Below, piece after piece: positions 1 to 64,000 of a DNA stretch of 64,000 nucleotides (positions within the stretch are counted from its first letter, which is position 1; every line of letters begins with the position of its first letter). The notes beneath the pieces are model-generated. The model did not search any database. It had not been told where the DNA came from and worked only from the letters and a program-made list of their open reading frames with translations. Origin of the DNA: Thermomonospora catenispora. GTDB lineage: Bacteria; Actinomycetota; Actinomycetes; Streptosporangiales; Streptosporangiaceae. The stretch spans positions 186,001 through 250,000 of the forward strand of contig NZ_RRYT01000002.1 in assembly GCF_006363815.1 (NCBI RefSeq). The letters run 5' to 3'. The position numbers and the translations under genes were made by a program.

Positions 1-2
1 TC

Positions 3-320
3 GCCCCGGTGGCCTGGACCCGGATGACCGAGGACCTGCTGCCCGCCGACTTCGCCGAGGTGCTCAGCGTGGACAAGGTGACCCCGCTGGTGGCCTACCT
101 GGTGCACGAGAGCAACGAGGCCAGCGGCGAGGTCTACACCGTCGGCGGCGGCCGGATCGCGAAGGTCTTCGTGGCCGAGGGGCCGGGCTGGATGAGCAAG
201 GACGGCTTCACCGTCGAGGACGTGGCCGCCAACTGGGAGCAGATCAACGCACAGGACCCCTACACCCTCCCGCGCAACGTGGGCGACCAGATGGCTCCGC
301 TGATCGCGGGTCTGCAGTAG
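3..320 (+). CDS. SDR-family dehydrogenase, C-terminal part (5' end outside the window)
   Basis: The open frame enters from the left edge and stops at 320, leaving the last 105 codons. The remnant reads through a typical SDR end: PLVAYLVHES, then GEVYTVGGG, then a tail with DVAANWEQIN. This tail resembles the multifunctional HSD17B4/Hsd4-type dehydrogenases that act on hydroxyacyl-CoA or steroid side-chain intermediates, rather than FabG. The Rossmann fold and the Tyr-Lys catalytic pair lie outside the window. The enoyl-CoA hydratase gene starts 9 bases downstream, so the two probably form a beta-oxidation operon. The exact substrate cannot be told from this fragment. Confidence 0.75.
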   Translation, partial: APVAWTRMTEDLLPADFAEVLSVDKVTPLVAYLVHESNEASGEVYTVGGGRIAKVFVAEGPGWMSKDGFTVEDVAANWEQINAQDPYTLPRNVGDQMAPLIAGLQ

Positions 321-329
321 GCGGACGCC

Positions 330-1148
330 ATGGCGAGCGACACCGACGAGCGGGTGCTGCTCGACCGGCGAGAGGGGATCTTGGTCATCACCCTGAACCG
401 GCCGGAGCGGCTGAACGCGGTCACCGCCGACGTCAGCGAGCTGATGCTGGACGTCCTCAACGGGCTGATGCGCGACTCGCGGACCCACGTGGTGGTGCTG
501 ACCGGCGCCGGTCGCGGATTCTGCTCGGGGATGGACATCTCCGGCGACGACGCGATCGCCGCCGGCGCGTCGTCGGAGGGCCGCCCGCAGGCCCTCTACC
601 GGGGCATCGCCCTGAGCGGCGAGGTCACCGCCCGGCTGCGCGAGATCCCGCAGCCGGTGATCGGAGCGCTGCACGGGCCGGTCGCCGGGATGGGGGCGTC
701 CTGGGCGCTGGCCTGCGACCTGCGGGTGGCCGACCCGACCACCACGCTGGTGCTGCCGTTCACCAATCTGGGCCTGTCCGGCGGGGACTGCGGGCTGTCG
801 TGGCTGCTGCCCCGCCTGGTGGGCCCGACGAAGGCGGCCGACCTGCTGTACCGCTCCCAGCGGCTGTCCTTTGAGCAGATCCGCGAGCTGGGGCTGGTCA
901 CCGAGGAGGCCGACCGGGGCGGGGACCTGGACCGCGCCCTGGAGCTGGCCGACGAGCTGCTGCAACGGTCCCCGTACGGTCTGCGGCGCACCAAGGAGCT
1001 GCTCAACGCCTCGCTGGACGCCCCCGGCCTCCGGCAGCAGCTCCTCGCCGAGACCGGTGTCCAGACGCTGGCGTTCTTCACTCAGGACCTGGCCGAGGGG
1101 ATGACCGCCGCGCTGGAACGACGCCCTCCGCGGTTCGCCAATCGGTAG
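330..1148 (+). CDS. Enoyl-CoA hydratase/isomerase (crotonase) family protein
   Basis: This 272-residue protein has the normal crotonase length. Family landmarks are LNRPERLNAV near the N-terminus, GRGFCSGMD (first oxyanion-hole loop), and GPVAGMGASWALACD with FTNLGLSGGDCG for the second half of the active site. It likely hydrates 2-enoyl-CoA esters in fatty-acid or steroid side-chain beta-oxidation, in line with the dehydrogenase gene just upstream. The usual second catalytic Glu region reads SGGDCGLS, so the exact chemistry (hydratase, isomerase or hydrolase) is open. A GC hairpin follows at 1153. Confidence 0.85.
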   Translation: MASDTDERVLLDRREGILVITLNRPERLNAVTADVSELMLDVLNGLMRDSRTHVVVLTGAGRGFCSGMDISGDDAIAAGASSEGRPQALYRGIALSGEVTARLREIPQPVIGALHGPVAGMGASWALACDLRVADPTTTLVLPFTNLGLSGGDCGLSWLLPRLVGPTKAADLLYRSQRLSFEQIRELGLVTEEADRGGDLDRALELADELLQRSPYGLRRTKELLNASLDAPGLRQQLLAETGVQTLAFFTQDLAEGMTAALERRPPRFANR

Positions 1149-1152
1149 ACGT

Positions 1153-1171
1153 CCGCGGGGCGGCCCCGCGG
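1153..1171 (+). terminator. GC hairpin after the enoyl-CoA hydratase gene
   Basis: An 8-bp perfect stem, CCGCGGGG / CCCCGCGG, with a 3-base loop starts 4 bases after the stop codon and runs into CCCCCTTTCC. There is no real U tract, as is usual in actinomycetes. It probably ends the upstream operon. Confidence 0.5.
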
Positions 1172-1476
1172 CCCCCTTTCCGGCCCGTTCCCGGCACGCT
1201 CGTGCCGGTCCGCCCGCGCCGCCCGGCGGACCGGCACGGCGGCGGGACCGGCCCGCCCGCGCGTCGTGCTCGTGACCCGCCGAGGCCGGCCCGTCGGCAC
1301 GGGCCGGCGTGAACGGACGTGAAGGAGTGCGGGCGGGGGTCTGCGCCCTTCTTTGTTCTCTCAGTGGAGAAAGTTCCGACGATCTGAAGGAAAGGTCTTC
1401 TCAAACCGGGCGAAAGTAGGTACGTTCGCGCCAACAGCCCCCACGGCCGGGCCCCGGCGGCCCAGGAGGGAACGGC
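1172..1476 (+). promoter_or_regulatory. Upstream region of the ROK regulator; possible operator at 1351-1377
   Basis: No gene is visible here. The AT-richer part around 1350-1425 is the likely promoter. It holds an imperfect inverted repeat (CTTTGTTCTC about 6 bases before GAGAAAG, 1351-1372), the kind of site a ROK protein could bind for autoregulation. A strong Shine-Dalgarno AGGAGG lies at 1464-1469. The operator idea rests on symmetry and position only. Confidence 0.3.
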
Positions 1477-2667
1477 GTGATGCGGACGACGGCGCGGCCC
1501 GAGAACCGGCATCAGGCGCGACTGCTGCGGCTGCTCCGCGACGAAGGTCCCCGCTCCCGCGCCGAACTGGGGGACATCGTCCGGCTCTCCCGGTCCAAGC
1601 TGGCCATGGAGCTCAACCGGCTGATCGAGCTGCGACTGGTGGAGCCCGCCGGGCTGGCCGCCTCTCGGGGCGGACGCCGCTCCTCGGTGGTGCGGCTGTC
1701 CCCGCGGCTGCGGTTCGTGGGGTTCGACATCGGCGCCACCTCCATCGACGTCGCGGTCACCAACGGCGAACTGGAGATCCTCGGGCACCTCTCCGAGCCC
1801 TGCGACGTGCGGCTCGGCGCCACCGCCGTGCTGGAGCGGGCGCTGGAGCTGCTCGGCAAGCTCCGGCAGGAGGGGCTGCTGCCGGAGGTGCACGGAGCGG
1901 GGATCGGGGTGCCCGGACCGGTCAGCTTCCGCGACGGCATGCCGGTGGCGCCGCCGATCATGCCCGGCTGGGACCGGTTCCCCGTGCGCGACGTCATCGC
2001 CCAGGAACTGGGCTGCCCGGTGCTGGTGGACAACGACGTCAACATCATGGCGCTGGGCGAGCTGCACGGCGGCGTGGCCCGCTCGGTGCGCGACTTCCTG
2101 CTGGTCAAGATCGGCACCGGCATCGGCTGCGGCATCGTCGTGGACGGCGCCATCTACCGCGGCGTGTCGGGCAGCGCCGGCGACATCGGGCACATCCGGG
2201 TCGACGACGACGGCCCGTTGTGCGCCTGCGGCAACACCGGCTGCCTGGAGGCGTACTTCGGCGGCGCGGCGCTGGCCCGGGACGCGCTGGCGGCGGCGCG
2301 CGCCGGACGCTCGGCGGCGCTGGCCCGGCGGCTGGCCGAGGCCGGGACCGTCACCGCCGCCGACGTGGCCGCCGCGGCCTCCTCCGGCGACCCGGTGGCG
2401 ATCGGGATGATCCGCGAGGGCGGCCGCCGGGTCGGCCAGGTGCTGGCCGGGCTGGTCAGCTTCTTCAATCCGGGGCTGATCATCATCGCCGGCGGGGTGG
2501 CCAGGCTCGGCCACACGCTGCTGGCGGAGGTGCGCAGCGTCGTCTACCGCCGTTCGCCCCCGCTGGCGACCGGCAACCTGCCCATCGTGCTGTCGGAACT
2601 CGGGGATCACGCCGGGGTCATCGGGGCGACCCGGCTCATCAGCGACCACGTCTTCTCACCCGCCTGA
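1477..2667 (+). CDS. ROK-family transcriptional regulator (NagC/XylR type)
   Basis: This 396-residue protein has an N-terminal winged helix-turn-helix (about residues 10-60, including SRAELGDIVRLSRSKL) followed by a ROK sugar-kinase-like domain. The ATP/sugar fold shows FDIGATSIDVAV, DNDVNIMALGE, GIGCGIVVDG and the ROK zinc motif CACGNTGCLE. The length fits repressors rather than the roughly 300-residue ROK kinases. It starts GTG-ATG behind AGGAGG (1464-1469). It sits directly upstream of, and in the same direction as, the ABC importer and catabolic genes to 9536, so it is the likely local sugar-responsive regulator. Confidence 0.9.
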   Translation: MMRTTARPENRHQARLLRLLRDEGPRSRAELGDIVRLSRSKLAMELNRLIELRLVEPAGLAASRGGRRSSVVRLSPRLRFVGFDIGATSIDVAVTNGELEILGHLSEPCDVRLGATAVLERALELLGKLRQEGLLPEVHGAGIGVPGPVSFRDGMPVAPPIMPGWDRFPVRDVIAQELGCPVLVDNDVNIMALGELHGGVARSVRDFLLVKIGTGIGCGIVVDGAIYRGVSGSAGDIGHIRVDDDGPLCACGNTGCLEAYFGGAALARDALAAARAGRSAALARRLAEAGTVTAADVAAAASSGDPVAIGMIREGGRRVGQVLAGLVSFFNPGLIIIAGGVARLGHTLLAEVRSVVYRRSPPLATGNLPIVLSELGDHAGVIGATRLISDHVFSPA

Positions 2668-2748
2668 CACCCCTCGACCCCCGGGCGGCCCCGCCGTCCG
2701 GGGCCGCTCCTCCGCCCGGTCTCATCCGGGCGGCCCCCAGGAGGACCC

Positions 2749-4266
2749 ATGAGTCCACCCGATCCGCCCCCGCTGCTGCACATGCGCGGGATCGTCAAAC
2801 AGTTCCCGGGCGTGCGCGCCCTGGACGGCGTCGACCTGCAGGTGCGCCGCGGCGAGGTGCACTGCCTGCTCGGCCAGAACGGCGCCGGCAAGTCCACGCT
2901 GATCAAGGTGCTGTCCGGAGCGCACCGGCCGGACGCCGGCGAGATCCTCATCGACGGCCGGCCCGTCCGGCTGCCCACCCCCGACGCGGCGATGAAGGCC
3001 GGGATCGCCACCATCTACCAGGAACTCGACCTGGTGGACGGACTGTCGGTCGCCGAGAACCTGTTCCTCGGACACGAGCGAGCCCGCTGCGGCTTCCTCC
3101 GGCGCGCCGAGACCGACCGGGCGGCCCGCGACCTGCTGACCCGTCTCGGCCATCCGGAGATCTCCCCGACCTGCGAGGCGGGGCGGCTGTCCCCGGCGGA
3201 GCAGCAGGTGGTCAGCATGGCCCGCGCGCTCACCCGCAACGCCCGGGTGCTGGTGATGGACGAGCCGTCCGCCGCGCTCGCCCACGACGAGGTGGACAAC
3301 CTGTTCCGGATCATCCGGGAGATGACCGCCGCGGGGGTCGCGGTCATCTACATCTCGCACCGGCTGGAGGAGATCCGCCGGATCGGCGACCGGGTCACCG
3401 TCCTCAAGGACGGTCGCACGGCGGCGGCCGGGCTGCCCGCCGACGACACCCCCACCGAGCGGCTGATCTCCCTGATGACCGGCAGGGACGTGGAGTACGT
3501 CTTCCCGCCGCGGCCCGCGCGGCCCGCCGACGGCCCCGAGGTGCTGCGGGTGGAGGGCCTGACCCTGCCGGGCCGGTTCGCCGACATCTCCTTCTCCGTC
3601 CGAGCGGGGGAGATCGTCGGGCTGGCCGGGCTGGTCGGCGCGGGCCGCTCGGAGATCCTGGAGACGATCTACGGCCGGCGCCGCCCCTCCTCCGGGCGGG
3701 TGCTGCTGGAGGGGCGCCCGGTCCGGCCCGGCAGCACCGAGACGGCGGTGCGGCTCGGGATGGGACTGGCCCCCGAGGAGCGCAAGAGCCAGGCGCTGCT
3801 GCTGGACCAGTCCGTCACCGCCAACATCACCCTGGCCGCTCTGCCCCGGTACGCCTCGGCGGGCTGGCTGGACCGCCGCCGCGAGCGGGCCGCCGCCCTG
3901 GAGCAGATCGCCGCCCTGGACATCCGCCCCGCCGACCCGCGACGCCCGGTCCGCACCCTCTCCGGCGGCAACCAGCAGAAGGTCGTGCTGGCCCGCTGGC
4001 TGGTCCAGGGCCGCCGGCTGCTGCTGCTGGACGAGCCCACCCGCGGCGTGGACGTGGGCGCCCGGGCCGAGCTGTACGCGCTGATCCGGCGGCTGGCCGA
4101 CGACGGCGTCGCGGTGCTGCTGGTGTCCAGCGAGGTCCCCGAGGTGCTCGGGCTGGCCGACCGGGTGCTGGTGATCCGCGAGGGCCGGCTGGTGCACCAG
4201 GCCCCGGCCGTCGAGCTCGACGAACACCGCGTGCTGAATCTGATCATGGAAGGGAGCGCCGCGTGA
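2749..4266 (+). CDS. Sugar ABC transporter ATP-binding protein (RbsA/XylG type, two ABC domains)
   Basis: The 505 residues carry two fused nucleotide-binding domains, diagnostic of the CUT2 (ribose/xylose/galactose/inositol) importers. Domain 1 has Walker A GQNGAGKST, signature LSPAEQQ and Walker B VLVMDEPSAAL. Domain 2 has the degenerate Walker A GLVGAGRSE normal for this family, signature LSGGNQQK and Walker B LLLDEPTRGVDVG. AGGAGG lies just before the ATG. The stop overlaps the GTG of the permease gene (4263), so the two are translationally coupled. It energises import of the substrate caught by the 5475 protein. Confidence 0.93.
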   Translation: MSPPDPPPLLHMRGIVKQFPGVRALDGVDLQVRRGEVHCLLGQNGAGKSTLIKVLSGAHRPDAGEILIDGRPVRLPTPDAAMKAGIATIYQELDLVDGLSVAENLFLGHERARCGFLRRAETDRAARDLLTRLGHPEISPTCEAGRLSPAEQQVVSMARALTRNARVLVMDEPSAALAHDEVDNLFRIIREMTAAGVAVIYISHRLEEIRRIGDRVTVLKDGRTAAAGLPADDTPTERLISLMTGRDVEYVFPPRPARPADGPEVLRVEGLTLPGRFADISFSVRAGEIVGLAGLVGAGRSEILETIYGRRRPSSGRVLLEGRPVRPGSTETAVRLGMGLAPEERKSQALLLDQSVTANITLAALPRYASAGWLDRRRERAAALEQIAALDIRPADPRRPVRTLSGGNQQKVVLARWLVQGRRLLLLDEPTRGVDVGARAELYALIRRLADDGVAVLLVSSEVPEVLGLADRVLVIREGRLVHQAPAVELDEHRVLNLIMEGSAA

Positions 4267-5345
4267 CCTCCGCAGGATCGGACCGCTCCCGGGAGACCCC
4301 GGTGAAGGACGTGAGCGGGCGACCGGCCGGTGAGGCGGTCACCGCCTCCGCCCGGCCCCGGCCGCCCCGGTTCCTCCGGCCGCCGGTCGTGCCGTCCGGT
4401 GTCGGCGCGGCCGGACGGCACGCCGGGCTGGCGACGGCGTTGCTGCTGCTGGTGCTAGTCGGGCTGATCACCAAGCCGGACCACTTCGCCACCTCGAGCA
4501 ACATCGTCTCGATCCTGTCGCTGGCCGCCACCATCGGGGTGATCACGGTCGGCATGACGTTCGTGATCATCGGCGGCGGGATCGACCTGTCGGTGGGCGC
4601 GGTGATGGCGCTGGCCTCGGTGTGGGCGACCACGGTGGCCACCCAGTCGCACGGGCCGGCGATGATGGCGGTCTGCGCCGTCCTGGTCGGCACCGGGGCG
4701 GGTCTGATCAACGGACTGCTGATCGCCTACGGCCGGATGGTGCCGTTCATCGCCACCCTGGCCATGCTGGTCGCCGCGCGCGGGCTGGCACAGCGCATCT
4801 CCGACCGCCGCACCCAGCTCATCCGCCCGGAGAACAACGCCATCGAGGCGCTGTCCACCACCCGGGTGCTGGGGCTGCCGCTGCTGGTCTACCTGTTCGC
4901 GGCGGTGGTGGTGGTCGGCTGGCTGGTGCTCAACCGCACCACCTTCGGCCGGCGCACCTTCGCGGTCGGCGGCAACCCCGAGGCCGCCCGGCTGGCCGGG
5001 ATCGACGTGCGACGGCACACCCTGCTGCTGTACACGCTGTCGGGGCTGTGCTGCGGGATCGCCGCGATCATCATCATGGCCCGCACCACCACCGGCTCCT
5101 CCACCCACGGCGACCTGTACGAGCTCGACGCCATCGCGGCGGTGATCATCGGCGGCACGCTGCTGTCCGGCGGACGCGGCACGCTGGTCGGCTCCATCCT
5201 GGGACTGCTGATCTTCACCGTGATCACCAACCTGTTCATCCTCAACGGCCTGGACACCAGCGACCAGCTCATCGCCAAGGGAGTGATCATCGTCATCGCC
5301 GTGCTGCTGCAGCGGCGCGGCCTGCGCACCGCCGCGGTCACCTAG
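4263..5345 (+). CDS. Sugar ABC transporter permease (RbsC type)
   Basis: This 360-residue integral membrane protein has a proline/arginine-rich cytoplasmic N-terminus of about 60 residues and then about eight to ten hydrophobic segments. The family landmark GGGIDLSVGA is present, as are GNPEAARLAGID and VIIGGTLLSGGRGT. The GTG start overlaps the ATPase stop by 4 bases. The open frame runs much further upstream, but that part is a shadow of the ATPase and ROK genes. It forms the channel of the CUT2 importer. A hairpin begins at the stop codon, separating it from the binding-protein gene. Confidence 0.92.
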   Translation: MTSAGSDRSRETPVKDVSGRPAGEAVTASARPRPPRFLRPPVVPSGVGAAGRHAGLATALLLLVLVGLITKPDHFATSSNIVSILSLAATIGVITVGMTFVIIGGGIDLSVGAVMALASVWATTVATQSHGPAMMAVCAVLVGTGAGLINGLLIAYGRMVPFIATLAMLVAARGLAQRISDRRTQLIRPENNAIEALSTTRVLGLPLLVYLFAAVVVVGWLVLNRTTFGRRTFAVGGNPEAARLAGIDVRRHTLLLYTLSGLCCGIAAIIIMARTTTGSSTHGDLYELDAIAAVIIGGTLLSGGRGTLVGSILGLLIFTVITNLFILNGLDTSDQLIAKGVIIVIAVLLQRRGLRTAAVT

Positions 5346-5362
5346 CGCCGGCCGCCCGGCGC
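5345..5362 (+). terminator. Intercistronic hairpin between permease and binding-protein genes
   Basis: A 7-bp stem, GCGCCGG / CCGGCGC, with a CCGC loop begins at the permease stop, followed by a run of nine C (5367-5375). Within an importer operon such a hairpin often acts as a partial terminator or mRNA stabiliser that sets the level of binding protein. That role is inferred. Confidence 0.4.
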
Positions 5363-5402
5363 CGGTCCCCCCCCCGAGGGGCGCGTCACGCCGCTCCCGC
5401 CG

Positions 5403-5440
5403 CGTCTTCCGCAACGTCTTCCGCAACGTCTTCCCGAACG
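5403..5440 (+). repeat. Tandem 12-bp repeat upstream of the solute-binding protein gene
   Basis: CGTCTTCCGCAA occurs twice in direct succession (5403-5414, 5415-5426). A third copy with two changes (CGTCTTCCCGAA, 5427-5438) and a decayed fourth start follow. It lies in the 129-base gap before the binding-protein gene. It could be slippage or a set of direct-repeat binding sites. Confidence 0.6.
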
Positions 5441-5474
5441 TCCCCCGACCACCCCCGACGCAGGGAGAACGCCC

Positions 5475-6518
5475 ATGACCGACACCAGCAGACGAGGGTT
5501 CCTGCTCGCCGGATCGCTCGCCGGGGCGGGCCTGGTCGCCGCCGCCTGCACCGGCAACGCCGAGGACGGCGGCACCGGCGGACAGAACGTCTCCACCGGA
5601 GGCGACAACGACAAGCCCGGCAGGCAGGTCACCATCGGCTTCTCGGCCCCCGCCGCGGACCACGGCTGGATCGCCGCCATCGCCAAGAACGCCGAGGCCC
5701 AGGCCAAGCAGTACTCCGATGTGAAGCTGCAGGCCGTGGAACCCACCAACGACATCAACCAGCAGATCTCCGCCGTCGAGTCGCTGATCGCGCAGAAGGT
5801 GGACGTGCTGGTCATCCTGCCCAACGACGGCGAGCAGCTGAACCAGGTGGCGCGCAAGGCGATGGACGCCGGGATCCCGGTGGTCAACCTGGACCGGGTC
5901 TTCCCCGACAAGCTGTCGTACCGGACCTGGATCGGCGGCGACAACTACGGCATGGGCGTGGCCGCCGGGCACTACATCGGCCGCCGGCTCAAGGAGAAGG
6001 GCGTCGACGACCCGGTGATCGTGGAGATCCAGGGCATCGCCACGCTGCCGCTGACCCAGGAGCGCAGCAAGGGGTTCGAGGACGCGCTGCGCACCTACGG
6101 CTTCCGGGTCACCGCCCGGCAGGACGCCAAGTTCACCGTGGAGAGCGGCAACCAGGTGGCCGGCAACCTGCTCCAGGCCCACCGCAAGATCGACGCGCTG
6201 TGGAACCACGACGACGACCAGGGCGTCGGCGTGCTGGCCGCCGTCAAGCAGGCCGGTCGCGACGAGTTCTTCATGGTCGGCGGGGCCGGCTCGGCCAACG
6301 CCATGCGGGAGATCAAGGCGGGCGGCGTGCTGGAGGCCACCGTCACCTACAGCCCCACCATGGCGTCCTCCGCCATCAAGATCGCCCGATTGATCGCACA
6401 AGGGAAGGGGATGGCCGATCTCGTGGAGAAACAGGTACCGCAATCCATCACACTGGCGTCGGAGACCGTCACCCGGCAGAACGTCGACCAGTACCTCCCG
6501 CTGGGGTTCGAGTCTTGA
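5475..6518 (+). CDS. Sugar ABC transporter substrate-binding lipoprotein (Peripla_BP_4 type)
   Basis: This 347-residue exported protein has a twin-arginine signal (TSRRGFLLAGSLAG) ending in the lipobox LVAAAC, so it is probably a Tat-exported lipoprotein anchored outside the membrane. The mature part is a ribose-type binding fold: VTIGFSAPAADHGWIAAI, QISAVESLIAQKVDVLVILP, and GIPVVNLDRVF. AGGGAG precedes the ATG. It supplies substrate to the 2749/4263 transporter. The ligand is unknown; a hexose, pentose or cyclitol is likely. Its stop overlaps the dehydrogenase start. Confidence 0.92.
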   Translation: MTDTSRRGFLLAGSLAGAGLVAAACTGNAEDGGTGGQNVSTGGDNDKPGRQVTIGFSAPAADHGWIAAIAKNAEAQAKQYSDVKLQAVEPTNDINQQISAVESLIAQKVDVLVILPNDGEQLNQVARKAMDAGIPVVNLDRVFPDKLSYRTWIGGDNYGMGVAAGHYIGRRLKEKGVDDPVIVEIQGIATLPLTQERSKGFEDALRTYGFRVTARQDAKFTVESGNQVAGNLLQAHRKIDALWNHDDDQGVGVLAAVKQAGRDEFFMVGGAGSANAMREIKAGGVLEATVTYSPTMASSAIKIARLIAQGKGMADLVEKQVPQSITLASETVTRQNVDQYLPLGFES

Positions 6519-7663
6519 GCGGGCAGGACAGGCCCGTGCTCGGCGTCGGGATGGTCGGGCACGCGTTCATGGGCCGGGTGCACTCCCAGGCGTGGCGCAG
6601 CGTGCGCGCCTTCTTCGACGTGCCCTGCACGCCGGTCATGGCGGCGGTGGCGGGCCGGTCCCCGGAGCGGGTCCGCGCGGCCGCCGAACGGCTCGGCTGG
6701 GCGTCGGCGGAGACCGACTGGCGGGCGCTGCTGCGGCGCGACGACATCGACCTGATCGACATCTGCACCCCCGGCGACACCCATGCCGAGATTGCCATCG
6801 CCGCCCTCGAGGCCGGCAAGCACGTCCTGTGCGAGAAACCGCTGGCCAACACGGTCGCCGAGGCCGAGGCGATGGCGGCGGCGGCCGAGCGGGCGGCGGC
6901 CCGCGGCGTGCGGGCCATGGTGGCGTTCAACTACCGGCGGGTCCCGGCGGTCGCGCTGGCCCGCCGACTGGTCGCCGAGGGACGGCTGGGCGCGATCCGC
7001 CACATCCGCGCCCAGTACCTGCAGGACTGGCTGGTCGACCCCGAGCACCCCCTCACCTGGCGGCTGCGACGGGACAAGGCCGGCTCCGGGGCGCTCGGCG
7101 ACATCGGCGCGCACATCATCGACACCGCCCAGTTCATCACCGGTGAGCGGATCACCGGGGTGACGGCGCTGACGGAGACGTTCGTGCGCGAACGCCCCGA
7201 CGGCGACGGCGGGCGCGGACCGGTGACGGTGGACGATGCGGCGTTGTTCCTGGCCCGCACCACCGGCGGGGCGCTCGCCTCGTTCGAGGCGACCCGGTTC
7301 GCCACGGGCCGCAAGAACGCGCTGCGCATCGAGATCAACGGCTCCGAGGGCAGCGTGGCGTTCGACTTCGAGGCCATGAACGAGCTGTGGTTCCACGACG
7401 CCACGCTCGACGACGCCGAGGGCGGCTTCCGCCGGATCCTGGCCACCGAGGCCGACCACCCGTACGCGGGCGCCTGGTGGCCCCCCGGCCACCTGCTCGG
7501 CTACGAGCACACGTTCACCCATGAGATCGCCGACCTGCTGTCGGCCATCGCCGCGGGCGCCGATCCGGAGCCGTCGTTCGCCGACGGCCTCCAGGTCCAG
7601 CGGGTCCTGGCGGCCGTCGAGGCCAGCGCGGCCTCAGGCGGCGGCTGGACCCCCGTCCCATGA
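6515..7663 (+). CDS. Gfo/Idh/MocA-family NAD(P)-dependent oxidoreductase
   Basis: The protein has 382 residues from the TTG at 6515, which overlaps the preceding stop (TTGA); a GTG at 6536 would give 375. The N-terminal Rossmann fold begins VLGVGMVGHAFMGRVHS. The hallmark EKP motif is in VLCEKPLAN, and the substrate-side motif reads GDIGAHIIDTAQF. Such enzymes oxidise a hydroxyl of a sugar, glycoside or cyclitol, giving for example a 3-keto sugar or inosose. The importer upstream and two isomerase-type barrels downstream fit an oxidise-then-isomerise route. Confidence 0.9.
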   Translation: MSGQDRPVLGVGMVGHAFMGRVHSQAWRSVRAFFDVPCTPVMAAVAGRSPERVRAAAERLGWASAETDWRALLRRDDIDLIDICTPGDTHAEIAIAALEAGKHVLCEKPLANTVAEAEAMAAAAERAAARGVRAMVAFNYRRVPAVALARRLVAEGRLGAIRHIRAQYLQDWLVDPEHPLTWRLRRDKAGSGALGDIGAHIIDTAQFITGERITGVTALTETFVRERPDGDGGRGPVTVDDAALFLARTTGGALASFEATRFATGRKNALRIEINGSEGSVAFDFEAMNELWFHDATLDDAEGGFRRILATEADHPYAGAWWPPGHLLGYEHTFTHEIADLLSAIAAGADPEPSFADGLQVQRVLAAVEASAASGGGWTPVP

Positions 7664-7682
7664 GCCGCGACGGAGAGCACCG

Positions 7683-8501
7683 GTGGACGGACACGCGATC
7701 GACCGGCACGGGCCGCCGGGCGGCGCCGAGGCCGCCGCCCGGCACGGCCCCGCCGACCGGATACCGCCTGAGGCCATCGGCATCCAGCTCTACACGGTGC
7801 GCACCGCGCTGGCCGCCGATCCGGAGGGCACGCTCGCGGCGCTGGCCGCCATCGGTTACCGCAGGGTCGAGACGGCCGGGACGCACGGGCGCACCGCCGC
7901 CGACTTCCGCGCCGCCCTCGACCGGCACGGCCTGCGGGCCGCCTCCGGCCATGTGAGAGCGGACGGCGACTGGTCGCGGGCGGTCGAGGAGGCCTGTGCG
8001 CTGGGCCACCGCTTCATGGTGGTGCCGTGGGCCTCCCACGACACCGCCGACGCCTGGAGGCGACTGGCCGATGAGCTGAACACCGCCGGGGAGCTGGCCG
8101 CGGCCTCGGGGCTGCGGCTCGGCTACCACAACCACGCGCACGAGTTCCGGCCGCTGCCGACCGGGGAGACGCCGTGGGACATCCTCCTCGCCCGCACCGA
8201 CCCCCGCCTCGTCCACTTCGAACTGGACCTGTACTGGGCGGTCGCCGGCGGGCGCGACCCGGCGGCGCTCATCCGCGCCCATCCCGGCCGGATCCCGCAG
8301 TACCACGTCAAGGACCGGGCCGCCGACGGGTCGTTCGCCGACCCCGGCGCCGGGACCATCGACTTCCCGCGGATCTTCGCGCACTCCCCGGCTGCGGGGG
8401 CCGTGGAGTACATCGTCGAGCACGACCGGCCGGACGCGCCGCTCCGGGCCGCCCGGGCCGGGTACGCGTACCTGCGCGCCCTGCGCATTCCCCGCCGCTG
8501 A
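7683..8501 (+). CDS. Sugar phosphate isomerase/epimerase family TIM barrel
   Basis: The protein has 272 residues from the GTG at 7683, which has GGAGAG 6-11 bases upstream; longer readings of the frame overlap the dehydrogenase. It has the AP-endonuclease-2-like barrel pattern: IGIQLYTVR at strand 1, GYRRVETAGT, LGYHNHAHEF (metal-ligand region), VHFELDLYWAVAGG, QYHVKDRA and EYIVEHD. These His, Glu and Asp residues are the usual divalent-metal ligands. It probably acts on the keto product of the 6515 enzyme, as isomerase, epimerase or keto-glycoside lyase. Confidence 0.85.
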   Translation: MDGHAIDRHGPPGGAEAAARHGPADRIPPEAIGIQLYTVRTALAADPEGTLAALAAIGYRRVETAGTHGRTAADFRAALDRHGLRAASGHVRADGDWSRAVEEACALGHRFMVVPWASHDTADAWRRLADELNTAGELAAASGLRLGYHNHAHEFRPLPTGETPWDILLARTDPRLVHFELDLYWAVAGGRDPAALIRAHPGRIPQYHVKDRAADGSFADPGAGTIDFPRIFAHSPAAGAVEYIVEHDRPDAPLRAARAGYAYLRALRIPRR

Positions 8502-8531
8502 TCCCGTCATCCACGCACGACAAGGAGCGTC

Positions 8532-9536
<1,005 letters not shown>

Positions 9537-9555
9537 TCGGCGGGCGCGGTCCCGC

Positions 9556-9676
9556 GTCGGGACGAGGGCCGGCGCGGGGCCTGCGTCCCGACGGAGGGAG
9601 GCGCCACGGTCGGCCGGCGCCCAGGGCATGGGCTCCGGCCGACCGGCACGCCGGTCGGCACGGACGTCGACCGTGC
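9556..9676. terminator. Cluster of four hairpins between convergent operons
   Basis: Four inverted repeats occur in 121 bases: GTCGGGACG (9556-9564) with 9584-9592; CGGTCGGCCGG (9607-9617) with 9635-9645; GACCGGC around AC at 9641-9656; GCACGG at 9658-9663 with 9671-9676. The second and third overlap and would compete. The cluster lies between the sugar operon and the convergent CbiX-like gene and can end transcription from both sides. Confidence 0.6.
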
Positions 9677-9728
9677 GGCGATCGCGGCGAGGGCGCCCGT
9701 GCGCCGGATGCGAGGCCGCCCGCGGCGG

Positions 9729-10727
9729 TCAGCGCTGCTGGTCGGCGAACGCCTTCTCGAGGGCCTCGACGTAGCGGAGGGCGATGAGCTGGGCCAGGAC
9801 CGGGTGGTCGCCCAGCGGGGCGGCGATGCCCGCCCCCATGTCGGCGGCGAGCTTGGACAGGGCCGCCAGATGGGCGGGGTCGGCCTCGGGGCCGATCACG
9901 CAGGGGGCGTAGGCGACGTGGGTGGCCCCGGCTTCGCGCAGACGGGCGGCGGCCTCGGCGGGGCTCACCGCGCCGGAGCCGCCGTCGAGGGCGGCGGCGG
10001 TGGCGGGGACGGCCAGGCGGGAGGCCAGCAGCACGGCGCTGACCTCGGCGTCCTGGACGGCGGCCGGACCGCCCGGGACGGCGATCACCACACCGCCGGC
10101 CATGGTGACCATGGTCATCATCCGGACCCGGTCGGCGCGCGCCAACCCGGCTTCGGCGAGCCGTTCATGCAGTGCCTGGGCGATCAGCGGGTGCGGCCCC
10201 AGCGGTTCGGCGATCAGCGCGGGCACCCCGGAGGCGGCCACCGTCTCGTGCAGCGCGCGCTGGATCTGCGGGACGGGGCCGGGCAGCAGCGGCACCACCA
10301 CGGCCGGAGGCATGTCCGGGGCCCGTTCGGCGGTCTCCGCGGTCGCCAGGGCGTCGCTCAGCGCGTACTGCGAACCCTCCAGATATCCCAGGACCACCGG
10401 CCGCTCGGTGTGGGCGTGCTCGGTCAGCAGGGCGAGCGCGCCCGCCACCCCGGCCGATCCGGAGGCGTCGGGGGCGTACGCGCCCGGCACCGCCAGGATG
10501 AGCGGGGGAGCGTCCGGGGGGAGTGCGAAGGACTCGGCACCGCGATGCCGTCCACCGCGGCGCGGCCGGCGCCGCCGGGCCGGGAGGCCCTCGGGGCCTG
10601 TGTTGTCGAGAGGCGCTTCGCTGTCAGGGTTCACGGCCGGAATCGTAACGGTGCAGGGATGCCTCATTCCCTGCTTGTGGGAGTTATGTAGTAAATAATC
10701 CGATTTTGTGACTCTTGTTACGGTCAT
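9729..10727 (-). CDS. CbiX/sirohydrochlorin-chelatase-like protein lacking chelatase histidines
   Basis: The 332-residue frame has two tandem half-domains with the CbiX layout, for example VVVPLLPGPVPQIQRAL and LAEPLGPHPLIAQALHERL-like segments. Where active chelatases carry AHGS in the first strand, this protein has LILAVPGAYAPD, and the later G-x-H strand is also absent. It therefore probably does not insert metal. The first 20-30 codons (to ATG 10664 or GTG 10634) are AT-rich and basic and may be promoter rather than protein. It is divergent from the conservon, whose function it could share. Confidence 0.7.
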   Translation of the reverse strand: MTVTRVTKSDYLLHNSHKQGMRHPCTVTIPAVNPDSEAPLDNTGPEGLPARRRRPRRGGRHRGAESFALPPDAPPLILAVPGAYAPDASGSAGVAGALALLTEHAHTERPVVLGYLEGSQYALSDALATAETAERAPDMPPAVVVPLLPGPVPQIQRALHETVAASGVPALIAEPLGPHPLIAQALHERLAEAGLARADRVRMMTMVTMAGGVVIAVPGGPAAVQDAEVSAVLLASRLAVPATAAALDGGSGAVSPAEAAARLREAGATHVAYAPCVIGPEADPAHLAALSKLAADMGAGIAAPLGDHPVLAQLIALRYVEALEKAFADQQR

Positions 10728-10888
10728 GGTGACGTGCGGTCACAGTGCCGACTGTAACGCCCTGACAACATTGTCCACTCGGGTGCCGAGGATGATCCAT
10801 GACGGCGGGTGCGGACGTAGTAAGCTCCCGGAACCCCCGTACCGACATCAATCGGGAGGGTCCCCGTCATGATGGGTCACGAGGTGTG
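10728..10888. promoter_or_regulatory. Divergent promoter region between CbiX-like gene and conservon
   Basis: The region contains TGACAA at 10763-10768, a possible -35 box, embedded in the palindrome GACAACATTGTC (10764-10775). It is one of the few AT-richer patches in this part of the window. Both directions may start here. No known factor is assigned. Confidence 0.35.
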
Positions 10889-13588
10889 ATGGCCTCCGAC
10901 GCCACGCCGGCCAGAACCCAGTCGATCCGCACCAAGATCGTCATCCTCCTGGCCATCCCGTTGCTCGCCCTGGTGTGCCTCTGGGCGGGGGCGACCGTCG
11001 CCGCTTTCGGACCCGCCCGGGAGCTGTACCACTCGCGCGAGTTCAGCGACAAGCTCGCCCGACCGGCGCTCGACCTGGTGGACGCCCTCCAACACGAACG
11101 GCGCATGTCGATGGCCCTGCTGGGGAACCGGTCGCTGGACTCCTCCGGCCTGGACGCGCAGCGGGCCAAGACCGACCAGGCGCGCCGGGTGTTCCGCGAC
11201 AACAGCGCCGACGGGGGACTGCGCGGCGGCATCAACCCCACCGTGCGGCGGCGGATGGACGCGATGGTCGCCCGGCTGAGCGAACTGGACGCGCTGCGCC
11301 GGCTGATCGACCAGCGGGGGACCTCCCGTGACCGGGTGCTGGAGGACTACTCCGCCCTGATCGACGGGATCGTCGACATCTTCAAGGCGGTGACCGTCGC
11401 CAACGGCGAGGTCGCCCGGGGCTTCAACACCGTGCTGCGGATCAGCCTGATCCGTGAGCTGTACACCCGCCAGGACGCGCTGGTCACCGGGGTGCTGTCG
11501 GCGGGCCGGTGGACCTCCGCGGAGATGGACGCCTTCAAACGGCTCAACGGCGCCAAGGAGCTCGTGATCTCCGACACCGTGGGGACCCTGGACCCCAAGG
11601 ACCGCAGCGCCTACGAGGCGTTCCTGACCAGCCCGGACTACGCCCGGGTGGAGCGGCTGGAGCAGCAGCTGCTCAGCGCCGACGCGACCGAGCGGCGACT
11701 GCCGATCGACCAGGGCACCTGGCGCACCGCGTCGGAGGCCGCCATCACCAGGCTCTCTGAGCTGGAGCTGCGCATCACCGACAACACCGTCGACCGGTCC
11801 GCGGGGATCGCGCTGCGCATCTACGGCCGGCTGGCCGCCGCGGGCGGCCTGGGCCTGCTGGCCGTCGTCGCCGCCACCGCGGTCGCCTGGCGGGTCGCCC
11901 GCCGGGTGATCGGCGAGAGCCGTCGGGTCTCCCGCTCGGTGACCGCCTTCACCGACGAGTACCTGCCCACGCTGACCGGGAGGATCCGGCGCGGCGAGCC
12001 GATCGACCCCGACGTCCGGCTGCCCCGGCAGGACCTGCAGGTCACCGAGATCGCCCGGATCAACGAGGCGTTCGTGGCCGCCGCCCGCGCGGTGGTGGGG
12101 GCCGCCGCCCGGGAGAGCCGGACCCGGCAGGCGGTCAACGAGGTGTTCGTGACGCTGGCCCGCCGCAACCAGGCGCTGGTGCACCGCCAGCTCAGCCTGC
12201 TGGACGCGATGGAGCGGCGCACCGAGGACCCCGACGAGCTGGCCGACCTGTTCCGCCTGGACCACCTGGCCACCCGCATGCGGCGGCACGCCGAGGGTCT
12301 GGTCATCCTGGCCGGCAAGACCGCCGGGCGGACCTGGCGCTCCCCGGTGCCGCTGGTGGACGTGGTGCGCGGCGCGGTCGCCGAGGTCGAGGACTACACC
12401 CGGGTCACCGTGCTGTCCATGCCGGCCGCCGCGCTGGCCGGCAACGCGGTCGCCGACACCATCCACCTGCTGGCCGAGCTGATCGAGAACGCCACCCTGT
12501 TCTCCCCGCCCGGGTCCCCGGTGCGGATCACCGGCCAGCTGGTGCCGAACGGCTTCGTGGTGGAGATCGAGGACCGCGGGCTCGGGCTCAAGGCCGAGAC
12601 GCTGGAGGAGCTGAACCGCCGGCTGGCCGAGCCGCCCGAGTTCGACCTGTCGGATCTGGGCCGGCTCGGCCTGTTCGTGGTGGCGCGGCTGGCCGACCGG
12701 CACGACATCAAGGTGTCGCTGCGGCCCTCGCCGTACGGCGGCACCACCGCCATCGTGCTGGTGCCCGCCGACCTGATCGTGGAGTCGCCGTCCGGCGGAC
12801 TGCCGCCCGCCGAACTGCGCGCCCAGCTGCCCGGCTCCCGGCCGACGCGGGCGTCGGCCTCCGCCGAGGCGCCGTCGGCGTCCACCGGGCCGCAGCGGGC
12901 GGTGCGGACGGTGACGCCGGTGCGGATCGCCGAGCCGGAGGAGGAGCCCGCACGCCTCCGCGAGGACGACGACCCGCGCCCCGACGTCCCGGCCGAACTG
13001 CCCCGGCGACGCTCCGCCCGCCGCACCGCGCCCGAGCGGAGCGAGGGCGCGGGTGCCGGTTCGTCGGGGGGTGCGGGGGGTCGTCCCCCCGCGGGCGGCG
13101 GTGTGCCCGAGCGGAGCGAGGGCGCGGGTGCGCGTTCCGCCGAAGGACCGGGGATCCGCCGTCTCGACGGCGGGGAGGCGCCGGAGAACGGGGAGGGCCC
13201 CGCCGGGCGCGCGCGTCTCGAGGAGTCCTCCGCCGGCGGGGAGGCGTCGAGGCAAGACGGGAACGCCGCGGCGTCGCCCGAGGGAGCGGATGCGGCGGAC
13301 GGCGCAGGCGGTCGGGAGAGGAAGGCACGGGTGGGCGCGCACCGCGCGCCGGTGGAGATGACGCCCGACGGGTTGCCTCGTCGGCGCCGACAGAAGAACC
13401 TGGCGCCCCGGCTGCGGGATGAGACCGGGCCTCAGCCGGCGGTCTCGGGAGGCATGCGGCAGGCGGCCGAGCTCGACGAGGAGAGGCTCGCCGCCGTGCG
13501 CGCCAGGATGGCCGCCATGCAGCGAGGCTGGCAGCGTGGACGAGCCGAGGCCGAAGAGGGCCAGGGGACACGGGAGGATGATCAATGA
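10889..13588 (+). CDS. Nitrate/nitrite-sensor-type histidine kinase of a conservon (CvnA-like)
   Basis: The protein has 899 residues from the ATG at 10889, preceded by GAGG; an in-frame ATG at 10799 adds 30 residues with no ribosome site. One TM segment lies near the N-terminus (VILLAIPLLALVCLWAGATV), then an extracellular NIT-type sensor region (QHERRMSMALL), a second TM (AAAGGLGLLAVVAATAVAW), a HAMP-like linker, and a kinase domain with HRQLSLLDAMERR and the ATP lid ELIENATLFSPPGSP, DRGLGL. The last 250 residues are a disordered acidic/Pro/Gly tail. It heads a four-gene conservon, a membrane-proximal signalling complex known in Streptomyces. Confidence 0.9.
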   Translation: MASDATPARTQSIRTKIVILLAIPLLALVCLWAGATVAAFGPARELYHSREFSDKLARPALDLVDALQHERRMSMALLGNRSLDSSGLDAQRAKTDQARRVFRDNSADGGLRGGINPTVRRRMDAMVARLSELDALRRLIDQRGTSRDRVLEDYSALIDGIVDIFKAVTVANGEVARGFNTVLRISLIRELYTRQDALVTGVLSAGRWTSAEMDAFKRLNGAKELVISDTVGTLDPKDRSAYEAFLTSPDYARVERLEQQLLSADATERRLPIDQGTWRTASEAAITRLSELELRITDNTVDRSAGIALRIYGRLAAAGGLGLLAVVAATAVAWRVARRVIGESRRVSRSVTAFTDEYLPTLTGRIRRGEPIDPDVRLPRQDLQVTEIARINEAFVAAARAVVGAAARESRTRQAVNEVFVTLARRNQALVHRQLSLLDAMERRTEDPDELADLFRLDHLATRMRRHAEGLVILAGKTAGRTWRSPVPLVDVVRGAVAEVEDYTRVTVLSMPAAALAGNAVADTIHLLAELIENATLFSPPGSPVRITGQLVPNGFVVEIEDRGLGLKAETLEELNRRLAEPPEFDLSDLGRLGLFVVARLADRHDIKVSLRPSPYGGTTAIVLVPADLIVESPSGGLPPAELRAQLPGSRPTRASASAEAPSASTGPQRAVRTVTPVRIAEPEEEPARLREDDDPRPDVPAELPRRRSARRTAPERSEGAGAGSSGGAGGRPPAGGGVPERSEGAGARSAEGPGIRRLDGGEAPENGEGPAGRARLEESSAGGEASRQDGNAAASPEGADAADGAGGRERKARVGAHRAPVEMTPDGLPRRRRQKNLAPRLRDETGPQPAVSGGMRQAAELDEERLAAVRARMAAMQRGWQRGRAEAEEGQGTREDDQ
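13030..13131 (+). repeat. 27-bp direct repeat inside the kinase tail
   Basis: An identical 27-base unit (GCCCGAGCGGAGCG...) occurs at 13030-13056 and 13105-13131, giving PERSEGAGA twice in frame in the low-complexity C-terminal tail of the sensor kinase. It is a recent internal duplication in unstructured sequence. Confidence 0.85.
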
Positions 13589-14004
13589 CGGACGTCGCGA
13601 ACTCCGGCGGTGAACTGAACTGGCTGCTGGACAATCTCGTCGACAACGTGGCCCAGGTGCGCCACGCGGTGGTGCTGTCCAACGACGGGCTGCGGATCGC
13701 CTCCTCGCGCGGGCTGGAGCGGGAGGACGCCGAGCGGTTGGCCGCGGTGGCCGCCAGCTTCCAGAGCCTGTCTCGGGGCGCCGGCCAGGAGTTCGGCGGC
13801 GGCGCTCCCCGGCAGACCATCGTGGAGATGGAGTCGGCGTTCCTGTTCGTCACCGCGGCGGGGCAGGGCGCCGCGCTGGCCGTGCTGGCCGACGCGGACG
13901 CCGACGTCGGTGTGATCGCCTATGAGATGGCCATGCTGGTGACCCGGGTGGGCAGGCACTTGTCGGCCAACCCGCGTGCGGCCATGGCGGAGCATCATGC
14001 ATGA
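13585..14004 (+). CDS. Roadblock/LC7 domain protein (conservon CvnB-like)
   Basis: This 139-residue single-domain protein carries the roadblock pattern: NWLLDNLVDNVAQVRHAVVLSNDG at the start, GLEREDAERLAAVAASFQSL, and GAALAVLADADADVGVIAYEM. Such proteins bind small GTPases and act as adaptors or GAPs. Its ATG overlaps the kinase stop by 4 bases (ATGA), so expression is coupled. It should bridge the kinase and the GTPase at 14400. Confidence 0.92.
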   Translation: MTDVANSGGELNWLLDNLVDNVAQVRHAVVLSNDGLRIASSRGLEREDAERLAAVAASFQSLSRGAGQEFGGGAPRQTIVEMESAFLFVTAAGQGAALAVLADADADVGVIAYEMAMLVTRVGRHLSANPRAAMAEHHA

Positions 14005-14419
14005 CGACACCGAACCACCGCACCGCGACGGCAGGCGCGACGCCGAGTGGCTCGATCACGAGTCGGGCCCGGTGGTGCGCCCGTATGCGCTGACCGGCGG
14101 GCGCACCAAGCCCACGGCCAGCGACTTCGACTTGATCGCCATCATTGAGACCGTCGACGTCCCCGGGGAGGCCGGGGACGGACACGGCGAGCGCCTACCG
14201 CTCTCGCCTGAACACCTCACCATCTGCGAACTGTGCCGCACGCCGCTGTCGGTGGCGGAGGTCGCCTCCGAGCTGGATCTCGCCCTCGGCGTGGTCCGGG
14301 TGCTGCTCGGCGACCTGCTCGATCGTGGCCTGATCCGGGTACGCCGCCCGGCTCCGGTCGCACAGTTCCCCAACGAGCGCGTACTCAAGGAAGTGATCGA
14401 TGGACTCCATGCGCTCTGA
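13997..14419 (+). CDS. DUF742 protein (conservon CvnC-like)
   Basis: The 140-residue protein starts at ATG 13997, overlapping the roadblock stop by 8 bases. It shows the DUF742 pattern VVRPYALTGGRT near the N-terminus and a winged-helix-like C-terminal part: LTICELCRTPLSVAEVASEL, GVVRVLLGDLLDRGLIRVR, and LLDRGL-type recognition region. Its biochemical role is unknown in the family. Gene order (kinase, roadblock, DUF742, GTPase) is the conservon order. Confidence 0.9.
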   Translation: MHDDTEPPHRDGRRDAEWLDHESGPVVRPYALTGGRTKPTASDFDLIAIIETVDVPGEAGDGHGERLPLSPEHLTICELCRTPLSVAEVASELDLALGVVRVLLGDLLDRGLIRVRRPAPVAQFPNERVLKEVIDGLHAL

Positions 14420-15014
14420 CCCCGCCGGCTCCGTGTCGGGCGCGGTGGGCGATCCGCGCGAGTCGTCCCTGGCGGTCAAGATCCTGATCGCCGGGGGGTT
14501 TGGCGTTGGCAAGACCACCCTGGTGGGCGCGGTCAGCGAGATCCGGCCGCTGCGCACCGAGGCGATGCTCACCGAGAAGAGCATCGGCGTGGACGACACG
14601 GCCATGGTGGCGGGGAAGACCACGACCACGGTCGCCATGGACTTCGGTCGCATCACCCTGCCCACCGGCCTGGTGCTGTACCTGTTCGGCACCCCGGGCC
14701 AGGATCGCTTCTGGTTCATGTGGGACGAGCTGGCGCAGGGCGCGCTGGGCGCGGTGGTGCTGGTCGACACCCGCCGGCTGGCCGACTGCTTCGCCTCGGT
14801 GGACTACTTCGAGCGCCGCGGGCTGCCGTTCATCGTGGCGGTCAACCACTTCGAGGGCGCCAAGATGTACGCCCCCGAGCAGATCCGCGCCGCCCTCGAC
14901 CTGGAGGACGACGTCCCGGTGATCATCACCGACGTGCGCACCCGGGAGGCGGCCAAGCAGGTTTTGATCACGCTGGTCGAGCACGTCCTGATGGCGACCT
15001 CTCGCCGGCGCTGA
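14400..15014 (+). CDS. Small GTP-binding protein of the conservon (CvnD-like)
   Basis: The 204-residue P-loop protein overlaps the DUF742 gene by 20 bases; an in-frame ATG at 14409 is an alternative start. The P-loop reads GGFGVGKTTL, the switch II region LFGTPGQDRFWFMW (DxxG replaced by GTPGQ, typical of the family), and the base-specificity motif is in VAVNHFEGA rather than NKxD. It is probably the output GTPase of the conservon. No P450 gene follows, unlike conservons that include a cvnE. Confidence 0.92.
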   Translation: MDSMRSDPAGSVSGAVGDPRESSLAVKILIAGGFGVGKTTLVGAVSEIRPLRTEAMLTEKSIGVDDTAMVAGKTTTTVAMDFGRITLPTGLVLYLFGTPGQDRFWFMWDELAQGALGAVVLVDTRRLADCFASVDYFERRGLPFIVAVNHFEGAKMYAPEQIRAALDLEDDVPVIITDVRTREAAKQVLITLVEHVLMATSRRR

Positions 15015-15018
15015 CCGG

Positions 15019-15058
15019 GTCGGGCGGGCCTTCGTCACGTGACGGAGGCCCGCCCGAC
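15019..15058 (+). terminator. Strong 40-base near-perfect palindrome ending the conservon operon
   Basis: GTCGGGCGGGCCT (15019-15031) pairs with 15046-15058, and pairing continues inward through TCGTCAC/GTGACGG with one G-T wobble to a symmetric centre. It starts 4 bases after the GTPase stop. Intrinsic terminator without a clear U tract; it could also work in reverse. Confidence 0.75.
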
Positions 15059-15691
15059 GCGTTCGGGGCGGACGCCGTCGGACCCGGGCGCAGGGGACGG
15101 CGGCGTCGCGGCCGGGACCGAAGGGCGTGCCCGGCCGATCGGGGCGTCGCCGGGACCGCCCGGCCCGCCGACCGCCGGCGGACGAGACGGCCGCCCCTTC
15201 GTCGCCGTTCTTCTGCACCGTGTGCCTCTGCACCGTGCGGACCGCGCATGCCGCGGCGGTTCTCCTCGGGTCTCCCCGTGGTCTCCTCGGGACGGGAGGC
15301 GGCGCGTCCGGCGACGCCGGATGCGGGGGCGCAGGCCCGGCGGGGCTCTTCCGCGTCGACGCGGGCGTCCGCGGTGCGGCGGTGTCGTGGTGACCGGACG
15401 CCCGGGCCGGTGCGCGCACGCGTCGCCGGGACGGCGTCCTCTTCCCGTCCTTCCCCGCGCGGCCCGAGCGCGCCGCGTCGCCCGTGATCGGGAGACCGAG
15501 CGTGGCGGGGCGTGCGCGCCCGGTGGGGCGGGGCGGGCGACCGCGCAAAACAAGATCGTTCTTTTCGCGGACCGGTGGGCGGTGAGGCCGGGGCTGCGCC
15601 ACGATGGTGTGCGCGCGAAGGTCCGGGCGTTCGCGGACGCCGACCGCCTGTTGGGGGACCGGGGCGCGTTCTCCGTAGGAGGGGGAGCAAG
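15059..15691. other. 633-base stretch without a recognisable gene
   Basis: Open frames on both strands are long only because the DNA is GC-rich; their products are Arg/Pro/Gly-rich and show no domain. The AT-richer patch around 15547-15565 (AAACAAGATCGTTCTTTTCG) and the ribosome site AGGAGGGGGAG just before 15692 suggest the promoter and leader of the next gene. Confidence 0.6.
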
Positions 15692-18364
15692 GTGACGGCT
15701 ACTTCGGAGGACAGCCCGACCGAGCCGTTCCCGCGGATCGAGGCCGCGGCGCCGGCCGAGCCGCGGCGGAACGGCGGGCGCCGGGCCCGTCTGGGGGGAG
15801 CGCCGGAGGGGGGAGGCCCGGCGGGCGGCGCCTCGCCGTGGCAGCGTTCCCACGCCGTGTGGCACCGGGCGGGGGTGGACTGGGTGCACACGGTCGTGAC
15901 CGCTCCGCAGCTCGAACCCATCGTGGGCGCGCAGGTCCCGCAGGATCTCCAGGAGGCGGGGGCGGCGGAGGCCCCGCCGGCCGCCCAGGACCCGCGGTCG
16001 TTCCGCGGGGAGGCGTCTTCCCCGCCCCCGCAGACCGCTCCGGCGGCCGCCGCGGCGGCCCGGACCCCTGCGGTCCGGCCGCCGAAGATCGGGGCGCTGC
16101 CGCCGCCGCGCCGCGACCCCGCCTGGCCGCGCCCGGTGCTGTCGGCCGCGGCGGTGGCCGTCGTGGTGACGGCCGGGGCCGTGGGCTTCGCGGCGCTCGG
16201 CGGCGGGAAGGAGTCCGCCGCGCGGCCGGCGCAGCGCTTCGCGGCGGTGTCGGCGGACCGGTGGTTCGCCGTGGATCCGGCGGCGGCCGACGGGCTGGAC
16301 CAGCGTCTCACCGCGGTGGCCGGGGAGAAGGGGACGGTGATCGCGGCCGGCGGGGAGACCGGCGGCCCGGACCGGGGCCGGTTCCTGGTGTCCGTCGACG
16401 CCGGGCGCACCTGGCGGACGGCGCGCGTCCGGGACGCCGACGGGGCCGAGCCGCCGCCGGGGGAGATCCCGCACCGACTGGCCGGGGGCGCGGGCCGGTG
16501 GCTGGCCGTCGGCGGCCCCGTCGGGCCGCAGCCGAGGGAGGCCTCCCAGACCGTGGTGTGGACCAGCTCCGACGGCCTGACCTGGACCCGGCGCGGCGGG
16601 CTGTTCGCGCCGGGGGACCAGGTGCTGGGGATCGCCCGCACCGCCGCCGGGTTCACGGCCGTGGGCACCACGGGCACCGGCGGGGGGACCCGGGGGGTGT
16701 TGTGGACCAGTGCGGACGGGGCCGCCTGGCGGCGGGTCGACCGGCCCGCCCTGGGCGGGGAGGTCCGCCGGCTGGACGGGATCGCCGCGTTCGGCGGGAT
16801 CACGGTGGTGCACGGCGCGATCCGCACCAAGGTCACCGAGACCGAGCGGCGGGGCGGCCGGAAGCGGCGCACGACCCGGACCGTGGAGGAGACCGGTCAC
16901 TGGGTCTCCGGCGACGGCGGCCGCACCTGGAGCCCGGTGCGCCCGGGGCAGGCCCAGGGGTCCTTCGGCGGCCTGACCGGTCTGACCGGCGGCCCGAACG
17001 GGCTGTTCGCCGTACGCGAGGCCAAGCGCACCACCGGGCCGCGGAAGCGGCGCACCACCGAACGGTACGCGGTGGTGTGGCATTCGCCGGACGGGCGGCG
17101 CTGGACCCCGGTCGGGCAGGTGCGCACCGACGGCTACAAACGGCTGGAGCGGCTGGCCGGCTCACCGGACGGACTGGCCGCGCTGGTCGATGCGGGCAAG
17201 GGAAAGAAGGCCGTGCTGACCAGTGCGGACGGTCGTTCCTGGCGGCGTGTCGGCGAGGTGACCGGGGCCGAGGTCGCCGGGCTGGCCGCGGTCGGCGGCG
17301 GCGCGGTCGTGGCCGGCCGGCGCGGCCCCGATCCGTATCTGGCGACCTCCGGCGGGGAGGTGCGGCTGGCCTCGGTGCCCGGGGCGATCCGCCCCGAGCG
17401 GGCGGTCCACGCGCTGGCCGCCGGTCCCCGCCTGGTGGCGGTCGGCAGCGCCAACGGGCGGATCGCCGCCTGGACCTCGGCGGACGGCCGGAACTGGACC
17501 CGGGGCTCGATGCCGGAGAGCGACCCGCAGCCCCGGCGGCGCCTGACGGACGTGGTGCACGGGCCCGCGGGCTGGCTGGCGGTGGGCCGCAGCGGCGAGG
17601 ACGTCCCGGTGATCGTCGTCTCCGGCGACGGGGCGGTGTGGACGAAGGGTCCGGCGCCGGCGGGCAAGGGCCATCCGCTGGCGGCCGCGCACGGGCCGGG
17701 CGGATATGTGGCGGTGGGCCGCGACGGCCGCTGGGCCGCGGCCTGGCATTCCGCCGATCTGAAGGGCTGGAAGCGCGGCTCCGGCATGGGGGAGGGCCGT
17801 ATGCACGACGTGGCGGTCGCCTCCGGCGGGTACGTCGCGGTCGGGGCGCGTTCGGCCCCCGATCGGCCGGCGGCCTGGACCTCGGCGGACGGCGGGAAGT
17901 GGCGTCATACGGCGGTGCCGTTGCCGTCCGGCCTCGCCTCCGGGTCGCTGCACCGGGTCGCCGCCCGGGGCGCTCTGGTGGTGGCGCTCGGGACGGGCCT
18001 GGCGGAGGGCTCGCCGCAGCCGCGGCCGTTCGCCGCGGTGTCCGCCGACGGCGGCCGGACCTGGCAGGCGGGATGGCTGCCCGACGCCGGGGCGGGCGCC
18101 GCGCTGACCGACGTGACCGCGACGGCGCGCGGATTCGTCGTGGCGGGGAGCGCCGGGAGGCCGGGGGCGCGCGACGTGCTGGTGTGGACGACGACGGACG
18201 GCCGCTCCTGGCGGCGGGTGCCGGCGAGCGGCACCGGCCTGGACGGGGCGGGCGACCAGTGGCTGACCGCGCTGGCCGCGACCTCCGGCGAGCTGCTGGC
18301 CGTGGGCGTGACCGGCGACCATCGGGGCGAGACCCCCACGTTCTGGCGGAGGCCGTTGCCGTGA
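15692..18364 (+). CDS. Large single-pass protein with BNR/propeller-like extracellular repeats
   Basis: The 890-residue protein begins at GTG 15692 behind AGGAGGGGGAG. A Pro/Ala-rich cytoplasmic part of about 150 residues precedes one TM helix (VLSAAAVAVVVTAGAVGFAAL). The rest is extracellular and repetitive: about a dozen units with the signature W-x-S-x-DG-x-x-W-x-R, such as WTSSDGLTWTRRG, WTSADGAAWRRV and WTTTDGRSWRRV. This is the Asp-box-type pattern of sialidase/sortilin-like beta-propellers. No enzymatic residues are evident; binding or cell-surface scaffolding is plausible. Its stop overlaps the start of the PLP enzyme gene. Confidence 0.75.
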   Translation: MTATSEDSPTEPFPRIEAAAPAEPRRNGGRRARLGGAPEGGGPAGGASPWQRSHAVWHRAGVDWVHTVVTAPQLEPIVGAQVPQDLQEAGAAEAPPAAQDPRSFRGEASSPPPQTAPAAAAAARTPAVRPPKIGALPPPRRDPAWPRPVLSAAAVAVVVTAGAVGFAALGGGKESAARPAQRFAAVSADRWFAVDPAAADGLDQRLTAVAGEKGTVIAAGGETGGPDRGRFLVSVDAGRTWRTARVRDADGAEPPPGEIPHRLAGGAGRWLAVGGPVGPQPREASQTVVWTSSDGLTWTRRGGLFAPGDQVLGIARTAAGFTAVGTTGTGGGTRGVLWTSADGAAWRRVDRPALGGEVRRLDGIAAFGGITVVHGAIRTKVTETERRGGRKRRTTRTVEETGHWVSGDGGRTWSPVRPGQAQGSFGGLTGLTGGPNGLFAVREAKRTTGPRKRRTTERYAVVWHSPDGRRWTPVGQVRTDGYKRLERLAGSPDGLAALVDAGKGKKAVLTSADGRSWRRVGEVTGAEVAGLAAVGGGAVVAGRRGPDPYLATSGGEVRLASVPGAIRPERAVHALAAGPRLVAVGSANGRIAAWTSADGRNWTRGSMPESDPQPRRRLTDVVHGPAGWLAVGRSGEDVPVIVVSGDGAVWTKGPAPAGKGHPLAAAHGPGGYVAVGRDGRWAAAWHSADLKGWKRGSGMGEGRMHDVAVASGGYVAVGARSAPDRPAAWTSADGGKWRHTAVPLPSGLASGSLHRVAARGALVVALGTGLAEGSPQPRPFAAVSADGGRTWQAGWLPDAGAGAALTDVTATARGFVVAGSAGRPGARDVLVWTTTDGRSWRRVPASGTGLDGAGDQWLTALAATSGELLAVGVTGDHRGETPTFWRRPLP

Positions 18365-19353
18365 GCGAGATTCCGGAGTCGTTCCCGCGGGTGGAGCTGG
18401 GGCATTGGCCGACCCCGCTGGAGCGCTGCGATCGGCTGTCGGAGGAGCTCGGCGGACCGCGCATCTGGATCAAACGCGACGACTGCACCGGCCTGGCCGC
18501 CGGCGGCAACAAGACCCGCAAGCTGGAGTACCTGCTGGGGCGTGCGGTCGCCGAGGGGCATCGGACGGTGGTGACCTATGGCGCGGTGCAGTCCAATCAC
18601 GCCCGGCAGACCGCCGCCGCCTGCGCCCGGCTGGGGCTGCGCTGCGAGCTGTTGCTGACCCGGTCGGTGCCGCGCTCGGACGAGCTGTACGAGACCTCCG
18701 GGAACGTGCTGCTGGACGAGCTGCTCGGCGCGCGGGTGCGGATCGTCGACGACGCCGATCAGATCGCCCGGGCGCTGGAGGAGATCGGCCCCGCCTATCA
18801 GATCCCGCCCGGCGGCTCCGACGAGATCGGCGCGCTCGGCTATGTGCGCGCCGCCGCCGAGCTCGCGGAGCAGGCGGCGCGCCTCTCCGTGCGTTTCGAC
18901 CGCATCGTGGTGGCGGCCAGCACCGCCGGGACGGCCGCCGGATTGTGCGTCGGCGCGGCGCTGGCCGGGCTGGAGGCGCGGCTGGAGGCGATCGCCGTGT
19001 ACGAGCCCGCCGACCGTACCCGGGAGCGGATCGAGGAACTGGTCGCCGCCACCTCGCGGCTGCTGGGCGCGGATCCGCCCGCGGGCGGCCGCGAGGTGCA
19101 CGGCGACTGGCTGGGGCCGGGGTACGGGATCCCGACCGAGGAGATGGTCGAGGCAGTGCGGCTGCTGGCGCGGACCGAGGGGATCGTGCTGGACCCGGTC
19201 TACACGGGCAAGGCCGCCGCGGGTCTGCTCGGCCTGATCCGTTCCGGCCGCCTGTCGGGGGACGAGAACGTGCTGTTCTGGCACACCGGCGGTCTGCCGG
19301 GGCTGTTCGTCCACCCGGACGTGTTCACCGGGCGAGGCGTTCGGTCAGCGTGA
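18361..19353 (+). CDS. D-cysteine desulfhydrase / ACC deaminase family PLP enzyme
   Basis: The 330-residue protein starts at GTG 18361, overlapping the preceding stop by 4 bases. It is a fold-type II PLP enzyme: WIKRDDCTGLAAGGNKTRKLEYL contains the PLP lysine in GGNKTRK, followed by the Ser-Asn-His motif VQSNHARQTAA and the glycine-rich loop AASTAGTAAGL. This pattern is shared by 1-aminocyclopropane-1-carboxylate deaminases and D-cysteine desulfhydrases. The residues that tell them apart cannot be judged safely by eye; D-cysteine desulfhydrase is the commoner activity. Coupling to a surface propeller gene is odd. Confidence 0.85.
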   Translation: MSEIPESFPRVELGHWPTPLERCDRLSEELGGPRIWIKRDDCTGLAAGGNKTRKLEYLLGRAVAEGHRTVVTYGAVQSNHARQTAAACARLGLRCELLLTRSVPRSDELYETSGNVLLDELLGARVRIVDDADQIARALEEIGPAYQIPPGGSDEIGALGYVRAAAELAEQAARLSVRFDRIVVAASTAGTAAGLCVGAALAGLEARLEAIAVYEPADRTRERIEELVAATSRLLGADPPAGGREVHGDWLGPGYGIPTEEMVEAVRLLARTEGIVLDPVYTGKAAAGLLGLIRSGRLSGDENVLFWHTGGLPGLFVHPDVFTGRGVRSA

Positions 19354-19458
19354 CCGGAGGACGCCCCGGGCGAGGCTGAGCGCGGCGCGGAGGATCGTCA
19401 ACGCTCCGTCGGCGAAGGTGCAGCCGCAGTTGTCGGGGCAGCCGGGGGTGCCGATCAT
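19345..19458 (-). CDS. Possible 37-residue Cys-rich small protein
   Basis: A short frame on the minus strand has a good ribosome site (AGGAG, 7 bases before ATG at 19458). The product begins MIGTPGCPDNCGCTF, with three cysteines in seven residues (CxxxCxC), and ends in an amphipathic Leu/Ala/Arg helix. It overlaps the end of the PLP enzyme gene by 9 bases, tail to tail. A CxxxCxC cluster could bind metal or be modified. I do not recognise a family. Existence as a real gene rests on the ribosome site and the unusual composition. Confidence 0.45.
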   Translation of the reverse strand: MIGTPGCPDNCGCTFADGALTILRAALSLARGVLRSR

Positions 19459-19601
19459 GCTTGGACTCCTTCCGGTACCGGTTCCGGTGCATCTGGTAGG
19501 CACCGTAGGACCGGTTCGCCCGGGCGGCCATCCCCTCGCCGGGTACACGGCGCTGTCCGCGAGGTGAGCGGAGGGGGACGGTCTCCGCCTCGGCGGGGCG
19601 G

Positions 19602-21422
19602 TCAGCTCGGGCGCAGCCGGACCAGGGCGGGGTCGTGGTCGCTGACCCGCTCGGCGTATTCGGCGTTCATGTGGACGATCTCCACCTCGTGCGGGCGGCG
19701 GGCCAGCGCGGGGGTGACCAGGATGTGATCGGTGGCCTCGGCGTTCCCGTTCGTGATCGTGGTGTAGCGGCGGTCCTCGGGCAGCTCGGCCACCAGGTCG
19801 CGCAGCCCGGTCCCCCTGGTGAGGGTGCGCAGGGCGGGGGAGCGGTCGCCGGCGTTGAGGCCGCCGGCCACGATCACCCGGGCGTCCGGCTGGACGGCGC
19901 GCAGCGACGTGACGAAGCGGGCCACGACGCGGGCCTGCGCGGCGTGGGCGGACTCGCTGGGCCGGCGCGGCGGTCGGCGGCGCACGTAGTCGGCGTCGTC
20001 GGCGCCGCGCTCCGTCCAGTGGTTGCCCACGACCAGCAGCCGCCGCCCTCGCCAGAGGAACTCGCCCGCCAGCGGCTTGCGCACCGCCCGCCAGGCCGGA
20101 TCGGTCGGGGCGACCCGGCCGGGGCTGACCGACAGCCCCACCTCCCGGGGGCCGACCCGGATCGGCTCGACGGGCGTCGTGGCGGTGCCGCCGGGCCGGT
20201 CCACGAACGTCAACCCCCGGTCGGTGCGGAACAGGAACCCGATCCGGCCGTTGCCGCCGGGCTCGCCGCCGTCCGCCCCGTCCCGGGGGTCGATGGACCG
20301 CCAGTCGTAGGAGGGGCCGCCCGCCGCCGAGATCGCCGCCACCAGCTGGGCGACGGTCTGGTCGGCGGCCACCGTGCCGTCGTCCTCGGCGCCGCTGTTG
20401 TCCTGCAGCCCGGTCACCACCAGCAGGTCGGGCGCGGCCAGGCCGGTCACGATCTGGTGGGCGATCGCGGTGAACCGTTCCGCGGGATCGCCGGGGTCCA
20501 GGTCGCGCAGCGCATAGGTGGCCACCGCGACCTCGTCGGGCCGTTGCGGGGCGGCCCGGCCGGGCGGCCGGGACTCGTCGCTGACCGGCGGCACCGAGGT
20601 CACCAACAGCTTGTAGTCGCCGAAGCTGTAGTCCAGCACGCCCACCGTGCGGCCCGGCAGCCGGTCGCCGGCGTCCATGGCGGGCAACGGCAGCAGGGTG
20701 TCGTCGAGGATGACGCGTTCGGGGTTGTCGTCGCCGGGCCGGGCCAGGATGCCGCCGCGGTGGGTGCGCGGCCCCGCCCCCGCCCCGCCGGCGGGCAGCA
20801 CGGGGATCTCGCCGTAGTCGGAGCGGGGACCGGTGGCGACCGCGTCGTCCACGGCCACCCGCATGCCCTCCAGCGACTCGTAGAAGTCCAGCCCGTCGGC
20901 GTCGGGCCGGTATCTGCCGGAGGTCTCCACGTCGCCGCGCGCATCGTCGTCGATCACCCTGCCGGGCGCGCGGCGTCCCTTCGGCCCGAGCACGACGGGG
21001 TCGGGCAGCGGCACCCCGTGCCGGATCGTCGTCGTCGCGGTGGCCTCGATCTCGGTGCGCGACAGGTTGGGCGAGTCGGGCCCGCCGGGGCGGAACTCGC
21101 CCACCACCCCGCTCACCCGCACCTCGTCGCCCACCGTGACGGTGGGCCGGGTGCGGGTGAACACGTAGATCCCCTCGGAGGTGGCCGGATCGCGGTCGGG
21201 CCGGGTGCTCTGCATCCAGAAGCCGTTCTCGGTGGTCGCGGTCACCACGCCGGGGACTCCCCGCACCCGTTCGCCCAACAGCGGGGAGACGTGCGCCCTC
21301 CCCTGGATGTCGTGCACCTGTCGGACGGGCGCGGCGTCCGCCGCCGGAACGCCCGCCGCGCCCACGGCGCAGCACGTCGCGACGGCCAGCGGCACGCCGG
21401 TGAGAGCACGCAGGAACGTCAC
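19602..21422 (-). CDS. Secreted endonuclease/exonuclease/phosphatase-family protein (ExeM/NucH-like)
   Basis: The 606-residue protein has a Sec signal peptide (LTGVPLAVATCCAVGAAGVPAADA). An OB-fold-like N-terminal region (HDIQGRAHVSPLLGERV, GFWMQST, VTVGDEVRVSGVVGEF) is the layout of extracellular nucleases such as ExeM/YhcR. The C-terminal EEP domain has GNHWTERGADD, TDHILVT and the terminal VSDHDPALV. Two key positions are changed: the usual GDxN reads GGLNAG and the metal-binding QE reads LQDN. It may therefore have reduced or altered activity. Substrate would be extracellular nucleic acid or phosphoester. Confidence 0.8.
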   Translation of the reverse strand: MTFLRALTGVPLAVATCCAVGAAGVPAADAAPVRQVHDIQGRAHVSPLLGERVRGVPGVVTATTENGFWMQSTRPDRDPATSEGIYVFTRTRPTVTVGDEVRVSGVVGEFRPGGPDSPNLSRTEIEATATTTIRHGVPLPDPVVLGPKGRRAPGRVIDDDARGDVETSGRYRPDADGLDFYESLEGMRVAVDDAVATGPRSDYGEIPVLPAGGAGAGPRTHRGGILARPGDDNPERVILDDTLLPLPAMDAGDRLPGRTVGVLDYSFGDYKLLVTSVPPVSDESRPPGRAAPQRPDEVAVATYALRDLDPGDPAERFTAIAHQIVTGLAAPDLLVVTGLQDNSGAEDDGTVAADQTVAQLVAAISAAGGPSYDWRSIDPRDGADGGEPGGNGRIGFLFRTDRGLTFVDRPGGTATTPVEPIRVGPREVGLSVSPGRVAPTDPAWRAVRKPLAGEFLWRGRRLLVVGNHWTERGADDADYVRRRPPRRPSESAHAAQARVVARFVTSLRAVQPDARVIVAGGLNAGDRSPALRTLTRGTGLRDLVAELPEDRRYTTITNGNAEATDHILVTPALARRPHEVEIVHMNAEYAERVSDHDPALVRLRPS

Positions 21423-21573
21423 CGAATGACCTCAGCCCACGTCGTCGAATCCCGACTTCCCACGGAGAATGGTGACATGAGGTTGTATGGAGGCGGTACC
21501 GATCTTCTGATCCGCCTCCTCCGGGCCCGCCGTCGGCGCCCGGGACCGGCTTCCCGGCGGGCCCCGCCGAGGC

Positions 21574-22662
21574 TCAGTCGAACACGACCACCTGACGGAT
21601 CGCCTCGCCGCGTTCCAGCGCGGCGAGGGCGTCGTTGAGCTCCTCGAAGGCGATCCGCCGGGTGATCAGCCGCTCGATCTCCAGCCGGCCGGCCCGCCAC
21701 AGGTTCACCATGCGCGGGACGTCCCGCACCAGGTCGCACTCGCCGTACAGCGAGCCCTTGACCGTCTTGCCCTCGAAGACCAGCTGGAACGGGTTGAGCG
21801 TGACCTGCTCGGACTTCGCGGCCACGCCCACCACGATCACTTCGCCGCCGCGCCCGGCCAGGCCGTAGGCGGTCTCGATCGCCGACGCCCGGCCCACCGC
21901 CTCGAAGACGTGGTCGAAGCCGCGGGGGGCCAGCTCCGCCGTGACCTCCGCCAGGTCCTCCGGCGCGGCGGCGTGGGTGGCGCCGAACTCCAGGGCGGTC
22001 CGGTGCTTGGCGGTGTTGGGGTCGACGGCCAGGATGGTCGAGGCCCCGGCGATCTTGGCGCCCTGGATCACCGACAGCCCCACGCCTCCGGCGCCCACCA
22101 CCGCGACCGTGCCGCCGGGCCGCAGCGCGGAGGTGTTGAACACCGCGCCGAGCCCGGTGGGGAGTCCGCAGCCGAGCAGCGCCGCGTACTCGAACGGCAC
22201 GTCCTCGTCGATCTTGATGACCCCCGGCCGGGGCACGGTGATCTCCTCGGCGAAGGTGCCGCATCCGGCCATGGCGTAGACGGAGGGATCGCCGTCCCCC
22301 TGCCGGAACTTCGGGTCGCGGAACGCCCGCCCCACGAACACCGTGCACAGGTACGGCCGGCCGCTGTCGCAGTGGCGGCACGTCCCGCAGCCGGGCGTCC
22401 AATTGATCACCACGTGGTCGCCCGGCCGCACCCCGGTCACCCGGTCGCCCACCGCGACGACCTCGCCGGCCCCTTCATGGCCCAGCACCGCCGGCAGCGT
22501 GGCGGGCATCACCCCGGTCATCACCGACAGATCCGAGTGGCACACGCCGGTGGCGCGGATCCGCACTCGCACCTCGTCCGGTCCGGGGTCGATCGGCGTG
22601 ATGTCGTCCCGCAGGTCGAGGGTCTTGTCGCCGACCGCGCGCAGTACCGCAGCACGGGCCAT
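21574..22662 (-). CDS. Zinc-dependent alcohol dehydrogenase (MDR family), first paralogue
   Basis: The 362-residue protein starts at ATG 22662 behind GGAGGACC; the frame is open further but that is upstream noise. Catalytic zinc ligands lie in GVCHSDLS and LGHEGAGEV; the structural zinc lobe is CGTCRHCDSGRPYLC; the NAD fold is VGAGGVGLSV. The C-terminus ([16 protein letters not shown] ... RQVVVFD) is nearly the same as in the ADH at 31648, so they are paralogues. It lies downstream of a ferredoxin gene and a KstR-like operator, so oxidation of a steroid or lipid alcohol such as the C26 alcohol is plausible. Confidence 0.9.
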   Translation of the reverse strand: MARAAVLRAVGDKTLDLRDDITPIDPGPDEVRVRIRATGVCHSDLSVMTGVMPATLPAVLGHEGAGEVVAVGDRVTGVRPGDHVVINWTPGCGTCRHCDSGRPYLCTVFVGRAFRDPKFRQGDGDPSVYAMAGCGTFAEEITVPRPGVIKIDEDVPFEYAALLGCGLPTGLGAVFNTSALRPGGTVAVVGAGGVGLSVIQGAKIAGASTILAVDPNTAKHRTALEFGATHAAAPEDLAEVTAELAPRGFDHVFEAVGRASAIETAYGLAGRGGEVIVVGVAAKSEQVTLNPFQLVFEGKTVKGSLYGECDLVRDVPRMVNLWRAGRLEIERLITRRIAFEELNDALAALERGEAIRQVVVFD

Positions 22663-22721
22663 GGAGGGTCCTCCGCTCGACGGGGCGTCGGGGCGCCCGG
22701 GAAGGGATGGGGTAGGGAAGG

Positions 22722-22913
22722 TTACTCCTCCAACGTGAGCGCGGCCTTGGGGCAGGACCGCACCGCGTGCCGCACCCGGTCCACCTGGTCGGCGGAGGGA
22801 ACCGGTTGCAGGATGTGCAGCCGGTCCTCGTCGTCCAGGTCGAACACCTCGGGGGCCAGCCCGACGCAGACTCCGTTGGCCTCGCAGGCCAGGGGATCGA
22901 CCTTCACTCGCAT
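22722..22913 (-). CDS. 3Fe-4S-type ferredoxin, likely P450 partner
   Basis: The 63-residue protein starts at ATG 22913 behind GAGGAG. It has CEANGVC and a distal CP (SCPKAA), three cluster cysteines spaced as in the short mycobacterial and Streptomyces ferredoxins that feed electrons to P450s; the fourth ligand position is not Cys. The acidic surface (EVFDLDDEDRL) fits P450 docking. It is the first gene of an operon with the ADH at 21574 and sits 120 bases downstream of a KstR-like palindrome. The P450 at 27690 is the most likely partner. Confidence 0.88.
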   Translation of the reverse strand: MRVKVDPLACEANGVCVGLAPEVFDLDDEDRLHILQPVPSADQVDRVRHAVRSCPKAALTLEE

Positions 22914-22980
22914 GACGCTGCTCCTCGATCTGGTTTCCGGTGGGCCGCCGGGGAACCGGAACGTCTGTGCCGCCACCATA

Positions 22981-22995
22981 CCGAATGACGTTCGG
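22981..22995. promoter_or_regulatory. Small palindrome upstream of the ferredoxin gene
   Basis: CCGAA and TTCGG flank TGACG at 22981-22995, 68 bases upstream of the ferredoxin ATG. A second operator is possible, but 5-bp arms can occur by chance. Confidence 0.2.
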
Positions 22996-23031
22996 CGTCC
23001 TGGCGGGACCCGTTCTCGTCCGACGAGTCAA

Positions 23032-23049
23032 AATAGAACACGTTCTATT
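23032..23049. promoter_or_regulatory. KstR-type operator upstream of ferredoxin-ADH operon
   Basis: AATAGAACACGTTCTATT is an 18-base palindrome (8-bp arms, 2-base centre). Its core TAGAACACGTTCTA (23034-23047) matches the mycobacterial KstR consensus TnnAACnnGTTnnA at every fixed position. It lies in the 329-base gap between the ferredoxin gene and the divergent methyltransferase gene and may control both. AT-rich symmetry of this length is striking in this GC-rich DNA. Confidence 0.75.
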
Positions 23050-23083
23050 CGCAGGGTCAAAGGGGCGCGCGTCGCGAATGTGA

Positions 23084-23923
<840 letters not shown>

Positions 23924-23959
23924 TCCTCGGCGGGCCGGGCGCCCGGCGCCCGGCCCCCC

Positions 23960-25105
23960 TCACATGCGCGTGCGGACGGGGTTGGCCGTGCGGGTCGGAG
24001 CGGCCGGGACGCACCCGCAGGCGGTCGGGTCGGCGGGCTCGCTGGGGCCGAGGGGACGGCCGCCGATCTCCTTGAAGAGCGTCGAGCCCGGGGAGCGTCC
24101 GCAGAGGGCGTCGGCGGCGAGGATGACGGCGGCGGCGGTGTAGGTGGAGCGGTCCGCGGGGAAGTGCCGCCGGTTCTCGAACTGCCAGCCGGTCCAGTAC
24201 GAGCCGTCCTCGTGCCGCAGGTGCTGGATGGTGGCGAACAGCTCCAGGGCGCGGTCCCGGTCTCCGATGGCCTCCAGGGCCAGCACCAGCTCACAGCTCT
24301 CGGCGGTGGTCACCCAGGGCTGGTCGCTGACGCAGCGGCAGCCCAGCCCCTCCACCACGAAGGCGTCCCAGCCCGCCGCCAGCCGGCGATCGGCGTCCGC
24401 GCCGCGCACCGGCCCGGCCAGTACCGGGTAGTACCAGTCCATCGCCCAGCGGCTCTTGTCGGCGAACGCCTCCGGATGCCGGGCCACCACATGGCCGAGC
24501 TGGTCGGCGGCCAGCTCCCAGTCCGGCTGGGGGTCGTCCAGGCGCTCGGCCAGCGCCACCGCGCAGCGCAGCGACTGGTAGATCGACGAGCAGCCGGTCA
24601 GCAGGGCCTGATCGGCGGCGGTGCCGTCGGGGTGACGGATCCACCGGATCTCGCCGCGGGCGGTCTGCAGGCCCAGGGCGAACTCCACGGCCCGGCGGAC
24701 GGTCGGCCACATCCGCCGGGCGAAGTCCTCGTCCCCGGTCATCAGCAGCTCGTGCCACACCCCGACCGCCACATAGGCGGCGTGGTTGGACTCGCCGCCC
24801 GGTTCGGTGACCTCGCCCAGCACCCATTTGGCCGGCCACGACCCGTCCGGCCGCTGCACCGAGGCCAGCCACTCGTACGCCCGGCGCGCCGGCTCGCGCA
24901 GCCCGGCGGTGGTGAGCGCCATGGCGGCCTCGACGTGGTTCCAGGCGTCCACATGACCGGCCACGTCCCCGATGGGGGCGAACCACGGGATGGCCCCGGA
25001 CGGCTCCTGCTGGGCGACGATGCTGCGGGCGGTGGCCACCATGTCCTCGGCGGTCACCACCCCCGGTACCGAAGGGGGTTCGTGCACCGGGGGCTCAGAC
25101 CGCAT
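23960..25105 (-). CDS. Alpha/alpha-toroid protein (prenyltransferase/squalene-cyclase-like fold)
   Basis: The 381-residue protein has repeated helix pairs with aromatic-glycine turns such as QRPDGSWPAKW and HEDGSYWTGW, which recall QW motifs of the terpenoid cyclase/prenyltransferase superfamily; the (alpha/alpha)6 fold is also used by glycoside hydrolases. The class II cyclase DxDD acid is not visible, so terpene cyclisation is unlikely. It overlaps the methyltransferase gene at 25095 by 11 bases and is the last gene of a three-gene operon with a GT4 glycosyltransferase. Role unknown; glycan or polyprenyl-glycoside processing are options. Confidence 0.65.
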   Translation of the reverse strand: MRSEPPVHEPPSVPGVVTAEDMVATARSIVAQQEPSGAIPWFAPIGDVAGHVDAWNHVEAAMALTTAGLREPARRAYEWLASVQRPDGSWPAKWVLGEVTEPGGESNHAAYVAVGVWHELLMTGDEDFARRMWPTVRRAVEFALGLQTARGEIRWIRHPDGTAADQALLTGCSSIYQSLRCAVALAERLDDPQPDWELAADQLGHVVARHPEAFADKSRWAMDWYYPVLAGPVRGADADRRLAAGWDAFVVEGLGCRCVSDQPWVTTAESCELVLALEAIGDRDRALELFATIQHLRHEDGSYWTGWQFENRRHFPADRSTYTAAAVILAADALCGRSPGSTLFKEIGGRPLGPSEPADPTACGCVPAAPTRTANPVRTRM

Positions 25106-25850
25106 CCGCCTTCTCCTCGCCGACGAGGTCCTCGGGGCGGCCGGGCGTGGACGGCTTGGTGAGGTAGACCACCACGCTCTTGCCCAGCACCGGGTTGAGC
25201 ACCGCCTCGGCCAGCCGCGTCGGCAGCGGGCGCTTGACGATGTCCCACACCAGCAGCCGGTGGTAGGCCTTGACCAGCGGGTTGTCGTCGTCGTTCACCC
25301 CGACCGCGCACTTGATCCACCAGTAGGGGGTGTGCAGCCCGTGCGCGTGGTGGTGGCCGTCGACCCGGAATCCCAGCGACTTGAGCTTGGCCTCCAGCTC
25401 GGCCCGGGTGTAGATCCGCACGTGCCCGCCGGGAGCGGTGTGGTACTCCTCCGACAGCGCCCAGCAGACCCGCTCCGGCAGCCAGCTCGGCACCGTGACG
25501 GCCAGCCGCCCCCCGGGCTTGAGCACCCGCAGCAGCTCCCGCATCGCGCTCATGTCGTCGGGGATGTGCTCCAGCACCTCAGAGGCGATGATCTTGTCGA
25601 AGCTGTCGTCGGGGAACGGCAGGTCCCGGGCGTCCCCCTGGACGGTGCGGGCGGTGGCCCCCTCGGGGACCTCGCCCTCCAGCCGCATCGCGCCGAACAT
25701 CTTCTCCACGCCGTCCAGCTCGCTCTGGTCGATGTCGAGCGCGACGACGTGCGCTCCCCGCCGGTACAGCTCGAAGGCGTGCCGTCCGGCGCCGCAGCCC
25801 ATGTCCAGCACGTGCTCCCCCGGAACGATGGGGAACCGCCGGAAATCCAC
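25095..25850 (-). CDS. Class I SAM-dependent methyltransferase
   Basis: This 251-residue protein has motif I VLDMGCGAGRHAFEL, VVALDIDQSELDGVEKMF, GDARDLPFPDDSFDKIIASEVLEHI and LRVLKPGGRLAVTVPSW, the classic UbiE/BioC-like (Methyltransf_11) order. It overlaps the toroid-protein gene by 11 bases at its 3' end and follows the GT4 gene by 23 bases. Methylation of a sugar, quinone or lipid carrier made by the same operon is a reasonable inference; the sequence does not tell the acceptor. Confidence 0.88.
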   Translation of the reverse strand: MDFRRFPIVPGEHVLDMGCGAGRHAFELYRRGAHVVALDIDQSELDGVEKMFGAMRLEGEVPEGATARTVQGDARDLPFPDDSFDKIIASEVLEHIPDDMSAMRELLRVLKPGGRLAVTVPSWLPERVCWALSEEYHTAPGGHVRIYTRAELEAKLKSLGFRVDGHHHAHGLHTPYWWIKCAVGVNDDDNPLVKAYHRLLVWDIVKRPLPTRLAEAVLNPVLGKSVVVYLTKPSTPGRPEDLVGEEKADAV

Positions 25851-25873
25851 GGTCAGCAGGGTGGTGCTCCTTC

Positions 25874-27211
25874 CTAGCGGGACGCTCGTGCGGCCCGGTG
25901 ACGAACGGCCTTGGGCGAGCGGAGGTCCGCGCCTGCCCGGGCCGCCCCCGCGGCCAGCCGCAGGTAGTTCTGCCGGGCGATGGCCGCCCGGTAGTGCTCG
26001 ACGGTCGCCCGCGCCACCGCGGGCCAGGCGTATCGCTCGGTGACCCGGGCCAGCCCCGCCTCGCTGAACCGGGCGCGCTCCTCGGGGGAGTCGTGCAGCC
26101 GGCGCAGGGCGGCGGACAGCTCCTCGACGTCGCCCGGCTCGACCAGCACGGCCGCGTCGCCGACCACCTCCGGCAGGGCGCCGGCCCGGCTGGCGATCAG
26201 GGGGGTGCCGGAGGCCATGTGCTCCACGGCCGGCAGCGAGAAGCCCTCATAGCGGGAGGGGACGACGGCGATCTCGGCGGAGGCCAGCAGCTCGCCCAGC
26301 TCCTCGTCGGAGATCCCGGACACGAAGCGCACCCTCTCGCCCAGCGCCAGCTCCCGCACCAGCCGTTCGGTCGGGCCGTCCTTTTGCAGCTTGCTCACCA
26401 CGACCAGGTGCACGTCGCGTTCGGTGGCCAGCTTGGCGACCGCGCGCAGCAGCACGTCCACGCCCTTGAGCGGAGAGTCGGCGCTGGCCGTCGCCACGAT
26501 CCGGCCCGGGACGCGGTCGCCGCGCGGATGGAAGATCCGGGTGTCGACGCCCAGCGGCAGGATCTCGATGTCGCGCGGGTCGACCTTGAAGTCCTTGACG
26601 ATGTCGATCTTGGAGGACTCCGAGACGGTGAGGATGGTCCCCACCCGCCGCGCCACCTGCGCCTGCATGTTCACGAACCCGTACCAGCGGCGCTTGCCCA
26701 GCCGCTGCAGCCACCCCCGGGCGGCCTGCAGCTCGATCCTGCGGTCCACGCTGATGGGGTGGTGGATGCTGGTCACCAGCGGCAGCCCCAGCCGGGGGAT
26801 GCCCAGGTTGCCCAGCCCCAGCACCTGGTTGTCGTGCACCACGTCGAAGTCGCGGCGGCGGCGCCGCAGCTCGCGCAGCGCCCGCAGGCTGAAGGTCAGC
26901 GGCTCGGGGAATCCGCCCGTGCGCATGTGGGCGAACTCCAGCACGTCGATCCAGTCCCGGTACTCGTGCAGCGCGGGGGTCCGGAACGGGTCCGGCTCGC
27001 GATACAGGTCCAGGCTGGGGACCTTGGTCAGGACGATCTCGTCGGAGTCGAGCTCCGGGTAGGGCTGACCGGAGAAGATCTCCACCCGGTGCCCGAGGGC
27101 GGCCAGCTCCCGGCTCAGGTGCCGCAGGTATACGCCTTGGCCGCCGCAGTGCGGCTTGCTCCGGTACGAGAGCAGGGCCACGCGCAAAGGCTCATCCACA
27201 TCCCCGCTCAC
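25874..27211 (-). CDS. Glycosyltransferase family 4 protein
   Basis: The 445-residue protein uses GTG 27211, with AGGGG upstream; an ATG at 27286 adds 25 poorly conserved-looking residues. The N-terminal domain has VALLSYRSKPHCGGQGVYL, the acceptor-side glycine loop. The C-terminal GT-B domain has ASADSPLKGVDVLL, VVPSRYEGFSLPAVEHMASG (the E-x7-E motif of retaining GT4 enzymes) and a C-terminal helix. It is the first gene of an operon with a methyltransferase and a toroid-fold protein. It likely transfers a sugar from a nucleotide donor to an intracellular acceptor. Confidence 0.88.
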   Translation of the reverse strand: MSGDVDEPLRVALLSYRSKPHCGGQGVYLRHLSRELAALGHRVEIFSGQPYPELDSDEIVLTKVPSLDLYREPDPFRTPALHEYRDWIDVLEFAHMRTGGFPEPLTFSLRALRELRRRRRDFDVVHDNQVLGLGNLGIPRLGLPLVTSIHHPISVDRRIELQAARGWLQRLGKRRWYGFVNMQAQVARRVGTILTVSESSKIDIVKDFKVDPRDIEILPLGVDTRIFHPRGDRVPGRIVATASADSPLKGVDVLLRAVAKLATERDVHLVVVSKLQKDGPTERLVRELALGERVRFVSGISDEELGELLASAEIAVVPSRYEGFSLPAVEHMASGTPLIASRAGALPEVVGDAAVLVEPGDVEELSAALRRLHDSPEERARFSEAGLARVTERYAWPAVARATVEHYRAAIARQNYLRLAAGAARAGADLRSPKAVRHRAARASR

Positions 27212-27689
27212 GCACCACCCCTGTTCTCTCCTGCCCCGTCTGGGGCCGCAAGGCGCCTGATCAGGGCCGGATCCCCTGATCGGCATCTCCTTGACGCCGT
27301 TGCCGAACGAACTACGACCTTAGCCGTCGAAGGTTACCGGTGAGTTCTATGTTAGGCATGGTGTCCAAAAGTGTCTGCATCAGGGCGCACGGCCCCAAGC
27401 CGGATGAGGCGGACGTCCGGGATGCCGCGCCCGTCGGCCGCCCGGCGCGGTCTCCCGCGAGGCCCGGCGGGACGAGGTCGGACGAGGTCACCGGCGCGAT
27501 CCAGCGTACGGGCTCCCGGGAGCGGCCCGGACCGGCGGACGGACGCGCCTCCCCCTCCCCGGGGCGTCCCGCCGGGTCCGGCGTCCGCGCGGACGCGTCG
27601 CGGCCGTCCCGACGGCCGGCCCGGCGGAGCGCCGCGGGGAGCCGCCGGGTCGTTCCCTCTCCCGTCCTCCTCCCCCGAGCGGGGGCGGC
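27212..27689. other. 478-base gap between GT4 and P450 genes
   Basis: No gene is convincing: the frames give Arg/Pro/Gly-rich products without a ribosome site. The part near 27300-27360 (AACTACGACCTTAGCC, GTTCTATGTTAGG) is AT-richer and is probably the promoter of the GT4 operon. The rest is GC-rich spacer with the direct repeat GGACGAGGTC at 27469-27488. Confidence 0.5.
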
Positions 27690-28925
27690 TCACATCGAGC
27701 CGTCCCGGCGGGGCGAGGGGGTGAACTCCACCTGGAGCTCCTTGATGCCGTTGACGAAGTTGGAGCGCAGCCTGCGGGGCTCGCCGGCGGGACGGATGTC
27801 GGGCAGCCGGTCGAGCACGGCCTCGAACAGCACCCGCAGCTCCAGCCGGGCCAGATGGGAGCCCAGGCAGTAGTGCGGGCCCCCGCCGCCGAACCCGACG
27901 TGCGGGTTGGGGTCACGGCCGATGTCGAAGGTGAACGGGTCCTCGAACACCTCCTCGTCCCGGTTGGCCGACGGGTAGAACATCACGACCTTGTCGCCGG
28001 CCCTGATCTTCTTGCCGCGCAGCTCGGTGTCCCGCACGGCGGTGCGGCGGAACAGGTTGAGCGGGCTGGTCCACCGGACGATCTCGTCGGGGGCGGTGCG
28101 CAGCAGGCTCCGATCGTTCTTGAGGCGCTCCCACTGGTCGGGGTGGTCGAAGAACGCCTGGATGCCGTTGACCGAGCCGGTCCGGGTGGTCTCGTGCCCC
28201 GCGATCACCAGCATCAGCACGAAGAGCTGGAACTCCTCGTCCGACAGCACGTTGCCGTTCTCGTCCGGCTGCAGGAGCCGGGTGGCGATGTCGTCGCGCG
28301 GCTCGGCGCGGCGCTCGGCGGCCAGCCGGGAGGCGTACTCCATCAGCTCGGCCGCCAGCTTGGCGGCCTCCTCCTGGGCCCCGGACAGCTCCGGGTCGTT
28401 GAAGCCGATGATCTTGTTGGACCAGTCGCAGATCATCTCCCGGTCGCTCTGCGGGGCGCCGAGCAGCTCGCAGATCACATACGCCGGCAGCGGAGCGGCG
28501 ATCTCCTCGGCGAAGTCGGCGTGGCCGCGCGGGGCGACGTTGTCGATCAGCTCGTGGCAGATGTCCCGGATGTGATCCTCGAGCTTGGCGATCATCCGCG
28601 GGGTGAAGCCCCGGTTGACCTTGAGCCGGTTGCGGGTGTGGTCCGGCGGGTCCTGGAACAGCATCATCATCCCGAACAGGGCCACGTCGTCGTCGGACCA
28701 CTCCTCGAACAGCGAGCCCCGCAGGTGGCTGGAGAACAGCTCCGGGTGCCGGGAGATGTGCATCACGTCGGCGTGCTTGGTGATCGCCCAGAAGCCGGGG
28801 ACGTTCTCGTTGGGGTCGGGGTGCCAGTGCACCGGGTCGTGGGCGCGCAGCCAGGTGAACTGGTCGTGCGGCACGCCGCTTCGCTCGTAGACGCTCGGGT
28901 CGATGACGTTGATCTCAGGGCGCAT
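27690..28925 (-). CDS. Cytochrome P450, CYP124/CYP125-like (steroid/lipid omega-hydroxylase type)
   Basis: The 411-residue soluble bacterial P450 starts at ATG 28925 behind AAGGACC. The I-helix motif is VIAGHETTR, the K-helix is DEIVRWTSP (ExxR), and the heme loop FGGGGPHYCLGSHLARLE carries the proximal Cys. VMFYPSANRDEEVFEDPF and GRDPNPHVGFGG closely follow mycobacterial CYP124/CYP125, which hydroxylate the terminal carbon of cholesterol-type side chains. A 16-bp KstR-type palindrome sits 90 bases upstream. Ferredoxin 22722 is a likely electron donor. Confidence 0.88.
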   Translation of the reverse strand: MRPEINVIDPSVYERSGVPHDQFTWLRAHDPVHWHPDPNENVPGFWAITKHADVMHISRHPELFSSHLRGSLFEEWSDDDVALFGMMMLFQDPPDHTRNRLKVNRGFTPRMIAKLEDHIRDICHELIDNVAPRGHADFAEEIAAPLPAYVICELLGAPQSDREMICDWSNKIIGFNDPELSGAQEEAAKLAAELMEYASRLAAERRAEPRDDIATRLLQPDENGNVLSDEEFQLFVLMLVIAGHETTRTGSVNGIQAFFDHPDQWERLKNDRSLLRTAPDEIVRWTSPLNLFRRTAVRDTELRGKKIRAGDKVVMFYPSANRDEEVFEDPFTFDIGRDPNPHVGFGGGGPHYCLGSHLARLELRVLFEAVLDRLPDIRPAGEPRRLRSNFVNGIKELQVEFTPSPRRDGSM

Positions 28926-29014
28926 CAGCGGTCCTTTTCGTCCGGCGCGATCGGGTGAGGGGCGCGCGGTCCCCGCGGTGGTGTTGGCTGAGCGCTTGCT
29001 TGGTGGAGCGTTGG

Positions 29015-29030
29015 TTAGAACCGGTTCTAA
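29015..29030. promoter_or_regulatory. KstR-type operator upstream of the P450 gene
   Basis: TTAGAACCGGTTCTAA is a perfect 16-bp palindrome. Its core 29016-29029 fits TnnAACnnGTTnnA. It lies 90 bases upstream of the P450 ATG. Downstream to 29289 there is no gene in either direction, only GC-rich spacer. Confidence 0.75.
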
Positions 29031-29289
29031 CATGAGACTCCAGTCTCGACAAGAGTCCAATCCCGCTGGACGAAACCTCTCCGACCGGGGCGAGGGGGCG
29101 GGGTCGAGGACCGGTGCGTGAGCCGGTGCGAGGGGGCGGCGTGAAGGAGCGGTGCGCGGCCCGGGGCGCGAGCCGAGGCAGGGAGCACGGATCGATGCGC
29201 GAAGAACGGCCCGCCTCCCGGATCGGGGACGGGCCGTGGGCGGCGTGCGGCGCCCTGGGCCGGACGGTCCCGGCTCAGGGCGCCGGCGG

Positions 29290-29323
29290 CGGCCTCGTCC
29301 GGGCCGGGGGCCGGACGAGGCCG
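29290..29323 (-). terminator. Terminator hairpin after the MBL-fold hydrolase gene
   Basis: A 13-bp perfect stem (CGGCCTCGTCCGG, 29290-29302, pairing with 29311-29323) with an 8-base loop lies 4 bases past the hydrolase stop. It ends the minus-strand thiolase-hydrolase operon. Confidence 0.7.
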
Positions 29324-29327
29324 GGGG

Positions 29328-30344
29328 TCACAGGAGCACGAAGCGCAGCGGGTCGCCGTCCAGCCGGCGCACCGCGCCGCGGCGCTCCAGGGTCCGCAGG
29401 TGGGCGGCGGCCTCCCCGGCGGCCATGCGGCGGGCCTCCATCGGCATCCGCTCCCACGGGTGCCGCCACCGCATTCCGGCGGTCACCTCCCACAGGGTGA
29501 CGGGGCGGTCCGACAGCAGCCGGGTGATCTCCCTCATGCGCTCCTCGTGGTGCTCGATGATCGAGCGGGCGCGGGCCGACAGCCCTTCGAAACGGTGCTG
29601 GTGGGCGGGGAGCACCTCGCCGACCGTCAGTTCGGCCACCCGCTCCAGCGAGCCGAGGAAGTCCCCCAGCGGGTCCACGTCCGGCAGGTCGTAGGGGTAC
29701 AGCCCGATGTGCGGGGTGATCCGCGGCAGCACGTGGTCGCCGGTGAAGATCCGGTCCCCGTCCTCCAGATGCAGGCAGATGTGACCGGGGGAGTGCCCCG
29801 GGGTCCAGATCGCGCGCAGCTTGCGGCCCGGCACGTCCACCAGCTCCCCGTCGGCCAGTTCGCGGTCCGGCACGGCGGGCGGCTCGATCCGGCTCCGGCC
29901 CTGCTCGGAGAAGTCGGCCAGCTCGGACTCCGCCGCCCCGGCCCGGCGCAGCGCGTCCGTCTCCCACCGGCGGTCGCCGACCTCGTCCGCCCTGGCGCGG
30001 AACCGCCGCACCATCTCGGCGTCCTCGCGGTGCATGGCGATCCACGCGCCGGAGGCCTCCCGGACCCGGCCGGCCAGCCCGGCGTGATCGGGGTGGAAGT
30101 GGGTCACCACCACCCCGTACACGTCCTCCACGGCCAGCCCGAGGGACCGCAGTCCGTCGTGCAGCGCCGTCCAGGCGTCCGGATGGTTCCATCCGGCGTC
30201 CACGAGCACCGGTCCGCGCTCGCTCTCCACCGCGTAGACCAGGGTGTGGGCCAGGGGGTTGCCGGGGATGGGGACGGGAACGGTCCAGACACCCCCGCCC
30301 AGGGATTCCGGTGCCGGTGCGTCCGGTGCAGGTGTGACGGCCAC
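29328..30344 (-). CDS. MBL-fold metallo-hydrolase
   Basis: The 338-residue protein starts at GTG 30344. The metallo-beta-lactamase motif THFHPDHAG gives the HxHxDH zinc site. Further ligands are in GHSPGHICLH and IFTGDHVLPR, then LPAHQHRF. The C-terminal part is a winged-helix-like RHPWERMPMEARR...HLRTLERRGAVRR extension seen in LACTB2/glyoxalase II-like hydrolases. It follows the FadA5-like thiolase by 42 bases in one operon, so thioester hydrolysis of an acyl-CoA intermediate is plausible. It is not one of the established mycobacterial steroid genes I can name. Confidence 0.87.
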   Translation of the reverse strand: MAVTPAPDAPAPESLGGGVWTVPVPIPGNPLAHTLVYAVESERGPVLVDAGWNHPDAWTALHDGLRSLGLAVEDVYGVVVTHFHPDHAGLAGRVREASGAWIAMHREDAEMVRRFRARADEVGDRRWETDALRRAGAAESELADFSEQGRSRIEPPAVPDRELADGELVDVPGRKLRAIWTPGHSPGHICLHLEDGDRIFTGDHVLPRITPHIGLYPYDLPDVDPLGDFLGSLERVAELTVGEVLPAHQHRFEGLSARARSIIEHHEERMREITRLLSDRPVTLWEVTAGMRWRHPWERMPMEARRMAAGEAAAHLRTLERRGAVRRLDGDPLRFVLL

Positions 30345-30386
30345 GCGCGCTCTTCTCTGGCTCTGTGTCGATGCCGGGATGAGGGG

Positions 30387-32730
<2,344 letters not shown>

Positions 32731-32784
32731 GACAGGTCCCTGCCCTTCCCTCGCTGCTGCGCCAAACGCGCGCTGGGTTATTTC

Positions 32785-32798
32785 TGAAACAGGTTCTA
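32785..32798. promoter_or_regulatory. KstR-type operator upstream of the second ADH gene
   Basis: TGAAACAGGTTCTA matches TnnAACnnGTTnnA at all fixed positions, although the outer pairs are not symmetric. It lies 55 bases upstream of the ADH ATG, in an AT-rich patch (TTATTTCTGAAACAGG). Confidence 0.65.
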
Positions 32799-32824
32799 TT
32801 TGACGGGCGCGGGACGGTCAACCC

Positions 32825-34009
32825 TCAGGCGGCGCGGACCCGCAGCGAGGCGTAGGCGGGCACCAGCACCCGCCGGGCCGGGCGGCGGCCGATGATCCGG
32901 TACGGCCCCGCCGCCGTCACCGTCTCCAGCATCCGGGCGATCTGCGTGCGCGCCACCGCCGCCCCCAGGCACAGATGCCGGCCGGCCCCGAACCACAGCT
33001 GCCGGGTCTGCGGCACGTACGCGCGCCGGACGTCGAACGGCCCCACCGCGTTGTTCGCCAGATAGGTCAGCAGCAGCACGCGTTCCCCCGCCCGGAGCAG
33101 CCGGCCGCCCACCTCGGCGTCCCGCAGCACCGCGCGCCCGATCACCGGGGCCGGGGTGGTGACCCGCAGCCCCTCCCGGACCGCGTTCGGCATCAGCCCG
33201 GGATCGGCCAGCAGGTCCGCCTGCTGCCCGGTGTCGTGCAGCAGCGCCACCGTGCGGGCCGTCCCCGAGGCCCCGGTCTCGGTGCCCGCGATGGCCAGCA
33301 GCGTCGCCAGCCCGCGGGTCAGCGGCAGGTCCAGCCCCATCTCGCGGCAGCGGCCCAGGATCGTCTCCGGCCCGGCGGTCCGGTATCCCTCCTCGACGCC
33401 CCGGGTGATGTCGTCGACGATGAGGCGGGCCCGGCGGATCCGCTCGGCGGGCAGCACGGTCGAGGCGGTGGTGCCCATCGCCAGCCGGGCCAGCCGCTCC
33501 CCGGCGGCGAAGATCTCCCGGTAGGCGTCGTCGTCGGCGGGGGACTCCGGTCGCAGTCCCAGCAGATCGGCGACCAGCCGCCCGGCCAGCACCCGGGCGG
33601 CGTCGGCCACGTCGATCGTCTCCCCGTCCGCCAGCCGCTCGGCGAGCCTCCGGTAGTGCTCGCCCTGGGAGCGCTCGACCAGGGTCCGGGCGCCCTCCTC
33701 GGTGAACAGGTCCCGGGCGCGGGCGCGCAGCTCGGCGTGTCTGGACCCGCCGAACAGGGCGCCCATCCGCGGGCCGAACAGCTGGGCCCACAGGTGACCC
33801 ACCCCGCCCTCCTCGGACATCCCGAAGCACGCCGCGTCGTTCAGCACCCGGCGGGCCAGCACCGGATCGGTCACCACCCAGCCGATCCGGGGGAACCGCT
33901 GGATCGGGGCGGTGTGCCGGGCCGCCTGCAACAGCGCGAACAGCCCCGGATTGCCCGCCCACAGCAGCCGCGCCTCGTGCCGCGCCGCTACCTTCGCCCC
34001 GTGTCTCAC
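32825..34009 (-). CDS. Cytochrome P450 divergent from GT2-P450-epimerase operon
   Basis: The frame is open to an ATG at 34057, but that start overlaps the start codon of the divergent frame. GTG 34009, with GGGGG upstream, gives 394 residues and leaves room for promoters. The I-helix reads AIAGTETGAS, the K-helix REGLRVTTP (ExxR) and the heme loop WFGAGRHLCLGAAVA. It has the unusual GPFDVRRAYVPQTRQLWFGAG stretch shared with the P450 at 34841, so they are related. It does not look like CYP124/125. Substrate unknown; the neighbours suggest a glycosylated or isoprenoid natural product. Confidence 0.85.
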   Translation of the reverse strand: MRHGAKVAARHEARLLWAGNPGLFALLQAARHTAPIQRFPRIGWVVTDPVLARRVLNDAACFGMSEEGGVGHLWAQLFGPRMGALFGGSRHAELRARARDLFTEEGARTLVERSQGEHYRRLAERLADGETIDVADAARVLAGRLVADLLGLRPESPADDDAYREIFAAGERLARLAMGTTASTVLPAERIRRARLIVDDITRGVEEGYRTAGPETILGRCREMGLDLPLTRGLATLLAIAGTETGASGTARTVALLHDTGQQADLLADPGLMPNAVREGLRVTTPAPVIGRAVLRDAEVGGRLLRAGERVLLLTYLANNAVGPFDVRRAYVPQTRQLWFGAGRHLCLGAAVARTQIARMLETVTAAGPYRIIGRRPARRVLVPAYASLRVRAA

Positions 34010-34091
34010 CCGCACCCCCGCGCAATGACTCAGGGCGCCCTGAGCAGAAGCGCTCATGGCGCCCGATGCCCGATTCTGTACCTTTGCGCAG

Positions 34092-34844
34092 GTGAATCTA
34101 TGGGTGACCGTTCCCGCCTACAACGAAGAACGTCTCATCGAGGGGACGCTGCGCCGTCTGGCCGGGCAGACCGACCGCGGCTTCGGCCTCGTCGTGGTGG
34201 ACAACGGCAGCACCGACGCCACCGCGAGGATCGTCCGGGAGTTCGCCGACCGGCACCCCGAGCTCACGCTGCACCTGATCGCCGAGCCGCGCAAGGGCAC
34301 CGGGGCCGCCGCCGACACCGGCATGCGGCACGCCATCGCGCAGGGCGCGACGCATCTGGCCCGCACCGACGCCGACTGCCTGCCCCACCCCGGCTGGATC
34401 GCCGCCGTCAAACGCGCGTTCGCCGACGGGCTGGAGATGGTCAGCGGGCCGCTGCGGCCCCGCACCGACGAGTTCCCCCTCGCCTGGTGGGAGCGCCGGC
34501 TCCTGCCCGCCGTGCTGGCGACGGCGGCGTTCGCCGGGCGGCTGCGGCCGGGCAACCGCGGCCCCGCCTACCTGGGGCCGTACGTGGTGATGCCGGGCTG
34601 CAACCTGGCGATCAGCGCCGCCCTGTACGAGCGCGCCGGGGGCTTCCCGCGCACCGCGATCGAGGAGGTCCACGAGGACCGCGCCCTGGTCAACCGGGTG
34701 CGCACGCTCACCACCGCCTACGGGCTGCGCAAGGACGTGATCGTGTACGGCTCGGTGCGGCGGCTGCGGGCCTACGGCCTGCTGAGGACCGTCGCCTGGT
34801 ACGCCGACCACCGCTACACCCCCGAGGTGGTGGACGTCCGGTGA
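34092..34844 (+). CDS. Glycosyltransferase family 2 protein
   Basis: The 250 residues run from GTG 34092; an in-frame ATG at 34056 adds 12 codons but collides with the divergent P450 reading. The GT-A motifs are LWVTVPAYNEERLIEGTL, VVVDNGSTDATARIV, ARTDADCLPHPGWI (DxD-type) and IEEVHEDRALVNRV (ED acid). No TM segment is obvious, so it acts in the cytoplasm or at the inner membrane face. Its stop overlaps the GTG of the P450 gene by 4 bases, so the sugar transfer and oxidation steps are co-expressed. Confidence 0.87.
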   Translation: MNLWVTVPAYNEERLIEGTLRRLAGQTDRGFGLVVVDNGSTDATARIVREFADRHPELTLHLIAEPRKGTGAAADTGMRHAIAQGATHLARTDADCLPHPGWIAAVKRAFADGLEMVSGPLRPRTDEFPLAWWERRLLPAVLATAAFAGRLRPGNRGPAYLGPYVVMPGCNLAISAALYERAGGFPRTAIEEVHEDRALVNRVRTLTTAYGLRKDVIVYGSVRRLRAYGLLRTVAWYADHRYTPEVVDVR

Positions 34845-36094
34845 ACCCCGCGAGGTGGGAGCGGCGGCTGTATCTGGCCGCCCATCCGCTGGCCTACCCC
34901 CTGCTGAGGCTCCTGGCCCGCCGCGGCCCCGTCGTGCGGGTGCCGGGCGTGGGGGTCGTGGTGAACGACGCGGCCCTGGCCCGGGAGACGCTCATGGATC
35001 AGGAGACCTTCCGCAAGGACGGGCCCGGCTCTCCCGGCGACCTGTGGACGCCCGTGCTCGGCCCGTCCGTGCTGCTCAACATGGAGGGCGAGGCCCATCG
35101 GACGCTGCGCCGCAAGCTCGCCGGCCTGTTCACCCCCGGCTACGCCGAACGGCTGTGCGCCCGGGTCCTCGCCGGGCCGCTGGAGCGGCTCGCCGCCCGG
35201 CTGGCCCGGGGCGAGGAGGTCGACCTGGTGGACGCGATGCGGGTCATGGCCGGGGCGGTCATCGGGAACGTCATCGGCCTCACCGGGACGGCGGACGCCG
35301 ACGGGCGGGCCGACGGGCGGACGGGGCCCGCGCCGCGGGAGGGCACGGCCGAGGGGATCGTCCCCCCGCAGGGGGCGTGGGACGAGGACGCCTATCGCCG
35401 CCTGTTCGAGCAGGGCGAGCGGATCGTGTCGATGGTCACGCTGCGGACCCGCCGTCTCGCCCCTGCGCAGATCGAGCGCGCCCGCGCCGTGCTGGACCCG
35501 CTGGGGGAGGTCGCCGCCCGGGCGTACGCCGCCGGGGACGAGGGCACGGTGATGGGCCGGATGCGGCGGCTGGGGCTGTCGGAGGAGGAGGCCCGCGGAG
35601 CGGCGGGCGCGTTCTTCCTCACCGGCACCGAGACGGTCGCCGCCTGTCTGCCGCGCCTGATCGCCCTGCTGCACGACTCCGGCGGGCTCGACCGGGTGGC
35701 CGCCGACCGGTCGCTGCTGGACGCCGCCCTCGAGGAGACGCTGCGGTACACCACCCCGAGCCCGGTGATGCTCCGCAGCGTGCACGCCCCGGCCCGGATC
35801 GGCGGCGTGCGGGTGCGGCCGGGCGACCGGGTGGTGATCGTCACGCACAACTGCTGCCGCGCCCTGGGGCCGTTCGACCTGGACCGGCCGCATCCGCCGG
35901 AGCTGCGGCGGCTGTGGTTCGGGGCCGGGCCGCACTTTTGCATCGGCTATCCGATCGCCATGGCCGAGGTCCGGGCGGTCGCCTCGACGGTGCTGGACGC
36001 CGCGCCGCTGACGATCGTCCGCCGCCGCCCCGCCCGGGGCGTGCTGATCCCGACCTATCGTGAGCTCGTCGTCAGGAGGGCCGCAGCGCGATGA
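34841..36094 (+). CDS. Cytochrome P450 (paralogue of the divergent P450)
   Basis: The 417-residue protein starts at GTG 34841, overlapping the GT2 stop. The I-helix is FFLTGTETVAA, the K-helix EETLRYTTPSP (ExxR) and the heme loop WFGAGPHFCIGYPIAM with the Cys ligand. It shares the GPFDLDRPHPPELRRLWFGAG region and the ending ILIPTYRELV-like tail with the P450 at 32825. A Gly/Asp-rich insert of about 30 residues follows residue 145. It overlaps the epimerase gene by 4 bases. Probably tailors the product of GT2. Confidence 0.87.
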   Translation: MNPARWERRLYLAAHPLAYPLLRLLARRGPVVRVPGVGVVVNDAALARETLMDQETFRKDGPGSPGDLWTPVLGPSVLLNMEGEAHRTLRRKLAGLFTPGYAERLCARVLAGPLERLAARLARGEEVDLVDAMRVMAGAVIGNVIGLTGTADADGRADGRTGPAPREGTAEGIVPPQGAWDEDAYRRLFEQGERIVSMVTLRTRRLAPAQIERARAVLDPLGEVAARAYAAGDEGTVMGRMRRLGLSEEEARGAAGAFFLTGTETVAACLPRLIALLHDSGGLDRVAADRSLLDAALEETLRYTTPSPVMLRSVHAPARIGGVRVRPGDRVVIVTHNCCRALGPFDLDRPHPPELRRLWFGAGPHFCIGYPIAMAEVRAVASTVLDAAPLTIVRRRPARGVLIPTYRELVVRRAAAR

Positions 36095-37029
36095 GGATCG
36101 TCGTGACCGGGGCGTCCGGGTTCGTGGGGGGCGCGGTGTGCCGGGCGCTGGTCGGGCGGGGCGTGGAGACGCTCGCCTACGGCCGCCGCCCGCGGGTGGA
36201 CCCCGCGCACGTCGGCGGCGCCGAGTACCGCTCCTGGGACATCGCCGCCGGGCCGCTGGCGGACGCGCCCGAGGCGGACGCGGTCGTGCACTGCGCGGGC
36301 AGCGTCACCGACTGGGGGCCGATCGGCGAGTTCTTCCGCGTCAACCTCGGCGGCACCCGCCACGTCCTGGCCTCCTTCCCCCGGGCGCGGTTCGTGCACG
36401 TCAGCACCGCCAGCGTGTACGACCCCCGCCGGCCCACCGTCGCCGCCCGCGAGGAGGAGGCCCCGGTGGACCGCTACCTGAACGGCTACGGCGCCTCCAA
36501 GGCGGCCGCCGAACGCCTCGTCCTGGCCGCCATGCGCCGGCGCCCCGCGATCATCCTGCGCCCGCACGCCGTCTACGGCCCCGGCGACACCACCCTGCTG
36601 CCCCGGGTGCTGGCGGCGGTGCGCGGCCCGTTCCTGTTCGCCGTGGGCGACGGCCGGCAGCCGATCAGCCTCACCTCGATCGACAACCTGGTCCAGGCCT
36701 GCGTGCTGGCCGCCACCGGCCCGGTCGACCGCGGCGTCTTCAACGTCGCCGACGCCGCCCCCGTCGTCCTCGACGACGCGCTCCGCGCCGTGCTGGCCGA
36801 ACGCGGCGTCCCCGCCCGCCCCGTGTATCTGCCGCTCGCCGCGGCGTGGCCGCTGGCCGCCGTCGTGGAGGGCGCCTTCCTGGCCGCCCGCCGGCCCCGG
36901 CCGCCCCGCCTCACCCGTTACGCGATCGGCCATCTGGCGGTGGAGCGCACCCTGGACATCACCGCCGCCCGCGAGGTCCTCGGCTATGCCCCGGCCCCCA
37001 CCGACTTCACCGGTGCGGCGGACTGGTGA
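36091..37029 (+). CDS. NAD-dependent epimerase/dehydratase (extended SDR)
   Basis: The 312-residue protein starts at ATG 36091, overlapping the P450 stop (ATGA). The NAD loop is VTGASGFVGGAV; the catalytic pair is in YLNGYGASKAAAE (YxxxK), with Ser/Thr in HVSTASVYDPR. The later motif LRPHAVYGPGDTTLLPR is typical of the sugar-epimerase or 3-beta-hydroxysteroid-dehydrogenase branch. It ends the GT2-P450-epimerase operon, 9 bases before the convergent HhH gene. Either nucleotide-sugar or isoprenoid/sterol ring oxidation is possible. Confidence 0.87.
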   Translation: MRIVVTGASGFVGGAVCRALVGRGVETLAYGRRPRVDPAHVGGAEYRSWDIAAGPLADAPEADAVVHCAGSVTDWGPIGEFFRVNLGGTRHVLASFPRARFVHVSTASVYDPRRPTVAAREEEAPVDRYLNGYGASKAAAERLVLAAMRRRPAIILRPHAVYGPGDTTLLPRVLAAVRGPFLFAVGDGRQPISLTSIDNLVQACVLAATGPVDRGVFNVADAAPVVLDDALRAVLAERGVPARPVYLPLAAAWPLAAVVEGAFLAARRPRPPRLTRYAIGHLAVERTLDITAAREVLGYAPAPTDFTGAADW

Positions 37030-37038
37030 GACCGCCGC

Positions 37039-37659
37039 TCACCGCAGGAACAGCCCGTACTCCCTGAGCTGGGGCAGCAGGTGGGGCGGCAGGTCCGCCA
37101 CCGTCGCCAGGTCCTCCGCCGAGCTGAATCCGCCGGTCTCCGCCCGCAGCCGCACGATCCGCTCGGCGTCCTCCAGACTGATCCCGAACCGGGTGAGCTC
37201 CACCGCCGGGACCGTGTTCACGTCGATCAGCCCGCCGTCGTCGTAGGGGCGCTGGGCCGCCGGCACGTCCGTCCGCCCGATCAGCAGCTCCCGCGCCGTC
37301 AGCGGGTTCTCCATCGCCAGCTTCCGCGCCTCCTGACGCCGCCGCATCCGCGCCTGCGCCTCCTCGACCGCCAGCCGGTTGCTCTGCTCCGGCGTCATCG
37401 GGGCGCCCGGCATCGGGGGGAGCGGGGATCCCGGCCGCTTCACCGCCATCACGATCGCGTGGATGACCCAGATCGGCAGCCAAGCCCCGCACGACAGCAC
37501 CGTCATGACCAGGTGGAACACGTGGATGTCGCTGGTGTTCTGCGCCGCCGCCGGCGTGTGCAGGTGATGGTGGTGGTGCACGTTCACCACGGGCGGCATG
37601 GGCGCCCCGGCGCCCGGTGGCAGTTTGGGCGGATACGGCTGCTGCGGCTGCTCGGTCAT
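37039..37659 (-). CDS. Membrane protein with helix-hairpin-helix (ComEA-like) domain
   Basis: The 206-residue protein has a Pro/His-rich N-terminus (VNVHHHHHLH), one or two hydrophobic segments (FHLVMTVLSCGAWLPIWVIHAIVMAV), a charged linker with coiled-coil character (EEAQARMRRRQEARKLAMEN), and a C-terminal helix-hairpin-helix module: DVNTVPAVELTRFGISLEDAERIV...GGFSSAEDL. HhH of this kind binds DNA without sequence preference or mediates protein contacts. No competence genes adjoin it. Function unknown. Confidence 0.7.
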   Translation of the reverse strand: MTEQPQQPYPPKLPPGAGAPMPPVVNVHHHHHLHTPAAAQNTSDIHVFHLVMTVLSCGAWLPIWVIHAIVMAVKRPGSPLPPMPGAPMTPEQSNRLAVEEAQARMRRRQEARKLAMENPLTARELLIGRTDVPAAQRPYDDGGLIDVNTVPAVELTRFGISLEDAERIVRLRAETGGFSSAEDLATVADLPPHLLPQLREYGLFLR

Positions 37660-37949
37660 CGACCCCCCCTCGCCACTCCCGACGAATGGAACGAAAAACC
37701 GCTCCGAACGGTTCCCTCAATGGGATCGTCGCGCGGCCCCGACGGTTCATCGCCGCGGCGGCCCATCTCGCGCGGGTCTCGCGCGGGCCTTGCACGGACC
37801 TTGCGCGGAGCCGGACTTCCGGCCCCGAGGAGCTCCTCCGGCGGGGCGGCGTCGGGCCGAGGGACCGGTGCAGGAGAAATGCATGAGGGAGCCGCCCGGC
37901 CGGGTTCGGGAGGATGCGCCCGGCCGCCGGCGTCCTGTAGACCGGGGTC

Positions 37950-38933
37950 ATGCGCGCATCGCGGCTGGTCTCGCTGCTGCTGTTGCTGCAGGCGCGAGGG
38001 AAGATGACCGCCGCCGAGCTGGCCCGCGAGCTGGAGGTCTCCGAACGGACCGTCCAACGGGACGTGCTGGCGCTCTCGGCCGCGGGCGTCCCGGTGTACG
38101 CCGAGCAGGGGCGGCGCGGCGGCTACCGGCTGGTGGGCGGCTACCGGACCCGGCTGACCGGGCTGAGCCGGCAGGAGGCCGAGGCGCTGTTCCTGGCGGG
38201 CCTGACCGGGCCGGCCGAGGACATGGGGCTGGCCGAGGCGGTGGCGGCGGCCCGGCTCAAGGTGCTGGCGGCGCTGCCGGCGTCGTTGCAGGACGCGCCG
38301 GCGCGGACCGGCCAGCGGTTCCACCTGGACGTCGCCGGATGGTTCGACGTCACCGGGCCGCCGCCGATGCTGGCGGCGCTGGCGCGGGCGGCGTGGGGGG
38401 ACGAGACGGTCGTGCTGCGCTACCGGCGGGACCGCGAGGTGACCCGGACCGTCGACCCGTACGGGCTCGTCCTCAAAGGCGGCACCTGGTACCTGGTCGG
38501 CCGGGTGGACGGCGACCACCGCACCTACCGCACCTACCGTGTCGACCGGGTGACCGCCGTGGAGTCCACCGGCCGGACCTTCGACCGCGACGAGTCCTTC
38601 GACCTGCGGTCCTTCTGGGCGGAACAGTCGGCGCAGTTCGTGGAGACGCTGCTGCACGAGACGGTGCGGATCCGGCTCACCCCCGCGGGGGCGCGCCGGC
38701 TGCGGCACGCCGTCGAGCCGCCCGCGGCCCACCGCGCCCTGCAGACCGCCGCCGAGCCCGACGCGCAGGGCCGGATCGTCACCGACCTGCCCGTCGAGTC
38801 CCTCGACGTCGCCTACGACCAGCTGATGCGGCTCGGCCCCGAGGTCGAGGTCCTCGATCCCCCCGAACTGCGCGACCGCATGGCCGAGGCCGCCGCCCGC
38901 CTCGGCGCGCTCTATCGGAGCCGCCCGGCCTGA
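37950..38933 (+). CDS. HTH-WYL transcriptional regulator (YafY/PafBC-like)
   Basis: The 327-residue protein has an N-terminal HTH_11 domain (KMTAAELARELEVSERTVQRDVLAL) and a central WYL domain (VVLRYRRDREVTRTVDPYGLVLKGGTWYLVGRVDG), followed by a WCX-like C-terminal part. WYL proteins sense nucleic acid or nucleotide ligands and are often single, autoregulated genes. The 290-base gap upstream holds no gene and probably carries its promoter. The next gene, an SDR, is convergent. Confidence 0.9.
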   Translation: MRASRLVSLLLLLQARGKMTAAELARELEVSERTVQRDVLALSAAGVPVYAEQGRRGGYRLVGGYRTRLTGLSRQEAEALFLAGLTGPAEDMGLAEAVAAARLKVLAALPASLQDAPARTGQRFHLDVAGWFDVTGPPPMLAALARAAWGDETVVLRYRRDREVTRTVDPYGLVLKGGTWYLVGRVDGDHRTYRTYRVDRVTAVESTGRTFDRDESFDLRSFWAEQSAQFVETLLHETVRIRLTPAGARRLRHAVEPPAAHRALQTAAEPDAQGRIVTDLPVESLDVAYDQLMRLGPEVEVLDPPELRDRMAEAAARLGALYRSRPA

Positions 38934-39034
38934 CGACGCCCCGCCCGGCCCGCCGGCCGGCGACGGCCGGAGCGCGCGTCCGCACCCCGGTCGTCGCCGT
39001 GGGACCCGGGCGTCGCGGGCGCCGAGGCCGGCGC

Positions 39035-39961
39035 TCAGCGGTAGCCGGTCGGATCGGCGGGCTTGCCGGCCTCCTGGACCTCCACCATGTAGCGCCAGCC
39101 GTCGGGACGGCTGCCGTCCACATCGGTGAACCCGTACACCGCGGCCAGGGCGCCGCTGGAGGTGCTCCGGCCGTTCCACCGCGCCACGTCCGGATCGGCG
39201 GCCAGCGCCACGACCGCCCGGCCGATGAACGCCGGGGTCTCGGAGATGGCGAAGTGCGGCTCCTTCGCGCAGGCGTCACGCCAGTTCTCCTCGGTGACGC
39301 CGTAGATGTCGAGCATCATCTCCGAGCGCAGCCAGCCCGGAGTGATCGCCACCGCCGTCGCCTTGTGCGCGGCCAGCTCCTTGCCCAGCGCGAACGCCAT
39401 CCGGTTCACCGACGCCTTGGCCAGGTCGTAGAACAGCGAGAACCGGTAGCGGTCCCGGTTGTACTCCTCGGTCCCGTCGGTGATCTCCACGACCAGCCCG
39501 CCCGGACGCCGGATCAGCAGCGGGATCGCGTAGTGGGCGGTGACGATGTGGGTCTCCACGCCCAACCGCAGCAGCCGCAGCCCCTTGTCCAGGTCCTGCT
39601 TCCACACCGGGTCGGTCCAGTTCGTCAGCGGATCGCCGCCCCAGATGTCGTTGACCAGCACATCGAGCCGGCCCTGCTCGCGGTCGATCCGCTCGACCAG
39701 CGCCTTGACCTGTTCGCGGTCCAGGTGGTCGCAGGGCACCGCGATGCCCTCGCCGCCCGCCGCGGTGACCAGCTCGGCGGTCTCCTCGATGGTCTCCGGC
39801 CGGTTCATCTCCGAGCGCCGCCCCCGCGTGGAGCGGCCGGTCACATAGACGGTCGCGCCGGCCGCCCCCAGCTCGACCGCGATGCCCCGGCCGGCGCCCC
39901 GGGTCGCCCCCGCGACCAGGGCGATCTTTCCCTTGAGCTTCCCCTCGAGCGTCTCGTTCAT
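39035..39961 (-). CDS. SDR-family oxidoreductase
   Basis: The 308-residue protein starts at ATG 39961; the frame continues upstream without a ribosome site. Rossmann motif VAGATRGAGRGIAVEL, then VNDIWGG in place of the common NNAG, and the catalytic SLFYDLAKASVNRM (YxxxK). This variant is known as the SDR group near human DHRS1 (RAGR/IWGG pattern). It acts on a small ketone/alcohol or steroid-like substrate. No partner gene adjoins, so its pathway is open. Confidence 0.87.
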   Translation of the reverse strand: MNETLEGKLKGKIALVAGATRGAGRGIAVELGAAGATVYVTGRSTRGRRSEMNRPETIEETAELVTAAGGEGIAVPCDHLDREQVKALVERIDREQGRLDVLVNDIWGGDPLTNWTDPVWKQDLDKGLRLLRLGVETHIVTAHYAIPLLIRRPGGLVVEITDGTEEYNRDRYRFSLFYDLAKASVNRMAFALGKELAAHKATAVAITPGWLRSEMMLDIYGVTEENWRDACAKEPHFAISETPAFIGRAVVALAADPDVARWNGRSTSSGALAAVYGFTDVDGSRPDGWRYMVEVQEAGKPADPTGYR

Positions 39962-40327
39962 GAGACCCACGCTCGCACCGAAACATGACACCCGCTGTCG
40001 GCTTTTCGCATGGAACACTGCTGCGCGTCCGCCGGGCGGCCCGGCGGCGGCCTCCGGCGGCGAGTCGTTCGCGGTTCGTTCGCGGTGAACGAGGACCCGG
40101 CCGGCCCGTGGAGACCCGCGTTCGGCGCGGGGAGGTCCGGACCGCGCGGCCGGGAGCACGACGCCCGGGAGACCCGGCGGCGGCCCGGCGAGGCGCCCGA
40201 GGCCGGTGGGCGGACGCTCCGCGACCGCTGGAACCGGTTCACCGGACGCATGTGACGTACGTGAACTAGGACAGACGACACTGCGTCCCCAGAAAGGGGA
40301 TGATCCACTGACTCAGGGAGCGTGCGG
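39962..40327. promoter_or_regulatory. Upstream region of the receptor-kinase genes
   Basis: No gene seen in 366 bases. It contains TTCGCGGTTCGTTCGCGG (direct repeat) around 40068-40085, GAACCGGTTC at 40231-40240, and GACGTACGTGAAC with TAGGACAG at about 40255-40275, which could be a promoter. AGGGAG (40315-40320) is the ribosome site for the GTG at 40328. Confidence 0.35.
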
Positions 40328-42397
40328 GTGACTGGACAGGGAACGTCGGCGGCGCCGCTGCACCCCCACGATCCGCGTCGGCTGGGCGCCTATGAGCTGG
40401 TCGGGCGGCTGGGGGAGGGCGGTCAGGGCGCCGTCTACCTCGGCCGGGACCCCCATGGGCGGCCGGTGGCGGTCAAGACGCTGCACGCCCGGCTGCTCGG
40501 CGACCGCAAGGCCATGCGCAGGTTCGTCCGCGAGCTCCGGCTGGCACGCCGGGTGCCCGCCTTCTGCACGGCGCGGATGCTGGCGGCCGATGTGGCCGGG
40601 GAGGTGCCGTATTTCGTCAGCGAGTACGTTCCCGGTCCGTCGCTGCGGGAGCTGGTGGCGCGGGAGGGGCCGTTGGAGGCCTCGTCGTTGATGCGGCTGG
40701 CGATCGGGACGGCGACCGCGTTGGCGGCCATCCACCGCGCCGGGGTCGTGCACCGGGACTTCAAGCCCGGCAACGTGCTGATGGGCCCGGACGGGCCGCG
40801 CGTCGTCGACTTCGGCGTCGCCCGGGCGCTGGACGCCGAATCGGCCACCTTCACCAGCCAGGCCGTCGGCACCCCCGGCTACATGGCCCCCGAGCAGGTG
40901 CTGGGCGAGAAGGCGGGGCCCCGGACCGACGTGTTCGCCTGGGCCGGCACGATCCTGTTCGCCGCCACCGGCCGGCCCCCCTTCGGCGACGACTCCATCC
41001 CGGCGGTGATGCACCGGATCCTGCACGCCCGTCCGGACCTGTCCCCGCTGCCGCCCGCCCTCGCCGACATCGCCGAGGCCTGCCTGGCCAAGGACCCGGC
41101 ACGGCGCCCGGACGGGGAGGAGGTGCTGCGACGGCTGCTCGTCGCGGCGGGCGCCGCCCCCGGCCCGGCGACCGGCCCCGCCCTGTACGAGACGGCGACC
41201 CGTCTGCTGGCCGGCCCGGGCGGGCTCCCCACCCGGCCGACGCCGGCCGGCCGCCCGTCCCGCCGCCGGGCGCCGCTCCTGGCGGCCGGCGCGGCGGCCG
41301 CGGTGCTGCTGACGGTCGTCCCGGTGTTCGTGCTCGCCCAGGGGGATCGCCGCCCCCGGCAGCCCCGGCCGCCGGCCACGGTGACGGTGGGGTTCGTGGG
41401 CGCGCTGAGCGGATCGTCGGCGGAGGCGGGCCGGGAGATGCGGGAGGGCGCCCGGCTCGCGATCGAGGAGCACAACGCCGCGAATCCCGCCACCCGCATC
41501 CGGCTGGTCGACTACGACACCGGGGGAGCGCGGCGCGGGAGCGAGACGGCGCTGCAGAACGCGGTGGACGCCGGTGCGGTGGCCGTGATCGGCCCCACCG
41601 AGAGCGAAGTGGAGGGCTCCACGGGAGTCCCCCTGCGGACCGACGGCATGCCGGCGATCTCCCCCGGGATGACCGCACCGCGGTGGACCGCGGTCTCCCA
41701 GGGGCTCTACCGCCGGGTGGTCCCCGCGCGGGACGCCGCCATGCAGAGCCTGGCCGAGTTCGTCGTCCGTTCCGGGGCCGCCGAACGCGTCGCGGTGATC
41801 GACGACGGCGAGCACCGGGACCTCACCGATGTCTTCGCCGAGGCGCTGAAGAAGCGGGGCGTGAGCGTCGACACCGTCTACATGCTCGGCTTCTCCGACG
41901 AGCACGTCCGCTGGCTGATGAACCGGCTCCGGGACTGGAGGCCGCAGGCGGTGATGTATCCCGGTCCGCGCTGGCCGGCCGCCGGACTGGTCGAGGCGGC
42001 GAAGGACAAGGGCCTCAAGGCCCGCTTCTACGTCGGGGAGTGGGCCTTGCGCGGGGAGCCGCCGCCGGAGGGGACGGTGGCGTACTGCGGCTGCCTGGAC
42101 CCGGCCTGGGCGGATGCGCGGTTCCGGCAGCGGTTCCAGGCCAGGTTCGGGCACCCTCCCTCCTGGTACGCGGTGGAGGGCTACAACGCGGCGCTGCCGC
42201 TGGTGTCGGCGGTGAAGGCGGGCCGGACCACCCGCGAGCAGATCGGCCGGCACCTGGACTCCGTGGACGTGCCGGGCCTGGGACAGCGGCTGCGCTTCGC
42301 CCCCGGCGGCCGGCTGACCGCCCCGAACGTGTACGTGTACCAGGTCAGGCAGGGACGGATGACGCTGCTGGGCACCACCGCGACCGCCCGCCTGTGA
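40328..42397 (+). CDS. Transmembrane Ser/Thr protein kinase fused to an extracellular solute-binding domain
   Basis: The 689-residue protein has a Hanks kinase domain (residues about 20-275): glycine loop LGEGGQGAVYLG, Lys50 in VAVKTL, catalytic HRDFKPGN at 142-149, DFG at 161-163, GTPGYMAPEQ. One TM helix lies at about 315-337. The extracellular C-terminal half is a type 1 branched-chain amino-acid-binding-like domain (VTVGFVGALSGSSAEAGREM...EEHNAANPATRIRL). All catalytic residues are present. It should phosphorylate cytoplasmic targets in response to a small ligand outside. A pseudokinase of the same layout follows 114 bases downstream. Confidence 0.9.
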   Translation: MTGQGTSAAPLHPHDPRRLGAYELVGRLGEGGQGAVYLGRDPHGRPVAVKTLHARLLGDRKAMRRFVRELRLARRVPAFCTARMLAADVAGEVPYFVSEYVPGPSLRELVAREGPLEASSLMRLAIGTATALAAIHRAGVVHRDFKPGNVLMGPDGPRVVDFGVARALDAESATFTSQAVGTPGYMAPEQVLGEKAGPRTDVFAWAGTILFAATGRPPFGDDSIPAVMHRILHARPDLSPLPPALADIAEACLAKDPARRPDGEEVLRRLLVAAGAAPGPATGPALYETATRLLAGPGGLPTRPTPAGRPSRRRAPLLAAGAAAAVLLTVVPVFVLAQGDRRPRQPRPPATVTVGFVGALSGSSAEAGREMREGARLAIEEHNAANPATRIRLVDYDTGGARRGSETALQNAVDAGAVAVIGPTESEVEGSTGVPLRTDGMPAISPGMTAPRWTAVSQGLYRRVVPARDAAMQSLAEFVVRSGAAERVAVIDDGEHRDLTDVFAEALKKRGVSVDTVYMLGFSDEHVRWLMNRLRDWRPQAVMYPGPRWPAAGLVEAAKDKGLKARFYVGEWALRGEPPPEGTVAYCGCLDPAWADARFRQRFQARFGHPPSWYAVEGYNAALPLVSAVKAGRTTREQIGRHLDSVDVPGLGQRLRFAPGGRLTAPNVYVYQVRQGRMTLLGTTATARL

Positions 42398-42511
42398 CCG
42401 CGGACCGCGGAGAGGGCCCGGAAGGGCCGGCAGGGATCGGCGAAGGCCCGGGAGGGGCCCGGAAGGGACTCGAAAGGGCCTGGAGAGGGCTTCTCAGGAA
42501 GGGAAGGATCG

Positions 42512-44452
42512 ATGACCACACCGCTCGGCGCGGACGACCCCGCCCGGCTGGGCCGCTGGCGGCTGACCGGCAGGCTCGGCCGGGACGACCAGGGCGTGAC
42601 GTACCTGGGGGTCGATCAACAGGACCGGCAGGCCGCGGTCAAGCTGCTGCACGCCCCGGCGGGCGGGGAGGCCGAGGCGACCGCGTTCCGGCGGGCGATG
42701 GAGGCCGCCGGACGGGTGTCGGGCGTCGGCGTCGCCCGGGTGCTGGACGCCGGGGTCGAGGACGGCCGGCCTTTCTTCGCGCGGGAGCACGTCCCCGGCC
42801 CGTCGCTGGAGGAGGCGGTCGCCTCCTCCGGGCCGTTCGCCCCCTCGGTCCTGCTGCGGCTGGCGATCGACACGATCACGGCGCTGGCCGCCCTGCACGG
42901 CGCGGGGGTCCGGCACGGCCGGCTCCGTCCCGGCACCGTGCTGATGGGCCCCGACGGCCCCCGGATCATCGACTTCGGCGTCGTCACGGCGTTCGGCCCC
43001 GAGGCCGACGTGGCCGCGTGGGCGGCGACGATGCTGTACGCGGCGACCGGACGGCACCCCACCGGCCCGGTCCCCGCCGTCGACCCGGCCGTCCCGCCCG
43101 GCCTGGCCGAGGTGCTGGCCGCCTGCGTGGCCCCGGACCCGGCGGCGCGCCCGAGCAGCGGCGAGGTCCTGCAACGGCTGCTCGCCCAGGTGGGCGCGGC
43201 CCCCGCCGGCCCCTCCGCCCCGCCGGTGTCCCTCGCCAAGCGCCGGCCCGGAGGGCGCCGGCGCCCCCGATGGCTGCTGCCGCTGACGGCCGGAGCGGCG
43301 GCCGTGGCGGTGGCGCTGGCCGCGGCCGGGGCGGTGCTGCTGCGCGGCGACGACGGGGCGACGGCCGGGAGAGACGTGATCCTGGGGTTCGGCGCGCCGT
43401 ACATGGGAGCCTCGGAGCAGTCGACGAAGGCCATGCTGCACGGCGTCCGGCTCGCGCTCGAGGAGCACAACGCCGCCGACCCCGACATCCGGGTCAGGCT
43501 GACGGAACTCGACACGACGGGCCTGACGTACGACGGTCAGGTCGTCGACGCGCTCACCGGCACCGGCATAGGCGTGATCACGCCCGGGGGCGCCTCCTCG
43601 GACGACATGAGGAAGGTGATCGGCCTGTTCAGCGTCAAGGAGGTCCCGGCGGTGTCCCCCGCCTACGACGGCGCCGACTTCGAGGGCGTGGGGCTGGACC
43701 GCTACTTCTACCGGGTGGTGCCGCCGAGGGACCTCTCCGTCCGCGAGCTGGCCGGGGTCGCGGCGCGGACGGGCCGCGTCCGCAAGGCGGCGGTCGTGCG
43801 CTCCCCCGACTTCCGTCTCGACCACCGGATGTCCACCACGGCGGACGAGGTCGTCAGGACGTTGCGCGGCTCCGGGGTGGAGGTCGACCTGCAGGAGATC
43901 CCCGTGGAGGAGAACGCGAGCTCCTCGCGCCTGTCGTCCGTCGCCGAGGAGATCGCCGAGTTCGGGCCGGACGCGGTGTTCTACCTCTCCCCGCCGAAGT
44001 CCGCCGGCCGGCTGGCCCGGCTCCTGTACGAGGAGGGGGTGAACGTCCGCTCCTATTTCGGCGGGCCGTCGCCGGCGGAGTTCATCGAGGCCGCCGGGGG
44101 CCGGGCCGCCGAGGGGACGGTCACCTACCGCCCCTATCTGGACCCGGCCGGGTCCGACGCCGAGCCGGTCCGCCGGTTCCGCGAGCGGTTCCGGGCGGCG
44201 CACGGGCAGGAGCCCGGGCCGTACTCGGTCGAGGGCTACGACGCGGCCCGGGTGTTCGTCTCCGCGATCAAGGCCGGCGCCGCCACCCCCGAGGAGGTCA
44301 AGCGGCACATCGACGCGATGGACGAGCAGGGGCTCGGGCAGCGGCTGTCGTTCTCCCCGTCCGGGGAGCTGACCGCGCCGGTGGTGTACGTCTACCAGGT
44401 GCGGCAGGGACGGCTCGCCCTGCTCGGCCCGTCCCGGTCCGTCCGGCTGTGA
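42512..44452 (+). CDS. Transmembrane pseudokinase fused to an extracellular solute-binding domain
   Basis: The 646-residue protein is a paralogue of the preceding kinase with ATG behind AAGGA. The kinase domain is degenerate: the glycine loop is LGRDDQGVTYLG, Lys44 is kept (AAVKLL), but HRDFKPGN is HGRLRPGT (135-142), so the catalytic Asp, the Lys and the metal-binding Asn are lost; DFG is kept (154-156). APE is not found. One TM lies at about 255-278, then a Peripla_BP_6 domain (VILGFGAPYMGASEQSTKAM...LEEHNAADPDIRV). It is probably an allosteric partner of the active kinase. Confidence 0.9.
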   Translation: MTTPLGADDPARLGRWRLTGRLGRDDQGVTYLGVDQQDRQAAVKLLHAPAGGEAEATAFRRAMEAAGRVSGVGVARVLDAGVEDGRPFFAREHVPGPSLEEAVASSGPFAPSVLLRLAIDTITALAALHGAGVRHGRLRPGTVLMGPDGPRIIDFGVVTAFGPEADVAAWAATMLYAATGRHPTGPVPAVDPAVPPGLAEVLAACVAPDPAARPSSGEVLQRLLAQVGAAPAGPSAPPVSLAKRRPGGRRRPRWLLPLTAGAAAVAVALAAAGAVLLRGDDGATAGRDVILGFGAPYMGASEQSTKAMLHGVRLALEEHNAADPDIRVRLTELDTTGLTYDGQVVDALTGTGIGVITPGGASSDDMRKVIGLFSVKEVPAVSPAYDGADFEGVGLDRYFYRVVPPRDLSVRELAGVAARTGRVRKAAVVRSPDFRLDHRMSTTADEVVRTLRGSGVEVDLQEIPVEENASSSRLSSVAEEIAEFGPDAVFYLSPPKSAGRLARLLYEEGVNVRSYFGGPSPAEFIEAAGGRAAEGTVTYRPYLDPAGSDAEPVRRFRERFRAAHGQEPGPYSVEGYDAARVFVSAIKAGAATPEEVKRHIDAMDEQGLGQRLSFSPSGELTAPVVYVYQVRQGRLALLGPSRSVRL

Positions 44453-44571
44453 CCGGGGCGCCCCCGCGTCCGGGCCCGCCGGGCGGGGGCGCACGGGTGC
44501 GCACGAGGGGCCGAGCCGCGACGGGCGCGGGAGGGCGAGGGCGCAGGAGCGAGAGAGGAGAGAGTCCGCAT

Positions 44572-44602
44572 CGCGGCCCGCGCCGATGCGGCGCGGGCCG
44601 CG
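44572..44602. terminator. Bidirectional terminator between pseudokinase and KstR-like gene
   Basis: A 13-bp perfect stem (CGCGGCCCGCGCC, 44572-44584, with 44590-44602) and a 5-base loop lie between the convergent genes, 6 bases from the repressor stop. Confidence 0.7.
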
Positions 44603-44608
44603 GGGCCG

Positions 44609-45229
44609 TCAGAAGTCGATCAGCCGGGCGGCCACGATCTCCAGCCGCTCGGTGATCTCCTCGACGGTGCCGCGGCCGTGCAGCAGCTCGATCATCTCGA
44701 TCGTCCACAGCCCGGCCAGCGCCCGCAGCAGCACCCGCCGCGGATCGCCGGCGGGGATCTCGGCGCCGGGGCCGATCGCGGCGCGCGCCAGCAGGTTGGT
44801 CATCCGCTCGCCGAACCCGGTGCGCACGTCCGACAGCAGCAGCGCCCGGATCAGCGCCTCGGCCAGCTCCGGCTCGCGGATCAGTCCTCGGGTGGCGCGG
44901 GCCAGGACGTCCACGGCCCGTTCGGCGGGGGTGGCGCCGTGCGGGGGCCGCTTGTCGATGCTGCCCTCCAGCACGTCCAGCTCCTCGCCGACCACCGCGA
45001 CGACCAGGTCCATCTTGGAGGGGAAGTAGCGGTAGAGGGTGCCCAGCGCGACCCCGGCGCGTTCGGCCACGGTGCGCATCTGCATCGCCTCCACGCCGCC
45101 GCGGGAGGCCAGCGCCGCCGCCGCCTTGATGATCCTCTTGCGGCGTTCGAGCTGGCTGCGGGAGCGGACCGGGCGCGGTTCGGACCCGGCCGTTTCCGGG
45201 ATCGGTGCAGAGGTCGGCTCTACGGTCAC
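44609..45229 (-). CDS. kstR: KstR-like TetR-family repressor of steroid catabolism
   Basis: The 206-residue protein starts at GTG 45229. The N-terminal HTH reads QLERRKRIIKAAAALASRGG, EAMQMRTVAERAGVALGTLYRYFPSKMDL, followed by a helical ligand domain. This string of ERRKRI, QMR-VA-RA and GTLYRYFPSK is the pattern I recall for mycobacterial KstR, the repressor of cholesterol genes that responds to 3-oxo-steroid CoA or acid. It is divergent from FadE26/27-like genes with an operator between, and four more operators occur 13-22 kb away. GTLYRYFPSK alone is common in TetR proteins, so the match rests on the combination. Confidence 0.8.
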   Translation of the reverse strand: MTVEPTSAPIPETAGSEPRPVRSRSQLERRKRIIKAAAALASRGGVEAMQMRTVAERAGVALGTLYRYFPSKMDLVVAVVGEELDVLEGSIDKRPPHGATPAERAVDVLARATRGLIREPELAEALIRALLLSDVRTGFGERMTNLLARAAIGPGAEIPAGDPRRVLLRALAGLWTIEMIELLHGRGTVEEITERLEIVAARLIDF

Positions 45230-45444
45230 TGTGCTTGGGCCCTTCCGTGGCGGGCGTCCCCCGGGGGCGGGGTGCGAGGAACGAGCGGATCGTGCGTCAC
45301 CCAGCCTACAGGCACGGTGAGAACGCGTTATCTGTCAGGGGGCGGCCGACGGCCGGCATGGGAGGCTCCACAAGCTCGGCCGACCCCGACAGTGCATGGA
45401 CAAACGACTGATCACGGGTTGTACGGGCAGACTCTGGACAGTAA

Positions 45445-45460
45445 TTAGAATCTGTTCTAA
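45445..45460. promoter_or_regulatory. KstR-type operator between the repressor and acyl-CoA dehydrogenase genes
   Basis: TTAGAATCTGTTCTAA has 6-bp symmetric arms; the core TAGAATCTGTTCTA differs from TnnAACnnGTTnnA at one position (AAT). It is 42 bases upstream of the GTG at 45502. A second weaker core, AACGCGTT at 45322-45329, is nearer the repressor start and might serve autoregulation. Confidence 0.65.
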
Positions 45461-45501
45461 TTTGGCGCTCTGTCAGGCCGGTTCCGACAAGGGGGCGCCC
45501 T

Positions 45502-46608
45502 GTGGACTTCGACCTCGACCCCACCCAGCGGGAACTGCGCGAGCTGGCCGCCGGCCTGCTGGACCGCCGGGCGACGACCGAACGGCTGGAGGCCCACGAC
45601 CGGTCCGGCGCGCCGTACGACGCGGACCTGTGGAAGGCGCTGGGGCGGGCCGGCCTGCTGAGCGCCTGCCTGCCGGAGAAGGTCGGCGGCGCCGGGCTCG
45701 GCCCGATCGAGCTGGCGGTGATCCTGCGGGAGATCGGCGCCCATGTCGCGCCCGTCCCGGCCTACGCCTCGCTGGCGCTGGCCGCCGTCCCCCTCGCCCT
45801 CCACGGAGCCCCCGCCCAGCAGGAGCCGCTGGCCGGGCTGGCCGAGGGCGAGACGGTGCTCACCGGTGCCTGGCGCGAGCCGGGACCGGTGGGCGGGGTC
45901 GGCGCCGTCGCCCGCCGCGAGGGCCGCGGTCACCTCCTCGACGGCGTCAAGACGTTCGTCCCCTACGCCGAGCAGGCGGACTGGATCCTGATCCCCGCCC
46001 GGGTGGAGGACGCCGGCGTCGGGGTGTTCCTGGTGGAGCGGGAGGCGGTGCGGCTCGACCCGCACCCGGCCGCCACCGGGGAGCCGATGTCCCGCCTCGC
46101 CCTGGAGGGCGTCCCGGTGGCCCCCGACCGGCTGCTGGGCGGCAGGGCCGACGGCGCGGCCTGGCGCACGCTGCGCCGCTCGGCCGTCGCCGGGGCGGTC
46201 GCCCAGGTCTCCGGGGTCGTCGCGGGCGCCCTGAAGATCACCACCGGCCACCTCGGGGAGCGCGAGCAGTTCGGCCGGAAGCTGGCCCAGTTCCAGGCCG
46301 TCACCATGCAGATCGGCGACGTCTACATCGCCGGGCGGGCGCTGGACGCGGCGCTGTGGGCGGGCGTGTGGCGGCTCGCCGAGCAGGCCGCCGACGTCGA
46401 CGAGGTCCTGGCGATCGCCGCGTTCAACGCCTGCGGGCCGGCGCTGGAGGCCCTGTACACCTGCCAGCACCTGCACGGCGGGATCGGGCTGGACATCGCC
46501 TATCCGCTGCACCGGTACTTCGCCTGGGGCAAGCACTACGCCCATCTCCTCGGCGGCGCCGAGGCCCAGCTGGACGCCGTCGCCGACGCGCTCGCCGCCG
46601 TCGACTGA
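45502..46608 (+). CDS. fadE27: Acyl-CoA dehydrogenase, FadE27-like subunit
   Basis: This 368-residue ACAD begins at GTG 45502. It has the N-terminal helical domain (MDFDLDPTQRELRELAAGLL), DLWKALGRAGLLSACLPE, and the C-terminal domain with GEREQFGRKLAQFQAV, LHGGIGLDIAYPLHRYFAWGK. The reduced central domain resembles the mycobacterial FadE27, the non-catalytic or half-site subunit of the FadE26-FadE27 (ChsE4-ChsE5) heterotetramer acting on the C5 cholesterol side chain. Its partner follows 21 bases downstream. Confidence 0.82.
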   Translation: MDFDLDPTQRELRELAAGLLDRRATTERLEAHDRSGAPYDADLWKALGRAGLLSACLPEKVGGAGLGPIELAVILREIGAHVAPVPAYASLALAAVPLALHGAPAQQEPLAGLAEGETVLTGAWREPGPVGGVGAVARREGRGHLLDGVKTFVPYAEQADWILIPARVEDAGVGVFLVEREAVRLDPHPAATGEPMSRLALEGVPVAPDRLLGGRADGAAWRTLRRSAVAGAVAQVSGVVAGALKITTGHLGEREQFGRKLAQFQAVTMQIGDVYIAGRALDAALWAGVWRLAEQAADVDEVLAIAAFNACGPALEALYTCQHLHGGIGLDIAYPLHRYFAWGKHYAHLLGGAEAQLDAVADALAAVD

Positions 46609-46629
46609 CCGCATCGAGGGGAGCCGCCG

Positions 46630-47802
46630 GTGTTCATCGATCTGACCGCCGAGCAGCGCAGGCTGCGCGACGAGCTGCGCGAGTACTTCGCCGCCTGCCT
46701 GACCGACGAGCAGCGCGCCGAGATCGCCGCCGACCCGTTCGGGCCCGCCTACCGGGAGCACTGCCGGCGGCTCGGCGCCGACGGCATGCTCGGGGTGGGG
46801 CTGCCGAAGGAGTACGGCGGGCGCGGTTACGGGCCGGTGGAGCAGCAGATCTTCGCCAACGAGATCGCCCGCGCCGAGGTCCCCTATCCGCTGATCACGC
46901 TGAACTCGGTGGCCCCCACGATCCTGCGGCACGGCTCGCCGGAGCAGAAGGACTTCTTCCTGCCGCGGATCCTGCGCGGCGAGTGCCACTTCGCCATCGG
47001 CTACAGCGAGCCCGGCGCGGGCACCGACCTGGCGGCGCTGCGCACCACCGCCGTGCGGGACGGCGACCACTACGTGGTGAACGGGCAGAAGGTCTTCACC
47101 TCCGGCGCCCACCACGCCGACTACATCTGGCTGGCCGCCCGCACCGATCCGCGGGCGCGGCGGCACAGGGGCATCTCCGTGCTGATCGTGGACTGCCGCG
47201 ACCCCGGGTTCTCCTGGACGCCGATCATCACGATGGACGGCGCGCACCACACCAACGCGACCTACTACCAGGACGTCAAGGTCCCGACGTCCATGCTGGT
47301 CGGCGAGGAGAACAAGGGCTGGGACCTGATCGTCGACCAGCTCAACCACGAGCGGGTCACCCTCGGCCCGGCCGGGAACCTCGGCCGCCTGTACGACACG
47401 TTCGCCGCCTGGGCGCAGGGCGCCGCCGCGGCCGACGGCAGGCCGCTGCGCGACCTGCCCGACGTGCGCCGCGCCCTGGCCCGGGTCCGGGCCTACCTGC
47501 GCGTCAACGAGTTCCTCAACTGGCAGGTCGCCGCCGACGCCGGCAAGGGGTGGCTGGGCGCCGCCGACGCCTCCGCCACCAAGATCTACGCCTCGGAGCG
47601 GATGCTGGAGGTCGGCCGCATCATCGGCGAGACGCTGGCCCGCCACGGCGACCCGGGCGACCCGGCCGCCCGGGCGTTCATCGAGCGGCTGGACCGCACC
47701 GTCAAGGGCTCCCTCGTGCTGACCTTCGGCGGCGGCGTCAACGAGATCCAGCGCGAGCTCATCGCCGTGCTCGGCCTGGGCCTGCCCCGCGCGCCGCGCT
47801 GA
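46630..47802 (+). CDS. fadE26: Acyl-CoA dehydrogenase, FadE26-like subunit
   Basis: The 390-residue ACAD begins at GTG 46630 with GAGGGGAG upstream. FIDLTAEQRRLRDELREYF and LGVGLPKEYGGRGYGP open the N-terminal domain. The FAD/substrate part has FAIGYSEPGAGTDLAALRTTAV and YVVNGQKVFTSGAHHADYIWL; the end is LTFGGGVNEIQRELIAVLGLGLPRA. These match mycobacterial FadE26 (ChsE4) segment by segment from memory. With the 45502 subunit it should form an alpha2-beta2 enzyme dehydrogenating steroid-CoA side chains. The symbol is by similarity. Confidence 0.85.
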   Translation: MFIDLTAEQRRLRDELREYFAACLTDEQRAEIAADPFGPAYREHCRRLGADGMLGVGLPKEYGGRGYGPVEQQIFANEIARAEVPYPLITLNSVAPTILRHGSPEQKDFFLPRILRGECHFAIGYSEPGAGTDLAALRTTAVRDGDHYVVNGQKVFTSGAHHADYIWLAARTDPRARRHRGISVLIVDCRDPGFSWTPIITMDGAHHTNATYYQDVKVPTSMLVGEENKGWDLIVDQLNHERVTLGPAGNLGRLYDTFAAWAQGAAAADGRPLRDLPDVRRALARVRAYLRVNEFLNWQVAADAGKGWLGAADASATKIYASERMLEVGRIIGETLARHGDPGDPAARAFIERLDRTVKGSLVLTFGGGVNEIQRELIAVLGLGLPRAPR

Positions 47803-47818
47803 GCCCGGTCCGGCCCGG

Positions 47819-49045
47819 CTAGCGGCCGGAGAGCGGCTGCGGCGACGGGTTGGCGGCCGGATCGGGGACGTCCACGGGCGGCTCCGTCGGGGGCTCCTCC
47901 GGCGGCGTCGACGGAGAGGGATCCGTGACCGGCGGGTCGGTCGGCGTCGGCGCGACGGGATCGGTCGGCGCCGGGGTCTCCACGCCGCCGGGCGCCGGAG
48001 AGGTCGGCCGCTGCGCGCCCGGTGAGGCGGGCGTCGTGGGCGAGGAGGGGCCGGCGTTCCGCCACGGCGCCGACGGAGCGGCCGGGGCGCCGCCGTAGGG
48101 GGCGGCCGGATAGGGCCGCACCCCGTACGGGGTGGCGGTGGAGTGCTGCGGCCCGGCCACGCTGGGATCGCCGCCGGTCGCGTTCGGATCGGCGGGACGC
48201 GACGTCGCCGTGCTGGGCGCGTTGACCGGCGCGGACCGGGAGACCGACGGGCCGCCCCGGCCGGTGGTCGGGCCGAGCGCGTCCACGTCCGGGCCGCCGG
48301 TGTTCTCGGCGCTCGCCCAGGCGGCGACGATGCCGACCGTGGCGGCGGCCGAGGCGGCCAGGCCCGCCACCGCCGACAGGCCCTTGGCGCGTCGCCGGCG
48401 CGCCGCCGGGCGGCTCGCGGCGGCCGACCCGATCACCACCAGCGGCGAGGTCGTCGTCACCGTGGACAGCGGCCGCCGCCGCGCGTCGGCGCAGGCGGCC
48501 AGCACCTGCTCGCGCAGCCGGTGCGGCGGGCGGTCGGGGACGCGGCGGGCCAGCGTCCGCGGCAGCGTCCCCTTCTCGAACGCGGTGATCAGCTCCGCGT
48601 CGTACCGCGAGCCGGGGCGGCGCATCAGCAGGTCCAGCACCGCCCGGTCCAGCCGGGTCCGGGCGGCCTGCAGCAGCTGCCGGGCGGTGTCGACGGCGAC
48701 GCCGAGCACCGCCGCGATGTCCGGCAGGTCCAGCCATTCGCCCGCCGACAGCACCAGCACCTCGCGGTGGTCGGCGCGCAGCCCGGCCGCCGCCCACAGC
48801 AGCGGGTCGTCGGCGGCGCCGAGCCGGTCCGGACGGAAGGCGCGGTCCGGCGCCCCGCGGTCCATGCAGATCGAACGGGCCAGCGCATACAGCCACAGCA
48901 CCTCGTCGCCGCGCGGCGGGTGCCGCATCGCGGCCGCGAACGTGTCGCGGACGGCCGCCTCCGCGCCGTCCCCCACCAGCGACCAGCAGTAGGCGTACAG
49001 GCGGGCGGCATGCGCGTCGTAGAGGGCCTCTGGGGTCCCCGGCAT
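47819..49045 (-). CDS. ECF sigma-like protein with transmembrane anchor and Pro-rich extracellular tail
   Basis: The 408-residue protein starts at ATG 49045 behind GGAGGAC. The N-terminal half is an ECF sigma layout: region 2 (ALYDAHAARLYAYCWSLVGDGAEAAV...VLWLYALARSI) and region 4 HTH (LDLPDIAAVLGVAVDTARQLLQAARTRL). A TM helix follows (LSAVAGLAASAAATVGIVAAWAS), then about 150 residues of Pro/Ser/Thr-rich sequence predicted outside. The sigma half thus is tethered to the membrane. It is convergent with fadE26 and divergent from egtA. Regulon unknown. Confidence 0.75.
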   Translation of the reverse strand: MPGTPEALYDAHAARLYAYCWSLVGDGAEAAVRDTFAAAMRHPPRGDEVLWLYALARSICMDRGAPDRAFRPDRLGAADDPLLWAAAGLRADHREVLVLSAGEWLDLPDIAAVLGVAVDTARQLLQAARTRLDRAVLDLLMRRPGSRYDAELITAFEKGTLPRTLARRVPDRPPHRLREQVLAACADARRRPLSTVTTTSPLVVIGSAAASRPAARRRRAKGLSAVAGLAASAAATVGIVAAWASAENTGGPDVDALGPTTGRGGPSVSRSAPVNAPSTATSRPADPNATGGDPSVAGPQHSTATPYGVRPYPAAPYGGAPAAPSAPWRNAGPSSPTTPASPGAQRPTSPAPGGVETPAPTDPVAPTPTDPPVTDPSPSTPPEEPPTEPPVDVPDPAANPSPQPLSGR

Positions 49046-49277
49046 GTGTCCTCCGATCCGGCTGGGACCGCCGGTGCGGACGCGACCGGCGTGAACGGCG
49101 GGCGTACCGGTGGAGACCGGACCATAGCGCACTATGTCACATCTGCACAGCGATATGACACCTGAGGCAGGTGCGCAGATGTTCGCATAGATTTCGCGTG
49201 ATACGTCGATTATTGATCCGGTTCAGCTGGGAAGACCTCCCCAACATCGCTCCACGGGGCCCGGAGGGAGGCGGCGT
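49046..49277. promoter_or_regulatory. Divergent promoter region of the sigma-like and egtA genes
   Basis: The AT-rich block 49180-49225 (CATAGATTTCGCGTGATACG, ATTATTGATCCGG) is the likely egtA promoter. ATAGCGCACTATG at 49124-49136 has short inverted symmetry. No further site is assigned. Confidence 0.4.
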
Positions 49278-50486
49278 ATGCACCGGCTGACCGTCGACGA
49301 CGTCTACGAGCACGCCCACGGGATCTGTTTCAAGAACGGCCCGCCCGGCACCGTGGGGGCGGAGACCGAGTGGCTCGTCGTCGACCGGAGGGCGCCCGGG
49401 GCGCATGTCGCGGTCGAGAGGCTGCGCACGGTCGTCGAACGGGCCGGACCGCTGCCCGGCGGAAGCGCGATCACCTTCGAACCCGGCGGACAACTCGAAT
49501 TGAGTTCGGCTCCCTTCGGGGATCTGGGCGCATTGCACCGGGCGCTCTCGGCCGACATCGAACACGTCCGCGCCCGCCTCGCCGAACACGCCCTGGAGCT
49601 GACGGGACGGGGCATGGACCCGGCGCGCCCCCCGCGTCTGCAGGCCGACCATCCGCGCTATGCCTGCATGCGCGACTACTTCGTCGCCACCGGATACGCC
49701 GAGGCCGGCCTGACGATGATGTGCAGCACCGCCTCGGTGCAGGTCTGCCTGGAGGTCGGCGCCGACCCCGCCGACGCGCAGGCCCGCTGGCGGCTGGCGC
49801 ACGCGCTCGGACCGGTGCTGGTCGCCGCGTTCGCCAACTCCCCGCTGCGCGCCGGGAGGCCCACCGGCCTGCGCTCCACCCGCCAGGCGACCTGGAGCGT
49901 GCTGGACCCGGCCCGCACCCTGCCGGTCGCCTCCGGCCCCGGGGCCGACCCGGCCGCCGACTGGGCGCGTTACGCCCTGGACGCCCGGGTGATGCTGGTG
50001 CGGCCGCGCCCGGGGACCGGGGAGCGCTGGGCCGGAGCGCCCGGCATGACGTTCCGCCAGTGGCTGGCCAAGGGCGAGCCCGACCGCGACGACCTCGCTT
50101 ACCACCTGACCACGCTGTTCCCGCCGGTCCGGCCGCGCGGCTGGCTGGAGCTGCGGATGATCGACGCGCCGCCGCTCCGGTACTGGCCGGTGCCGGTCGC
50201 CGTCGCCGCCGCGCTGCTGGACGACCCGCGCGCCGCCGACGCCGCCGCCGAGGCGACGGCCCCGGTGGCCGGCCGGTGGGCCGAGGCCGCCCGGGACGCG
50301 CTGACCGACCCGGCGCTGGCCCGTGCCGCCCGCGCCTGCTTCACCGCCGCGCTGGAGGCCCTGCCCCGCCTCGGCGCCGCCGAGCTGACGCCGCTGGTCG
50401 CCGAGTACGCCGACCGCTACGTCGACCGGGGCCGCTGCCCGGCCGACGACCTCGATCCCGCCCACCTGCTGGAGGCCACGCCGTGA
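49278..50486 (+). CDS. egtA: Glutamate-cysteine ligase EgtA
   Basis: The 402-residue protein makes gamma-glutamylcysteine, the sulfur donor in ergothioneine synthesis. The GCS2-type ATP-grasp-like fold shows TVGAETEWLVVD near the N-terminus, ITFEPGGQLELSSAP, DYFVATGYAEAGLTMMCSTASVQV, and LVAAFANSPLRAGRPTGLRSTRQ, as in mycobacterial EgtA. It is slightly shorter than the usual 430 residues. It starts the egtABCD operon and overlaps egtB by 4 bases. Confidence 0.93.
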   Translation: MHRLTVDDVYEHAHGICFKNGPPGTVGAETEWLVVDRRAPGAHVAVERLRTVVERAGPLPGGSAITFEPGGQLELSSAPFGDLGALHRALSADIEHVRARLAEHALELTGRGMDPARPPRLQADHPRYACMRDYFVATGYAEAGLTMMCSTASVQVCLEVGADPADAQARWRLAHALGPVLVAAFANSPLRAGRPTGLRSTRQATWSVLDPARTLPVASGPGADPAADWARYALDARVMLVRPRPGTGERWAGAPGMTFRQWLAKGEPDRDDLAYHLTTLFPPVRPRGWLELRMIDAPPLRYWPVPVAVAAALLDDPRAADAAAEATAPVAGRWAEAARDALTDPALARAARACFTAALEALPRLGAAELTPLVAEYADRYVDRGRCPADDLDPAHLLEATP

Positions 50487-51802
50487 CACCCGATCTGGCC
50501 GAGGACGCGCTGAAGGAGCTGATCGCCGCCGAGCTGGCCGCGGTCCGCGACCGCAGCCTGGGACTGACCACCCGGGTGCTGGACGACCCGGAGCTGACCG
50601 CGCAGGTCTCCCCGCTGATGTCCCCGCTGGTGTGGGACCTGGCCCACGTCGGCAACTACGAGGAGCTGTGGCTGCTGCGGGCGGCGGCGGGGATCGAGCC
50701 GATGCGGCCGGAGATCGACGACCTCTACGACGCGTTCGAGCACCCCCGCGCCGAACGGCCCTCGCTGCCGCTGCTGCCGCCGGACGAGGCCGGCGTCTAC
50801 ATCGGCGCCGTGCGGGCGAAGGTGCTGGACTCGCTGGAGCGCATCCGCTTCCGCGAGGACGACCCGCTGGTCGCGGGCGGATTCGTGTACGGGATGGTGA
50901 TCCAGCACGAGCACCAGCACGACGAGACCATGCTGGCCACCCACCAGCTCCGCACGGGCGCGCCCGCCCTGACCGACCCCGACGAGCCGCCGCCCCGGCC
51001 CGCCGGCGGGCCGTTCCCGGCCGAGGTGCTCATCGAGGCCGGGCCGTTCGAGATGGGCGCCTCCGACGACCCGTGGGCCTACGACAACGAGCGCGGCGCC
51101 CACATCGTCGACCTGCCCGCCTATTACATCGACACCTTCCCGGTCACCAACCGGGAGTACCAGGCGTTCATCGAGGCCGGCGGCTACGACGACCCCCGCT
51201 GGTGGACCCCCGAGGGCTGGCGGTGGCGCTCCGCCCGCGACCGCCGCGCCCCCGGGTTCTGGCGGCGCGAGGGCGACCGGTGGCTGCGCCGCCGCTTCGG
51301 CCGGATCGAGCCGGTGCCGCCGGACGAGCCGGTGCAGCACGTGAGCTGGTACGAGGCCGACGCCTACGCCCGCTGGGCGGGCAAACGGCTGCCCACCGAG
51401 GCCGAGTGGGAGAAGGCCGCCCGCTGGGATCCCCTCGCCCGGCGCTCCCGCCGCTTCCCCTGGGGGGACGTCTACGAGGAGGGGCGCGCCAACCTGGGGC
51501 AGCGGCGGCTGCGGCCCGCCCCGGTCGGGTCGTTCCCCGCCGGGGCCTCCGCGTACGGGGTGCAGCAGATGCTCGGGGACGTGTGGGAGTGGACCTCCTC
51601 GGACTTCGCCCCCTACCCGGGCTTCCGGGCGTTCCCCTACAAGGAGTACTCGCAGGTCTTCTTCGGGTCCGACTACAAGGTGCTGCGCGGCGGGTCGTGG
51701 GCGACCCACCCGCTGGTCTGCCGGGGGACGTTCCGCAACTGGGACTATCCGATCCGCCGGCAGATCTTCACCGGGTTCCGCTGCGCCCGTGACGCCGGGT
51801 AG
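50483..51802 (+). CDS. egtB: Ergothioneine biosynthesis sulfoxide synthase EgtB
   Basis: The 439-residue non-heme iron enzyme starts at GTG 50483, overlapping egtA. It joins hercynine and gamma-glutamylcysteine oxidatively. The N-terminal DinB-like part carries the iron histidines: LVWDLAHVGNYEELWLL and HEHQHDETM (HxxxH type). The C-terminal FGE-sulfatase-like domain has FPVTNREYQAFI, LPTEAEWEKAARWD, and VWEWTSSDFAPYPGF...VLRGGSWATHP. All expected motifs are present and length is standard. Confidence 0.95.
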   Translation: MTPDLAEDALKELIAAELAAVRDRSLGLTTRVLDDPELTAQVSPLMSPLVWDLAHVGNYEELWLLRAAAGIEPMRPEIDDLYDAFEHPRAERPSLPLLPPDEAGVYIGAVRAKVLDSLERIRFREDDPLVAGGFVYGMVIQHEHQHDETMLATHQLRTGAPALTDPDEPPPRPAGGPFPAEVLIEAGPFEMGASDDPWAYDNERGAHIVDLPAYYIDTFPVTNREYQAFIEAGGYDDPRWWTPEGWRWRSARDRRAPGFWRREGDRWLRRRFGRIEPVPPDEPVQHVSWYEADAYARWAGKRLPTEAEWEKAARWDPLARRSRRFPWGDVYEEGRANLGQRRLRPAPVGSFPAGASAYGVQQMLGDVWEWTSSDFAPYPGFRAFPYKEYSQVFFGSDYKVLRGGSWATHPLVCRGTFRNWDYPIRRQIFTGFRCARDAG

Positions 51803-51810
51803 GCCCGCCG

Positions 51811-52551
51811 ATGTGCCGCCATCTGGGCTACCTCGGCCCGCCCCGGACCCTGGAGTCGCTGCTCTTTCAGGGCCCGCACTCGCTGGAGGTCCAGTCGTAC
51901 GCGCCCCGCATGACCTGCGGCAACCTGCTGAACGCCGACGGGTTCGGCGTCGGCTGGTACCACCGGGGGCGGGCGGTGCGGTTCCGGCGGGCGCAGCCGA
52001 TCTGGACCGACCGCTCCTTCCGGGAGATCGCCGCGACGGTGACGGCGACCTGCGCGGTGGCGGCGGTCCGCTCGGCCACCACCCGCTTCCCGGTGGAGGA
52101 GTCGTGCGCCCAGCCGTTCCGCGCGGGCGGGCGGCTGTTCAGCCACAACGGCGTGGTGACGGACTTCGACGGGGTGGAGGACAAGCTCCGGGAGCTGGCC
52201 GGGGACCTGTCGCATGCGCCGGACGCCCGCGCCCCCGTGGACTCGGCGCTGGTGTTCGCGGTGGCGGCGCGGCGCTGGCGGGAGGGCGCCGCGCTGGGCG
52301 AGGGCCTGGCCGACACCGTGGCCGCCGTGGCGGCGCTCTCGCCCGGCCGCTACAACCTGCTGGCCGCCGACGGGACCGCGCTGGCCGCCACCGCCTGGGG
52401 CGACTCGCTGTTCGTCCGGAGCGGTCCCGGAGAGGCGCTGATCTCCTCCGAGCCCCTGGACGACGACCCCGCCTGGCGCGCGGTCCCCGACCGCAGCCTG
52501 GTCGTCGTCGACCGGGCCGACCTCGCCGATGTCCGCATCACCCCCCTGTGA
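51811..52551 (+). CDS. egtC: Ergothioneine biosynthesis glutamine amidohydrolase EgtC
   Basis: The 246-residue class II amidotransferase begins MCRHLGYLG, so Cys2 is the N-terminal nucleophile after Met removal. NADGFGVGWY, FSHNGVV and DSALVFAVA are the family motifs. It removes the glutamyl group from the EgtB product hercynyl-gamma-glutamylcysteine sulfoxide. It lies 8 bases downstream of egtB and just before egtD. Confidence 0.95.
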   Translation: MCRHLGYLGPPRTLESLLFQGPHSLEVQSYAPRMTCGNLLNADGFGVGWYHRGRAVRFRRAQPIWTDRSFREIAATVTATCAVAAVRSATTRFPVEESCAQPFRAGGRLFSHNGVVTDFDGVEDKLRELAGDLSHAPDARAPVDSALVFAVAARRWREGAALGEGLADTVAAVAALSPGRYNLLAADGTALAATAWGDSLFVRSGPGEALISSEPLDDDPAWRAVPDRSLVVVDRADLADVRITPL

Positions 52552-52553
52552 CC

Positions 52554-52579
52554 GGTGAAGGAGGACGGTGAAGGAGGAC
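52554..52579 (+). repeat. Tandem duplication of a ribosome-binding segment before egtD
   Basis: GGTGAAGGAGGAC occurs twice in direct succession (52554-52566, 52567-52579), each copy containing AAGGAGG. The second copy is correctly spaced from GTG 52582; the first would serve a GTG at 52568 that is out of frame. Confidence 0.85.
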
Positions 52580-52581
52580 CG

Positions 52582-53538
52582 GTGGACCGCTTCCTGACCG
52601 CAGACGACCTCGACAAGGCGCTCCGCCGGGACGTGGCGGCGGGGCTGACCGCCACTCCCAAGGCGCTGCCGCCCAAGTGGTTCTACGACGAGCACGGCAG
52701 CCTGCTGTTCGAGGAGATCACCCGGCTGGATGAGTACTACCCCACCCGGCGGGAGCGGGAGATCCTGCGCGTCCGCGCCGCCGAGATCGCCGCCGCCACC
52801 GGGGCGCAGACGCTGCTGGAGCTGGGCGCCGGGTCGGGGGAGAAGACCAGGCTGCTGCTGGACGCCCTGTCGGCGGCGGGCACGTTGCGGACGTACGTGC
52901 CGGTGGACGTGTCCGGCGACTTCCTGGCCGCTGCGGCGGCCGGGATCGCCGCCGACTACCCGGACCTGGTCGTGCGGTCGGTGGTCGCCGACTACGAGCG
53001 GCATCTGCACCTGCTGCCGTCCGGGCCGCGCCGGCTGCTGGTGTTCCTGGGCGGGACGATCGGCAACTTCGCCCCGGCCGAGCGGATCTCGTTCCTGTCG
53101 GGGGTCCGGGCCGTGATGGAGGACGGCGACGCGCTGCTGCTCGGCGCCGACCTGGTCAAGGACGCCGGGCGGCTGGTGCGCGCCTACGACGACGCCCGGG
53201 GCGTGACCGCCGAGTTCAACCGGAACGTGCTGCGCGTGATCAACCGGCGGCTGGGGGCCGACTTCGACCCCGGGGCGTTCGAGCACGTGGCGCTGTGGGA
53301 CCCCGACAACGAGTGGATCGAGATGCGGCTGAGGTCGGCCGCCCGGCAGACCGTGCGGGTCGCCGACCTGAAGCTGACCGTGGAGTTCGCGGCGGGAGAG
53401 GAGATGCGCACCGAGATCTCCGCCAAGTTCCGCCGCGAGCGCCTCGCCGCCGAGCTGAGGGCCGCGGGCCTGGCCCTGCAGGCGCTGTGGACCGACGGGG
53501 CGGGGGACTTCTCCCTGTCCCTGGTCCGCCCCGCCTGA
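52582..53538 (+). CDS. egtD: L-histidine N-alpha-trimethyltransferase EgtD
   Basis: The 318-residue SAM methyltransferase converts histidine to hercynine. GTG 52582 is chosen for the AAGGAGG 5 bases upstream; an in-frame GTG at 52555 adds 9 residues. Motifs: [30 protein letters not shown]-like [48 protein letters not shown], and [19 protein letters not shown], all typical of EgtD. No egtE (PLP lyase) gene follows; that step must be encoded elsewhere or by another enzyme. Confidence 0.95.
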
Positions 53539-53621
53539 CCGGTCGCGGCCGCACGGCGCCGACCGGGCGCCGGGACCGTGCAGGAGGGCGGGAGACCCGC
53601 CGGAACGAGGGAGGGAGGTCC

Positions 53622-54692
53622 ATGATCCGCCGGGCGGAGACCGCCGGTGGGCTGTCGGTGCCCCGACGTAGGGTTGACGGCGTGCGCCGGGGGCGAAAAC
53701 GGGTGACGATCCGCGAAGTGGCGCAGGCGACCGGATTGTCGCCTGCGGCGGTGTCGTATGCGCTGCGCGGCATCCGCACCTCCGAGGAGACCCAGGAACG
53801 CGTCCGCGCCGCCGCCGAGGAGCTGGGGTTCGCGGCCCACCCGATCGCCCGGGCGCTGGCGCTGGGTCGCAGCGGCATGATCGGGGTGCTGTGCGGGTCG
53901 CTGGAGGACTACTGGCAGCAGTCGCTGGCGATCGGCATCGGCCGCGCCCTGTTCGGCCGGGACCGGTACGCGCTGATCCTGGACGCTGCCGGCGACCCGG
54001 AGCGGGAGCGGGAGCTGGCGCGGCGGCTGCGGGACCAGCGGGTGGACGGACTGATCGTCCAGTCGCTGGATCCGGCCGCTCCGCTGTGGGCCGAGCTGGC
54101 CGAGGCGCTGCCGGTGGTGTCCATCGGCGACGCCCTGCACGGCGGGCGCTCCCAGGGCGAGGTGGTGTTCGACAACAGGACGGGGGTCACGCAGGCGCTG
54201 GAGCACCTGGCGGCGCTCGGGCATCGCCGGATCGGGGTGCTCACCTCCACCCAGCCCAGCACCCCCGACCGTCCCGCGGACCGGTATGTGAACGCCGAGG
54301 CCGGGCGGTTGGAGCTGGAGGTCACCTCGGCCGTCGCCTCCCAGTCCTGGACGGAGGCGGCCGAGACGGCGCTGGAGATGCTGGCCGGACCGGACCGGCC
54401 CACCGCGGTGTTCTGCTTCTCCGACTCCATCGCCTACGGGGTGTACGCGGCGACCCGCGCGCTGAAGCTGCACGTCCCCGGGGAGGTGTCGGTCTGCGGC
54501 TATGACAACCACCCCATGTCGGCGCTGCTCACCCCGCCGCTGACCACGGTGGACTGGGACATCGACGGCGTGGTCGACGCCGCCGTCCGGGTCGTGGTGG
54601 ACGCCGTGGACGGCCGTGCCGGGGGTCGTCGCCGGGTGGTGCGCTCCCCGGCGCTGCGGGTCCGCGACTCCACCGGCCCGGCCCCGAGGTGA
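53622..54692 (+). CDS. LacI-family transcriptional regulator
   Basis: The 356-residue protein has a LacI HTH (VTIREVAQATGLSPAAVSYALRG, hinge ERVRAAAEELGFAAHPIARAL) and a periplasmic-binding-like effector domain (IGVLCGSLEDYW...VFDNRTGVTQALEHLAALGHRRIGVL...SVCGYDNHPMSALLTPPLTTVD). ATG follows GGGAGGTCC. It sits between egtD and the OpuC-type transporter, 117 bases upstream of the latter, and may control it or the egt operon. LacI proteins usually sense sugars, so an effector outside the egt pathway is also possible. Confidence 0.92.
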   Translation: MIRRAETAGGLSVPRRRVDGVRRGRKRVTIREVAQATGLSPAAVSYALRGIRTSEETQERVRAAAEELGFAAHPIARALALGRSGMIGVLCGSLEDYWQQSLAIGIGRALFGRDRYALILDAAGDPERERELARRLRDQRVDGLIVQSLDPAAPLWAELAEALPVVSIGDALHGGRSQGEVVFDNRTGVTQALEHLAALGHRRIGVLTSTQPSTPDRPADRYVNAEAGRLELEVTSAVASQSWTEAAETALEMLAGPDRPTAVFCFSDSIAYGVYAATRALKLHVPGEVSVCGYDNHPMSALLTPPLTTVDWDIDGVVDAAVRVVVDAVDGRAGGRRRVVRSPALRVRDSTGPAPR

Positions 54693-54809
54693 GGGGCCGG
54701 GCGGCGCGGGGCGATTTTTCCGCTATTCGAGTCGTTAAAGTGGGTAAATTCTGTCCATTCCCGACCGAGCAGAGCACGGCGCTGCGGCGCCCGAGGACGT
54801 GAACGAGAC

Positions 54810-55667
54810 GTGATCACCTTCGACGGCGTGACCAAGCGCTATCCCGACGGCACCGTGGCGGTGGACGGACTGGACCTGGAGATCCCGGTCGGGCGGATCA
54901 CCGTGCTGGTCGGCCCGTCGGGCTGCGGCAAGACCACCACGCTGCGGATGATCAACCGGATGGTGGAGCCCACCGCGGGCACCGTGACGGTGGACGGCCG
55001 GGACGTGCGCGGCGTCGACCCGCCCACCCTGCGCCGCGGCATCGGCTACGTCATTCAGCAGGCCGGGTTGTTCCCGCACCGCACGGTCGTCGACAACATC
55101 GCGACCGTGCCGTACCTGCTGGGGTGGGACAAGAAGAAGGCCCGCGCGCGGGCGTACGAGCTGATGGAACGCGTCGGCCTGGACCCGGCGCTGGCCCGCC
55201 GCTACCCCGCCCAGCTGTCGGGCGGCCAGCAGCAGCGGGTCGGGGTGGCCCGGGCGCTGGCCGCCGACCCGCCGATCCTGCTGATGGACGAGCCGTTCAG
55301 CGCCGTCGACCCGATCGTGCGCGCCGGGCTCCAGGAGGAGTTCCTGCGGCTCCAGCGCGAGTTGGAGAAGACGATCGTGTTCGTCACCCACGACATCGAC
55401 GAGGCGGTCAAGCTGGGCCACCGCATCGCGGTCTTCCGGGTCGGCGGCGTCCTGGCCCAGTACGCCACCCCCGACGAGCTGCTGGACCGGCCCGCCGACG
55501 ACTTCGTCGCCGACTTCCTCGGCGGGGAGCGCGGCATCCGCCGGCTGCGCTTCTTCAAGGAGCTCGACGAGGAGGAGGCCGCCGGCGGCGGGACCGCGGG
55601 CGGCCGTACGGGGTCCGGGGGCACCGCGGCCGGGGGCGACGACCGGACCGCGGCGGCGGGGCGGTGA
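54810..55667 (+). CDS. OpuC-type ABC transporter ATP-binding protein
   Basis: This 285-residue ATPase has Walker A VGPSGCGKTTT, Q-loop YVIQQAGLFPH, signature LSGGQQQRVGVARAL and Walker B ILLMDEPFSAVDPI with H-loop VFVTHDIDEAVK. It matches the OpuCA/YehX osmoprotectant (quaternary amine) group, without C-terminal CBS domains, and ends in a Gly/Ala-rich tail. It heads a four-gene operon of coupled overlaps (ATPase, two permeases, binding protein). Substrate: a betaine-like compound; ergothioneine is possible given the adjacent egt genes. Confidence 0.92.
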   Translation: MITFDGVTKRYPDGTVAVDGLDLEIPVGRITVLVGPSGCGKTTTLRMINRMVEPTAGTVTVDGRDVRGVDPPTLRRGIGYVIQQAGLFPHRTVVDNIATVPYLLGWDKKKARARAYELMERVGLDPALARRYPAQLSGGQQQRVGVARALAADPPILLMDEPFSAVDPIVRAGLQEEFLRLQRELEKTIVFVTHDIDEAVKLGHRIAVFRVGGVLAQYATPDELLDRPADDFVADFLGGERGIRRLRFFKELDEEEAAGGGTAGGRTGSGGTAAGGDDRTAAAGR

Positions 55668-56428
55668 CCGCGCCGGCGGCGGCCGCCGACGGCGAGCCGC
55701 TCATCCGCTGGGACTGGATCGGGCGCAACCTCGACGGCGTCATCGCCGAGGCGTTCCGCGAGCACCTGGTGCTGTCGTTCGCCCCGGTGCTGCTCGGCCT
55801 GCTGATCGCGCTGCCCCTCGGGCTGGCCTGCGCGCGCTGGCCGCGGATCTACCCGGCGGTGCTGGCCGCCACCAGCGTGCTGTACGCGGTGCCCGCCATC
55901 GGGCTGTTCGTGATCTTCGTGGCGTTCACCCGGCTCACCTACGCCACGGTGATCATGCCGCTGGCCCTGTACACCCTGTCGGTGCTGGTGCCGGCCGTGG
56001 TGGACGGGCTGCGGTCCGTCCCCGACCACGTCCGCCAGGCCGCCGAGGCCCTGGGCCACCGGCCGCTGCGGCGGCTGCTGCGGGTGGAGCTGCCCCTCGC
56101 GCTGCCGGTGGTGATGGCCGGGCTGCGGGTCGCCACCGTCGCCAACATCAGCCTGGTCAGCGTGGGCGCCCTCATCGGCATCGGCGGACTGGGCCAGCTC
56201 ATGGTCACCGGGATGAAGTGGCCCGGCGGCGGGTTCGCCACCCCCGTCATCGCGGCCATCGTGCTGATCGTCCTGCTGGCGCTGGCGGCGGACCTGCTCC
56301 TGCTGCTCGCCCAGCGGCTGCTCACCCCCTGGGAGCGGGCCGGAGACGGCCGGCGGGGACGCGCGCCGGCCCGGGAGGCCGCCGCGCCGGAAGGAGCGGG
56401 CGCCGCCGGGGAAGGGGGCGCCGCGTGA
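55664..56428 (+). CDS. OpuC-type ABC transporter permease 1
   Basis: The 254-residue permease starts at GTG 55664, overlapping the ATPase stop by 4 bases. About six TM segments; the coupling-loop EAA motif is HVRQAAEALGHRPLRRLLRVELPLALPVVMAGLR, and VGALIGIGGLGQLMVTGM follows. The C-terminus is an Ala/Gly-rich cytoplasmic tail. It pairs with the permease at 56425. Confidence 0.92.
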   Translation: MTAPAAAADGEPLIRWDWIGRNLDGVIAEAFREHLVLSFAPVLLGLLIALPLGLACARWPRIYPAVLAATSVLYAVPAIGLFVIFVAFTRLTYATVIMPLALYTLSVLVPAVVDGLRSVPDHVRQAAEALGHRPLRRLLRVELPLALPVVMAGLRVATVANISLVSVGALIGIGGLGQLMVTGMKWPGGGFATPVIAAIVLIVLLALAADLLLLLAQRLLTPWERAGDGRRGRAPAREAAAPEGAGAAGEGGAA

Positions 56429-57207
56429 ACGCGATCTGGAACTCCCTGGGCTGGTTCGGCGAGCCCGGGCGCTGGTCCGGCCCCGACGGCATCCCGACCC
56501 GGCTCCTGGAGCACCTGTGGTACTCGCTGCTCGCGTTCGCGATCACGGCGGCGATCGCGCTGCCGCTCGGCCTGGTGCTCGGCCACCTGCGGCGCGGCCG
56601 GGTCGCCGCGGCCGCGGGATTCCTGGTGACGGCGTCGGCGAACGCGGCGCGCGCCCTGCCCACCCTGGGCCTGCTCATCCTCGCGGTGATCCTGACCTCG
56701 GCCGGCGACCTGGTGCCGATCCTGATCCCGTTGATCGCGCTGGCGATCCCGCCCGTGCTCGTCAACGCCCACGCCGGGGTCCGGCAGGTCGAGCCGGGGC
56801 TGCGGGACGCGGCCGAGGGCATGGGCATGACCGGGCGGCAGGTGCTGGTCCGGGTGGAGCTGCCGGTGGCGATGCCGCTGATCCTGCTCGGCCTGCGCAC
56901 CGCGCTGATCCAGATCATCTCGACCGCCACCATCGCCGCCTATGTGGGACTCGGCGGGCTCGGACGCTACATCGTGGACGGCTACTCCCGGCAGGACTAC
57001 GACAGCATGGCCGGCGGCGCGATCCTGGTGATCGTGCTGGCGCTCGCCGCCCAGCTGGCGTTCGCGGTCCTGGAGCGCCTCGTCGTCTCCCCGGGCGTCC
57101 GCCCCGCCGCCCGCGGCCGTGCACGGCCCGGAACGAAGCGGCGCGCCCGCGGCGCGCCCGACGCGATCCCCGCCGAGGGGCGGGGGGCCTTGGGAGGTTC
57201 TCGATGA
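56425..57207 (+). CDS. OpuC-type ABC transporter permease 2
   Basis: The 260-residue permease starts at GTG 56425, overlapping permease 1 by 4 bases. The EAA-type motif is GLRDAAEGMGMTGRQVLVRVELPVAMPLILLGLRTA; AYVGLGGLGRYIVDGYS follows. About six TM segments and a basic C-terminal tail. With 55664 it forms a heteromeric channel, as in OpuCB/OpuCD. Confidence 0.92.
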   Translation: MNAIWNSLGWFGEPGRWSGPDGIPTRLLEHLWYSLLAFAITAAIALPLGLVLGHLRRGRVAAAAGFLVTASANAARALPTLGLLILAVILTSAGDLVPILIPLIALAIPPVLVNAHAGVRQVEPGLRDAAEGMGMTGRQVLVRVELPVAMPLILLGLRTALIQIISTATIAAYVGLGGLGRYIVDGYSRQDYDSMAGGAILVIVLALAAQLAFAVLERLVVSPGVRPAARGRARPGTKRRARGAPDAIPAEGRGALGGSR

Positions 57208-58112
57208 TCCGGATGATCCGCGGGGCGGCGCTGCTGGCCGCCGCCGTACTCGCCCTGTCGGCCTGCGGCGGAGGCGGCGACGACCCGCTGAGCGGCGGCG
57301 GAGGGGGCGGCGGCGCCGTCGTCGTCGGCGGCGCCGACTTCCCCGAGAGCGGCCTGATCGGCGAGATCTACGCGCAGGCGCTGGAGGCCAAGGGCGTCAA
57401 GGTCGAGCGCAAGTTCGGCATCGGCTCCCGCGAGGTCTACTTCGGCCAGGTCAAGAGCGGCGCCATCCAGGTGTTCCCCGAATACACCGGGGCGCTGCTG
57501 GCCTACCTCGACAAGGACGACCCGGCGAGCACCAGCGAGGAGGTGACCGCGGCGCTCAAGCGGAAGCTGCCGCCGGAGCTGGAGATCCTCACCCCCTCGC
57601 GGGCCGAGAACAAGGACACGCTGGTGGTCACCGCGCAGACGGCCGCCCGGCACGGCCTGACGACGATCGAGGACCTCAAGCCGGTCGCCCGGGACTTCGT
57701 CATCGGCGGCCCGCCGGAGTTCAAGACCCGCAAGCAGGGCATCGTCGGCCTCGAGCAGGTGTACGGGCTGACGTTCAAGGAGTTCAAGTCGCTGGACACC
57801 GCCGGCCCGATCACCGTCGCCAACCTGCGGAAGGGGCAGGTCCAGGTGGCCAACCTGTTCTCCACCGACGCGGCCATCAAGAAGAACGGCTTCGTCGCGC
57901 TGACCGACCCCAAGAACGTGTTCGGCGCGCAGAACGTCGTGCCGCTCGTCCACCGCTCCAAGGTGAACGACACCGTCCGCGACACGCTCAACGCCGTGTC
58001 GGCCAGGCTCACCACCGAAGGGCTGCTGGAGATGAACGCCGAGATGTCGGAGAACAAGACCGACCCGGCCGTCGTCGCCGAGAACTGGCTCACCGGAAAC
58101 GGCCTGGCCTAG
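57204..58112 (+). CDS. OpuC-type glycine-betaine-family substrate-binding lipoprotein
   Basis: The 302-residue protein starts at ATG 57204, overlapping permease 2. A lipoprotein signal (LLAAAVLALSAC) and a Gly-rich linker precede the OpuAC domain: VVVGGADFPESGLIGEIYAQALEA, GSREVYFGQVKSGAIQVFPEYTGALLAYL and NLFSTDAAIKKNGFVALTDPKN. This is the betaine/choline/carnitine group; the aromatic cage cannot be assigned safely by eye. EgtU-type domains for ergothioneine belong to the same fold. A hairpin follows at 58162. Confidence 0.9.
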   Translation: MIRMIRGAALLAAAVLALSACGGGGDDPLSGGGGGGGAVVVGGADFPESGLIGEIYAQALEAKGVKVERKFGIGSREVYFGQVKSGAIQVFPEYTGALLAYLDKDDPASTSEEVTAALKRKLPPELEILTPSRAENKDTLVVTAQTAARHGLTTIEDLKPVARDFVIGGPPEFKTRKQGIVGLEQVYGLTFKEFKSLDTAGPITVANLRKGQVQVANLFSTDAAIKKNGFVALTDPKNVFGAQNVVPLVHRSKVNDTVRDTLNAVSARLTTEGLLEMNAEMSENKTDPAVVAENWLTGNGLA

Positions 58113-58161
58113 CGGCCGCACGGCGCCGCACGGCGCCGGATTGTGCGCTCCGGCCTCCACG

Positions 58162-58200
58162 GACCTCCCCGCGCGACCCCGCCGGGCCGGCGGGGAGGTC
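58162..58200 (+). terminator. Terminator hairpin of the OpuC-type operon
   Basis: GACCTCCCCGC (58162-58172) pairs perfectly with 58190-58200 around a 17-base loop that itself can pair (CCGCCGGGCCGG). It lies 50 bases past the binding-protein stop. The 245-base gap holds no gene. Confidence 0.6.
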
Positions 58201-58357
58201 CCGCGCGCTCGGGAGGGCCGGAGCCGGGGCGCGTCGGGCGGCCCCCGGCGCATCCGCCCGCGAACCCCGCCTCCGGAGGCGGCATCGAAGCGGAAAGATG
58301 ATCACTTGTGCCCGGGCGTCGCGCTGACGGGGCGCCGGGCCGGGTCGAGGAGGAACG

Positions 58358-59212
58358 ATGCCGCAACCCCCCGGCGCCTATCCCGACGGGCGGGGCAACA
58401 TCCGCTACTGGGACGGCCGGTCGTGGACGAGCAAGGTCTCCACCGGATCGGGGTGGAGGGACGACCACGACGTGCCCTCCGGCTCGCCGCCGGGGGAGTT
58501 CTGGCGGGACCACACCGTCTCGGCGCCCCCGCATCGGGCCGCGCACGACCCCGGCGACCCCGCCGTGAACCCGTTTCCGGCGGTGCCCGCCGGGGCGGGC
58601 GGCTGCCTCGTCGTCGGCTTCGCCCTCGTGCTGCTTCCCAGGCTGCTGTGGAAGGCCTACCTGGGGTTCATCCACGACCACAGGTGGGCGCTGCTGGCGG
58701 CCCTCGTCGTCGTGACCGCCGCCTGGGCCGTGCGGCGGATCGCCGGTCGGCCCAGGCTCCTGGGCCGGGTCGCGGGGGCGGCCGTCTGGGGCGCCCTGCT
58801 CATCTCCACCGTGGGCGGCTTCCGTCACGACGACGGTCCCCCTCCGCCGCCGACCCACGACCCGGTCGCCGAGGCGCGCAAGGTCCTGGTGGCCGCTGGG
58901 AAGGGCGACACCGGCCTGTGCGCGGGCATGCCGATCGAGTTGACGCTCAAGGTGCGCGACCACTACGGGTTCGTCGACTGCCACGGCGCCTTCGAGGAGA
59001 TCGGCCGCCAGACCGACGAACGGGAGCTGGAAGAGCTCAAGAACGTGCAGGTCACCGTGGTGGGCGAACGGGACGTCACGCCGTGCTGCGGGCTGCTGGC
59101 GGAGGCGACCACCTACGTCACGGTGCGGCTGGGGCCCAATCCGCTGGGCTGGACGCAGATGGAGTTCGCGCCGGGGGCCGAAAGCGGGATTCTCCACGAC
59201 ATCGCCTGGTGA
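58358..59212 (+). CDS. DUF2510-containing membrane protein
   Basis: The 284-residue protein opens with a DUF2510 motif (YPDGRGNIRYWDGRSWTSK), a short aromatic domain found at the start of many actinobacterial membrane proteins. Two to three TM segments follow (GGCLVVGFALVLLPRLLW, WALLAALVVVTAAWAV, VAGAAVWGALLIST). The C-terminal domain of about 120 residues is outside and has Cys in GLCAGMP, FVDCHG and VTPCCGLL, perhaps disulfides. No known function. It lies between the OpuC and hut operons and may be independent. Confidence 0.7.
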   Translation: MPQPPGAYPDGRGNIRYWDGRSWTSKVSTGSGWRDDHDVPSGSPPGEFWRDHTVSAPPHRAAHDPGDPAVNPFPAVPAGAGGCLVVGFALVLLPRLLWKAYLGFIHDHRWALLAALVVVTAAWAVRRIAGRPRLLGRVAGAAVWGALLISTVGGFRHDDGPPPPPTHDPVAEARKVLVAAGKGDTGLCAGMPIELTLKVRDHYGFVDCHGAFEEIGRQTDERELEELKNVQVTVVGERDVTPCCGLLAEATTYVTVRLGPNPLGWTQMEFAPGAESGILHDIAW

Positions 59213-59224
59213 ACCCCTCCGGTC

Positions 59225-59980
59225 TCACCCCCGTCCCCCCAGCCGGCGGGTCAGCTCGGCGGCGGTCGCCCGGACACGGGCGGCCAGGGCGGGCCAGGCG
59301 GGCTCGGGACGGGAGTCGCGGTGGAAGGTGACCGTGACGGCCGCGGTGGGGTGGCCGACATGGTCGAAGACGCAGGCGGAGATGCTGGCGAAGCCCTCGG
59401 TGACATGGCCGTCCTCGACCGACCAGCCGCGCTGGCGGTCCTCGGCGAGGGTCCGGCGCAGCTCGCCCAGGGAGGCGGGACCGCGGCCGGTGCGGGTCGG
59501 CAGGGGTCCGGGGAACAGGGCGCGGACCTGGGCCGCCGGCAGGTGGGCGAGGACGGCGCGGCCGCTGGCGGTCAGGTGCGCGGGCAGCCGCACGCCCACG
59601 TCGGTGACCAGGGTGTGGTGCCGGGCCGGCTGCTCCTTGAGCAGGTAGAGGGTCTCCGCGCCGTGCAGGACGCCGAGCTGGGCGATCTCGCCGGTGCGGT
59701 CCACCAGGCGGCGCAGCGGCAGGCGGGCCAGCCGTTCCAGCGGCCCCTGCCGCAGATAGGCCGAGCCGATCTCGAACGCCGCGACGCCCAGCCCCCACCG
59801 GCGTTCCTCCGGCAGATGGACCACGAAGTTCTCCTCGGCCATCTCCTTCAGCAGGTGGTAGGTCGACGAGCGCGGCAGCCCCAGGGCGCGGGCGATCGCC
59901 GAGGCGGGCAGCGGACCGGCCGAGGAGGCCAGCAGCCGCAGCACCGCCAGGGTCCGGCGGGCCGCGGGCACCTGGCTCAT
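59225..59980 (-). CDS. IclR-family regulator, probable regulator of histidine utilisation
   Basis: The 251-residue protein starts at ATG 59980. HTH: ASAIARALGLPRSSTYHLLKEM; effector domain: RLPAHLTASGRAVLAHLP, SVEDGHVTEGFASISACVFDHVGHPTAAVTVT. It is divergent from hutH with an 82-base gap holding a palindrome, so it most likely controls the hut operon and itself. The ligand may be urocanate or histidine; that is inferred from position. Confidence 0.9.
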   Translation of the reverse strand: MSQVPAARRTLAVLRLLASSAGPLPASAIARALGLPRSSTYHLLKEMAEENFVVHLPEERRWGLGVAAFEIGSAYLRQGPLERLARLPLRRLVDRTGEIAQLGVLHGAETLYLLKEQPARHHTLVTDVGVRLPAHLTASGRAVLAHLPAAQVRALFPGPLPTRTGRGPASLGELRRTLAEDRQRGWSVEDGHVTEGFASISACVFDHVGHPTAAVTVTFHRDSRPEPAWPALAARVRATAAELTRRLGGRG

Positions 59981-59990
59981 GACCCCCGAT

Positions 59991-60008
59991 TGTCTCGTAT
60001 TCCAGACA
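59991..60008. promoter_or_regulatory. Candidate IclR operator between the regulator and hutH
   Basis: TGTCTCGTATTCCAGACA has TGTCT and AGACA arms around an AT-richer centre, 10 bases from the IclR ATG and 55 before hutH. The half-site spacing suits IclR dimers. Confidence 0.45.
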
Positions 60009-60062
60009 TCGGCGGCCTCCGCCCCCTGTGACCGGGGAGTCCGCCGCGGGTCCAATGGGGGT

Positions 60063-61619
60063 ATGAGCATCCGTGTGGGGGACAAGGGCGTCGAGGTCGG
60101 GCCGCAGCCGCTGACGTTCGACCAGGTCGTGGCGGTGGCGCGGGAGGACGCGCCGGTCGTGCTCACCGAGGAGGCGATCGACGCCATCGCGGCCGCCCGC
60201 GCCCATGTCGAGGAGCTGGCCGCCCGGTCCACCCCGGTGTACGGGGTGTCCACCGGGTTCGGGGCGCTGGCGACCCGGCACATCCCGCCGGAGCTGCGCG
60301 CCAGGCTGCAGGTCAACATCATCCGCTCGCACGCCGCCGGCTCGGGCCCGGAGGTCGAGCGCGAGGTCGTCCGGGCCATGATGCTGCTGCGGCTGCGCAC
60401 CCTGGCCAGCGGGCGCACCGGCGTCAGGCCCGCCACCGCCCGGGCCCTGGCGGCCCTGCTCAACAGCGGCATCACCCCCGTGGTGCACGAGTACGGGAGC
60501 CTGGGCTGCTCCGGCGACCTGGCCCCGCTGTCGCACGTGGCGCTGGCGCTGATCGGCGAGGGCGTGGTCCGCGACGCCGCCGGCGAGCCGCGACCCGCCG
60601 CCGAGGCGCTCGCCGAGGCCGGGATCGAGCCCCTCACCCTCGGCGCCAAGGAAGGGCTGGCGCTGATCAACGGCACCGACGGGATGCTCGGCATGCTGGT
60701 GCTGGCCCTGCACGACCTGCGGCGGCTGCTCCAGCACGCCGATCTCGCCGCCGCGATGAGCGTGGAGGCGCTGCTGGGCACCGACCGGGTGTTCGCCGCC
60801 GACCTGCAGGCGCTGCGCCCGCACCCCGGGCAGGGGGCGTCGGCCGCCAACCTGCGCGCCCTGCTGGCCGACTCGGAGATCATGGAGTCGCACCGCGGCC
60901 CCGACTGCACCCGCGTCCAGGACGCCTACTCGCTGCGCTGCTCCCCGCAGGTGAACGGCGCCGCCCGGGACACCCTCGCGCACGCCGAGCTGGTCGCCTC
61001 CCGGGAGCTGGCCTCGGCGGTGGACAACCCCGTGGTGCTGCCGGACGGGCGGGTGGAGTCCAACGGCAACTTCCACGGCGCGCCGCTCGCCTACGTGCTG
61101 GACTTCCTCGCCATCCCCGTCGCCGACGTGGCCTCCATGTCCGAACGCCGCACCGACCGGATGCTGGACGTGGCCCGCTCCCACGGCCTGCCGGCGTTCC
61201 TGGCCGACGACCCGGGCGTGGACTCCGGCCACATGATCGCCCAGTACACCCAGGCGGCGATCGTCTCCGAGCTCAAGCGCCTGGCCGTCCCCGCCTCCGT
61301 GGACTCCCTGCCCAGCTCCGCCATGCAGGAGGACCACGTCTCGATGGGCTGGAGCGCCGCCCGCAAGCTGCGCCGCTCCCTCGACGGGCTGACCCGGGTG
61401 CTGGCGATCGAGATCCTCACCGCCGCCCGCGCCCTCCAGCTGCGCTCCCCGCTGCGCCCCGGACCCGCCACCGGCGCCGTGGTCGCCGCCCTCCGCGAGC
61501 ACGTCCCCGGCCCCGGACCGGACCGCCACCTGGCCCCCGAGATCGACGCCGCCGTCCGCCTGGTGCGGGACGGCGCCCTGCTCACCGCCGCGGAGACCGT
61601 CACCGGCCCGCTCGCCTGA
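60063..61619 (+). CDS. hutH: Histidine ammonia-lyase
   Basis: The 518-residue protein deaminates histidine to urocanate, the first hut step. ATG 60063 is used; the open frame begins in the regulatory region. The MIO site lies in EYGSLGCSGDLAPLSH: the cofactor tripeptide is Cys-Ser-Gly rather than Ala-Ser-Gly, a variant I recall from actinobacterial HutH. Other motifs: YGVSTGFGALA, QVNIIRSHAAG, LINGTDGMLGM, RCSPQVNGAARDTLAHA, NGNFHG and SMQEDHVSMG. hutU follows 24 bases downstream. Confidence 0.95.
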   Translation: MSIRVGDKGVEVGPQPLTFDQVVAVAREDAPVVLTEEAIDAIAAARAHVEELAARSTPVYGVSTGFGALATRHIPPELRARLQVNIIRSHAAGSGPEVEREVVRAMMLLRLRTLASGRTGVRPATARALAALLNSGITPVVHEYGSLGCSGDLAPLSHVALALIGEGVVRDAAGEPRPAAEALAEAGIEPLTLGAKEGLALINGTDGMLGMLVLALHDLRRLLQHADLAAAMSVEALLGTDRVFAADLQALRPHPGQGASAANLRALLADSEIMESHRGPDCTRVQDAYSLRCSPQVNGAARDTLAHAELVASRELASAVDNPVVLPDGRVESNGNFHGAPLAYVLDFLAIPVADVASMSERRTDRMLDVARSHGLPAFLADDPGVDSGHMIAQYTQAAIVSELKRLAVPASVDSLPSSAMQEDHVSMGWSAARKLRRSLDGLTRVLAIEILTAARALQLRSPLRPGPATGAVVAALREHVPGPGPDRHLAPEIDAAVRLVRDGALLTAAETVTGPLA

Positions 61620-61643
61620 CCTCGACCTTCCAAGGAGGAGCAG

Positions 61644-63299
61644 ATGTCTGGACCGCGCCCCGTGCGGGCACCGCGCGGCACGACGCCGAGCGCCAAGGGC
61701 TGGCCGCAGGAGGCCGCGCTGCGGATGCTCATGAACAACCTGGACCCCGAGGTCGCCGAGCACCCCGACGACCTGGTGGTGTACGGCGGCACCGGGCGGG
61801 CCGCCCGCGACTGGGCCTCGTTCGACGCGATCGTCCGCTCGCTCACCGAGCTGGAGGGCGATGAGACGCTGCTGGTGCAGTCCGGCAAGCCGGTCGGGAT
61901 CTTCCGCACCCACGAGTGGGCGCCGCGGGTCCTGATCGCCAACTCCAACCTGGTGCCGCAGTGGGCGACCTGGGAGGAGTTCCGCCGGCTGGAGGCCGCC
62001 GGGCTCACCATGTACGGGCAGATGACCGCCGGGTCGTGGATCTACATCGGCACCCAGGGCATTCTGCAGGGCACCTACGAGACGTTCGCCGCCGTCGCCG
62101 CCAAGCGGTTCGGCGGGTCGCTGGCCGGGACGATCACGCTGACCGCCGGGCTCGGCGGGATGGGCGGCGCGCAGCCGCTGGCCGTCACCATGAACGGCGG
62201 AGTGGCGATCTGCGTCGAATGCGACCCCTCCCGCATCGAGCGCCGCGTCGCCCACGGCTACTGCGACCTGCGGGCCGCCGACCTGGAGGAGGCGTTGCGC
62301 CTGGCCGAGCGGGCCAAGGCCGAACGCCGCCCGCTGTCGATCGCGGTGCTCGGCAACGCCGCCGACGTCGTGCCCGAACTGCTGCGCCGGGGCGCCCCGA
62401 TCGACGTGGTCACCGACCAGACCTCCGCCCACGACCCGCTGGCCTACCTGCCGCGCGGCGTGGCGTTCGAGGACATGGCCGCCGAGCGCGACAAGGACCG
62501 CGACGGCTTCATCCGCCGCGCCCGCGAGTCGATGGCCGCGCACGTCGAGGCGATGGTCGGCTTCCAGGACGCCGGGGCCGAGGTCTTCGACTACGGCAAC
62601 TCCATCCGGCGGGAGGCGCAGCTCGGCGGATACGAGCGGGCCTTCGACTTCCCCGGGTTCGTGCCCGCCTACATCCGGCCGCTGTTCTGCGAGGGCAAGG
62701 GCCCGTTCCGGTGGGCGGCCCTGTCGGGCGACCCCAAGGACATCGCCCGCACCGACCAGGCGATCTGCGAGCTGTTCCCCGACAACGAGCCGCTGGTCCG
62801 CTGGATCACCATGGCCCGCCGGAAGGTCCGCTTCCAGGGCCTGCCCGCCCGGATCTGCTGGCTGGGGTACGGCGAGCGCGACAAGGCCGGCGCGGTGTTC
62901 AACGACCTGGTGGCGCGCGGCGAGATCAGCGCCCCGATCGTGCTGGGCCGCGACCACCTGGACGCGGGCAGCGTCGCCAGCCCCTACCGGGAGACCGAGG
63001 GCATGGCCGACGGGTCCGACGCCGTCGCCGACTGGCCGCTGCTGAACGCCCTGCTCAACACCGCCTCCGGGGCCTCGTGGGTGTCGATCCACCACGGCGG
63101 CGGCGTGGGCATCGGCCGGTCCCTGCACGCCGGGCAGGTCTGCGTGGCCGACGGCACCCCGCTGGCGGCCGAGAAGCTGGCCAGGGTGCTGACCAACGAC
63201 CCCGGCACCGGCGTGATGCGGCACGTGGACGCCGGATACCCCCGGGCCGCCGAGGTCGCCGCGCAGCGCGGCGTGCGCGTCCCGATGGCGGACCGGTGA
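61644..63299 (+). CDS. hutU: Urocanate hydratase
   Basis: The 551-residue NAD-dependent enzyme converts urocanate to imidazolone propionate. AAGGAGGAG lies before ATG 61644. Motifs: [58 protein letters not shown] (NAD), [31 protein letters not shown]-like [15 protein letters not shown], and [23 protein letters not shown]. Complete and normal length. It overlaps the next gene by 4 bases. Confidence 0.96.
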
Positions 63300-64000
63300 G
63301 CTTCCAGCGGATGTGGGCGGAGCTGCTGCCCATCGGCCGGGACGCGGCGATCGGCGGCTACCGCCGGTTCTCCTGGACGCCGCCGGAGCTGGAGTGCCGG
63401 GCGTGGTTCCGCGACCAGGCCCGGCGGCGTGGCCTGCGGCTGGAGGCCGACCGCAACGGCAACCTGTTCGCCTGGTGGGACGCCGGCTCCGGCCCCGCCG
63501 TGCTCACCGGCTCGCACCTGGACTCGGTGCCCGGCGGCGGCGCGTTCGACGGGCCGCTGGGAGTGGTCTCCGCGCTGGCCGCGATCGACCGGCTGCGCGC
63601 CGAGGGCTGGACGCCGCGCCGCCCGATCGGGGTGGCGGTCTTCGCCGAGGAGGAGGGCGCCCGGTTCGGCGTCGCCTGCCTGGGCTCGCGGCTGCTGACC
63701 GGCGCCATCGACCCGGCGCGGGCGCGCTCGCTGCGCGACGGCGACGGCCGGACGTTCGGCGAGGTCATCGCCGAGCACGGACTGGACCCCGAGGCGATCG
63801 GCCCCGAGGAGGACCTGCTCGGCCGGATCGGCTGCTTCGTCGAGCTGCACATCGAGCAGGGCCGCGCCCTGCACGCCCCGGTCGGCGTGGCGAGCGCGAT
63901 CATCCCGCACGGCCGCTGGCGGCTGGACTTCACCGGACGGGGCGACCACGCCGGGACGACCCGCCTGGCCGACCGGCGCGACCCGATGCTGCCGTTCGCC
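63296..64000 (+). CDS. Allantoate amidohydrolase/N-carbamoylase-type M20 hydrolase (3' end outside window)
   Basis: The 235 visible residues from GTG 63296, overlapping the hutU stop, form the N-terminal part of an M20 metallo-hydrolase. [19 protein letters not shown] gives the first metal ligands, [19 protein letters not shown] the Glu pair, and [13 protein letters not shown] the later ligand His. In actinomycetes such a gene lies commonly between hutU and hutI and is annotated allantoate amidohydrolase; it may instead handle formiminoglutamate or a related amidine in histidine breakdown. Confidence 0.85.

Follow-up and report, generated by a model that had tools for sequence, protein, structure and literature searches.

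What does a receptor kinase gain from a neighbour that resembles it in every domain but appears unable to catalyse phosphorylation? This question is raised by two adjacent genes, here called P1 and P2, within the 64,000-nucleotide stretch of Thermomonospora catenispora DNA that we analysed (the window). As described in the first-pass annotation, each encodes a kinase, a transmembrane helix and a LivJ-type solute-binding (Peripla_BP_6) domain, and the two open reading frames are separated by 114 bp (Table 1). Pfam recovers both domains in P1 (Pkinase E=1.2e-37, Peripla_BP_6 E=8e-31) and in P2 (Pkinase E=1e-10, from the N-terminal part alone; Peripla_BP_6 E=2e-27), with profile matches that span the full LivJ-type domain and include the LivJ and LivK structures, and hydropathy places one transmembrane helix between kinase and sensor in each protein. 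Identity between P1 and P2 reaches 46% over the kinase (E 3e-54) and 37% over the sensor (E 3e-50), a resemblance beyond chance, and both sensors carry the landmarks EEHNAA and YVYQVRQGR singled out earlier. AlphaFold2 models, which were built from few sequences (mean pLDDT 55-57) and are used for secondary-structure order and fold class alone, include a weak one of P2 that matches the PknA/PknB/PknE and LivJ-type folds.

Table 1. Features of the P1–P2 locus, in positions of the window.
Feature	Position	Strand	Details and basis
P1, predicted receptor Ser/Thr kinase	40328..42397	+	689 aa, GTG start; ORF, Pfam Pkinase + Peripla_BP_6
P1 kinase domain, residues 22-268	40391..41131	+	Pfam PF00069; column count
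P1 beta-3 Lys50	40475..40477	+	aligned to PknB K40
P1 catalytic loop HRDFKPGN, residues 142-149	40751..40774	+	translation, alignment
P1 activation segment, DFG to APE, residues 161-189	40808..40894	+	alignment
P1 transmembrane helix, ~residues 317-337	41276..41338	+	hydropathy
P1 extracellular LivJ-type solute-binding domain, residues 351-676	41378..42355	+	Pfam Peripla_BP_6 E=8e-31; LivJ/LivK structure profile match
P1–P2 intergenic spacer, 114 bp	42398..42511	+	purine-rich ribosome-binding site AGGAAGGGAAGG directly upstream of P2 ATG
P2, predicted receptor pseudokinase	42512..44452	+	646 aa; ORF, Pfam
P2 beta-3 Lys44, kept	42641..42643	+	alignment with PknB
P2 degenerate catalytic loop HGRLRPGT, residues 135-142, replacing HRDFKPGN	42914..42937	+	alignment, column count
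P2 DFG, residues 154-156, kept	42971..42979	+	alignment
P2 junction: activation segment, APE and P+1 loop absent, ~28 residues	42994..42995	+	alignment with 20 active kinases
P2 junction: helix alpha-G body absent, ~12 residues	43081..43082	+	alignment
P2 transmembrane helix, ~residues 258-278	43283..43345	+	hydropathy
P2 extracellular LivJ-type solute-binding domain, residues 292-633	43385..44410	+	Pfam E=2e-27; LivJ Thr102- and Glu226-equivalents altered

The two kinase domains differ sharply in what they retain. P1 keeps 90 of 91 near-invariant kinase columns and, aligned with PknB, the whole Hanks-type motif set (Gly-loop, beta-3 Lys, alpha-C Glu, HRDxKxxN, DFG and APE), with Lys50, HRD at 142-144 and DFG at 161-163 where they had first been read; we infer that it is an active Hanks-type transmembrane receptor Ser/Thr kinase. 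P2, by contrast, keeps 52 of the 91 columns, 11 being deleted, among them front-side elements. Its earlier reading was correct in every residue named (Lys44, HGR at 135-137, Thr142 replacing the metal Asn, DFG at 154-156), and its pseudokinase status stands, but the extent of the loss was understated: two Gly-loop glycines (P1 G31/G32, P2 D25/D26), the alpha-C Glu (E69 to A62), the catalytic-loop Lys (K146 to R139), the activation segment and alpha-G are gone in addition to the HRD Asp and the metal Asn, which leaves the beta-3 Lys and DFG as the only catalytic features. To judge from its sequence, then, P2 has lost its catalytic residues and is a clearer pseudokinase than first read. The retained Lys and DFG Asp could be taken to point to non-canonical catalysis (e.g., nucleotidyl transfer) or to a role exerted through nucleotide binding, but with the Gly-loop glycines, alpha-C Glu, HRD Asp, catalytic-loop Lys and metal Asn all missing we consider this very improbable. 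Juxtamembrane Ser residues are retained in P2.

Such losses might also mean that P2 is a faulty sequence or a gene in decay. The first-pass annotation had named a sequencing artefact as one way in which the pseudokinase loss could be spurious, and the genome is indeed a draft in 109 contigs. However, the P2 frame contains no stop or frameshift, its GC3 (0.965-0.975) equals or exceeds that of P1 and the sister gene, its divergence from P1 is distributed along the whole gene, the change from HRDFKPGN to HGRLRPGT takes many base changes, and both deletions are in frame, all of which rules out such an artefact for the pseudokinase loss and leaves sequencing or assembly error in general a negligible probability. 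Decay into a functionless duplicate deserves more attention, given that the pair is missing from all other sampled genomes, that the P2 kinase branch is long (1.24 vs. 0.38 for P1), and that under strongly GC-biased mutation a neutral P2 could have stayed free of stops (simulated P = 0.18-0.39). Yet under unbiased or 70%-GC mutation the simulated chance of a stop-free gene is at most 0.08 at 0.1 changes per site and at most 0.005 at 0.2, and the changes that P2 has accepted are not scattered at random: the P2 kinase is substituted at 23% of positions in the best-conserved quartile of columns but at 61% in the least conserved one (0 of 2000 permutations), its hydrophobic character persists at 63 of 67 hydrophobic columns, and the change profile of the P2 sensor is nearly the same as that of the P1 sensor, which appears to be similarly constrained. 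(NG86 omega is uninterpretable at 95-97% GC3, where ordinary neighbours give 0.4-0.6, and was used relatively alone.) Overall, decay seems unlikely, and from its intactness and constraint P2 looks maintained rather than freshly pseudogenized.

Whether the pair occurs elsewhere was addressed with a screen of 343 family genomes using the sensor as query, a search of the family with the P2 kinase half, and inspection of six orthologous loci. The first-pass annotation had tied its reading to conserved neighbouring pairs with one HRD-deficient member; these searches found none among the sampled relatives, the sister locus holds a single, apparently active gene, and the pair is thus largely not conserved beyond this strain, P2 being known from the single assembly of its species. 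In all six relatives the orthologous locus, with the same neighbours on at least one flank, carries one kinase–LivJ fusion gene with HRD, DFG and APE, and the 14 other kinase–sensor fusions in sampled relatives are likewise all predicted to be active. A scan of the genome contigs with P2 returned ordinary kinases lacking a sensor only. In trees of the kinase half (96/91) and of the sensor half (98/96) alike, P2, P1 and the sister-species genes from this locus form one group, by which P1 and P2 are of common ancestry. Membership of P2 in the HGS/HGA pseudokinases of two genomes (G033 and G045), which have the same activation-segment deletion, was rejected, as the kinase tree separates them and P2 falls among the fusion kinases by kinase and by sensor.

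Divergence at fourfold sites is 37-39% between P1 and P2 and 38-50% between P1 and the sister gene, against 9-17% in flanking and other genes; synonymous divergence among P1, P2 and the sister gene is at a saturated level. On this ground we reject the recent lineage-specific duplication that synteny might suggest; the divergence indicates that the P1 and P2 lineages are old and that P2 has stayed open. The P2 lineage would thus predate the sister-species split, and two histories would fit: loss of an old tandem pair from the sister species, or exchange of the locus through recombination.

The sensors diverge as well. We take the ligand anchors of LivJ-type domains to be the equivalents of Ser79, Thr102 and Glu226. 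In alignment, P1 retains all three (Ser, Thr, Glu), and its Venus-flytrap domain would sense a small solute, probably an amino acid. P2 has lost two of the three (Asp at the Thr102 equivalent, Gly at the Glu226 equivalent), reads RPY for the CxC of the sensor family, and so lacks the full anchor set of a LivJ-type amino-acid receptor. The earlier proposal that both proteins read an outside ligand consequently finds support in P1 but not in P2, where two of the three likely anchors are gone, and their ligands may differ.

The components of this locus are known individually, and what is new is their side-by-side pairing. Single-chain fusions of a cytoplasmic Hanks-type kinase to an extracellular solute-binding/ANF-receptor-type domain, as in P1 and P2, were described in 2005 from Streptomyces coelicolor (gi 21223285) and Nostoc (gi 17227840); in the sections of that report on these proteins they are single kinases, with no pseudokinase twin described and a Glu/Gln-binding sensor in S. 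coelicolor (PMC1262709). The six same-locus relatives share this architecture but, unlike P1–P2, have one gene per locus. Actinobacterial pseudokinases have also been catalogued: ActPs1, often without helix alpha-G, and ActPs3 (including MviN), in which the catalytic motifs are wholly degraded, the activation loop is deleted and a transmembrane helix often follows the kinase, have lost all three catalytic-triad residues (PMC12599244). P2 shares the missing alpha-G with the former and the activation-loop deletion with the latter, but with Lys44 and the DFG Asp in place it falls outside both definitions (PMC12599244); it also has a LivJ-type sensor and appears to descend from a different, active subfamily. 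In the GlnH-GlnX-PknG system, an extracytoplasmic solute-binding protein has been proposed as the amino-acid-responsive regulator of an actinobacterial Ser/Thr kinase, but through three separate proteins, with the kinase unfused to the sensor and no pseudokinase (PMC6069109, PMC9769921). Invertebrate Venus kinase receptors combine a single-pass helix, an extracellular Venus flytrap, an intracellular kinase, amino-acid activation and dimerisation, but they are animal tyrosine kinases and the likeness is in working only (PMC4026697).

How, then, might P2 act? The reading we prefer, at about even odds, makes P2 a non-catalytic receptor subunit that has been retained and modulates P1, both the pairing and the direction of regulation being our inference. 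P1 would signal through dimerisation and trans-autophosphorylation, like PknB, and the P2 deletions remove the two front-face trans-phosphorylation elements of PknB-type kinases (activation segment and alpha-G) while leaving the N-lobe, C-lobe core, transmembrane helix and sensor fold. Contact with P1 could be made by the extracellular and transmembrane parts, by the back of the N-lobe or by both, and P2 would set P1 activity in one of two ways, as an allosteric activator or, being unphosphorylatable, as a dominant-negative partner, the two proteins acting jointly as one receptor. HER3-type receptors are pseudokinase paralogues of an active receptor kinase, and P2 resembles these unrelated proteins by analogy alone.

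A tuning role is favoured because the genes are adjacent, on the same strand, and separated by a spacer (42398..42511) in which no terminator-like site was found. It is weakened because the pair is absent elsewhere, so that cross-species conservation of P2 itself is lacking, and because the equivalents of Arg10 and Asp76 in the PknB back-to-back interface, present in P2 (R15, D79), are absent from P1 (A21, A86), and a PknB-type salt bridge between P1 and P2 therefore cannot form. The Asp76-equivalent, lost in P1 and kept in P2, suits P2–P2 over P1–P2 dimers of the PknB kind, and together with the altered sensor anchors and the precedent of mycobacterial MviN, which recruits FHA proteins as a phosphorylation target (PMC12599244), it lends some weight to P2 functioning without regulating P1, be it as a stand-alone scaffold or decoy (e.g., in the manner of MviN) or by sensing or sequestering a different ligand. 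We regard this as possible but rather doubtful, since adjacency, shared strand and common ancestry favour a joint role and the activation-loop phospho-acceptor is missing from P2, though its juxtamembrane Ser residues persist. For almost none of the catalogued bacterial Ser/Thr pseudokinases is a partner or a role known (PMC12599244); beside P2 lies an apparently active, intact paralogue of shared sensor architecture, which makes the partner hypothesis directly testable.

The tuning model is also favoured because a second tandem kinase/degenerate-kinase pair, ~57 kb from P1–P2 and kept in five of five species of the genus, decays similarly in its second member. More tentatively, P1 and P2 may form a ligand-tuned heteromer in which P2, without activation segment or alpha-G, is purely allosteric or dominant-negative, and such active/dead tandem receptor pairs may arise repeatedly in the genus. 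In the second pair the loss is graded: the second kinase ranges from fully canonical in one species to devoid of the beta-3 Lys in three more, and so offers, within the genus and at one gene position, a natural gradation between active and dead kinases.

The two genes, P1 (an active-looking receptor kinase) and P2 (its adjoining pseudokinase paralogue), lie 114 bp apart, and each encodes an N-terminal kinase-like domain, a single transmembrane (TM) helix and a C-terminal Peripla_BP_6 sensor domain, with 46% identity between the kinase halves and 37% between the sensors. The residues that the first-pass annotation named in proposing an active kinase paired with a pseudokinase were all right when checked in the translations. 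The pair is real, well defined and testable, and confined to one species as sampled, with a function that we infer.

Across 91 near-invariant columns (at least 85% one residue in an alignment of ~80 related kinases), P1 keeps 90 and P2 52. Two Gly-loop glycines are gone from P2 (G31/G32 of P1 are D25/D26), the alpha-C Glu (E69) is A62, HRD reads HGR, the catalytic-loop Lys is Arg and the metal Asn is Thr; the entire activation segment, GTP..APE included, is missing, as is the body of helix alpha-G, while the beta-3 Lys44 and DFG Asp154 are still present. Judged from these residues, phosphotransfer by P2 would be very improbable, and ATP binding seems doubtful.

Compared with the sister species G004, P2 has changed in 23% of the best-conserved quartile of kinase columns and in 61% of the least conserved one, hydrophobic character is preserved in 63 of 67 columns, and the P2 sensor has a change pattern like that of the P1 sensor (P2 GC3 is 0.965/0.975). 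This argues for a maintained fold, and the pattern falls short of proving function because some change may predate catalytic loss. Neutral simulation made stop-free survival of P2 unlikely, except under extreme GC-biased mutation.

Features discussed in the text (coordinates are those of the window or of the locus or contig named)
Feature	Location	Strand	Remarks
P1	window 40328-42397	same as P2	689 aa
P2	window 42512-44452	same as P1	646 aa
Divergence island	window 40201-44450
Neighbouring kinase/solute-binding fusions, G514	L153:2024-4447 and 4458-6629		~10 bp apart
Neighbouring kinase/solute-binding fusions, G321	L126:4794-6977 and 8666-10879
Second tandem kinase pair	L160:2407-5874 (own genome, C21:286906-290373)		~57 kb downstream of P2, outside window
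Second tandem kinase pair, sister species	L161-L164
Pseudokinase, own genome, C13	L165:5818-7443	-
Pseudokinase, G033	L167:5468-6859
Pseudokinase, G045	L168:3233-3922
ORFs resembling an ergothioneine cluster	window 49278-53538

With one genome sampled per species, 343 family genomes were screened using the P1 sensor as query, few candidates being scored per genome, so some fusions may be missed. All 14 other kinase-sensor fusions read keep HRD, DFG and APE. Six orthologous loci read directly (G004, G003, G052, G113, G114, G298) each hold a single, apparently active fusion gene with shared neighbours (SDR and/or TetR, acyl-CoA dehydrogenase or epimerase genes). No close counterpart of the P2 kinase half was found in 299 family genomes. 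Two neighbouring fusions, each apparently active, occur in G321 and also in G514, a more distant actinobacterium, and such pairs therefore recur; among the genomes sampled, a dead member is unique to the P1/P2 locus.

In the kinase tree P1, P2 and the G004 protein group together (support 96/91), and in the sensor tree P1 joins P2 (98/96), then G004 and G003 (95/92), long branches being flagged by the program. At fourfold sites with identical residues, P1 and P2 differ by 37-39%, P1 and G004 by 38-50%, and P2 and G004 by 43-50%, against only 9-17% for surrounding genes and other kinases between the two species. DNA identity to the sister species is 85-91% in the flanks and ~72% in the kinase block, an island of raised divergence in which P1 and P2 stand at a saturated synonymous level from the sister gene. 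This suggests either ancient paralogues lost differentially or a locus that has recombined. Since their fourfold divergence far exceeds that of surrounding genes, the kinase genes predate the separation of the two species, G004 having lost one member or the locus having undergone exchange. The P2 lineage has been an open frame for at least a comparable time.

The nearest relative of known structure is PknB, whose face-to-face dimer is asymmetric, the activation loop of one subunit facing the active site of the other, and whose back-to-back dimer is proposed to act allosterically (PMC6333020). Since P2 lacks the front face (activation loop, alpha-G) and retains the N-lobe, it would be unable to phosphorylate, or to become activated by the usual route; pairing would still be possible through the N-lobe, TM helix or sensor. 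Arg10 and Asp76 of the PknB back-to-back interface correspond to A21/A86 in P1 and R15/D79 in P2, the Asp76 position being Asp or Glu in 78 of 94 aligned rows; solved L33D and D76A mutants were among the structure matches. This distribution speaks against a literal PknB-type heterodimer. We favour P2 as a regulatory subunit, a reading with about an even chance of being right, in which it would either activate or inhibit P1.

The sensor profile matches amino-acid binding proteins of the LivJ/LivK type and, less strongly, the flytraps of metabotropic glutamate receptors. In an alignment with E. coli LivJ (1z15), P1 retains all three positions (Ser, Thr and acidic) by which LivJ anchors the alpha-amino acid; in P2 the Thr position, also variable among other family members, is Asp, the acidic position is Gly, and the family CxC is gone, and its sensor would therefore bind something else or nothing.

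Kinase/solute-binding fusions as single genes were reported in 2005 (PMC1262709), and among actinobacteria GlnH-GlnX-PknG has already been studied as a pathway linking a solute-binding protein to a kinase (PMC6069109, PMC9769921). P2 fits neither ActPs1 nor ActPs3 of the reviewed actinobacterial pseudokinase families ActPs1-3 (PMC12599244). No characterised receptor kinase/pseudokinase pair like P1/P2 was found in the open-access literature searched.

A second tandem pair, a canonical kinase followed by a second kinase devoid of a solute-binding domain, occurs in each of the genus's five genomes; its second member was not found in 55 other genomes at E <= 1e-60. This member is canonical in G003 (VAVK, HRDLKPGN, GTPGYLAPE), reads HRDLRPGT with the beta-3 Lys retained in G001, VAIR and HRDLSPAN in G002, and VAIR and HRDLRPGT in G000 and G004, where the activation loop is shortened and the beta-3 Lys and metal Asn are gone. 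The five species form a natural series of kinase degeneration, and this retention supports the idea that the genus keeps degenerate partners.

Elsewhere in the 5.35 Mb genome, whose ~55 matches above the Pfam protein-kinase cut-off make a large kinome for its size, another pseudokinase gene (L165; VVIH, HGGLRPET, DAAV replacing DFG, APE kept) is convergent with an adjoining canonical kinase gene. Pseudokinases from two genera of the family (L167 and L168; 68% identical) carry HGA/HGS without the beta-3 Lys and share P2's activation segment and alpha-G deletion. Within the window, adjacent ORFs resemble, by eye, an egtABCD-like ergothioneine cluster.
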